DNA of 34,029 nt. It comes from a virus. The DNA lies in IMG/VR virus record IMGVR_UViG_3300046004_001054, positions 1-34,029 of that record; one strand, 5' to 3'. Below the pieces are notes generated by a model. It ran no database searches. It saw only the letters and a list, made by a program, of their open reading frames with translations, and was not told the DNA's origin. Shown one piece after another: positions 1 through 34,029 of the stretch (position 1 is its first letter; every line of letters begins with the position of its first letter). Both the position numbers and the translations under genes were made by a program.

Positions 1-126
1 CTGTCATAATCGTGTCAAACAAGTTAAGGAACAAAGATATAATTTTGTTTCAAATGATAGGAAAAATATTCATAACAGGACAAATTGGAAGCGATGAAAA
101 CACAAAAGGTGTTGAGCTTATTGATG
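1..126. repeat. Terminal direct repeat, left copy
   Basis: Bases 1-126 are identical to 33901-34026. The simplest reading is an assembly overlap from a circular or circularly permuted molecule of 33,900 bp. The repeat holds the divergent start region of the minus-strand gene and the protease gene, so both genes are whole only when the ends are joined. A genuine terminal redundancy of a linear virion DNA is possible but not distinguishable here. Confidence 0.93.
32..47. promoter_or_regulatory. Back-to-back divergent -7 boxes
   Basis: Two TAnnTTTG boxes abut on opposite strands. The minus-strand box TATCTTTG occupies 32-39 and lies about 25 bases before the minus-strand ATG at 33907 (equivalent to position 7). 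The plus-strand box TAATTTTG occupies 40-47 and lies only 6 bases before the protease ATG at 54, so that transcript would be nearly leaderless. Neither has a convincing TTTG -33 box. The minus-strand assignment is the better placed of the two. Confidence 0.5.
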
Positions 127-1142
127 TAGTTTCTCAATTTGAGCCTTTGCGAGATTGTAAAATTATCGAATGCTTTATCAATTCCCCAGGAGGAAGCGTT
201 GAAGTAGGAAATTCAATTGCAGAATATATCGCTACAATTCCAAACGTTAAAACAATTGCATCTGGAATGTGTGCCTCTATTGCTACAAAAATTCATTTAG
301 CAGTTCCAATTGAAAACAGATTAGTAGTTGAGGGAACAATGTATATGATTCACAATCCTTTGTTTCAGAATATAGGAACGGCAAACGCTGACCAACTTAA
401 AGAAATGGCGGACGTTTTACAGCCTATTCAAAATGATTTAGTTTCTATGTATTCCAAAACAACAGGAACAAGTAAAGAGGCTATTTCGGCACTTATGGAT
501 ATTGAAGCGAGTTTAACAGAAGACCAATTGTTAACACTCGGTTTCGTTTCGGCTGTTATTCCTAAATTAAAACCACTTGCATTTATAAACACAAATGATA
601 CAATGAAAAAACAAACTATTCAATTAGGACTTTTTGCCACAGCAATAGCAAAGTATAAAGGTCGTACAATCCAAGCTATCATTGAAGATGTAGCACAAGG
701 AACAATCGAAACACCATTTAGTGACCTTTTAGTAGGTGACCCAATGGTTTTAAATGGTGAAGAAGCACCAATCGACACTTACGAATTACCAAATGGAACT
801 AAAATTGTAGTTACTGAGGTTGGTAAAGTGGGTGAAATCATTTTACCAAGCGGTGAAAACACTGATTACACAGATGAAATTACAGCGTTAAAATCGCAAA
901 TTGAGTCGAAAGATGCTGAAATTTTAGCGTTAAAATCTGACTTAGAAGCGAAAGACGGTGCAATTGCATTGATGGAAACTGAACACGCAGAAGTTGTGGC
1001 GTTGGTTACTTCTTTGAAATCTAAAACTTCAAGTTACACACCACCAGCACCCGTTGCGCAGTTCAAGCCAACAGCAGAACCAGCTAAAAGCCAAGCTGAA
1101 ATTATGGCAGAAAAAAGAGCAAAATTACAAACTAAAAAATAA
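54..1142 (+). CDS. ClpP-type prohead protease with coiled-coil C-terminus
   Basis: A serine protease of the ClpP (S14) fold that probably cleaves scaffold and capsid precursors during head maturation. From the ATG at 54 the product is 362 aa. Ser75 lies in GMCAS and His100 in MIHNP; their spacing of 25 equals that in E. coli ClpP. Asp149 or Glu151, just before SLTEDQ, is the likely third triad residue. Residues from about 275 to 325 form a heptad-rich coiled coil, as expected of a fused scaffolding segment, and the tail is Pro/Ala/Lys rich. The capsid gene follows 9 bases later. A GTG at 12 would add 14 residues, but the ATG fits the start of the fold better. Confidence 0.88.
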   Translation: MIGKIFITGQIGSDENTKGVELIDVVSQFEPLRDCKIIECFINSPGGSVEVGNSIAEYIATIPNVKTIASGMCASIATKIHLAVPIENRLVVEGTMYMIHNPLFQNIGTANADQLKEMADVLQPIQNDLVSMYSKTTGTSKEAISALMDIEASLTEDQLLTLGFVSAVIPKLKPLAFINTNDTMKKQTIQLGLFATAIAKYKGRTIQAIIEDVAQGTIETPFSDLLVGDPMVLNGEEAPIDTYELPNGTKIVVTEVGKVGEIILPSGENTDYTDEITALKSQIESKDAEILALKSDLEAKDGAIALMETEHAEVVALVTSLKSKTSSYTPPAPVAQFKPTAEPAKSQAEIMAEKRAKLQTKK

Positions 1143-1151
1143 CAAGAAACA

Positions 1152-2237
1152 ATGTCAGCACCTTTTAATCCAAACACTTTAGACTTTACGGGGGACATCG
1201 TTAAGTCAAGCGCAGAAGCGGTTTTCGTTTCAGCTTTCGCAAATCCTGACGTAGCACAATTAGTGTCTATCGTTGATGGTATCAAAACAAAGAAGCAAAT
1301 TGCTATCTTAGGACGTTTCAATAGCCTTTTAGGTTTAGGAAGCGGAGAATGTAACCCAAGCGGGCGCACCGTTACAAGCGCATTAACTGGTAAAGAATGG
1401 GATCCAGCAACTGTTTCAGACCGTTTGACTTATTGTTGGACTGAAATCGCTGAAACGTTCTTTATTTGGGCGACCAAAAACGGACTTGAAAAAGGAGATT
1501 TAACATCTACTGATTTCGCTTTGTTTATTGAGCAACAACTTTCACCTGAATTAAAAGAAACGTGGATGCGTTTAGCTTACTTTGGTGATACAGATGCAGC
1601 GAATTATGACGATTCACCAGCTGGAGTAATTACCAATGGAACAAACCTTGCTTTCTTCAATAAAATTGACGGTATTTGGAAACAAATCTATGCAATTGTT
1701 GGAGCGGATGCAACACGTAAAACGGCTGGTTTAGCAACTAAAAACGGTCAATCTACTTATGCTTTACAAGCATTCAATTCAACAGACACTACTAACAAAG
1801 TTGTTATGAATTTGTTGTTTGATATGGAAGTTGGAGCAGATTCTCGTTTGATTGCAAAAGAAGGTTTGGTTTTTAATGTTACAAAATCTGTTTTTGACCA
1901 ATACAGACGTGAGTTAACATTCGCAAACATTTCTTTCACTACTGAAAGATTAGAAAACGGAATGATGCAAATAAATGCTGGAGGTATTCCCGTAGTTTGT
2001 GTTGAGTTCTGGGATAGAATTATCAAAGCGTACTACAACAACGGTACTAAATACTACTTACCTCACAGAGCTATCTTGTTTGTTCCTGAAAACTTACAAG
2101 TAGGAACAGAGGAACAAGGAAATTTGAGTGAGTTCGATATGTTCTATGACAAGATTACGAAAACAACAAACGTTGATTTCCAATTCAATCTTGATGCGAA
2201 AGTTATTATTGACCACGAAATTCAAGTTGCATACTAA
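1152..2237 (+). CDS. Major capsid protein
   Basis: A 361-aa protein immediately downstream of the prohead protease and closed by a strong terminator, the classical place of the major capsid protein. It has no signal peptide or membrane segment. It is rich in aromatic and beta-prone stretches, with an N-terminal region (first 45 residues) that could be an extended arm. The size fits an HK97-fold capsid subunit. Assignment rests on position, size and composition; I do not recognise a diagnostic motif. The terminator directly after it suggests separate control of its transcript level. Confidence 0.8.
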   Translation: MSAPFNPNTLDFTGDIVKSSAEAVFVSAFANPDVAQLVSIVDGIKTKKQIAILGRFNSLLGLGSGECNPSGRTVTSALTGKEWDPATVSDRLTYCWTEIAETFFIWATKNGLEKGDLTSTDFALFIEQQLSPELKETWMRLAYFGDTDAANYDDSPAGVITNGTNLAFFNKIDGIWKQIYAIVGADATRKTAGLATKNGQSTYALQAFNSTDTTNKVVMNLLFDMEVGADSRLIAKEGLVFNVTKSVFDQYRRELTFANISFTTERLENGMMQINAGGIPVVCVEFWDRIIKAYYNNGTKYYLPHRAILFVPENLQVGTEEQGNLSEFDMFYDKITKTTNVDFQFNLDAKVIIDHEIQVAY

Positions 2238-2243
2238 ATTAAC

Positions 2244-2270
2244 AAGGGGTGTAAAAACCCCTTATTTTTC
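2244..2270 (+). terminator. Intrinsic terminator after the capsid gene
   Basis: AAGGGG (2244-2249) pairs with CCCCTT (2258-2263) around an 8-base loop and is followed by ATTTTTC. It starts 7 bases after the capsid stop codon and would limit read-through into the next gene. Confidence 0.85.
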
Positions 2271-2290
2271 ACTTTAAAAATTTAAAAGAA

Positions 2291-2860
2291 ATGGCAACAA
2301 TTTGCGGAAAAATAAACATGAATATTGCAAGAAATTGCGAGATTCCTTTACAATCGGGAACACGTGACCTTGCAAAGATTATCAATTTAGATGATATTAT
2401 TGGTATCACTTACGATTCGACAAACAAAGCACAAGTAAAGGATATTACTTTAGCTTCGGGAAAAACAGCTTTCACTGTTGCTGGAATAAGCAACTCGATT
2501 AGACCACAATCAATGTTGGTTGATGGTACTTATTCAAAGTTACACGATCACCAAGTTGAAATTTTAGGTTTTGACATTTCACCTGAAATGAAAGAACATT
2601 TTAACGCTGGTATTTCTGGGCGTTATGTTGTGATTACTCAAAACTATTTTCAAGGTGAAGACGGTTGTTCAGCATTTGAAATTTACGGTTTAACTTCAGG
2701 AATGGAATTTACGGTATTAAACAGAAATGTAAATGATACTGAAACACAAGGTGCTTATGCTATCACTTTCTTGACGAAAAATAACAAAGAACCAAAATTG
2801 CCGAACGCATTTTTTGATACAGATTATGCAACGACAAAAGCATTGTTTGACGCTTTGTAA
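2291..2860 (+). CDS. Unassigned virion protein candidate
   Basis: A 189-aa product lying alone between two intrinsic terminators, next to the capsid gene. It is soluble, lacks a signal peptide and is predicted by eye to be mostly beta, with many short alternating hydrophobic stretches and few charged helices. Two cysteines sit near the N-terminus (Cys5 and Cys16). A decoration protein or tail-tube protein would fit this size, composition and isolated, probably high-level expression, but no motif decides between them. The terminators on both sides suggest its dosage is controlled separately from head assembly enzymes. Confidence 0.55.
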   Translation: MATICGKINMNIARNCEIPLQSGTRDLAKIINLDDIIGITYDSTNKAQVKDITLASGKTAFTVAGISNSIRPQSMLVDGTYSKLHDHQVEILGFDISPEMKEHFNAGISGRYVVITQNYFQGEDGCSAFEIYGLTSGMEFTVLNRNVNDTETQGAYAITFLTKNNKEPKLPNAFFDTDYATTKALFDAL

Positions 2861-2885
2861 AAATTCGATAAATATTAGTAATTTT

Positions 2886-2917
2886 ATAGGGTGTTAATTT
2901 AGCACCCTATTTTTTTT
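2886..2917 (+). terminator. Strong terminator touching the next start codon
   Basis: ATAGGGTG (2886-2893) pairs perfectly with CACCCTAT (2903-2910) around a 9-base loop and is followed by seven further Ts (2911-2917). The next ATG is at 2921, three bases after the T tract, so the downstream genes must depend on read-through, antitermination or a promoter inside the previous gene. Confidence 0.92.
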
Positions 2918-2920
2918 ACA

Positions 2921-3397
2921 ATGGAAAATCTAATTAAAGAAGTTTTAGCATCTGAAAGCACTAAAAACCAATGGCGCAATAAATACGATTCAATTGAATT
3001 TAAGAACGCTACAAAGTTAAATAAAGCACTATTTGGAATACATTTAAATCAATCCGTGGGCTGTCAATGTGTCGAAGATTTGTTTTTTTACATCAAACGA
3101 AAAAATAATTTTATGAATAAATTTAAGTTAAAAAAAGGATTAGTTGTAACGTCTTTTTTACACGCAACAATTACAGAACATTCAACGGATGCGGAATTTA
3201 TGCAAGCGTTAAAGGTTTCTCCGGCTTCAATTAAATACTTTACTGAATATCCTGAAAATTGGAAGGACATTGTAAATGGTAAAGAGATTTTACCGAGTGC
3301 AAAAGAAATGCGTGAACAACTCAAAGAAAAAGGAGTAACAATTCCAAAAGGTACAAAACAACCTGAACTTATCAAATTATGGCAAGAGTCAAAATAA
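2921..3397 (+). CDS. Unassigned protein with C-terminal HeH/SAP-like motif
   Basis: A 158-aa protein between the terminator at 2917 and the portal gene, which it overlaps by 19 bases. The N-terminal two-thirds has no recognised fold; it has a Cys-x-Cys (residues 48-50) followed by an aromatic patch. The last 30 residues, around MREQLKEKGVTIPKGTK, resemble the small helix-extended-loop-helix (HeH/SAP-like) module that often caps phage head and connector proteins and can bind nucleic acid. The module reading comes from pattern memory only. Its place before the portal suggests a head-related role. Confidence 0.6.
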   Translation: MENLIKEVLASESTKNQWRNKYDSIEFKNATKLNKALFGIHLNQSVGCQCVEDLFFYIKRKNNFMNKFKLKKGLVVTSFLHATITEHSTDAEFMQALKVSPASIKYFTEYPENWKDIVNGKEILPSAKEMREQLKEKGVTIPKGTKQPELIKLWQESK

Positions 3398-4743
3398 CAG
3401 CGGATAGAACCAAAGTTAAACCACGTATTGACCCAAAGGATTTAAACGACTTACAGATTTTATCCTATGACAATGACAATCTTTACCCTCAAAGAGTAGT
3501 TGACATTGTTAATGATTCGGGAACGGCAAAGCGTTGTTTAAATATGTACGCTCGTTTCGTGATGGGGCAAGGTGCAAAAGATTTAGATTTCTACAAAACT
3601 AAAATAAACAGCAAAGGGTTAACGATTGATAAGTTGATTCGCAAAACAGCATTCTCAAAAGGGGAGTTTAACGGTATAGCGTGGCACTTGAATTTTAACG
3701 GTTTAGGAGAAGTTACAGAAGTTACACCTATCAACTTTGAGTATTGTCGATTGGGAATTTTAACCAATGATTTGAAAATAGCAGTTTATGACGATTGGGG
3801 GAAAACGAAACGTAAAAACTTCAAGAAAACAGACGTTGAATTTATTGACGTCTACAACCCTGACCAAGTATTAAGACAAGCGGAGTTAGTTGGTGGAATT
3901 GAACACTATAAAGGTCAAATCTTATATTGGACTCCTAACGGTTTAGAATACCCTTTAACTGACTTTGATGCTGTTTTAGAGGATATGATAACAGAAGCGC
4001 AAACAAAGCGATTCAAAGCAAATACAAGCGCAAAGAATTTCCTTGCAAGTCATATTTTAATAACGGGGAAAGAGGAGGTTAAAGAAGATGAAAACGGTAA
4101 CAAAATTAATGATGACGGTTTCGCTAAAACATTAGAACAATTTCAAGGTGGTGACGGTTCGGGAACTATCCTTTGGATGGAGCGTGAATCAGATGAAGAA
4201 AACATTGAACTTAAAAAAGTTGACATTCAAGATTATGATGGACTTTACGAATATACCGAAAATTCAAGTCGTGACAATATTATAGGTGCGTTTAATATTC
4301 CACCAGTTTTATTAGTTCGCACTTCGGGAACTTTGGGAACATCAAAGGAAATTAGCGATGCAACGGATTTTTACAATTCATTTACGTCTTATGACCGTTT
4401 AATAATTGAAGAGTTATTGAAAGAAGTATTTAGCAGATTTCACGAAAATATTTGCCCTAGTGGTGACTATTCGATTTTACCTTTGAAAGTTGAAAAGGAA
4501 TTAGACGTTACCTATTCGCAATATTTCACAAAGAACGAATTTAGGCAGTCTTTAGGTTATGAAGCGATTGACGATGCTGATTCTGACAAGCAAATTTTAG
4601 CAGTCACTTTGGGAGTTGGTGGTACGCAATCATTAACTTCACTTATTGCAGATCCGACATTAACAATAGAACAAAAGAAAGGTTCAATGATTGTGCTATT
4701 TGGACTTACAGATGAACAAGCAAACCAAATGTTAGGAATATGA
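3379..4743 (+). CDS. Portal protein
   Basis: A 454-aa protein read as the dodecameric portal that forms the DNA channel at one capsid vertex. Its N-terminal segment contains SYDNDNLYPQRV, typical of portals of Bacteroidetes phages. The region from about 300 to 360, with an FNIPPVLL stretch followed by a Gly/Ser-rich loop and a long helix, matches the clip and stem part of HK97-type portals. The start overlaps the previous gene by 19 bases, and its stop overlaps the next gene by 4. The gene follows rather than precedes protease and capsid, the reverse of the usual order. No frameshift or truncation is seen. Confidence 0.82.
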   Translation: MARVKITADRTKVKPRIDPKDLNDLQILSYDNDNLYPQRVVDIVNDSGTAKRCLNMYARFVMGQGAKDLDFYKTKINSKGLTIDKLIRKTAFSKGEFNGIAWHLNFNGLGEVTEVTPINFEYCRLGILTNDLKIAVYDDWGKTKRKNFKKTDVEFIDVYNPDQVLRQAELVGGIEHYKGQILYWTPNGLEYPLTDFDAVLEDMITEAQTKRFKANTSAKNFLASHILITGKEEVKEDENGNKINDDGFAKTLEQFQGGDGSGTILWMERESDEENIELKKVDIQDYDGLYEYTENSSRDNIIGAFNIPPVLLVRTSGTLGTSKEISDATDFYNSFTSYDRLIIEELLKEVFSRFHENICPSGDYSILPLKVEKELDVTYSQYFTKNEFRQSLGYEAIDDADSDKQILAVTLGVGGTQSLTSLIADPTLTIEQKKGSMIVLFGLTDEQANQMLGI

Positions 4744-5276
4744 CACCACTAATAACGATTAACGACATTCGCGCAAGGAAGTCTATTTCATTAAATGTAA
4801 ATGAAGTAGCGCAATTAACGCCGCAAATTTTAGAAGCGCAAGATTTTGATTTACGTCCTTTTATGGGGGATGAATTTTACTTTGCTTTAGTTGATGATAT
4901 TACAGCAAGTCCGAGTTTAACGGTTTATGCAGACCTTTGGAACGGTTGCACGTACACTTTCGGAGGTCGTCAATACACACAAGAAGGATTGAAGACTTAT
5001 TTAGTATATGCGAGTTACGCTCGCTATGTTGCGAACGCTTCAACCATTGCAACGGCAACGGGATTAGTAGGTAAGAATAACCAATATTCAGAACCCGTAA
5101 CAGATAAAACAATTGCAAGGATTACAGAACAAACCCGTAGTGGCTCACAAGTTTACTTAAATCGTGTTACTGATTTTCTAAACAGAAATAGAAACGATTA
5201 TCCACTTTGGAGGGTTACAGGGTGCGAACGTGAAACACCTTATAGAGCTGGAATTAAAATAAGACAAATAGGATGA
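4740..5276 (+). CDS. Head-tail connector-like protein
   Basis: A 178-aa, mostly helical protein directly after the portal, joined by an ATGA overlap. It contains a central aromatic region (residues about 55-100, including FGGRQY and LVYASYARYV) followed by a Ser/Thr-rich linker and a terminal helix. This size, helical nature and place fit an adaptor (gp6/gp15-like) that sits below the portal ring. I recall similar proteins filed under a domain of unknown function in Bacteroidetes phages, so the connector role is inferred from context. Confidence 0.6.
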   Translation: MTPLITINDIRARKSISLNVNEVAQLTPQILEAQDFDLRPFMGDEFYFALVDDITASPSLTVYADLWNGCTYTFGGRQYTQEGLKTYLVYASYARYVANASTIATATGLVGKNNQYSEPVTDKTIARITEQTRSGSQVYLNRVTDFLNRNRNDYPLWRVTGCERETPYRAGIKIRQIG

Positions 5277-6049
5277 ATTTTTCAAACTTCATTAAGGGTT
5301 TAATTGAATCCACAACCTATAATTTCGGGCGTGGCGAACGTGACTGGCAAAATTTTATAGCGGATTATGAAATCGCACCGAGTGTTTATTTAGATGAGCC
5401 AATTTCATCTACTTTTGAAGTTACCAAATCGGGAGCTATTCAAGAAGTATTCGATTTGAAGCTGGTAATAATGCGCAAAAGTCAGCTCGATTGGACTCCA
5501 GAACAACACGGAGAAGTTATTGAATTAGCACGTCAAGAAGCAAGAAAATTAACTATTTTACTAAACAATTCAGACGTTGTTAAATCGTTTACAAACCCTA
5601 AGGTTTTAGAGTTTATAAACCTTTTTGATAGTAATGTTTCGGGCGTATTTTTTACGGCTCAAATTTCATTTTACGATAATACTTCAGTATGCGTAAATGG
5701 AACACCTCAAAGCGACTTTGTTCAATTATCGAATACTAATGAAGAATGGCAAAGAACCGTTCCAAATGGATCGAGTTATATTATACCAAATACACCTATT
5801 GAATTAGTAGATAGCGAGGGAACGGTAATTGAAACGGTAATGATTCCAAGTGTTTCGGGCGGTCAGATAGTTGTAACGGTTGGAGAAGAAATAACAATTA
5901 GCAACAGCAACGACACGTATTCAGTAACGACAAGCGAGGATTTGACACTACCTAATACAACGGTTAATGTGTACGTTGACGGCATATTAAACCAAACGGG
6001 AACGATTATAACACTTGACCCAAATCAAACAATTAATATAAGCGCATGA
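5273..6049 (+). CDS. Tail-completion-like protein with immunoglobulin-like C-terminus
   Basis: A 258-aa protein in two parts. Residues 1-145 are mixed alpha/beta and, by place after the connector gene, could be the tail completion or terminator protein at the head-tail joint. Residues about 150-258 are Ser/Thr/Val-rich beta strands with short repeats such as VYVDGILNQTG, typical of small Ig-like surface domains on virions that bind carbohydrate or cell surface. The gene is translationally coupled on both sides (4-base overlaps). The two-part build is clear; the exact function of each half is inference. Confidence 0.55.
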   Translation: MNFSNFIKGLIESTTYNFGRGERDWQNFIADYEIAPSVYLDEPISSTFEVTKSGAIQEVFDLKLVIMRKSQLDWTPEQHGEVIELARQEARKLTILLNNSDVVKSFTNPKVLEFINLFDSNVSGVFFTAQISFYDNTSVCVNGTPQSDFVQLSNTNEEWQRTVPNGSSYIIPNTPIELVDSEGTVIETVMIPSVSGGQIVVTVGEEITISNSNDTYSVTTSEDLTLPNTTVNVYVDGILNQTGTIITLDPNQTINISA

Positions 6050-7083
6050 GTTTAGATATAAATTTAACTGGAGTCGAAAAGACCTCGAATAAGAAAACAA
6101 CTTTAACTGATAATTCCGACACGTTTTACCCTACTCAAAAGGCGGTTAAAACAGCGGTTGATACAAAGTTCAATACACCAACGGGAACAACAGCGGAGTA
6201 CCTTAGAGGTGATGGAAGTTTAGCGACTTTTCCAACAATTCCAAGTATTACTGGTTTAGTTCCATACACAGGTGCAACGGGTGACGTTGATTTAGGTAAC
6301 AACGATTTGAACGCAGAGGGAATTAAAATCAAAGGAACTGGTGGAAATGGTCATTTGAACTTAAAGCACCAATCGAGTGGAGCAAGTGCAGGAGGTGGAG
6401 AGTCTGTTATTTATGCGGATAATAGCGGAAATCCTAAATGGAAGAACGATGGAAACGCCGTTCAATCTGTTTTATTAAGCGGAACAACAACAGCCGACAT
6501 TGCTGATTCAACTAACAAGCGTTATGTTACAGATGCTAATTTAACTGTTATCGGAAATACAAGCGGAACAAATACTGGTGACGAAACGCAAAGCACAATT
6601 TTAACCAAGTTAGGTTGGTTTCAACACAACCGAGTTGCGGAATCGACAGCAGTAACGGGAACAACGTCAGAAACTATAATTGAAAATATTACAATTCCAG
6701 AAAACACTTATTTGAATGGTGGAATTATGCGATTGTACAACGTAAAAGCTAGAAAAGTAGGGAGTAATGGAACATTAGCAATTAGAGTGTATATAGGAGC
6801 AACAGCCAACAATTTAACTGGAGCAACTTTAGTAGCTTCTTTTACTGGAATTATAGCATCACAGATTTATGCCGAAATGTTGAGAACATTTACTTGTACT
6901 ACAAGTGGTATATTAGGTTTTTCAGCAACGCAATCAGCAGCAGTCGATACAGGTAATTCAAGCGCAGTAAGGCAGTCATCTACTATTGATTGGACGGTTG
7001 CACAAAATGTAATGATAACTATTCAATTAAGTAACGGAGCAGATTCAGTCACTCTTATTGGTGCTTCACTTAAAAATTTCTAG
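6046..7083 (+). CDS. Tail-fibre-like protein
   Basis: A 345-aa low-complexity Gly/Thr/Asn/Ser-rich protein. The N-terminal third holds the FYPTQKAVKTAVD and GDGSLATFP motifs that recur in phage tail fibres and in Bacteroidetes surface-decorating proteins. A second set (DSTNKRYVTDA, SGTNTGDET) appears around residues 155-185. Residues from about 205 to the end form a distinct beta-rich domain that could be the receptor-binding head. It probably acts outside the cell in host recognition. The large share of short beta repeats fits a trimeric fibre. The stop lies 2 bases before a 52-aa gene. Confidence 0.78.
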   Translation: MSLDINLTGVEKTSNKKTTLTDNSDTFYPTQKAVKTAVDTKFNTPTGTTAEYLRGDGSLATFPTIPSITGLVPYTGATGDVDLGNNDLNAEGIKIKGTGGNGHLNLKHQSSGASAGGGESVIYADNSGNPKWKNDGNAVQSVLLSGTTTADIADSTNKRYVTDANLTVIGNTSGTNTGDETQSTILTKLGWFQHNRVAESTAVTGTTSETIIENITIPENTYLNGGIMRLYNVKARKVGSNGTLAIRVYIGATANNLTGATLVASFTGIIASQIYAEMLRTFTCTTSGILGFSATQSAAVDTGNSSAVRQSSTIDWTVAQNVMITIQLSNGADSVTLIGASLKNF

Positions 7084-7085
7084 CT

Positions 7086-7244
7086 ATGTGGACAATTATA
7101 GACGCTGTTAGCGGTTTGGTTTTATTCGCGAAGTTCGATTCAGAATGTTTAGAGGGGCAAACAGCTGTAAATAAAGTTTGCACAATTGAAACTGAAAGCG
7201 AAATATTTTATAATTTTGAAACTCAAGAATTTTATATACAATGA
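7086..7244 (+). CDS. Small protein, 52 aa
   Basis: A short frame opening with MWTIIDAVSGLVLFAKFD and containing two cysteines, running from ATG at 7086 to TGA at 7244. It follows the fibre gene by 2 bases and shares an ATGA overlap with the next gene, which is good evidence that it is translated. The N-terminus is modestly hydrophobic but not a clear membrane helix, and the C-terminus is acidic and aromatic. In this position it may be a fibre-associated or chaperone-like protein; there is no motif to prove that. Confidence 0.7.
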   Translation: MWTIIDAVSGLVLFAKFDSECLEGQTAVNKVCTIETESEIFYNFETQEFYIQ

Positions 7245-7510
7245 TACAGAACGGACTTGAACTACTACAAAAATACGGTGCAAAGAATTTATTTTTTATA
7301 GCTGCAATCGTTTACCTTTATTTATCTATTCATAAAGCAGAAAATAAGATTGAAGTAATTGAAGCTAAACTTTACGATTGTTATGAAGACCAAGTAATGA
7401 TACAACGAAGCGCAACCAATAGTAGTATAAAAGTCCGTAAACCAATAGAAGCTATATTACCTGATGAAAAGATTAATATTAGACACACTCGCGCCGAAAG
7501 GAAAGTTTGA
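7241..7510 (+). CDS. Small membrane protein
   Basis: An 89-aa protein with one hydrophobic helix at about residues 17-30 (LFFIAAIVYLYLSI), followed by a charged helical stretch (residues 31-52) and a basic C-terminus. This build resembles small Bacteroidetes phage membrane proteins placed beside holins. It begins in an ATGA overlap and its last 47 bases overlap the following holin-like gene in another frame. A role in lysis control is possible; it could also be an inner-membrane spanin-like part. Confidence 0.6.
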   Translation: MIQNGLELLQKYGAKNLFFIAAIVYLYLSIHKAENKIEVIEAKLYDCYEDQVMIQRSATNSSIKVRKPIEAILPDEKINIRHTRAERKV

Positions 7511-7661
7511 GCATAAAAGATTAGCTTCGCTTAGTGCGTTTTGGGTTGCTACTATTTTTGGTTTTATCTATCCAAATCCTGAATATTTCTTTGGGTGGTT
7601 AGCGTATTCAGCAACAGCGATTGGTTTAAATGTTTGGAATAAGAAGATTGACAAGGAATAA
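7464..7661 (+). CDS. Holin-like membrane protein
   Basis: A 65-aa protein with two hydrophobic segments, about residues 20-36 (LASLSAFWVATIFGFIYP) and 40-56 (YFFGWLAYSATAIGLNVW), and a charged KKIDKE tail. Size and two-helix topology fit a small holin. It overlaps the previous gene by 47 bases and is followed by a strong terminator, so it closes the fibre operon. The endolysin is encoded about 5 kb away beside another two-helix protein, so which of the two is the real holin is uncertain. Confidence 0.55.
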   Translation: MKRLILDTLAPKGKFEHKRLASLSAFWVATIFGFIYPNPEYFFGWLAYSATAIGLNVWNKKIDKE

Positions 7662-7706
7662 TTAGTAAATTTACACTTTCATATTCGTTTTTTTTAAGGT
7701 TAATTG

Positions 7707-7736
7707 AGCCGTTTGTTAATTCAGACGGCTTTTTTT
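7707..7736 (+). terminator. Intrinsic terminator closing the late operon
   Basis: AGCCGTTTG (7707-7715) pairs with CAGACGGCT (7722-7730), with one G-T pair, and is followed by six Ts. It lies 45 bases past the holin-like stop codon. It separates the structural operon from the consensus promoter at 7790. Confidence 0.9.
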
Positions 7737-7789
7737 ATGCTTGATTTTCAAATAGTTAAAAAATAATTGCAAAATAATTAGGAAAAAGT

Positions 7790-7820
7790 TTTGCCGAACG
7801 GAAAATAAACCTTAGATTTG
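7790..7820 (+). promoter_or_regulatory. Consensus Bacteroidetes promoter
   Basis: TTTG (7790-7793), a 19-base spacer and TAGATTTG (7813-7820) match the TTTG-N19-TAnnTTTG vegetative promoter of Bacteroidetes exactly. Transcription should start near 7827, about 18 bases before the ATG at 7845. It follows a terminator and heads a run of small genes, so it is read as an early promoter recognised by the host sigma factor. Confidence 0.88.
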
Positions 7821-7844
7821 TTCAACATTTAAAACAAAGGAATT

Positions 7845-8045
7845 ATGAAAGCGACTGAAATGATTAAAGCAGAAATGAAAAGAAGAACAGATTTAGTAGA
7901 ATGTTTAGAGTTCAGAACTAAATGTGTTGAAGTAGCTAAAAAATTAGGCATAACAGCTGAAGAATGGAATAAAAACAAAGTAGGAATTCTTTTATTTATG
8001 GCTAATGAGTTTTGCGCAATTGAAAACAGATTAAATAAAGCATAA
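7845..8045 (+). CDS. Small helical protein, first early gene
   Basis: A 66-aa, mostly alpha-helical, charged protein directly behind the consensus promoter. A purine stretch AAAGG lies 4 bases before the ATG, one of few Shine-Dalgarno-like sites here. The sequence includes a KKLGITAEEWNKNK motif that looks like a short helix-turn-helix-like or helical hairpin element. Being the first gene after an early promoter suggests a host take-over or regulatory role, but I do not recognise the family. Confidence 0.65.
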   Translation: MKATEMIKAEMKRRTDLVECLEFRTKCVEVAKKLGITAEEWNKNKVGILLFMANEFCAIENRLNKA

Positions 8046-8056
8046 TTAAACAGGGG

Positions 8057-8075
8057 GTGCGCATCTGTAACGCAC
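8057..8075 (+). other. GC-rich hairpin between early genes
   Basis: GTGCG (8057-8061) pairs with CGCAC (8071-8075) around a 9-base loop, in the 45-base gap between two early genes. It has As rather than Ts after it, so it is not a terminator for the plus strand. It may protect or separate mRNA ends, or simply be chance. Confidence 0.4.
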
Positions 8076-8090
8076 AAAAAATTAAAGGAA

Positions 8091-8327
8091 ATGAAAATAT
8101 CCCACCAACAAGCACGAAAAGAAGTAACCTTGTTCTATATTCAACAAGGGTATTCAAGCCTCTTAAAAGCGTGCGAAACGGCACAAATTAGCTATTCTTC
8201 AATATACAAGCAATTGAACGGAATCAACGCTTTAAAATTGTATTCAATTAAGGAATTGATTGAAAAGCTTAATGAGAAATACACAGCAAAGGAGATTGAC
8301 GGAAAATTAATAATTGTAAGGAGATGA
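8091..8327 (+). CDS. Small helix-turn-helix-like protein
   Basis: A 78-aa protein with a helical N-terminal half around SLLKACETAQISYSSIYKQL, which has the spacing of a helix-turn-helix, and a C-terminal half ending in a beta-like IDGKLIIVRR. The layout closely resembles the 84-aa product at 18379-18633 (same Cys, Tyr, Leu and final basic pattern), so the two may be distant members of one family of phage DNA-binding proteins. It is coupled to the next gene by an ATGA overlap. The target site is unknown. Confidence 0.6.
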   Translation: MKISHQQARKEVTLFYIQQGYSSLLKACETAQISYSSIYKQLNGINALKLYSIKELIEKLNEKYTAKEIDGKLIIVRR

Positions 8328-8527
8328 AAACAGCAGTAGAATGGTTGATTGAAAATTCTCATATAATTCCTAAAAACGAATTGAATAAAAGGGAATTAAT
8401 TAAACAAGCCAAAGAAATGGAGAAACAACAAACAGAACACGCATTTAACGAAAGCCGTTTAACTCATCCAATGATTGGGTTCAAACACGAAACATTTAAA
8501 GACTATTGGAATGAAACAAATCATTAA
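8324..8527 (+). CDS. Small protein of unknown function
   Basis: A 67-aa protein beginning MKTAVEWLIEN, with a central Lys/Glu-rich helix and an aromatic, His-containing C-terminus (FKHETFKDYWNETNH). I recall such AVEWL-type small proteins as frequent in Flavobacterium phages and prophages, without a function. Start and stop overlap both neighbours (4 and 17 bases), supporting translation as part of the early operon. Confidence 0.6.
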   Translation: MKTAVEWLIENSHIIPKNELNKRELIKQAKEMEKQQTEHAFNESRLTHPMIGFKHETFKDYWNETNH

Positions 8528-8615
8528 AACCTTTATAATCTTCGCTGTGATGTACCTGCTATGTTGTGCGTTTTATGCCACGAATGAAATTTTTAAACTA
8601 ATACAAAACCAATGA
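8511..8615 (+). CDS. Tiny membrane peptide, 34 aa
   Basis: ATG at 8511 opens a 34-aa frame whose residues 4-22 (IIKTFIIFAVMYLLCCAFY) are a good membrane helix with two adjacent cysteines. It overlaps the previous gene by 17 bases and the next gene by an ATGA, which places it firmly in the operon. Possible roles are membrane anchoring of a partner, lysis timing or superinfection control; nothing selects between them. Confidence 0.6.
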   Translation: MKQIIKTFIIFAVMYLLCCAFYATNEIFKLIQNQ

Positions 8616-9028
8616 AAAAAGAAAACATTTACGTTGAAATTACCAACGAAACAGAAAGATTAAGAGCGATTGAAATATTGCAGAATGCTGGGGAGGAGAT
8701 AATGAGTTTTAATGATACAGATTTTGAACTTTGCCTTGGTTTTGATAAATTAGTATTCACGAAAGATGGGTGGTGGATAGATGGTTACGCCGATGATTTA
8801 ACCAAAATAACCCTCAACGAACTCGAAGCGCTTTTAAGCCCTAAGAAATCGAATGTGTTTACTGAAGTTCAAGAATTAATAAAACAACATTTCCCCGACA
8901 AGGAATTAATTGTTTCAAATACTAATGATGATTGTTTGAGGAGATTAGAGCAACATCTAATTGATTACTACCCAAAAGGCACTAAAGTAAAGATTAGCAA
9001 GGATAAAATCGAGATTTACCACTCATAA
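8612..9028 (+). CDS. Unassigned early protein
   Basis: A 138-aa acidic, soluble protein. The first 80 residues have an alternating beta/alpha pattern with a Trp-rich turn (KDGWWIDGYADD) and end in a leucine-rich ITLNELEALL helix. The last 55 residues are a separate helix-plus-strand unit ending KVKISKDKIEIYHS. It is the last gene of the operon that starts at 7845 and is followed after 10 bases by copy A of the 14-base repeat. I do not recognise its function. Confidence 0.6.
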   Translation: MKKENIYVEITNETERLRAIEILQNAGEEIMSFNDTDFELCLGFDKLVFTKDGWWIDGYADDLTKITLNELEALLSPKKSNVFTEVQELIKQHFPDKELIVSNTNDDCLRRLEQHLIDYYPKGTKVKISKDKIEIYHS

Positions 9029-9038
9029 CCACAATAAG

Positions 9039-9052
9039 CCGTTCGTCATAAT
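9039..9052 (+). repeat. Intergenic 14-mer, copy A
   Basis: CCGTTCGTCATAAT, starting 11 bases after a stop codon. Here CCGTT (9039-9043) can also pair with AACGG (9053-9057) to make a small hairpin. Two further copies lie at 10235 and 11205. Confidence 0.75.
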
Positions 9053-9101
9053 AACGGAAAACCAACACAATTAACAAGTAATTTTAATCAAAAAACAGAA
9101 T

Positions 9102-10214
9102 ATGAAAAATGAAGTAGTAGTAGTAAATCCGCAAGAATTTGGGATTGAAGAAAACAAAGCAAATGAGTTAATGGGTAATCTGCCACAAATTCAAAGCGAA
9201 CGAAACCAATTAGAAACACCTTACAATGAAGTGTTAAAAATGGATATTGAAAATCCTGAAACGGCAAAAATTGCAAGGGAATTAAGATTGAAAATTCGAG
9301 ATAATCGAACTAAAGGAATTGCAGTTTGGCACAAAACAACTAAGGAAGTTTTTTTACGTGCTGGTCAATTTGTTGACGCTGTTAAAAATCGTGAGATTGC
9401 AATTAACGAGCGTATGGAATCAAACTTAGAAGAGATTGAAAAGTACGCCGAAAACAAAGAACGTGAACGAATTGAAGCGTTAAAGCAAGCACGTATTGCA
9501 GAACTTGAACCATTTAGCGAATTTGTGCCTTTTGGTATTGATTTAGGAACTTTAAGTGAATCGGACTACAATAACGTTTTGAACGGTGCTAAACTTCAAT
9601 TACAAGCCAAAAAAAACGCTGAATTAAAAGCGGAACAAGAACGAATTGAAACGGAACGTTTAGCGGAAATCGAAAGACAAAAAGAAATCAAACGCCTACA
9701 AGTTATTCAATCCAACAAAGAGCAACTTTTACCGCTTTCACAATGGATTATTAATTTTGATTTAATTGATTTTGAAACGGTTGATTTAACAGCTACAATT
9801 GAATCAGCTAAAAAAATGAAAGCCGACCACGATGCAAAAGTAGAAGCACAACGAATCGAAAACGAACGTTTAAAGGCGGAACGTGAGAAAGCACAAAAAG
9901 AAGCAAAACAACTCGAAGCTAAACGTCAAGCAGAATTGGAAGCAGAACGTGAGAAACAAGCTAAAATACAAGCTGAATTAGACGCTGAAAAAGAACGTCA
10001 AGCGAAAGCAGAACGTGAAAGATTAGCGAAGTTAGAAGCTGAAAAGTTAGAAGCTGAAAAGTTAGCAAAAGCACCAATTAAGAAACAAATGGAGGCTTGG
10101 ATTAACTTATTTGAAATTCCTACAACTGAATTAGATAACGATGTTGTAAAAGAAATTCAACAAAAATTTGACGCTTTCAAAACTTGGAGTAAATCACAGA
10201 TTAGTAAGTTTTAA
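9102..10214 (+). CDS. Coiled-coil protein, possibly DNA-associated
   Basis: A 370-aa highly charged protein. Residues 1-120 form a helical domain, residues about 165-200 and 245-330 are long Glu/Lys/Ala/Gln coiled coils, and residues 330-370 make a compact C-terminal unit ending in a basic helix. The overall shape recalls DUF1351-type proteins that sit beside recombination or single-strand-binding genes in other phages; that likeness is from memory. A 15-base tandem duplication encodes two KLEAE units near residue 315. It stands as its own unit, with copy A of the 14-mer before it and copy B after it. Confidence 0.6.
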   Translation: MKNEVVVVNPQEFGIEENKANELMGNLPQIQSERNQLETPYNEVLKMDIENPETAKIARELRLKIRDNRTKGIAVWHKTTKEVFLRAGQFVDAVKNREIAINERMESNLEEIEKYAENKERERIEALKQARIAELEPFSEFVPFGIDLGTLSESDYNNVLNGAKLQLQAKKNAELKAEQERIETERLAEIERQKEIKRLQVIQSNKEQLLPLSQWIINFDLIDFETVDLTATIESAKKMKADHDAKVEAQRIENERLKAEREKAQKEAKQLEAKRQAELEAEREKQAKIQAELDAEKERQAKAERERLAKLEAEKLEAEKLAKAPIKKQMEAWINLFEIPTTELDNDVVKEIQQKFDAFKTWSKSQISKF

Positions 10215-10230
10215 CCATCTATCAGTCATC

Positions 10231-10270
10231 AAAGCCGTTCGTCATAATTCCACAAATCGGAAGGCTTTTA
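10231..10270 (+). terminator. Terminator-like hairpin enclosing 14-mer copy B
   Basis: AAAGCC (10231-10236) pairs with GGCTTT (10263-10268), followed by TTA rather than a long T run, 16 bases past the coiled-coil gene. CCG (10235-10237) and CGG (10258-10260) offer an alternative inner pairing. It probably ends transcription weakly. Confidence 0.6.
10235..10248 (+). repeat. Intergenic 14-mer, copy B
   Basis: CCGTTCGTCATAAT, identical to copy A, 21 bases after the stop codon of the coiled-coil gene and inside a terminator-like hairpin. Confidence 0.75.
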
Positions 10271-10286
10271 ACTTTAATTTAGCAAT

Positions 10287-10604
10287 ATGAAAAACGAAAC
10301 AATCCAAGAGAAACTATCAAGACTTAATTTAGTCGAACGAAATTCACTTTACAAGCAATGCGACATATGTAAAGGCGATGCAACAATAGTAGTAAATGCA
10401 GACTTCAACGAAAATCCAATTTACGACGAAACAGAACATTGCCCTATTTGCTCAACTGGTAAAATTGGCAACAAAGAAGTGATTGAGGAGCGAATGTTTG
10501 AATACGAATGTTTGATTGTTAAGATTAACGACAAAATCAAACGTTTGCAAGAATTAGCGAATGAAGTTGAGGAGCATAGATATTGGTTAAGAAAACGATC
10601 ATGA
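10287..10604 (+). CDS. Small zinc-ribbon protein
   Basis: A 105-aa protein with two Cys-x-x-Cys knuckles, CDIC near residue 25 and CPIC near residue 52, spaced as in a zinc ribbon. A charged helix rich in Glu, Lys and Leu fills the C-terminal half. Such proteins often bind nucleic acid or bridge proteins; this one lies in the early region and may be a regulator. It is joined to the next gene by an ATGA overlap. Confidence 0.65.
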   Translation: MKNETIQEKLSRLNLVERNSLYKQCDICKGDATIVVNADFNENPIYDETEHCPICSTGKIGNKEVIEERMFEYECLIVKINDKIKRLQELANEVEEHRYWLRKRS

Positions 10605-10819
10605 CAACAGCAACCATAAACATCACATTCGAGGGAAACAATACCTATTTATTTCACGTCGTTGGATTAGCAGTCGAGCAACTCAAAGAGGGGGTTCAAA
10701 AGGGCAAAGTACACCGTAACGGAATAACAGCAGAATTTGAACAAGAAATAATAATCGATTATGAAAAACTTGATATTCGACACGAAAACGGAAATATTAT
10801 AATTAAATCTAAGGTATGA
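10601..10819 (+). CDS. Small beta-rich protein
   Basis: A 72-aa protein read from the ATG at 10601, which overlaps the preceding stop by ATGA; an upstream ATG at 10583 would add six residues but lies inside the previous gene. The sequence alternates short hydrophobic strands (ATINITFEGN, IIIDYEKLDI, NIIIKSKV) and has no membrane helix or cysteines. No family recognised. Coupled to the next tiny gene by another overlap. Confidence 0.6.
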   Translation: MTTATINITFEGNNTYLFHVVGLAVEQLKEGVQKGKVHRNGITAEFEQEIIIDYEKLDIRHENGNIIIKSKV

Positions 10820-10938
10820 GAACTTGCATTTACAAAGGAGTTGAATGCGCGATAATTAGCGACCATTTGAACTACACGATCATTCTATTTGAGGGCAATG
10901 AAATCAAAGTTACATCAACACAAATTAAGAAGTTATGA
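10816..10938 (+). CDS. Tiny protein, 40 aa
   Basis: ATG at 10816 opens a 40-aa frame starting MRTCIYKGVECAIISD and ending at TGA 10938. Both ends share ATGA overlaps with neighbours, so it is very likely translated. It looks like a small SH3-like or beta-barrel fold (short strands, two cysteines), a common type of phage inhibitor peptide, but this is only an impression. Confidence 0.6.
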   Translation: MRTCIYKGVECAIISDHLNYTIILFEGNEIKVTSTQIKKL

Positions 10939-11198
10939 GCAGAAAACTAACGCCAAATGAAAAACTTATTGCAGTAGTTGGAATTTTGCCAGTACTCGCT
11001 GATTTAATGGAAGATGTTAAATTGTTTCAGCTATCCAAGAAGTACGGAAATCTTTTTATTGATGAAGTACGCAAAGTTGATAACACAATCATTAGAGACG
11101 CTGAATTAGATGCACAATCGCAACAAGTAAACATACAGCGCGCGTTTGTTCAATGGTTGCAGAATGAGTTTGTAGAGCAAGAAACCATTCATAATTGA
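10935..11198 (+). CDS. Small helical protein, paralogue of 14273-14509
   Basis: An 87-aa alpha-helical protein starting with a short polar leader and then KLIAVVGILPVLADLMED. Over 73 aligned residues it is identical at about 57 positions to the product at 14273-14509. The most conserved part is FIDEVRKVDNTII followed by AQSQQVNIQRAF. No enzyme motif is visible; a helical bundle that binds protein partners is plausible. It is the last gene before copy C of the 14-mer. Confidence 0.65.
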   Translation: MSRKLTPNEKLIAVVGILPVLADLMEDVKLFQLSKKYGNLFIDEVRKVDNTIIRDAELDAQSQQVNIQRAFVQWLQNEFVEQETIHN

Positions 11199-11204
11199 TA
11201 TTTA

Positions 11205-11218
11205 CCGTTCGTCACAAT
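11205..11218 (+). repeat. Intergenic 14-mer, copy C
   Basis: CCGTTCGTCACAAT, one base different from copies A and B, 7 bases after a stop codon and upstream of a structured intergenic region. Confidence 0.7.
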
Positions 11219-11245
11219 AGTATAAAATTAACGAAATAAAGGAAG

Positions 11246-11320
11246 TAGATTTGATAAAAAATTAGCGGTCTGCGGTCGCAACCCCTCCGAGTAGAATCGG
11301 CAACTATTCCGAGGGGTTTA
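11246..11320 (+). ncRNA. Candidate structured small RNA or leader
   Basis: A -7 box TAGATTTG (11246-11253) without a clear -33 box is followed by a GC-rich island in this AT-rich genome. It includes two GCGGTC-type repeats (11265-11277) and a stem of AACCCCTC (11280-11287) with GAGGGGTT (11311-11318). The 23-base loop can form a smaller CGA/TCG stem. The T tract after the long stem is poor, so it is not a typical terminator. It could be a short non-coding RNA of about 60 bases, or the processed leader of the gene at 11346. Confidence is limited by the lack of a known family. Confidence 0.42.
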
Positions 11321-11345
11321 ACAAGTAACTAATAAAACAAACAAT

Positions 11346-11597
11346 ATGAACACTTACAACATCACTATCGGCTCATTAGCCTTAATCGGAACGGGATTCT
11401 CGATTCTGTTAACTTTGAAGTACATCACTTTGAAAACGTACTACAAGCGTAAATGCGAACGTCACGACCAACTTAATGAGCAATTAGCAACAGCTAACGA
11501 TATGCTTAGAGATTTGTTTGCAGAGGACAAAAGAAAGAATGCTAAATTGTTAGCGAAAAATCAAGAAATTCAACAACTTAAAGAACAAGCGAAATGA
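11346..11597 (+). CDS. Membrane-anchored coiled-coil protein
   Basis: An 83-aa protein with one membrane helix at about residues 8-27 (IGSLALIGTGFSILLTLKYI) and a basic stretch just after it, which suggests that the C-terminal coiled coil (residues 40-80) lies in the cytoplasm. The next gene encodes another short coiled coil and overlaps it by 4 bases, so the two could interact. Function unknown. Confidence 0.62.
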   Translation: MNTYNITIGSLALIGTGFSILLTLKYITLKTYYKRKCERHDQLNEQLATANDMLRDLFAEDKRKNAKLLAKNQEIQQLKEQAK

Positions 11598-11833
11598 GTA
11601 ACGAAAGACACCTAAAAGAAACGATCCAACGACAAGCGGATACGATCAAAGAATTAGAAGCCGATTACAATGACGAATTTGTAAAAGGGCAAATGAAAAC
11701 AGCCGAAATCGGAATACTAAGAGACCAACTCAAAACACTTCAAAACATTCAAAACTACTTAGAAGACCGATTGAAAGACAATGAGGAGTTTCAGCAAGTG
11801 ATTAGAGATTTGGAAGGAGGTAACGAATGTTAG
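11594..11833 (+). CDS. Small coiled-coil protein
   Basis: A 79-aa, almost wholly helical protein with heptads from residue 5 to 70, many Gln, Glu, Lys and Leu, and a Gly-Gly-Asn tail. It begins in an ATGA overlap with a membrane-anchored coiled coil and overlaps the next gene by 7 bases. Pairing with the upstream product is a reasonable guess; no specific function is evident. Confidence 0.6.
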   Translation: MSNERHLKETIQRQADTIKELEADYNDEFVKGQMKTAEIGILRDQLKTLQNIQNYLEDRLKDNEEFQQVIRDLEGGNEC

Positions 11834-12033
11834 TAAATTTAGATTTATTAAGAACCTCAAAGGAGGTCGCTACTATGCTGAAATGTTCAGTTCGTAACGT
11901 TTCACACCTTGTTAAAGCTGAAAAGCTAAAACCTATTAAAGTACTTGAGAATGAAACTTTTTTGTTTCACGTAAAAGATATTGATAATTTTTTAGCTAAT
12001 TATAAAATCCAAAAAAGAAAACCAAGCAAATGA
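11827..12033 (+). CDS. Excisionase-like helix-turn-helix protein
   Basis: A 68-aa protein whose first 45 residues (LLRTSKEVATMLKCSVRNVSHLVKAEKL) match the winged helix-turn-helix pattern of the MerR/excisionase type: a helix starting after Thr-Ser-Lys-Glu-Val-Ala, a turn, and a recognition helix with basic residues. A short wing (KPIKVLENETFLFHVKDI) follows, then a Lys/Arg-rich tail. It probably binds DNA as a local regulator. No integrase is present, so excision is unlikely to be its role. Confidence 0.72.
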   Translation: MLVNLDLLRTSKEVATMLKCSVRNVSHLVKAEKLKPIKVLENETFLFHVKDIDNFLANYKIQKRKPSK

Positions 12034-12173
12034 AAAAACTAAACCTTATGCTAGCTTACATCGTTGCGATGTGCATAGCAGTACCGACAGCGTCAATTCT
12101 TGTAATAAGAAAACACAAGAAAGTAAAAATTGAAATGAAAAGAGAATTTGTTGATTCAGTAAAAATTAAGTAA
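12030..12173 (+). CDS. Tiny membrane protein, 47 aa
   Basis: ATG at 12030 overlaps the previous stop by ATGA. Residues 5-26 (NLMLAYIVAMCIAVPTASILVI) form one membrane helix, followed by a positively charged segment RKHKKVKIEMKRE, so the C-terminus should stay inside. It is the first gene of a run that leads to the endolysin and may help control lysis. Confidence 0.6.
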   Translation: MKKLNLMLAYIVAMCIAVPTASILVIRKHKKVKIEMKREFVDSVKIK

Positions 12174-12174
12174 G

Positions 12175-12339
12175 ATGAAAGAATTTATACTTAGAAACTA
12201 TAACATTTTAATTCCGTTTATTACTATGTGGATTCAATTTTTATTAATGGCACTTGGGTCATATTATGGAGTTTACCACTTCTTGTTTTGGTTCTTTATT
12301 TTCTTAATTTCGTCAACTTATAAACTTTCAAGGTTATGA
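12175..12339 (+). CDS. Two-helix membrane protein, holin candidate
   Basis: A 54-aa protein with hydrophobic segments at about residues 10-28 (ILIPFITMWIQFLLMALG) and 31-48 (GVYHFLFWFFIFLISS), separated by a short turn and ending with a basic tail. It lies two bases after the 47-aa gene and overlaps the spanin-like gene by ATGA. Two helices, very small size and the place upstream of spanin and endolysin make it the best holin candidate in the cassette. Confidence 0.6.
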   Translation: MKEFILRNYNILIPFITMWIQFLLMALGSYYGVYHFLFWFFIFLISSTYKLSRL

Positions 12340-12803
12340 AACTAAACTACCTAAAAATTAGCGCATTCTTATTGGGTGCGCTTTACATCGTGGGAATGTT
12401 GTATTTTCTTTACGGATGTAGCGCAAATTACCACTTTACTAAATTCCTAAACAAAGGCGGTAAAATCGAAACTAAGACCGATACTATACAGGTGCAAAAA
12501 ACAATAAAAGTAAACGGCAAGGATTCAATTATATTTGTTGAGATGCCGTTAAATTGCCCTGAAGTACAAATACCACCTACACGTCAAGAAATACGCTACA
12601 AATATAAGTTAAAGCGAGATTCAATTGAAACGGTAAGATTTGTAACTAAGTGGAAAACGAAACTTGTTAAGATTGAAAAGAAAGCGGAGGTAAAGAACAA
12701 GAAAACTGAAAGTAAAGCTAATTTATGGTGGTTGTGGTTAGTTATCGGTTGGTTTATAGGTTTATTTGTTGGTGCTTATTTAATTTATAGGATAGTTAAA
12801 TGA
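12336..12803 (+). CDS. Unimolecular-spanin candidate
   Basis: A 155-aa protein with a hydrophobic N-terminus ending in LYGC at about residue 28, which reads as a slightly atypical lipobox, a periplasmic middle part (residues 30-125) of beta and charged helical segments, and a C-terminal membrane helix (residues about 130-150, WWLWLVIGWFIGLFVGAYLI). An N-terminal lipid anchor plus a C-terminal inner-membrane helix is the layout of u-spanins such as that of phage T1, which fuse inner and outer membranes at the end of lysis. The neighbours are a two-helix protein and the endolysin. Without lipid attachment, it would be a plain double-spanning membrane protein. Confidence 0.6.
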   Translation: MKLNYLKISAFLLGALYIVGMLYFLYGCSANYHFTKFLNKGGKIETKTDTIQVQKTIKVNGKDSIIFVEMPLNCPEVQIPPTRQEIRYKYKLKRDSIETVRFVTKWKTKLVKIEKKAEVKNKKTESKANLWWLWLVIGWFIGLFVGAYLIYRIVK

Positions 12804-12880
12804 ACCTCCGCAACCTACTCTACGAATTATTAATAACTTTGATTATAACTTACATTATTTATCTAATATTTTTGAAATGA
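12800..12880 (+). CDS. 26-aa membrane peptide in the lysis cassette
   Basis: MNLRNLLYELL followed by a hydrophobic helix ending LIFLK. ATG at 12800 overlaps the spanin-like stop and its own stop overlaps the endolysin start, both as ATGA. It has one membrane segment of about 16-18 residues. The perfect coupling on both sides argues that it is translated. It might tune holin timing or just keep ribosomes in phase for the endolysin. Confidence 0.55.
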   Translation: MNLRNLLYELLITLIITYIIYLIFLK

Positions 12881-13446
12881 AACCAACTATCGACCAAGTA
12901 ATAAAAGCAATGGAAAAAATAGGAGCGACTATATTTCGTGAACCTAATTCAATAAATCTTTTTGGAGTGCGAACCAACGAAAATACAGCGGATACGTTCA
13001 ATGATTGGGGCGGTGCTTTCTATTGGGATTCCAAAGGTAAACTACACGAGTTAATAATTCAAATTACAACAGATGCTGGGGTTTTCTATCGATTACACCC
13101 TATGAATAAGTTAGGAACTGCAATCCTTGTTCACGATAAACAATATAGAGGTTGTTACCAATTGATGGATAAAGGGCACAACGGAACGAAAGCATTTCGA
13201 CAAATTAAACCAATGTTGTATTGGAGGGATAACGACAAAGATTCACAATTAGAAAGCGGTGGTAAAATTTACAGCGAAATAGCATTTACAAACTTTCATT
13301 ATATGGGGCGTGGAGTAACTGTTGATAATTGGAGCGCTGGTTGTCAAGGTGCAAGCGTTGCTAATATGAATCGTTTGTATGCCTTTGTTGAGGTTCAAAA
13401 ATCTAGGGTTTACAGTTACACTTTGATCCACGAAACGACGCTATAA
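12877..13446 (+). CDS. Endolysin, L,D-transpeptidase-like fold
   Basis: A 189-aa protein without a signal peptide, so it needs a holin to reach the cell wall. The C-terminal part has His141 and an SAGC motif with Ser153 and Cys156. The spacing fits the catalytic H-x(14-17)-S-x-G-C pattern of YkuD-type L,D-transpeptidase folds, which in phages serve as peptidoglycan cross-link hydrolases. A conserved aromatic and Gly-rich region spans residues 40-75. It ends the lysis cassette and is followed by a terminator. Sequence resemblance beyond the active-site motif was not tested. Confidence 0.72.
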   Translation: MKPTIDQVIKAMEKIGATIFREPNSINLFGVRTNENTADTFNDWGGAFYWDSKGKLHELIIQITTDAGVFYRLHPMNKLGTAILVHDKQYRGCYQLMDKGHNGTKAFRQIKPMLYWRDNDKDSQLESGGKIYSEIAFTNFHYMGRGVTVDNWSAGCQGASVANMNRLYAFVEVQKSRVYSYTLIHETTL

Positions 13447-13471
13447 ATTCGGAGCTGATAGCCTGAATTTT

Positions 13472-13498
13472 AACCGCTTAGAAATAGGCGGTTTTTTT
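13472..13498 (+). terminator. Intrinsic terminator after the endolysin
   Basis: AACCGCTT (13472-13479) pairs with AGGCGGTT (13486-13493), one G-T pair included, around a 6-base loop and runs into seven Ts. It lies 25 bases after the endolysin stop and insulates the next promoter. Confidence 0.9.
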
Positions 13499-13500
13499 AT

Positions 13501-13520
13501 TTTCAATTATTTTCAATTAT
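13501..13520. repeat. Tandem 10-mer upstream of a promoter
   Basis: The 10-mer TTTCAATTAT occurs twice in direct tandem, ending 13 bases before the -33 region of the promoter at 13534. One helical turn per unit would put both copies on the same face of DNA, which would suit an activator or repressor; it could also be simple AT-rich sequence. Confidence 0.5.
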
Positions 13521-13533
13521 TTTTAATAAAAGT

Positions 13534-13564
13534 ATTGTTTATTAATTATTTGTACTTATATTTG
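13534..13564 (+). promoter_or_regulatory. Promoter of the second early operon
   Basis: ATTG (13534-13537), 19 bases, then TATATTTG (13557-13564): a near-perfect match to the Bacteroidetes consensus. The first ATG is at 13590, 26 bases after the -7 box. It follows a terminator and leads the run of small genes and the cytosine methyltransferase. Confidence 0.8.
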
Positions 13565-13589
13565 TGGACACTTTAAAACTAAACACAAT

Positions 13590-13721
13590 ATGAAAGCAAC
13601 CGTAAAAACAAAAAATCCTTATACGTTTCCAACTTATACTGTAATGATTGGTAAAGAAATAATCAAAGGATTTTATTCTAAAAAAGAAGCAATTGAATTT
13701 AAAAACAATTTAAACAAATAA
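13590..13721 (+). CDS. Small protein, 43 aa
   Basis: A 43-aa basic protein starting MKATVKTKNPYTFP and ending in a Lys/Asn-rich helix. It is the first gene after the promoter at 13534. The sequence suggests three short strands and a helix (like small DNA-mimic or zinc-free ribbon folds), but there is no diagnostic motif. Function unknown. Confidence 0.58.
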   Translation: MKATVKTKNPYTFPTYTVMIGKEIIKGFYSKKEAIEFKNNLNK

Positions 13722-13723
13722 CA

Positions 13724-13804
13724 ATGGAAGGGGAAATCGTTTACTTACTGATCTTATATTCAATAGCAGCAACAATTAAAATTTTAATTCTAAAAAATAA
13801 ATAA
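13724..13804 (+). CDS. 26-aa membrane peptide
   Basis: ATG at 13724, two bases after the previous stop. The frame starts MEGEIVYLLILYSIAATIK and ends NK; residues 5-23 are hydrophobic. Its stop overlaps the next start (TAATG). Small coding length makes this call weaker than its neighbours, but the spacing supports it. Confidence 0.48.
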   Translation: MEGEIVYLLILYSIAATIKILILKNK

Positions 13805-13932
13805 TGAAAAACGAGCGAAACGCAGGACGCAAAAAAGTAACTGAAGGAACGAAGCTAATTATTACCGTTCCAAAGTTCAACAAGGCAAAAATAATCGAGT
13901 TAATAAAACCTTTAATTGTTTACGATAAATGA
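13804..13932 (+). CDS. Small basic protein, 42 aa
   Basis: A 42-aa, strongly basic protein beginning MKNERNAGRKKVTEGTK. The opening RNAGRKK patch is like short phage DNA-binding peptides, and the middle ITVPKFNKAKIIELIK fits a ribbon-helix segment. It may bind DNA as an oligomer. The start codon is shared with the previous stop and its own stop overlaps the next start, so it is well supported as a gene but not functionally assigned. Confidence 0.58.
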   Translation: MKNERNAGRKKVTEGTKLIITVPKFNKAKIIELIKPLIVYDK

Positions 13933-14276
13933 AAGCATCAGATTTAAGGATTGGAAATTACATTGATTATGAAACCGAAAGGAAAATTGTAACAATGCAA
14001 ACTACGTATGAATACATAAGGTTGATACATAACGGAAATAAGAATTTTAAACCAATTGAATTAACTGAGGAATGGCTGTTAAAATTTGGCTTTGAAAAAA
14101 AATACGATGATTTTAACTGGTACATAAAAGGTAATTATTGCTTTTCTTTTTTAAAAGAATTAGATTTAATTGTATTTAAAATAAAATTTCAAACAGTAGA
14201 TATTTGCACAATCAAATACGTACACGAAGCACAAAACATTTACTTTGCACTAACCATGGAGGAGTTGAGCTTATGA
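13929..14276 (+). CDS. Conserved phage protein of unknown function
   Basis: A 115-aa protein with an N-terminal strand pair (MKASDLRIGNYI), a central helix ending in TEEWLLKFGFEK, and a C-terminal segment YVHEAQNIYFALT. I recall this set of motifs as a widespread family in Bacteroidetes phages and prophages, without a known role. It is soluble, without cysteine clusters apart from two near the end. ATGA overlaps join it to both neighbours. Confidence 0.68.
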   Translation: MKASDLRIGNYIDYETERKIVTMQTTYEYIRLIHNGNKNFKPIELTEEWLLKFGFEKKYDDFNWYIKGNYCFSFLKELDLIVFKIKFQTVDICTIKYVHEAQNIYFALTMEELSL

Positions 14277-14509
14277 CAAACGAACAGAAATTAATCGCAG
14301 TGGTTGCAATTTTACCTGTAATGGCAGATTTACTGGAAGACGTTAAGATTTTCAGAATGGTAAAGAAACACGGTAACGCATTTATCGACGAAGTTAGGAA
14401 GGTCGATAACACAATAATTTCAGACGCAGAACTCGAAGCGCAATCGCAACAAGTGAACATTCAACGAGCGTTTCGTCAATGGTTGAACACTGAATTTGTA
14501 GCGGAATGA
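14273..14509 (+). CDS. Small helical protein, paralogue of 10935-11198
   Basis: A 78-aa protein read from the ATG at 14273 in an ATGA overlap; an upstream ATG at 14204 would lie within the previous gene and is less likely. It matches the product at 10935-11198 at about 57 of 73 positions, with the core around FIDEVRKVDNTII and AQSQQVNIQRAF almost unchanged. It lies immediately before the cytosine methyltransferase. Duplication and upkeep suggest that both copies are useful, perhaps with different partners. Confidence 0.65.
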   Translation: MTNEQKLIAVVAILPVMADLLEDVKIFRMVKKHGNAFIDEVRKVDNTIISDAELEAQSQQVNIQRAFRQWLNTEFVAE

Positions 14510-15708
14510 TAAACGTAGGTTCAGATTTTAGCGGTGTTGGTGCATTTAATCAAGCGTTGATTAGATTAGGTATTCCTTACAAAGAAGTTTTTGCTTGTGA
14601 TATGGATAAATACGCACGTCAAACATTTATTTACAATTACGGAAAACCTAATTATTATCCTGAAAATGTTTATGATCGAGAAATTCCAAAACAATCGTTA
14701 GATATTTATATGACTTCTCCACCTTGTCAAGCGTTTAGTTTGGCAGGAAAAAGAAAGGGTAAAGAAGATTTAAGAGGTGTTTTGTTTTTCAATTCACACG
14801 AATTTATCCAGGAGAATAAACCTCGTTATTTTATTTTTGAGAATGTCAAAGGATTACTTTCTGATGATAATGGAAATACGTTTCAAGAATGGATAAATTA
14901 TTTAGGAGGCAAATCTGTTAATGGCGCACCTACAATTTTCCCAACAGATGAAGCTGTACCTTATCACATTTATTGGAAAGTTTTGAACGCTAAAAATTAC
15001 AACGTTCCTCAAAATCGTGAACGTGTTTTTATCATTGGTATTCGAGATGAAGAAGATAATGTTTTTCAATTTCCTAAAGAAGAACATTTAACTACTAAAT
15101 TAAAAGATGTACTTGAACCTGAAGTTGATGAAAAGTATTTTTTGAGTGAAAAAGGAATAGAGCATATTTTAGAAAAAGAAGGAGTTTATACAAGTATAAA
15201 TGAATCTCCAATAAGATGTTTAACAACAAGGTATTCTGCAAGTTTAGCTGGTACTTTTGTTAAAATTAAATCAGCAACACAAAAAGGCTTTGAATTAGCA
15301 ACAGAAAACGATTCAATAAATTTTAGCGTGCCAAACTCGAAGACAAGACGTGGACGTGTTGGAAAAGAAGTTGCGCAAACATTAGATACTGCTTGCAATC
15401 AAGGGGTATGGATAGCGGATTATAGAGCAGATGAAGGACTTAGAATAAGAAAAGACGGAATTAGTCCTTGTATGACAAGTTCAATGAGATTTAGCGAAGA
15501 GTGGAGTGAAAAAGCAGGTACAAGAAATCCACCATTGATAGGTAAAGATTATAGAATCCGAAGATTAACCCCTCGTGAATGTTTTCGTTTAATGGATTTT
15601 CCTGATACTTTCACTTGGACTGTTTCAGATTCGCAAGCCTACAAACAAGCTGGAAATTCTATTGTAGTTAAAATGCTTGAATTAATAATTTCAAAATTTA
15701 ATTTGTAA
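14506..15708 (+). CDS. C5-cytosine DNA methyltransferase
   Basis: A 400-aa enzyme that moves a methyl group from S-adenosylmethionine to carbon 5 of cytosine in a specific DNA site. Motif I (DFSGVGAF, residues 7-14), motif IV with the catalytic Cys74 (SPPCQAFS), motif VI (FENVKG, 111-116), motif VIII (QNRERVFIIG, 169-178), motif IX (RRLTPREC, near 352) and motif X (QAGNSIVV, near 381) are all present in order. The segment between 190 and 350 is the target-recognition region. No restriction enzyme partner is nearby, so it looks like an orphan methylase that shields phage DNA from host restriction. The target sequence cannot be told from this. Confidence 0.93.
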   Translation: MINVGSDFSGVGAFNQALIRLGIPYKEVFACDMDKYARQTFIYNYGKPNYYPENVYDREIPKQSLDIYMTSPPCQAFSLAGKRKGKEDLRGVLFFNSHEFIQENKPRYFIFENVKGLLSDDNGNTFQEWINYLGGKSVNGAPTIFPTDEAVPYHIYWKVLNAKNYNVPQNRERVFIIGIRDEEDNVFQFPKEEHLTTKLKDVLEPEVDEKYFLSEKGIEHILEKEGVYTSINESPIRCLTTRYSASLAGTFVKIKSATQKGFELATENDSINFSVPNSKTRRGRVGKEVAQTLDTACNQGVWIADYRADEGLRIRKDGISPCMTSSMRFSEEWSEKAGTRNPPLIGKDYRIRRLTPRECFRLMDFPDTFTWTVSDSQAYKQAGNSIVVKMLELIISKFNL

Positions 15709-15725
15709 CCCAATAAACCTCAAAT

Positions 15726-15932
15726 ATGCTAAACCAACAATTTAAAAACAGCACCCGTAACCAAATAGTCCAAGTGACGAAACGAGGTTACAACGTACAT
15801 AAGAAAGAAGATACCGAAGTAAGCGCTGGTATTAAAGTGCAATACACCGTAATTCAATCCACAAGCGATAATCCTTTAAAAGAGTTCGTTTGTACTGAGG
15901 AGAGGTTTATGAGATTATACGAAAAGCACTAA
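15726..15932 (+). CDS. Small protein of unknown function
   Basis: A 68-aa protein, basic in its first half and acidic toward the end, lying 17 bases after the methyltransferase and before the operator-promoter region. The stretch GIKVQYTVIQSTSDNP forms likely strands and the last 20 residues are a helix. A Cys occurs at residue 56. No function is recognised. Confidence 0.55.
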   Translation: MLNQQFKNSTRNQIVQVTKRGYNVHKKEDTEVSAGIKVQYTVIQSTSDNPLKEFVCTEERFMRLYEKH

Positions 15933-15949
15933 AAAAATTTAATAATTTC

Positions 15950-15992
15950 TTACAATTTAATAGTAGATATATGTAATTAAATTGTAAATTTG
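15950..15992 (+). promoter_or_regulatory. Twin-operator promoter of the helicase-methyltransferase gene
   Basis: A perfect inverted repeat, TTACAATTTAAT (15950-15961) and ATTAAATTGTAA (15976-15987), surrounds 14 bases. Read as 13-bp boxes on the pattern ACAATTwwATTGT, these are at 15952-15964 (one mismatch) and 15973-15985 (two mismatches), 21 bp apart. The second box abuts the -7 element TAAATTTG (15985-15992). There is no TTTG at -33, so activation or very weak basal expression is likely. The same arrangement recurs at 18633. Confidence 0.75.
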
Positions 15993-16014
15993 CACAAACG
16001 AAATAAAAACAAAT

Positions 16015-18198
16015 ATGAAAGATTACAACAAATTTTTAGAAACAAAACGAAAGTCATTTATTGATAGTGGCTTTGAAATTGACGAAAGCAAATTGAATAA
16101 AAACCTATTCGATTTTCAAAGGTTCGCGGTAAAAACAGCATTAAGAAAAGGAAAATTCGCATTATTTTTTGATTGTGGATTAGGCAAAACATTAATGCAA
16201 TTATCATGGAGTGAAGCCGTATTTAATGAAACAAAAAAGAAAGTTTTAGTTTTAGCACCTTTGGCGGTTGTTGAACAAACAAAAGAAGAAGCGGTAAAAT
16301 TTGGAATTAACTCCGATTGTTTCGATATTACAAATTACGATCAACTTAAAAATGTTGACGTTTCAATTTATTCTGGAGTTGTTTTAGATGAAAGTTCAAT
16401 ACTTAAAGGTAAAGACGGTAAAACGTCTGATTTGATTATTCAATCATTTAAATCAACACCTTATAAACTAGCTTGTACTGCAACACCGTCACCAAACGAC
16501 CATATGGAGTTGGGTCAACATTCGGAATTTTTAGGCGCTATGGGGTATTTAGAAATGTTAGCTATGTACTTTGTTCACGACGGAGGAGAAACAAGTAAAT
16601 GGAGATTGAGAAAACACGCAAAAGACCCGTTCTGGAAATACGTTTGCACATGGTCAATGGCTTGTGATAATCCAAATACACTTGGATTCTGTCATAAAGG
16701 ATATAATTTGCCCGAAATTGAATACATTGAGCATATTATTCAAGTTGATAATAACACTGATAATCTTTTTGGTGACGTTGCCGTAAGTGCCACCGATTTA
16801 CACAAAGATTTAAACCGTTCATTTGATTTGCGAATTGAAAAAACAAAGGAACTAATCGAAAAATCAAAAGGTCAAGTTATTGTTTGGGGTTTAAAAAATA
16901 GCGAAACTGATACACTTGCAAAAATAATTGATAATTCAGTAAATGTTCAAGGATCTGATAAACCCGAATACAAAGCAAAACACCTTAATGGATTTGCAAA
17001 AAATGAGTTTAAAACTTTGATTACAAAAACTTCAATTGCATCTTTCGGTATGAATTACCAAAATTGTAATGAAATGATTTTTATGTCTTACGATTTCAAG
17101 TTTGAACAATTTTATCAAGCAGTAAGGCGTTGCTATCGTTTCGGTCAAAAAAATAAAGTAACGGTGCATATTTTGATTCCTGAAAGTCAAGTTAATGTAC
17201 GTGCCACTATTTTAGAAAAACAAAAAAGACACTTGGAAATGATACAAGAAATGAGTAAATATTCAAGTGAAGCGGATTATAAATCTTCAAAATCAAAAGT
17301 AATGATTAACAATAAAGAAATCAAAACAAACGATTATCATTTATTAAATGGTGATTGCGTTCAAGAAAGTAAAAAATTAGCGGATAAAAGCGCAGATTTA
17401 ATTGTTTTCAGTCCTCCATTTGCTGAGTTATATGTTTATTCAGATAAAGAAGAAGACATGGGAAATGTAGCTAATTACAAGCAATTTGAAGAGCATTTTA
17501 AATTTCTTATTCCTGAGTTGAAAAGAGTTCTTAAAAATGGTAGAATTTGCGCTATTCATTGCATGGATTTACCTATCCAAAAAGGAAAAGAGGGATATAT
17601 TGGTTTGAGAGATTTTAGCGGAATGTTAATAGATTGGTTTCAAGAAAATGGATTTATTTATCATTCAAGAGTTACTATTTGGAAAAACCCCGTAACTGAA
17701 ATGCAAAGAACAAAGGCATTAGGATTACTTCATAAAACTATTAAAAAAGATAGTTCAATGACTAGAGTGGGTATTCCTGATTACGTTCTGTTTTTTAGAA
17801 ATGAGGGAGAAAATGAAACACCGATAACGCATCAAGATACTGATTCAAGTAAAAAAGATTTTTTACCAGTTGATTTGTGGCAAAAATATGCAAGTCCAGT
17901 TTGGTATGATATTGATTATTCAAGAACACTTCAATATCGTTCTGGACGTGACGGTAACGATGAAAAGCATATTTGCCCTTTACAATTAGATACGATTGAA
18001 AGAGTAATACATTTGTATTCAAACGAGGGAGAAACGGTATTTAGTCCATTTGGAGGTATTGGAAGCGAGGGTTTTTGTGCTTTGAAAATGAATAGAAAAT
18101 CTATATCAATTGAATTAAAAGATTCTTACTTCGCTTTAAATGCCAAAAATCACAAAGATTGTATTGAAGAAAAAAATAGCATTTTAACACTATTATAA
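16015..18198 (+). CDS. Helicase-methyltransferase fusion protein
   Basis: A 727-aa protein with two enzymes. Residues 30-400 form a superfamily 2 (SNF2/DEAD-like) helicase: Walker A GLGKT (55-59), Walker B-like DESS (125-128), TAT (155-157), and a C-terminal motif VI around QAVRRCYRFGQ (368-378). Residues about 435-720 form a beta-class amino-methyltransferase with motif IV SPPF (466-469) preceding the SAM site SPFGGIGSEG (677-686), the order seen in N4-cytosine and N6-adenine enzymes. The first residue of motif IV is Ser rather than Asp, which fits N4-cytosine enzymes. The fusion could open DNA and methylate it during replication, or shield DNA from restriction. No partner restriction gene is found nearby. 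Confidence 0.88.
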   Translation: MKDYNKFLETKRKSFIDSGFEIDESKLNKNLFDFQRFAVKTALRKGKFALFFDCGLGKTLMQLSWSEAVFNETKKKVLVLAPLAVVEQTKEEAVKFGINSDCFDITNYDQLKNVDVSIYSGVVLDESSILKGKDGKTSDLIIQSFKSTPYKLACTATPSPNDHMELGQHSEFLGAMGYLEMLAMYFVHDGGETSKWRLRKHAKDPFWKYVCTWSMACDNPNTLGFCHKGYNLPEIEYIEHIIQVDNNTDNLFGDVAVSATDLHKDLNRSFDLRIEKTKELIEKSKGQVIVWGLKNSETDTLAKIIDNSVNVQGSDKPEYKAKHLNGFAKNEFKTLITKTSIASFGMNYQNCNEMIFMSYDFKFEQFYQAVRRCYRFGQKNKVTVHILIPESQVNVRATILEKQKRHLEMIQEMSKYSSEADYKSSKSKVMINNKEIKTNDYHLLNGDCVQESKKLADKSADLIVFSPPFAELYVYSDKEEDMGNVANYKQFEEHFKFLIPELKRVLKNGRICAIHCMDLPIQKGKEGYIGLRDFSGMLIDWFQENGFIYHSRVTIWKNPVTEMQRTKALGLLHKTIKKDSSMTRVGIPDYVLFFRNEGENETPITHQDTDSSKKDFLPVDLWQKYASPVWYDIDYSRTLQYRSGRDGNDEKHICPLQLDTIERVIHLYSNEGETVFSPFGGIGSEGFCALKMNRKSISIELKDSYFALNAKNHKDCIEEKNSILTLL

Positions 18199-18199
18199 A

Positions 18200-18382
18200 A
18201 TGAAAAAATACGCAATACCACCAATAACAACCCCTGAATTTAGTAAGGGGTTTGAATACGAATTATTAAGTCAAGATGAAGAACGATTTTCAATTCGTAA
18301 CAATCAAGGACTTCTAACAATTTGCTACTACAAAAACAGTATGCACATTAAGAATATGGACTGGAAAATTATCGAAAAATGA
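18200..18382 (+). CDS. Small protein of unknown function
   Basis: A 60-aa protein one base after the helicase-methyltransferase stop. It begins MKKYAIPPITTPEFSKG and has alternating strands (ERFSIRNNQGLLTICYY, MHIKNMDWKIIE), as in a small beta-barrel. The start of the next gene overlaps its stop by ATGA. It may act with one of these neighbours, since the whole set is read from the operator-controlled promoter. Confidence 0.55.
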   Translation: MKKYAIPPITTPEFSKGFEYELLSQDEERFSIRNNQGLLTICYYKNSMHIKNMDWKIIEK

Positions 18383-18633
18383 AAATAGAAAACCACCGCC
18401 AAAAAAGAGCAAAGCAAATGATAGATTCCATTCTAGCAGATAAAGGAACGAAATTAAAACCGTTTTGTGAATCGAAAGGGCTAAACTACTTAGCAACCTA
18501 TCAAAAGCTATTCAGAAATAAACAAGTAGAATTAAGCAAGTTAAACGCATTTATCAAACTTATAGATGCTAATTTGAGCCTAGAAATCACTGAAAAAACA
18601 ATCGTTTGGAAACGAAAACAATTAAAAAATTAA
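18379..18633 (+). CDS. Small helix-turn-helix-like protein, possible operator-binding regulator
   Basis: An 84-aa basic protein with a helical N-terminus (residues 1-28), a middle FCESKGLNYLATYQKLFRN segment resembling a helix-turn-helix, and a C-terminal pair of strands ending TIVWKRKQ. Its layout parallels the 78-aa product at 8091. Its stop codon touches the twin operator at 18633, and it is read from the matching operator-promoter at 15950, so it is the nearest candidate for the protein that binds those boxes. That link is inference from location; it has not been shown to bind. Confidence 0.58.
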   Translation: MKIENHRQKRAKQMIDSILADKGTKLKPFCESKGLNYLATYQKLFRNKQVELSKLNAFIKLIDANLSLEITEKTIVWKRKQLKN

Positions 18634-18673
18634 CAATTAAATTGTATTTATTTACAATTATATTGTATATTTG
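18633..18673 (+). promoter_or_regulatory. Twin-operator promoter of the recombination genes
   Basis: Two 13-bp palindromes, ACAATTAAATTGT (18633-18645) and ACAATTATATTGT (18654-18666), lie 21 bp apart. The second abuts the -7 box TATATTTG (18666-18673). From the second box through TTTGCAC the sequence matches the promoter at 15985 except at a few positions. The ATG of the annealase candidate is at 18699. The two boxes fall on one face of DNA, as expected for two bound dimers. Confidence 0.82.
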
Positions 18674-18698
18674 CACGTAACAATTTTAATAAATCAAT

Positions 18699-19607
18699 AT
18701 GGAAAATCAAGTAACAATTATCGGAAACGATAATGTAGCAGTAAGCTACAATCAAGACAGAGCGAACATTGATTCGCAAGTAGCAACGGCAAAAGCATAC
18801 CCTAGAGATATGCAAAAGTCAGTAAATAACTCAATATTCATTGCTACAATGGATAAAGAAACGGCATCAAGTTGCACGTATTCAGTTCCGAGAGGTGGTA
18901 AACCAATTACTGGACCAAGTGTTAACCTTGCTCGAATTTTGGTACAATGTTGGGGAAATTTGAGAGCCGAAACAAAAGTAATTGACATTACAGATAAGCA
19001 CGTTGTAAGTCAAGCTACTTGTTGGGATATTGAAAACAACGTAGCTGTAAAAGTTGAGGTAAGACGTTCAATTATGACTAAAAACGGTAGAATGTCAGAC
19101 GATATGATAACCGTAACAGGAAACGCAGGAAATGCAATTGCTTATAGAAATGCGGTTTACGCTGTACTTCCGAAATCTGTAATTGACAAAGTTTATAAAT
19201 CCGCTATGGGTTTACTTACTGGCGATATTTCAGACGAAACAAAATTGATAAAGCAACGAAATAAAGTAGTTGAAGGATTGAAAAAAGCGTACGGAGTTAC
19301 GGACGAGGAAATTTTATTTTGCGTTGGTAAATCGAAACTCGAATACATTGGAGCTGATGAAATTGTAGTTTTAATCGGAGTGGGAACGGCTATCAAAGAC
19401 GGTGACACAACAATTGAAGAAGCATTTAGACCAACTAAAAAAGGAGTTGCTACTCCTAAAATCCAAGAAAAGGAAAAATTAAGCGATGCCGATTTATTAG
19501 ACGTAATTGCGGAAATCGTGGCGGACAACATCACTTTAGATGGTATTATGTCGCAATACGAATTAACGGACGAACAAATTAAAACCATTCAAGATGCGAC
19601 AGTTTAG
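18699..19607 (+). CDS. Single-strand annealing recombinase candidate
   Basis: A 302-aa protein in the first position of the recombination operon. It lacks walker motifs and is mostly mixed alpha/beta, with a conserved core GPSVNLARILVQCWGNL at about residues 70-86 and a GNAGNAIAYRNAVY stretch near 146-160. The following gene is a PD-(D/E)XK exonuclease, the usual partner of RecT/Sak-type annealing proteins, and a RusA resolvase comes next. The role is therefore inferred from gene order plus fold impression. The product ends in a helical C-terminal unit rich in Asp and Ile. Confidence 0.68.
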   Translation: MENQVTIIGNDNVAVSYNQDRANIDSQVATAKAYPRDMQKSVNNSIFIATMDKETASSCTYSVPRGGKPITGPSVNLARILVQCWGNLRAETKVIDITDKHVVSQATCWDIENNVAVKVEVRRSIMTKNGRMSDDMITVTGNAGNAIAYRNAVYAVLPKSVIDKVYKSAMGLLTGDISDETKLIKQRNKVVEGLKKAYGVTDEEILFCVGKSKLEYIGADEIVVLIGVGTAIKDGDTTIEEAFRPTKKGVATPKIQEKEKLSDADLLDVIAEIVADNITLDGIMSQYELTDEQIKTIQDATV

Positions 19608-20424
19608 ATGTTCAAGTATTGGGAAGTTAACGGTGGGGATGTCATTGTCCCCACTTGGTTTAACTGAAATTCAAGCGCGCGAATTAGCGGAGTTAATCGA
19701 GAAAGGTAGTAAGTCTAAAAAGATTCAAGAATTAACCGACAAACGCGACAAAGTTCCAAATTTAAAACTTTCTACAGGTGCAAAAACCTACATTGAAGAT
19801 GTTTGGTATGGTGACTATTACGACTTTCAAAAGTCATTTCATAACAAATTTGTCGAAAAAGGAAAAGTAATTGAAGATGCGAGCATCAAAGCACTTTCAA
19901 AGTATTTAGGTTTTATCACAATCAAAAACGAGGAGTATTTAAAAAATGATTGGATTCACGGAACGCCCGACATTCGTTTAAACCGTCCTAAATGCACCAT
20001 TGACACAAAGAATGTTTACTATCCAAATGGTTTAAATTATTTCAAGGACAGCGAAGAAAAATCACTTTATGAGTGGCAAATCCACGCTTACAATTTTCTT
20101 GATAATAAAGAGGTCGGATTTGTCGCGCGCATCTTAATGAATCCACCGTTAAACATTCTTGAAAAAGAAGTTTGGAACTATTGGAAAGATAGCGGTAACG
20201 ACGGACACCCAGACGACAACTTTAGAAATGAAGTTGAGCAAATGTTTAATTTTGAACGTTTACCGATTGAAGACCGAGTAAACTTGTTTCGAGTTGACAC
20301 TACTGAAGATAATATTAAGATTATCAAAAAAGCGGTCGAACTTGCAAATGAGTACTACAATGAATTAACTGAAAGGTTTAAATTTAGAAATTCAGATGTA
20401 ATTGGTTATTTCAAAAATAAATGA
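19594..20424 (+). CDS. PD-(D/E)XK recombination exonuclease
   Basis: A 276-aa nuclease of the lambda-exonuclease/YqaJ type that would trim one strand of double-stranded DNA for annealing. The N-terminus RCSSIGKL is typical of such phage nucleases. Active-site residues visible are Glu94 (in KGKVIEDAS), Asp126 (in GTPD), Asp137 and Lys139 (IDTKN), with Gln162 in a WQIHAY helix. Size and motif order agree with the family. Its start overlaps the annealase candidate by 14 bases and its stop overlaps the resolvase start by 4, so these three are coupled. Confidence 0.87.
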   Translation: MRQFRCSSIGKLTVGMSLSPLGLTEIQARELAELIEKGSKSKKIQELTDKRDKVPNLKLSTGAKTYIEDVWYGDYYDFQKSFHNKFVEKGKVIEDASIKALSKYLGFITIKNEEYLKNDWIHGTPDIRLNRPKCTIDTKNVYYPNGLNYFKDSEEKSLYEWQIHAYNFLDNKEVGFVARILMNPPLNILEKEVWNYWKDSGNDGHPDDNFRNEVEQMFNFERLPIEDRVNLFRVDTTEDNIKIIKKAVELANEYYNELTERFKFRNSDVIGYFKNK

Positions 20425-20741
20425 GTTTTGAGGTAAATCTAAACGTTAAAGCGCTTTCAATTAATGAGTGTTTTCAAGGTAAAAGATTTAAAACAAAAGC
20501 TTATTTAAGCTACGAAAAAGTATTATTGTTAATGTTACCTAAGCGAGATTTAAAAGACGTTCAAAAGGTAAGTATTGAATTTGGTTTTAGTTCAAAATTA
20601 GCGGACATTGACAATCCTGTTAAACCAATTTTAGACATTTTACAAAAGAAATACGGTTTTAACGACCGAGATATTTTTGAGCTGAATATTAAAAAAGTAG
20701 TAGTGAAAAAAGGCGAAGAATTTATTAAAATTTCAATCTAA
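20421..20741 (+). CDS. RusA-like Holliday junction resolvase
   Basis: A 106-aa protein matching RusA-type endonucleases, which cut four-way DNA junctions symmetrically. The motif ADIDNPVKPILDIL (residues 61-74) holds Asp62, Asp64 and Lys68, and GFNDRDI (79-85) supplies Asp82 or Asp84; these match the metal-binding aspartates of RusA. It follows the exonuclease with an ATGA overlap and completes an annealase-exonuclease-resolvase set. Likely role: resolve recombination intermediates, possibly before packaging. Confidence 0.87.
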   Translation: MSFEVNLNVKALSINECFQGKRFKTKAYLSYEKVLLLMLPKRDLKDVQKVSIEFGFSSKLADIDNPVKPILDILQKKYGFNDRDIFELNIKKVVVKKGEEFIKISI

Positions 20742-20746
20742 ATTTT

Positions 20747-21196
20747 ATGGAACAATGGAAAACAATCGAAGGTTTTGAAGATTATTTGATTAGTTCAAAA
20801 GGTCGCGTTAAAAGATTTGGAATTGAATTAAACGGCTCGATAAGTAACAAAGGTTACAAGCAATTTCACGTTAACGGACGCACATACGGAGGTCACGTTT
20901 TAGTAGCAATGGCTTTTTTAGGACACAAGCCAAACGGAATGAATACAGTAGTTGACCACAAAGACAACAACCGACAAAACAACGATTTAAGCAACTTACA
21001 GTTAATTACTCAAAGAAGTAATTCGCATCGTTTACGTGACGCGTACAAAAGTAAATTTAAAGGCGTTTGTGTTGGAGGTAATAGATGGCGTTCAAGAATT
21101 TACATTAACGGAAAACAAAAGTTTTTAGGTTACTTCAATTGCGAATTTAGAGCGCATATTGAATATTTAAAAGCCGTTAAATCTTTGGAATGTTGA
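20747..21196 (+). CDS. HNH homing endonuclease with NUMOD4 and AP2-like parts
   Basis: A 149-aa free-standing HNH endonuclease. The N-terminal EQWKTIEGFEDYLISSKGRV is a NUMOD4 motif; the centre VVDHKDNN(RQ)NND with His71 and Asn residues at 74-79 is the HNH core; residues about 103-140 (KGVCVGGNRWRSRIYINGK) resemble an AP2-like DNA-binding domain. Such enzymes cut DNA of related phages and so spread themselves. It lies 5 bases after the resolvase gene, and a promoter starts inside its end. No intron around it is evident. It may be a late arrival in the recombination operon. Confidence 0.85.
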   Translation: MEQWKTIEGFEDYLISSKGRVKRFGIELNGSISNKGYKQFHVNGRTYGGHVLVAMAFLGHKPNGMNTVVDHKDNNRQNNDLSNLQLITQRSNSHRLRDAYKSKFKGVCVGGNRWRSRIYINGKQKFLGYFNCEFRAHIEYLKAVKSLEC

Positions 21197-21213
21197 TTTA
21201 TTTTGTATATTTG
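21184..21213 (+). promoter_or_regulatory. Promoter upstream of the replication-type genes
   Basis: TTTG (21184-21187), 18 bases, then TATATTTG (21206-21213), overlapping the end of the HNH gene. It shares TTGTATATTTGCA with the operator-type promoter at 18666 but lacks the palindromic boxes. Transcription should start near 21220. Confidence 0.78.
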
Positions 21214-21219
21214 CAAATG

Positions 21220-21331
21220 TGTTACGGTCTCAATTATAGGTAACAGAAGAAATTATTGAACCTCGATAATGAAAGTACGTGAGACCTACTGGATTTATTG
21301 GGGTTTTTTATTTACTAAAAAAAATAAAGGT
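21220..21331 (+). other. Structured leader or small RNA candidate
   Basis: The transcript from the promoter at 21184 would have an untranslated part of about 110 bases. TGTTAC (21220-21225) can pair with GTAACA (21240-21245). GGTCTCA (21226-21232) lies in that hairpin's loop but can pair with TGAGACC (21280-21286) in a longer stem that would enclose one arm of the first. ATTAT (21252-21256) pairs with ATAAT (21266-21270) within it. Competing pairings suggest either a switch or chance. No standard terminator follows. Confidence 0.42.
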
Positions 21332-21523
21332 ATGATTTACAAATTTGAGGACAATTATTTAGATGATGATTGTATGGAAGTAAAGTTAGATTATAAATCA
21401 AAAGACTTGCTTATTACTTGTTTTACTGAAAAAAACGAAGCTTCAATTACATTAAGTAAACAAGATGTTAGGGATTTAATAGAAGCACTTAAAACAATTG
21501 AACCTAAAATGCCTTATGAGTAG
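21332..21523 (+). CDS. Small protein of unknown function
   Basis: A 63-aa acidic protein read from the ATG at 21332 (MIYKFEDNYLDDDC). An in-frame ATG at 21269 would give 84 residues but would lie inside the structured leader, where the added N-terminus is aromatic and unlike the rest. The sequence has a beta meander (LLITCFTEKNEASITLS) and a helix ending KTIEPK. It overlaps the next gene by 8 bases. Confidence 0.55.
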   Translation: MIYKFEDNYLDDDCMEVKLDYKSKDLLITCFTEKNEASITLSKQDVRDLIEALKTIEPKMPYE

Positions 21524-21914
21524 CCAAAGAGACGGATTTACTTTCTATAAATCGTATTACGATGTATTCAAAGAACTAAGCGACAAAGATAAGATTCAAT
21601 TTATTGAAGCGTTATTAGATAAACAATTTATTGGAAAAGAACCGACTGAGCTAAAAGGAATGGCTAATTTTGCTTATCTATCTCAAAAACACTCAATTGA
21701 TAAACAAGTAAAAGGGTGGGAAGATAAAAAAGGAATGAAATTAACACCCTTGCCAAGGGTAGCTGAAAGGGTAGAAATAAGCCCTTGCCAACAAGAGGAA
21801 GAGAAAGAACAAGAACAAGGGGAAGTACAAGAACAATATAAAGAGAAAGGGGAAGGAAAAAAAAGGACGCTAAAGCTACCGAACTTGATTTTTCTATGTT
21901 TGATAATTCTTTAA
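21516..21914 (+). CDS. DUF6291-type replication protein, zero-frame product
   Basis: A 132-aa protein from the ATG at 21516. Residues 1-70 (RDGFTFYKSYYDVFKELSD and following KDKIQFIEALLDKQF) match the small N-terminal domain that heads phage replication or primosome proteins in Bacteroidetes, which I know as DUF6291. A Glu/Gln/Lys-rich low-complexity linker follows. The zero frame then ends with an unrelated hydrophobic tail (LPNLIFLCLIIL), unlike a real domain. The run A_AAA_AAA at 21857 lies where a -1 shift would instead lead into the next frame, so the tail may be a stop-product. Confidence 0.68.
   Translation: MSSQRDGFTFYKSYYDVFKELSDKDKIQFIEALLDKQFIGKEPTELKGMANFAYLSQKHSIDKQVKGWEDKKGMKLTPLPRVAERVEISPCQQEEEKEQEQGEVQEQYKEKGEGKKRTLKLPNLIFLCLIIL
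21857..21864 (+). other. A_AAA_AAA slippery site, possible -1 frameshift
   Basis: Eight As follow a purine-rich GGGGAAGG, giving the in-frame heptamer A_AAA_AAA. Slipping back one base leads into KKKDAKATELDFSMFDN, which reads straight into the ORF at 21896-22231. The joined product would be 238 aa, ending at 22231. The purine block lies just upstream, as in dnaX-type sites. A sequencing or mutation indel in the A run is the alternative. Confidence 0.5.
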
Positions 21915-22231
21915 TCGAAATACTTTGGAAAGATTGGAAAGAATACAAGCAAAGTCAACACAATGAAAAATTCAAGAACTCAAAAACTGAACAAGTAGCA
22001 ATTAATAAACTTGCCGAACTTTCAAACAACCGAAGCGACACCGCAAAAAAAATAATTGAACAATCAATTTCTTTTCTTTGGAAAGGACTTTTTGAACTTA
22101 AAACACAACAAAATGCAACAACTAGCAATTTCACAAAACCTACAATTACAGACCGTACTAACGCAACTATCGAAAGACTCAATCGAGAGCGTGAAGAACT
22201 CATTAATAATCCGTGGAATTTCAATAAATGA
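21896..22231 (+). CDS. C-terminal half of the replication protein (second frame)
   Basis: A 111-aa frame whose ATG at 21896 lies inside the zero-frame end of the previous gene. It is helical and basic, with a Trp-rich opening (LIEILWKDWKEYKQ) and a C-terminal INNPWNFNK. In related proteins this kind of domain sits at the end of a DUF6291-type chain after an acidic linker, so it is more naturally the second half of a 238-aa protein made by -1 shift at 21857. Independent start at 21896 is also possible, giving two products. Confidence 0.65.
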   Translation: MFDNSLIEILWKDWKEYKQSQHNEKFKNSKTEQVAINKLAELSNNRSDTAKKIIEQSISFLWKGLFELKTQQNATTSNFTKPTITDRTNATIERLNREREELINNPWNFNK

Positions 22232-22889
22232 AAATGCAATTTCAAAATTATTCGTTGAATCTGAATTAGTGCAAGCTCAAAAAGAATGGTTTTGTAGTCA
22301 ATATTTTTTTTTCGTTACAAAATCAGTTTTCGGAATAGCTCCAGAAAGCATTGATATTTTGACAATGGAAGATATTTTTATGTGCATTACAGAACGTTTC
22401 CCACAATTAACAGTCAATGACTTGCAATTAGCTTTTAGAACGCACACACAAGAAGAAAAGGTTTACACCTTAACGCGCGATATTTTCTTAAAACCAATCG
22501 TTGAATTTGTACGTAAAAAAAACATAGTTCAAGCCGAAATCGAAAAAGTACAACGCAAAGAAGCCGAAGAGCAAGAACGGATTAGAAAGGATCAAGAATT
22601 TAAACAAACGGCAAAAAATATTTATCTCGAATCAATCAAGCAAGGTAAATGGTTAGGAACGGAACACCACGCAAACGCAATTGGTCGTAACTTTAGCGGA
22701 GTACTCACAAAAGAAGAAACAGACGTAATAAACGCACAAGCCAAACAAGAACACAACGACCGACTTAAAAAAGCTGAATTAAGCGGAAACGCAACAGAAT
22801 TGATAAACGTTCCAAGTTGGCAAAGAATCTATGCAAGAATTTATGTTGAGCGAATGGTAGCAAGAAAATACAAGTTTGTTGAAATTTAG
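22113..22889 (+). CDS. Replication-associated protein candidate
   Basis: A 258-aa protein when read from the ATG at 22113 (MQQLAISQN). It overlaps the previous frame by 119 bases in another reading frame; an ATG at 22056 would lengthen it further into that gene. It is helical, with LTMEDIFMCITERFPQLTVNDLQLAF at about residues 85-110, a coiled coil of Glu/Lys/Arg near 155-180 and a basic end. The set recalls small phage proteins encoded beside replication initiators. A DNA-binding or loader role is possible but not demonstrated. A weak -7 box lies after its stop. Confidence 0.6.
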   Translation: MQQLAISQNLQLQTVLTQLSKDSIESVKNSLIIRGISINENAISKLFVESELVQAQKEWFCSQYFFFVTKSVFGIAPESIDILTMEDIFMCITERFPQLTVNDLQLAFRTHTQEEKVYTLTRDIFLKPIVEFVRKKNIVQAEIEKVQRKEAEEQERIRKDQEFKQTAKNIYLESIKQGKWLGTEHHANAIGRNFSGVLTKEETDVINAQAKQEHNDRLKKAELSGNATELINVPSWQRIYARIYVERMVARKYKFVEI

Positions 22890-22897
22890 TAACTTTG
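22890..22897 (+). promoter_or_regulatory. -7-like box before the lipoprotein gene
   Basis: TAACTTTG matches TAnnTTTG and lies 57 bases before the lipoprotein ATG at 22955. There is no TTTG at the proper -33 distance, so basal activity is uncertain. Confidence 0.4.
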
Positions 22898-22954
22898 TAA
22901 GTGGGAATCCTTCGAGCAGTTCCAAGAGGAAATACAGAAATTAATACCGATAGA

Positions 22955-23179
22955 ATGAAATACATACTAATTTTAACACTACTTTTATTCAGTTGCCAAA
23001 AGGAAAAAACTGAATGTTTTTGTAAGAAACAATACTATCGTTACAAGCATTTAGGTAACGGACAATATGGACACACATTTGACGGCTACTCACCTTACTA
23101 TCGGACTGAATGCAACAAAGGTGGTAAATGGTACGATATGGATAGTAGTGTGAGATTTTTTTTAATTTGTGATATATGA
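22955..23179 (+). CDS. Small phage lipoprotein
   Basis: A 74-aa protein read from the ATG at 22955: MKYILILTLLLFSCQKE is a typical bacterial lipoprotein signal with the lipobox LFSC, Cys14 being the likely lipidated residue. The mature part is rich in Tyr, Gly and Cys, including a CFCKKQ motif, and may be stabilised by disulfides. Phage lipoproteins of this size often block superinfection by covering a receptor or act at the outer membrane; either would fit. It sits between replication-type genes and the terminase. Confidence 0.68.
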   Translation: MKYILILTLLLFSCQKEKTECFCKKQYYRYKHLGNGQYGHTFDGYSPYYRTECNKGGKWYDMDSSVRFFLICDI

Positions 23180-23198
23180 TTAATCAATACTTTTTTCA

Positions 23199-23495
23199 AT
23201 GGCTGGTAAAGGTGGTAAAATAGAAGGCTCTGGGCGTAAATCAAAAGCGGATGAAGAAAAGGTAAACACTATCTTTATTAACGCTTTAAAGACGCTATAC
23301 AAAGTTGAAACAGACGATGAAGCAAAAGAGAAATTAGTACACACTTTGTTAGATTCTCAACGTGGTCAAATATTTGTTGCAGAACATTTATTTGGTAAAC
23401 CAAAAGACTATTTGGATTTAACCACACAAGGAGAAAAGATAAATACTATCATTAACTTAGGTTCTGGAATAAAGCCAAATGAAGCTACTGAGTAA
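23199..23495 (+). CDS. terS: Small terminase subunit candidate
   Basis: A 98-aa protein overlapping the large terminase by 17 bases, the usual place of the DNA-recognising small subunit. It begins with a Gly/Lys-rich tail (MAGKGGKIEGSGRKSKAD) that can bind DNA, followed by a helical part with ALKTLYKVETDDEAKE and RGQIFVAEHLFGKP, which I recognise from small terminases of Bacteroidetes phages. It should form a ring that binds the packaging site and recruits the large subunit. No cos or pac site is evident by eye. Confidence 0.72.
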   Translation: MAGKGGKIEGSGRKSKADEEKVNTIFINALKTLYKVETDDEAKEKLVHTLLDSQRGQIFVAEHLFGKPKDYLDLTTQGEKINTIINLGSGIKPNEATE

Positions 23496-24783
23496 GCAAG
23501 AAAATGCAATATATTATCTTAAAGACAATGAAACAACCGAGGTGCTTTATGGAGGTGCAGCAGGTGGTGGTAAGTCCGCTTTAGGTTGTTTGTGGTTAAT
23601 TGAAATGTGCCAAACTTACGAGGGTTCACGTTGGTTGATGGGTAGGTCAAAACTGAAAACTTTAAAAGAAACAACGTTAAACACTTTCTTTGAACTTACT
23701 TCGATTTTAGGTATTTCAGACCAATTCAAATACAATGCACAATCTAATATTATCTATTGGGAAAACGGAAGCGAGATAATTCTCAAAGATTTATTCCTTT
23801 ATCCAAGTGATCCGAATTTTGATAGTTTAGGTTCGCTTGAGATTTGCGGTGCTTTCATTGATGAATGTAATCAAGTTGTATTTAAAGCGTGGCAAGTTGT
23901 CAAATCGAGATGCCGTTACAAACTGAATGAATTTAATATCAAAGGTAAGGTTTTAGGCACTTGTAACCCTGCCAAAAATTGGGTTTACAAAATGTTTTAT
24001 ACCGCTAAAAAAGACGGAACGATTAAAGAATATAGAAAGTTTATACAAGCGTTACCAAAAGACAACCCACACCTACCTGAAAGCTATTTACAATCGTTAT
24101 TGCAGTTGGATAAAAACAGCCGTGAACGTTTGTATTTTGGGAATTGGGAGTACGACGATGACCCAAGCGCATTGATTAGTCAAGATGCAATGGTTAACTA
24201 TTTCAATGCAGAACACTTAGAACGTGGCAAAGATAGATTTATGACTATTGATGTCGCAAGAATGGGGAAAGATAAAACGGTCTTTCGTGTTTGGTACGGT
24301 TGGCTTTGTGTTGCGTCCTATCGAATAAATAAAAGCGGTTTGGATACTGTAGTGTCAAAAGCTAAAGAGTTGATGAAAGCACATAATATACCGATTTCAA
24401 ACGTTGTGGCGGATGAAGATGGAGTAGGTGGTGGAGTTGTTGACTTCTTAAAATGTAAAGGATTTGTAAACAATGCGCAACCATTCAAAGGAGAAAATTA
24501 CACCAATTTGAAAAGTCAATGTTCGATATTAATGGCTCAAAAAATACAACTTAATGAGGTTGCGGAAATTTGCACTGATAATGGATTGAAAGATATTATT
24601 TGTGAGGAAATGGAACAAATCAAAATGAAAGACATTGACAAGGACGGCAAACTCGCAATCATTCCAAAAGACGAAATCAAAGAACAAATCGGACGTTCAC
24701 CAGATGAATGGGATTCTATTATGATGCGAATGTATTTTCACCTTAAACCAAAATCAACAGCCCCAAGAGCGACTTATGTATAA
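23479..24783 (+). CDS. terL: Large terminase subunit
   Basis: A 434-aa packaging motor. The ATPase half has Walker A GGAAGGGKS (25-33), Walker B around FIDE (Asp128, Glu129) and a coupling motif GTCNP (160-164). The nuclease half has Asp258 (TIDVARMGKD), an acidic cluster ADED (311-314) and the SPDEWD pair (Asp409, Asp412), giving the three metal-binding positions of RNase H-like terminase nucleases. It pumps DNA through the portal with ATP and cuts concatemers. The gene overlaps its upstream small subunit and overlaps the next gene by 8 bases. Confidence 0.94.
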   Translation: MKLLSKQENAIYYLKDNETTEVLYGGAAGGGKSALGCLWLIEMCQTYEGSRWLMGRSKLKTLKETTLNTFFELTSILGISDQFKYNAQSNIIYWENGSEIILKDLFLYPSDPNFDSLGSLEICGAFIDECNQVVFKAWQVVKSRCRYKLNEFNIKGKVLGTCNPAKNWVYKMFYTAKKDGTIKEYRKFIQALPKDNPHLPESYLQSLLQLDKNSRERLYFGNWEYDDDPSALISQDAMVNYFNAEHLERGKDRFMTIDVARMGKDKTVFRVWYGWLCVASYRINKSGLDTVVSKAKELMKAHNIPISNVVADEDGVGGGVVDFLKCKGFVNNAQPFKGENYTNLKSQCSILMAQKIQLNEVAEICTDNGLKDIICEEMEQIKMKDIDKDGKLAIIPKDEIKEQIGRSPDEWDSIMMRMYFHLKPKSTAPRATYV

Positions 24784-25441
24784 ATTCAACACTCCAATAG
24801 GTAGCTTTGAGTTGCCGTCCGATTATAGCGAAATCACGATTAAGCAACTGAAATTCATTCAAGATAATATTAATAATGAAGCGTTGGTATTATCGGAGTT
24901 GACGGGTTTAGAAGTTGTACAATTGTCAATGCTTGACTTGTCAGAAATTGGCAACTACTTTGATTTATTCAAACAGCCACTAAACAAAATTGAACCTATT
25001 GATTTTATCGGAGATGTTGATTTGTCGTTCGATTTTCGTGAGCGTTCTTTTGGTGATAAAGTTAAAGCTAGTCAATTTTTAAGTGAGGGAAATGTTTATG
25101 AAATGCTTTCAGTTTATAGTGGAATTTCAGACTTTGATTCGTATTCAATTACTGAAGTTTACGGTGCGATAAATTACGTAATTTCTAAACTCCGAGAAAT
25201 GGATGAGGATAGAAATAAGATGCTACATTTTGAACCAACAGCAGAGGAAATAATGGCTGGAATAAATAACTTTGATAAGTTAGGAGAGTTCAACACAATT
25301 GATACGATAGCACAAAAATACAAGTACACACACAAGGAAGTTGAGGAGTTGGAATACAACCTTGTTATTCTTATTTTGTATCGTTCTAAAATTTCCGCTA
25401 ACTTTGAAAAAAAACTATTCGATGTCAGAAACAAATCGTGA
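24776..25441 (+). CDS. Tail-assembly-chaperone-like protein
   Basis: A 221-aa soluble helical protein directly after the terminase. Its opening FELPSDYSEITIKQLKFIQ, an LSELTGL segment and the regular Leu/Ile spacing resemble proteins that occupy the tail assembly chaperone place in Bacteroidetes phages; the likeness is from memory. A run of eight As (25407-25414) close to its end includes A_AAA_AAA in frame, and the next gene starts 8 bases on in another frame. The chaperone role would keep the tape measure soluble before the tail tube grows. Confidence 0.55.
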   Translation: MYKFNTPIGSFELPSDYSEITIKQLKFIQDNINNEALVLSELTGLEVVQLSMLDLSEIGNYFDLFKQPLNKIEPIDFIGDVDLSFDFRERSFGDKVKASQFLSEGNVYEMLSVYSGISDFDSYSITEVYGAINYVISKLREMDEDRNKMLHFEPTAEEIMAGINNFDKLGEFNTIDTIAQKYKYTHKEVEELEYNLVILILYRSKISANFEKKLFDVRNKS

Positions 25442-25886
25442 AATATTTGAGCAATTCGCAAAACAAATCGTTCCTGAGTTACAAGCCGTTTCAAAAGGTT
25501 TCGCACCCTCGATTAGTTATGAGGTAACGGATAATAGTTTAATCATTACAGCTTCACCTTACATACGTGTTTTGATTGATGGACGTGGACCAACTAGAAG
25601 TAATGCGAAGCGTGGTAATCCTACATTACAAGAACTGATTTTAGCGTGGATTAATCGACATTCAATAACACCGAGAGCGAATAAGGACGGCAAAGTTCCA
25701 ACGCAAGAGCAGTTAAGTTGGATGATTAGTAAATCTATTCACAAGTACGGAACGAAACTATATCAACAAGGCGGTGGTAATAACATATTTGACACAATTA
25801 TAACAGTAGATAGAATTGAGAATTTAGTAAATTTGATGGCTAATAAGTTCTATACTGAAATTCAAGCAATAAATATCTATGATTGA
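25422..25886 (+). CDS. Small tail protein candidate
   Basis: A 154-aa protein from the ATG at 25422 (MSETNREIFEQFAK), overlapping the chaperone-like gene by 20 bases; an upstream ATG at 25341 would lie within that gene and give an unlikely hydrophobic start. Residues 30-60 are beta-rich (ISYEVTDNSLIITASPYI) and the remainder helical, with a Gly-rich QQGGGNN loop. It overlaps the next gene by 8 bases. A tail completion or tube-connecting role is suggested by place. Expression may also come from frameshifting of the upstream gene. Confidence 0.58.
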   Translation: MSETNREIFEQFAKQIVPELQAVSKGFAPSISYEVTDNSLIITASPYIRVLIDGRGPTRSNAKRGNPTLQELILAWINRHSITPRANKDGKVPTQEQLSWMISKSIHKYGTKLYQQGGGNNIFDTIITVDRIENLVNLMANKFYTEIQAINIYD

Positions 25887-27507
25887 AGTAATTAAAACCC
25901 CTGAAATATCGCTAAATGAGTGTGCTTTATGCGACTCAATCCTTGTTACATACACCTTAGTTGGTGAAGAGCCTGTTACGGTGGAGGTTGAGGGATACTC
26001 ATTAATTGGTGGTAGATATAGGTATAATGCCGTAACAATAGATGGTGAAATTTTTACAATTAGATACAGTACAATATGGGTTTTATTAGGTCAAGGTTCT
26101 AGTGGTTTACAAGCTAGTTTAGATAGCGATAGTGATTGCCCTTTCGGTACTTACACAATCGAGGAAGGTAGCATCTTTGAAGCGTTTGAGGTTGAACCAG
26201 TTGAATGTTACACTTCTAAATGGTCAGCAGTTCACCACCCTATCAAATGGGAGTTACAAAGAAAAGACGCTGAGGTAATTACCACAAGTTTAGCAACGGG
26301 AGGATTTACGGGAAAATTCAGATTAGAACTTTCAGCAACACCACCAACGGGAGTAGTAGTAGGATTGGAAATTGACTTTTACGATTCATTAGCAGTTAAA
26401 AGGAGTGGGACAATTTTAGATGTTACGGGTAACTTTTTGATAGTTAGCAATAATTACGTTTTAGGAGTAGTAGTTGGATTTGTAATATTTCCAAACCTTT
26501 ATAATAATTACTATATTGAAACGGATGTTGAAAATATAGGTACTATTCGCACAATTCCAAATCAACAAGGTAAAGCGACAATTGATGTTTCAGCGTGGTT
26601 AAGAACACAAACAGCATTTGAGAATACATACAATTACACAAGTTTAACAGCGGTCGATTTAGGACAAAGCGGTGGTTATAGTTTGCGATTTAGAGAGAAT
26701 TACAACTTTCAAATCGGGACTTTTGGAAGCTATACAGATAAATATTATTGGAGTAATTCAGCTAAACAAATTCGAGATGCTTACGGTAGCAATATGATTG
26801 AATATGTTACCAACTTGAATACGCCCGTTAAGTTTCTAAGTGTGTTTAATCGACCTACTAATTTTATAGGATTTCCATTCTCTTTAAGTTGGATAAATGG
26901 AGGCGATTATACTAAACTGATTCGCAGAAATGAAAACAGCGGTACTTATACAGCGTTAGGTTCAATCACAAGCGGAAGCGGTGCAGTCAATCGTTTAAAA
27001 GTTTCAGATGCTTGTGAAAGCGTTTTAATTGAGTATGGTATTCCTGACTTTTTAGGAGTATTCTTAAAGCAAGGCGATTTAACAGAAACAAAGCAAATCA
27101 AAATCAATCAAACGTGCTTAGAACGTCCTTTAGCAGTAAGCTGGTTAAATACTTTGGGAGGTCGTGAACATTGGGTTTTCAGTTACAATCAAATACATAC
27201 CTTAGACACTCAAAGCGGTGCAACGTATCAACCAAATATTGACAATTTAGAAACGGCAACTTCAAACATTTTCGACTTGCAAAAATTTGCACAACCTAAA
27301 ATTTCAGTAGGTGCAAATGTTGACATAGAAGACATTGAAGGATTGAAAAGTATTTTATATTCGATTTGTATTGAAATTGAAACGGCTCAAGGTTGGATTG
27401 GTGTACGTGTTGAAACGGGTTCTTTTAAAATACTTGAAACTAAAGACACAAAGGCAACTATTGAAATGACATTTACACTACCTGATATTAACATTCAGTC
27501 ACGATGA
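25879..27507 (+). CDS. Tail structural protein candidate
   Basis: A 542-aa beta-rich protein with many Gly, Thr and aromatic residues and two short cysteine-containing stretches near the N-terminus (NECALCDS). The last 60 residues are mixed, ending in TIEMTFTLPD. It is coupled to the next gene by a 4-base overlap. The composition fits a tail tip, baseplate or tube-decorating protein. It lies before the tape measure gene, so together with the 633-aa product it may form the tail tip complex. No catalytic motif is visible. Confidence 0.6.
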   Translation: MIEVIKTPEISLNECALCDSILVTYTLVGEEPVTVEVEGYSLIGGRYRYNAVTIDGEIFTIRYSTIWVLLGQGSSGLQASLDSDSDCPFGTYTIEEGSIFEAFEVEPVECYTSKWSAVHHPIKWELQRKDAEVITTSLATGGFTGKFRLELSATPPTGVVVGLEIDFYDSLAVKRSGTILDVTGNFLIVSNNYVLGVVVGFVIFPNLYNNYYIETDVENIGTIRTIPNQQGKATIDVSAWLRTQTAFENTYNYTSLTAVDLGQSGGYSLRFRENYNFQIGTFGSYTDKYYWSNSAKQIRDAYGSNMIEYVTNLNTPVKFLSVFNRPTNFIGFPFSLSWINGGDYTKLIRRNENSGTYTALGSITSGSGAVNRLKVSDACESVLIEYGIPDFLGVFLKQGDLTETKQIKINQTCLERPLAVSWLNTLGGREHWVFSYNQIHTLDTQSGATYQPNIDNLETATSNIFDLQKFAQPKISVGANVDIEDIEGLKSILYSICIEIETAQGWIGVRVETGSFKILETKDTKATIEMTFTLPDINIQSR

Positions 27508-29405
27508 ACGAGCTTTACATAAATGGTTCACTTTGCGACCTTTCGGACTTTTCAATTATTGGAGTTACCAAACAAGCAAATGATATTGGAGAGTTGCAGA
27601 ATAGACAAGGTGACTTTACAAATACTTTTAAGTTACCATTAACGCAAAGAAATTTATTGCTAACTGGTATTCCTAACGATGTTCAATCTAATTCAAGTAT
27701 TCCTTATCAAATCTTAAACATTACATACATTCAGAACGGTGTAACAATCGTTACAAATGGACGAGGAGTAATTGAAGATGTTAACGAATTTATAGAACTG
27801 TCTGTAACAGCTGGTAATATTTCGCTTTCAGATGCAATTGGAGACATTACCGTTGGTGACTTATTCGATTCAACTTTTACGTGGAATTTAACAAATGTAA
27901 TTGACACCACAGATTATTGGATTTACCCTTTAATTGATTGGAGAACAGATATTGACACGTATTTTGATGCAGCAGAAACGGACGTTCGTTTTATGCTGCC
28001 ATGTTTGAAGATGCCTGAATTTTTCCAACGATTAGAAACGTACACTGGTTTTCAATTTGATGGAACGTTTATCAATTCAAGTGATTTTAACCAAATGGTA
28101 ATTTCACCTACTGACTTTGTAAGAACAGCAACTTTGGAGGTGAATTCGGGTAGTTACTTATTAACGGGTGGTGCAATTCCTGATACTACATTTTTTGACA
28201 TTCCAGCAGATACACCACCGCCCGTTAACGTTGGTTTATTATTGAATATCAAAACGAATACTTTTAGCAATTCGGAATTTTCACAAGGTACAACTCCGAA
28301 ATTCACACCAGCGACAAATCAAGTAGGTATATTAAAATTTTCAGCATTACTAAATACATTTAGATTTTGTGATGGTAACGATTCAGATGTTGAATTATAC
28401 GCCACAACCTACATAGTAAATCACACCGATTCAATTGTTTTAAGCTATCAACAAACAAGTGTATTCACTACCCAAATGAATGTTGGTATATTTCCAAATT
28501 TTAGCGTGGATTTTGAAACTGATGAAATGACTTTTGTAGCTGGAAAAGAATATCGAGTTTATACTACTTTGGAGGTTACTAATATCAACTTAGATTCAAC
28601 TTTAAGAGCAACGTGGCAAAATTCTAAATTCGAGTTTCAACAAACTAAATCAATTATTTTTGGTTCTGAAATATCGTTTAAAGACCTATTTAGAATGAAA
28701 GCAAAGGACGTTTTTAAGGACGTTTTAAACCTTAGATGTCTTATGCTTCAAACTGATAATTATAGTAACATTACAAGGCTCGATTACTTCAATGATATTC
28801 AAAATAAAACTCCAATTGATTGGACTTCAAAGTTAGATATTTCAGCTAAAAATATTTCGTTTACTTTTGGTAAATACGCACGTAGGAATTGGTTAAGATT
28901 CAAGAACAACACAAACGTTCAAGACCAAATTGGAGATGCTTATTTTGATGTAAGCAACGACAATTTAGAAGCTGACAAGGATATAATAAAACTTTCGCAC
29001 CCAGCGACAGAACAGCGTTCTAAATTTGAGGGCGTGAATATTCCAAAAATCAAAGCAATTGATTCAGATTTACAATGGAACAAACCCGATTACAGAATTT
29101 TAAACGTAGCGTTGCAACCGATTGAGGTTGACTATACAGACGGCACAACCACAACAACTGTAACAGAATGTCCCGTTGCTAATTTCATTGGTGGCGATTT
29201 GATACTTCAAAACTATTACGATTCGATTCAAGCGATATTAGATAAATCTAAGGTTGTAAATTTACCTTTTCGATTAAATGCGATTGATATTGAAAACATA
29301 GACTACTTAACACCGATTTATGTAGAATGTTTTGGTACATTTTACTTGAATAAAATAAACGCTTTCAAAGGCGATGTAACTTTTTGCGAACTTGTAAGAT
29401 TATAA
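27504..29405 (+). CDS. Large tail-tip or baseplate-like protein
   Basis: A 633-aa protein with a small N-terminal domain (residues 1-100, including QNRQGDFTNTFKLPLTQRN), then strand-rich regions, an aromatic loop around WTSKLDISAKNISFTFGKYARRNW (residues about 450-470) and a C-terminal domain ending in CELVRL. It looks like the family that precedes the tape measure in several Bacteroidetes siphophages and may build the distal tail. The role is inferred from order and size. No signal or membrane segment is present. Confidence 0.58.
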   Translation: MNELYINGSLCDLSDFSIIGVTKQANDIGELQNRQGDFTNTFKLPLTQRNLLLTGIPNDVQSNSSIPYQILNITYIQNGVTIVTNGRGVIEDVNEFIELSVTAGNISLSDAIGDITVGDLFDSTFTWNLTNVIDTTDYWIYPLIDWRTDIDTYFDAAETDVRFMLPCLKMPEFFQRLETYTGFQFDGTFINSSDFNQMVISPTDFVRTATLEVNSGSYLLTGGAIPDTTFFDIPADTPPPVNVGLLLNIKTNTFSNSEFSQGTTPKFTPATNQVGILKFSALLNTFRFCDGNDSDVELYATTYIVNHTDSIVLSYQQTSVFTTQMNVGIFPNFSVDFETDEMTFVAGKEYRVYTTLEVTNINLDSTLRATWQNSKFEFQQTKSIIFGSEISFKDLFRMKAKDVFKDVLNLRCLMLQTDNYSNITRLDYFNDIQNKTPIDWTSKLDISAKNISFTFGKYARRNWLRFKNNTNVQDQIGDAYFDVSNDNLEADKDIIKLSHPATEQRSKFEGVNIPKIKAIDSDLQWNKPDYRILNVALQPIEVDYTDGTTTTTVTECPVANFIGGDLILQNYYDSIQAILDKSKVVNLPFRLNAIDIENIDYLTPIYVECFGTFYLNKINAFKGDVTFCELVRL

Positions 29406-29409
29406 AGAA

Positions 29410-32181
29410 ATGGAAGACAAAACGATATTATTAAAAATTGAATTAGATACAACTTCGCTAACTGAGGGTGCTAAAAAAGCGGAAGAGAATTTAAAAAAAC
29501 TAGTTCCTGAATTAGAAAAAATTGGAAAGGAAAGCGGAAAAAACACGATCGAATATAAGAAGCTAAATGCTGAAGTAAAAGCTAATCAAAAGATTTTAAC
29601 GGATAATGCAACAGCCTTGCAAAAATATGAATCGTTGCAAAAACAAAACAATGGTTCACTTAAAGAAATGCGTAATCTTTTAAGTGCTGCTAAAGTTGCT
29701 TATGCTGAATTAACCAAAGAAGAGAGAGAGAATGCTGAAATAGGTGGTAAGTTGGTTAAGGATATGAATGACTTAAATGAGGAGTTGTTACAAGCTGAAA
29801 AAGAATACGGAACACACACCCGAAATGTAGGAAATTACGCTGGTGCATTGACTGATTTGAAAGCTGAAATCAAATCGTTAAAGGGCGAAATGGCTGGTTT
29901 AGATGCTGGGAGTGAGGAGTATCAAAAGTTAGCTAATCGGGCTGGTGAACTTAACGACAAACTAAAAGAAGTCAACGAAAACACCAAAGCGAATACTGGA
30001 GGCACTGGCTTTGAAAAAATGTCGAATAACTTAGGATTAGTTAAGGACGATTTAATGAATTTAGATTTTGCAGGAGTTTCTGAAAAAATGAAACAAATGG
30101 CAGTAATTTCTAAATCAATGACATTTAGCGAAGTTTTAGGTGGTTTAAAAAATATGGGTTCGGCTTTACTTTCTTTTGGTAAGGCGTTATTAGCAAATCC
30201 CTTGTTCTTATTAGTTGGTGCAATTACAGCAATAGGGGTTGCGTTGTTTGAATGGAATAACTCAGTCAAAAAAGAAGCCGTTGACGCACAAAAAAGGCAC
30301 GTTGATGCATTGGATAAAACATTCAATGCAATGTTGCGTAATCAAGAAATGGCGCAAAAGTCAAGAGATTTGAATATTCGTTTAGCAGAATTGGAAGGTA
30401 AAAGCGCAAAAGAAATTGGTGAAATGCGACTGAAAGACCAACTAAAGCAATTAAACGATGGATATGATCAACAGTATAAAAATTCAGAACGAATAAGACA
30501 GCTTAAAAAATTAGCACTTAAACAAGCAGAAGCTGGTGAACAAGATGAAGCAAAAGCAACACAAGATAAAGTGGTTGCAATTCGTGAAGCTAATCGACAA
30601 TTATACGCAAATGAACAAACATTTTGGAAGCAAAGAAAGATTTTAAAATTAGAAATTGCAGAACAAACAAAAGCGGAAGCGCAAGCGGAAATTGAAGAAA
30701 ACAAAGCAAAGTTAGAAAGAATAAAACAAGCTAATAAAACAGCTTATGAAGAACGTTTAGCACTCGCACGTAAAATTAGAGATATTCAATTAAATGAATT
30801 AAACCTATCACTTCAAAACGACCGGGCAGTAATTGAAGCTAACTATAATTTTTTAGAAGATTCAGCACAAGGAAACGCACAACACTTATTAGATATTGAA
30901 GAAGATAAAAATAAGGAGTTACAAGCGATTGACAACCGAGAAAGACAACAGCGATTAGACCGAATTAAAGAAGATTTCGACCGTCAAGTAACGGACGCAA
31001 AAGGAAATCAAAAACTAATAACTGAAATCAATAAACTTCGTGAAGAAGAAAACGAAGCTATTGATATTGAATATAAAAACAAGGCTACTGAAAGACAAAC
31101 AGCGTATAACAACAAGGTAAAAGAACTTAACAAAACACGTAAGGAAAACGAACGTAAAACAGCGGAGGAAATAGAGTTGATTGATGCGGAATTATTTGCA
31201 CTGAAAACAAAAGGAACTGACCAAGAAATCTATGCAACCCTTAATTTATATGCGATTAAGAAAAAGCAAATCGAAGAAGCTGGTAAACGTGAAATTGAAT
31301 TAACAAATGCAGTAGGTAAAGAAAAGGAGCGTATTGAAAAAGAAACGCAACTAAAATTACAACAGCTTAAAGATGCTACTTTTAACAAGTCGGTGGATCA
31401 AGCGAAGAAAGAAACTGAAATGACATTGGAGCAAAAGAAATCCCTTGCTATTTCAATGGTTAATTCAGCTACTCAATTAGCGGATTCATTAATGCAAATT
31501 TCACGTAATCAAATCCAAACAGAATTAAATGAAGAGAAAGATAAATTCGATGCACAAACTCAATTACTAAATGACCAATTAGCACAAGGTATAATTTCAC
31601 AAGCTAACTTTAACGCTCAAAAATCTGTTTTAGATGCTGAATATATCCAAAAAGAAAAGGATTTGAAGTTAAAACAATTCCAATCTAACAAAGCAAGTCA
31701 GTTAATTAATGCCACAATAGCAACAGCAGTAGGAGTTGCTAACGCCTTAGCCGCACCACCTCCAATTGGTTTGATTATGGCTGGAATTGCTGGTGCTTTA
31801 GGTGCTACTCAAATCGCTTTAATCGCATCACAACCTACACCGAAATTTGCAAAGGGTGGTATATTGAATGGAAACAGCCACGCTAACGGAGGTATTCCAA
31901 CACCTTACGGAGAATTAGAGGGTGGCGAGGCTGTAATTAACAAACGTTCAACACGTTTATTCACTCCTTTACTTTCAGCTATCAATGAAGCTGGAGGAGG
32001 CGTTAAATTTGCAAACGGTGGTGTTTTACAACCGATGGTTAATTCAGTTGATTCAAGTTTTCAGCTTTCAAATATGATTATTCAATCACTTAGAAGTATG
32101 CCAAATCCTATTGTTTCAGTTCAAGAAATTATCGGGGTACAAAATAGAGTAACCTCAGTTGTTGACCGTGCGACATTTTAA
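29410..32181 (+). CDS. Tail tape measure protein
   Basis: A 923-aa protein, the largest in the genome. Most of it is Lys/Glu/Ala/Gln-rich coiled coil. A hydrophobic segment occurs near residues 250-280 (LANPLFLLVGAITAIGVALF) and another near 770-805. The C-terminus has FAKGGILNG and GELEGGEAVINKRS, motifs common to tape measures of Gram-negative phages. If wholly helical it would set a tail of about 138 nm (1.5 Å per residue), an estimate only. It determines tail length and may help DNA entry. Confidence 0.9.
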   Translation: MEDKTILLKIELDTTSLTEGAKKAEENLKKLVPELEKIGKESGKNTIEYKKLNAEVKANQKILTDNATALQKYESLQKQNNGSLKEMRNLLSAAKVAYAELTKEERENAEIGGKLVKDMNDLNEELLQAEKEYGTHTRNVGNYAGALTDLKAEIKSLKGEMAGLDAGSEEYQKLANRAGELNDKLKEVNENTKANTGGTGFEKMSNNLGLVKDDLMNLDFAGVSEKMKQMAVISKSMTFSEVLGGLKNMGSALLSFGKALLANPLFLLVGAITAIGVALFEWNNSVKKEAVDAQKRHVDALDKTFNAMLRNQEMAQKSRDLNIRLAELEGKSAKEIGEMRLKDQLKQLNDGYDQQYKNSERIRQLKKLALKQAEAGEQDEAKATQDKVVAIREANRQLYANEQTFWKQRKILKLEIAEQTKAEAQAEIEENKAKLERIKQANKTAYEERLALARKIRDIQLNELNLSLQNDRAVIEANYNFLEDSAQGNAQHLLDIEEDKNKELQAIDNRERQQRLDRIKEDFDRQVTDAKGNQKLITEINKLREEENEAIDIEYKNKATERQTAYNNKVKELNKTRKENERKTAEEIELIDAELFALKTKGTDQEIYATLNLYAIKKKQIEEAGKREIELTNAVGKEKERIEKETQLKLQQLKDATFNKSVDQAKKETEMTLEQKKSLAISMVNSATQLADSLMQISRNQIQTELNEEKDKFDAQTQLLNDQLAQGIISQANFNAQKSVLDAEYIQKEKDLKLKQFQSNKASQLINATIATAVGVANALAAPPPIGLIMAGIAGALGATQIALIASQPTPKFAKGGILNGNSHANGGIPTPYGELEGGEAVINKRSTRLFTPLLSAINEAGGGVKFANGGVLQPMVNSVDSSFQLSNMIIQSLRSMPNPIVSVQEIIGVQNRVTSVVDRATF

Positions 32182-32190
32182 TTATCTTTG
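32162..32190 (+). promoter_or_regulatory. Promoter before the terminal small genes
   Basis: TTG (32162-32164), 18 bases, then TATCTTTG (32183-32190). Transcription would start within a few bases of the ATG at 32199, giving a nearly leaderless mRNA. The first part lies inside the tape measure gene. Confidence 0.62.
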
Positions 32191-32198
32191 ACAAGAAT

Positions 32199-32426
32199 AT
32201 GACAATAACAATAATCGACAAATTACACGATTCGGGGGAACTTCGCAACTTAGTTAGTTCGGGTTTGATTTCTGAAAATATTATTTTGTGGCGTAAAATT
32301 TGGCATTGTTACCATTCTGAAATTGATAAAGGACACGTAAAAACACAAGCGGTTGAAAACGTTTCAGAAGTGTTTGGAGTTGATACAAGAACTGTTTATA
32401 GAGTATTAAAACGAATGAGAAAATGA
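32199..32426 (+). CDS. Small helix-turn-helix protein
   Basis: A 75-aa basic protein with an apparent helix-turn-helix at about residues 45-72 (TQAVENVSEVFGVDTRTVYRVLKRMRK), in which VFGVDTRTVYR has the usual turn and recognition helix. It begins after the -7 box at 32183 and overlaps the next gene by 4 bases. It may regulate late or lytic genes or the two sugar-related genes that follow. No catalytic residues are expected. Confidence 0.68.
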   Translation: MTITIIDKLHDSGELRNLVSSGLISENIILWRKIWHCYHSEIDKGHVKTQAVENVSEVFGVDTRTVYRVLKRMRK

Positions 32427-32824
32427 GTCAATACGGAAATTATAAAGGTCACTTAATTACAAACGAAATGAAACACGGAGATATACTACATTTCAAAGCG
32501 AAAGGAATAACACGTTTATTCGCTGGATTTAACAGAATGAGAACGGGTTTATTGTTGGAGATTGAAGATTATTCAGTTGCTGTAATTTTTGAAAACAAAC
32601 AATTGAAGCTAATACCATTTAAGCAATTTGAACTAAATTACGATTACATTTCGTCACGTCCTGAATGGGTAGAGAACCCTACTATTGAAGTAATGAAGCG
32701 TTTAAATATGAAGTACAAAAATGAACACGTTTTATTCGCTGAAATTATCGGAGTAGCTGACTTTGATAAAGTGAAACAAAACGGCATTTTAGAAATCTGT
32801 ATTGCAAAAGAATGGTTACAATAG
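32423..32824 (+). CDS. Unassigned protein
   Basis: A 133-aa protein with a beta-rich N-terminal half (MSQYGNYKGHLITNEMK to VIFENKQLKLIPFKQFELN) and a helical C-terminal half ending CIAKEWLQ. It begins in a 4-base overlap with the small HTH gene and ends 13 bases into the glycosyltransferase-like gene. It may be an accessory factor for that gene, but the family is not known to me. Confidence 0.6.
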   Translation: MSQYGNYKGHLITNEMKHGDILHFKAKGITRLFAGFNRMRTGLLLEIEDYSVAVIFENKQLKLIPFKQFELNYDYISSRPEWVENPTIEVMKRLNMKYKNEHVLFAEIIGVADFDKVKQNGILEICIAKEWLQ

Positions 32825-33450
32825 GTGTATTAATTCCAGACCGTAACGACCGACCACAATTTTTAGAACACTTGTTTAAAATGTTAAAAGGTCAAACGAT
32901 GCAACCTAACTTTATAGAGTTGGTAAATTTTCCAGCAACGTCCAAAGCACCCGATTTGACAAAACGAGTTAGAATAGGATTTGAAACGCTTAAAAACAAA
33001 GGCTGTGATTGTGTGTTGATTATGGAAAATGACGACTACTATTCTTGTACTTATATCGAAAGAATGGTAAACACGTGGGTAGCAGTTTCAAAACCTGAAT
33101 TATTAGGAATTTGTTACACGTATTATTTTCATATTTTCAAAGGGAAATACAGATTGTTAAACCACCCTAATAGAGCAAGTTTAATGAATACTTTGATTAG
33201 TTGCGCAATTACTCCTAATTGGTGCAATGATAGCGAAGTGTATTTAGATTTACACCTATGGAAAAAACACAAGGGTGTAACATTTGCACCCGTTCAACCA
33301 CTTGCAATTGGTATTAAGCACGGCATAGGTAAATGCGGTGGTAACGGTCACGACAAAATGCAAATGTCAAATGATTGTAGTGAAATATTGAAATTTATAA
33401 GTTTGGAGTCATTAGAATTTTATACAAAGCTGAAGCTTCAGAACCAATAA
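32812..33450 (+). CDS. Glycosyltransferase family 2-like protein
   Basis: A 212-aa protein with the GT-A pattern: a first strand TIGVLIPDRND (residues 3-13), a helix-strand core and an acidic metal-binding motif MENDDYY with Asp74 and Asp75, where a DxD normally sits. The size is close to that of a single GT-A domain. The C-terminal part has a His/Lys-rich acceptor-like region with several cysteines. It may put a sugar on a virion protein, DNA or cell-surface glycan. Its 3' end overlaps the convergent minus-strand gene by 56 bases. Confidence 0.72.
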   Translation: MVTIGVLIPDRNDRPQFLEHLFKMLKGQTMQPNFIELVNFPATSKAPDLTKRVRIGFETLKNKGCDCVLIMENDDYYSCTYIERMVNTWVAVSKPELLGICYTYYFHIFKGKYRLLNHPNRASLMNTLISCAITPNWCNDSEVYLDLHLWKKHKGVTFAPVQPLAIGIKHGIGKCGGNGHDKMQMSNDCSEILKFISLESLEFYTKLKLQNQ

Positions 33451-33907
33451 CTAATTCACACCCTAATTGATTTAAGTCTTTTTTGAGTTGCTTAAAATCA
33501 TTTACGGCTTTGTCAAATGAATTACCTACAAAATGTTTATGCGTATTCATATCGACACCCCAAAGAATGATTTTTGTAGCACCTAATTTGTAAGCCAAAA
33601 CACAAGCGACAAAAGTAGAGTTGTTTGAATATCTGAATTTTTCATCTGTTAATTTTGCAAGGCGGTGCAATTCAATTTTTTTGAAGTTTTGAATATTACG
33701 CCAACATTCAAGTTGTGAGTAAAACCCTTTACATTTAGTATTTAAAATTACTTCTAATCGTTCTTTTGTGAAAGGCTCAAAATTATCCACACAAACTACA
33801 TAATCTGTTTTAATTCTCGAATGAATATCATTTACTCCGATGATTATATTTCCATTCGGTTTGTATTCTGAAAGTGATTCTCCTAATCCTAAAACTTCAA
33901 CTGTCAT
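33395..33907 (-). CDS. Rossmann-fold protein, possible sugar-related partner
   Basis: The only minus-strand gene. From the ATG at 33907 the product is 170 aa (MTVEVLGLGESLSEYK); an upstream ATG at 33934 would give 179 aa but would fall in the -7 box region. A GLGES loop (7-11) after the first strand, a VVCVDNFEP stretch and AYKLGATKIILWGVDM (105-120) fit a Rossmann-type fold akin to MptE-like or DUF115 proteins, several of which act in glycan pathways. It overlaps the glycosyltransferase-like gene tail to tail. Whether it works with that enzyme is inference. Confidence 0.65.
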   Translation of the reverse strand: MTVEVLGLGESLSEYKPNGNIIIGVNDIHSRIKTDYVVCVDNFEPFTKERLEVILNTKCKGFYSQLECWRNIQNFKKIELHRLAKLTDEKFRYSNNSTFVACVLAYKLGATKIILWGVDMNTHKHFVGNSFDKAVNDFKQLKKDLNQLGCELVIGSEASALYKILMTPNL

Positions 33908-34026
33908 AATCGTGTCAAACAAGTTAAGGAACAAAGATATAATTTTGTTTCAAATGATAGGAAAAATATTCATAACAGGACAAATTGGAAGCGATGAAAA
34001 CACAAAAGGTGTTGAGCTTATTGATG
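33901..34026. repeat. Terminal direct repeat, right copy
   Basis: Identical to bases 1-126, and holding a partial second copy of the protease gene start (ATG at 33954). The last three bases of the window (34027-34029, CTC) differ from the left copy (TAG), probably an edge artefact of assembly rather than real variation. Confidence 0.93.
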
Positions 34027-34029
34027 CTC

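Follow-up and report, generated by a model that had tools for sequence, protein, structure and literature searches.

The two promoters considered here each carry a pair of palindromic boxes directly ahead of the -7 element, which raises the question of whether a single DNA-binding protein controls both and, if so, in which direction. Both promoters lie in a stretch of 34,029 nt (the window), which was analysed at its full length and comprises an entire IMG/VR virus record. Bases 1-130 recur from ~33901 to the record end (33900-34029), and because of this recurrence the record seems to be a complete genome, either terminally redundant or an opened circle. Judging from its proteins, which match those of Flavobacterium and Cellulophaga phages, the window phage appears to be of the Flavobacterium type: its helicase-methyltransferase is 81% identical to that of Flavobacterium columnare phage FCV-3, and its terminase shows 72.5% identity to that of Cellulophaga phage phi10:1 and 59% to that of Flavobacterium phage 11b. 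Other loci are referred to by number (L001 and so on) where they need to be told apart.

The motif common to both promoters is best written ACAAT-N3-ATTGT. Promoter 1 contains box A1 (15952..15964, ACAATTTAATAGT), with one arm mismatch, and box A2 (15973..15985, GTAATTAAATTGT), with two, followed by the plus-strand -7 element TAAATTTG (15985..15992) and a predicted transcription start near 15997. Promoter 2 contains box B1 (18633..18645, ACAATTAAATTGT), a perfect dyad, and box B2 (18654..18666, ACAATTATATTGT), which has perfect 5-bp arms, followed by the plus-strand -7 element TATATTTG (18666..18673) and a predicted start near 18678. None of the four boxes is assigned a strand. At both promoters the boxes are spaced 21 bp apart, and the second box runs into the TAHHTTTG element by one base, its last base doubling as the opening T; CAC comes directly after this -7 element. 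Both -7 elements match this consensus and lie 22-25 nt before an ATG. The original prediction was borne out in the coordinates of the boxes, the distance between them and their register relative to the -7 element, and its description of two ACAATTwwATTGT-type pairs holds cleanly for the boxes at 18633/18654, whereas those at 15952/15973 depart from it by one and two mismatches. Put differently, the pair at promoter 2 matches the motif at 20/20 defined bases, with 5/5 arm pairs in each box, and the degenerate pair at promoter 1 matches at 17/20 and differs at 3/20. The right arm of box B1 also provides promoter 2 with a -33-type TTG, separated from the -7 element by 21 bp; at this position promoter 1 has TAG. 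The statement that neither promoter has a TTTG -33 at the standard spacing needs amending at promoter 2 by this TTG. An intrinsic terminator was rejected as an identity for the boxes, as the dyads are AT-rich and lack a T-run, and so were replication iterons, as there are two copies per site only and these are tied to the -7 box.

The gene calls that accompanied the boxes, a helicase-methyltransferase fusion, an annealase, an exonuclease and a resolvase, agree with the Pfam and PHROG matches. Promoter 1 would drive a SNF2/DEAD-type helicase fused to an N6/N4 DNA methyltransferase (16015..18198, 727 aa; Pfam N6_N4_Mtase and Helicase_C, phrog_16), a 60-aa ORF with no family match (18200..18382) and, as the last gene of the operon, an orphan protein of 84 aa (18379..18633), which is a candidate regulator. 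Promoter 2 would drive recT, encoding a RecT-like annealase (18699..19607; phrog_3657), exo, encoding an exonuclease (19594..20424; phrog_5715), and rusA, encoding a RusA-like resolvase (20421..20741; Pfam RusA 9.1e-5, phrog_140). All six genes are on the plus strand, and the stop codon of the 84-aa ORF overlaps the start of box B1 by a single base.

The concern raised with the original prediction, that such pairs are a coincidence of AT-rich DNA, is not borne out, as shuffles fail to reproduce either pair. Twin boxes at 21-bp spacing with up to three mismatches in total appeared in 0/150 dinucleotide shuffles of the whole window, and no shuffle contained a perfect pair, whichever spacing between 14 and 60 was allowed. 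Local dinucleotide shuffles of the promoter 1 region never reached the promoter 2 motif in register at ≤3/20 mismatches (0/100,000), and two perfect same-arm dyads arose anywhere in the promoter 2 region in 15 of 20,000 local shuffles. Taken singly, boxes with two mismatches or fewer are no more frequent in the window than expected (16 seen, 21 expected), and therefore the signal resides in the pairing and the register. Furthermore, when we scored 1,337 TAHHTTTG boxes from the window and 83 related loci for in-register mismatches to the motif, the best two were promoter 2 (0) and promoter 1 (3), followed by 4, 6, 6 and 7 onwards. These two promoters also have the most similar upstream regions among 2,850 pairs of window promoters, the record's terminal repeat aside. 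Motif, spacing and register together give good support to a regulatory site shared by the two promoters of the window phage.

What a protein bound there might do can be judged from the position of the boxes. In F. johnsoniae the -7 consensus is TAHHTTTG, transcription starts 4-5 nt after it and there is little trace of a -33 element; AT-rich motifs at -18 and -28 are a feature of Flavobacterium promoters (PMC6847099). On this start spacing the boxes are centred at -39 and -18 at both promoters and span ~-45 to -12, overlapping the polymerase footprint by position. Such a blocking position over the promoter core favours repression, and we infer that the box pairs are, on balance, probably operators of a single dimeric DNA-binding protein which represses both promoters. 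The near dyad would fill the spacer down to the -7 element (~-24 to -12) and the far dyad would lie at ~-45 to -33, both on one face of the DNA and two helical turns apart, and two bound dimers, probably cooperating, would exclude sigma-A RNA polymerase from the promoter. Were the 84-aa protein the repressor, the result would be a Cro-like shut-off, in which operon 1 would repress itself and the recombination operon once its product sufficed, and promoter 2, its operators being better matched, would shut first. Counting against this repressor model are the degenerate boxes of promoter 1, the lack of conservation described below and the AT-rich -18 and -28 motifs of Flavobacterium, which explain part of the second box (PMC6847099).

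For the putative repressor, the 84-aa protein is a possible but rather doubtful candidate. It has no credible Pfam match and no relatives in IMG/VR or among GenBank phages, and its best indication, a PHROG match of residues 21-45 to a helix-turn-helix (HTH) protein (phrog_32288), is sub-threshold at E 0.057. AlphaFold models built without an alignment had pLDDT values too low for use, 65.9 for this protein and 54.5 for a 78-aa protein encoded at 8091-8327, and a Foldseek search of the 84-aa model against the PDB returned noise only, with no fold at E ≤ 0.001. The 78-aa protein is no better supported as DNA-binding, and homology between the two was rejected as unsupported (phmmer E ~0.3). The window also encodes an HTH_17 protein at 11827-12033. 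In two related phages, small genes of unmistakable Cro/CI type (HTH_3) directly precede the helicase-methyltransferase, at L013:5796-5996 (E 2.6e-14) and L023:5804-6004 (E 4.5e-12), indicating that a regulator gene beside the helicase-methyltransferase is a recurrent arrangement. This makes a linked regulator in the window plausible without pointing to a particular protein. Elsewhere in the window, at 32173-32190, a weak single dyad, ACATTTTAATTAT, overlaps a -7-like TATCTTTG in a register unlike that of the twin boxes, and a small HTH-like ORF lies downstream of it at 32199-32426.

Alternatively, the boxes might be bound by a host regulator, either repressor or activator, which the phage borrows in order to time its early operons. 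The phage candidates are orphans without a supported HTH, as this would lead one to expect, but twin boxes adjoining a -7 element were found in none of 84,980 bacterial and archaeal genomes, and we regard a host regulator as unlikely. Exact twin boxes occurred at 14 loci in these genomes, in termite-gut Bacteroidales and Nostoc. Five of these were inspected and proved to consist of 21-bp units repeated in long tandem arrays, with different spacers, and therefore to be something other than the twin boxes. These arrays, in termite-gut Bacteroidales (L086, L087, L091 and L093) and Nostoc (L092), are intergenic and composed of palindromic units such as ACAATTGAATTGT plus 8 bp; their period of 21 bp, in unrelated bacteria, is that of the twin boxes.

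The original prediction had been made to depend on boxes being kept upstream of orthologous genes in related phages, and in this broader form it failed. Among 80 helicase-methyltransferase homologues of 78-88% identity, 79 had upstream sequence and none of these had twin boxes (0/79); no in-register boxes were present at the recT homologues of L001, L084 and L085 (0/3). The stretches read of the cultured phages FCV-3, 11b and phi10:1 had no twin boxes, their best in-register matches carrying 8-10/20 mismatches, and IMG/VR contained neither a further exact copy nor any match to a looser twin-box pattern with a -7 element. A protein scan of bacterial genomes for recT gave no match. The best in-register match outside the window, at 5880 in L024, before the helicase-methyltransferase of that locus, has 4/20 mismatches; given the tail of the mismatch distribution across the 1,337 promoters this is about chance level, and we did not take it as conservation. 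A twin box in L100 with three mismatches was rejected as a relative of the window boxes, there being no promoter linked to it. The predicted two-operon regulon is thus supported within this genome, by motif, spacing and register, but not as a conserved regulon, and it would seem to be private to the window phage or to unsampled close kin because homologues, cultured relatives and IMG/VR lack the boxes, in searches that may have left out records very close to the window.

This lack of conservation would also be expected if there were no regulator at all, the two promoters being related AT-rich promoters, one a diverged copy, and the dyads by-products of the AT-rich -18 and -28 motifs. Such upstream motifs are usual in Flavobacterium (PMC6847099), the upstream regions of the two promoters are alike overall (35/46 bases), and relatives commonly have TTG directly before TATATTTG. 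Nevertheless, each arm keeps a C and a G, which are foreign to AT-rich promoter motifs, and comparable in-register symmetry was seen at one of 1,335 other -7 boxes (L001, 9/10 arm pairs, in an unrelated sequence), so that we consider this explanation quite unlikely. Recruitment of an activator, which the original prediction had offered beside blocking of the polymerase, is very improbable: promoter 1 does lack a -33 TTG, but a clear -33 is usually absent from Flavobacterium promoters (PMC6847099) and its absence is therefore no evidence for an activator, promoter 2 has TTG at 21 bp, and a box which occupies the spacer as far as the -7 element lies where a protein would block polymerase, MerR-type activators excepted, of which there is no sign here.

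The upstream regions of many relatives contained a different feature, a leader of ~90-100 nt between the -7 box and the ATG of the helicase-methyltransferase. We described it as a terminator-like stem (S2) before a T-run, together with a further helix (S1) whose 3' arm is contained in the S2 loop and whose 5' arm lies upstream; this descriptor was written after examples had been seen upstream of helicase-methyltransferase homologues. Scanning ~849 kb returned 53 elements preceded by a -7 box at ≤30 nt, and in 51 cases an ATG also followed closely; two shuffled copies of the same sequence yielded 0 and 1. Clustering gave 38 groups, among which the S1 arm takes 34 different sequences and the S2 arm 38, indicating that the helices persist although their bases change. 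Judged partly by eye, many copies place the 5' arm of S1 in the loop of a small 5' hairpin and its 3' arm in the apical loop of S2, and the S1 pairing is accordingly drawn as a predicted kissing interaction (kissing loop or pseudoknot).

The leader elements lie mostly ahead of replication genes, although their prevalence is biased by the choice of loci through one gene. The gene downstream is the helicase-methyltransferase at 11 loci by the scan, and elsewhere it encodes DUF6291 and primosomal proteins, DnaD-like loaders, replisome organisers, primases and antirepressors. The window has its own plus-strand copy at 21206-21320 (RNA ~21214-21310, -7 box 21206-21213), with helices S1 GGTCTCA/TGAGACC and S2 GAACCTCGATAA/TTATTGGGGTTT, preceding an ATG at 21332 and a replication-type gene at 21498. 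The descriptor scan placed copies in relatives at L035:877, L037:5061, L024:5897, L080:247 and L007:2693 and 5900. Once the descriptor had been fixed, further copies were found in the cultured phages 11b (L102, 33643) and phi10:1 (L103, 10259), the latter without a consensus -7 box by scan, and, by blastn, in Tenacibaculum phage Gundel_1 (L104, ~3001-3125). The leader begins at ~33630 in 11b and occupies 33886-34010 in Gundel_1.

An Rfam search with the leader RNA gave no match and a literature search of open-licence papers found no description of it, and the leader looks more novel than the twin boxes. We tentatively suggest, as a possibility short of an expectation, that early and replication operons of Bacteroidota phages may be controlled by two interchangeable modules: twin DNA operators, as at the helicase-methyltransferase promoter of the window, or this Rfam-absent kissing-loop leader before the start codon, which would represent a new class of attenuator or antitermination element recognising shape and not sequence. 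If confirmed, the leader would be the more consequential lead of the two. The comparison also shows promoter control turning over fast in these phages: a gene ~78-88% identical among them has putative operators in the window phage, is preceded by an RNA leader in 11 or more relatives and is linked to a Cro-like gene in others.

To our knowledge, few repressor-operator systems have been described for Bacteroidota phages, and our literature search for those of Flavobacterium phages found none. A close comparison is OR/OL of lambda, at which Cro/CI-type repressors act on repeated operators, more than one per promoter. Like the Cro/CI systems (lambda OR/OL; PY54 Cro, PMC4488713), the window has short dyads as putative operators, which overlap the core promoter of early operons, one dyad motif being used at two promoters, and small putative regulator genes nearby. 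It differs from them in having no recognised repressor, no divergent promoter pair and no third operator, and in that the 3' end of the candidate gene falls within the putative operator of the operon that follows.

Both window promoters resemble the sigma-A (sigma-ABfr) promoters of Bacteroidota (PMC6847099, PMC9723704) in their consensus -7 TAHHTTTG and in their short leaders, ~18 and 21 nt if transcription starts 4-5 nt after the -7 element. They depart from ordinary ones in their twin 13-bp dyads two turns apart, as 2 of the 1,337 examined match the motif. An engineered precedent for regulating a sigma-ABfr promoter in Flavobacterium through flanking DNA operators is the LacI-controlled ompA promoter, which carries lacO3/lacO1, in F. 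johnsoniae (PMC6847099); that system is artificial and its operators flank the promoter, whereas the window boxes fill it. For work in Flavobacterium, a clean twin operator of 34 bp at such a sigma-ABfr promoter would offer a natural switch fit for use. Set against these known systems, the putative twin operators are ordinary in kind and new in detail.
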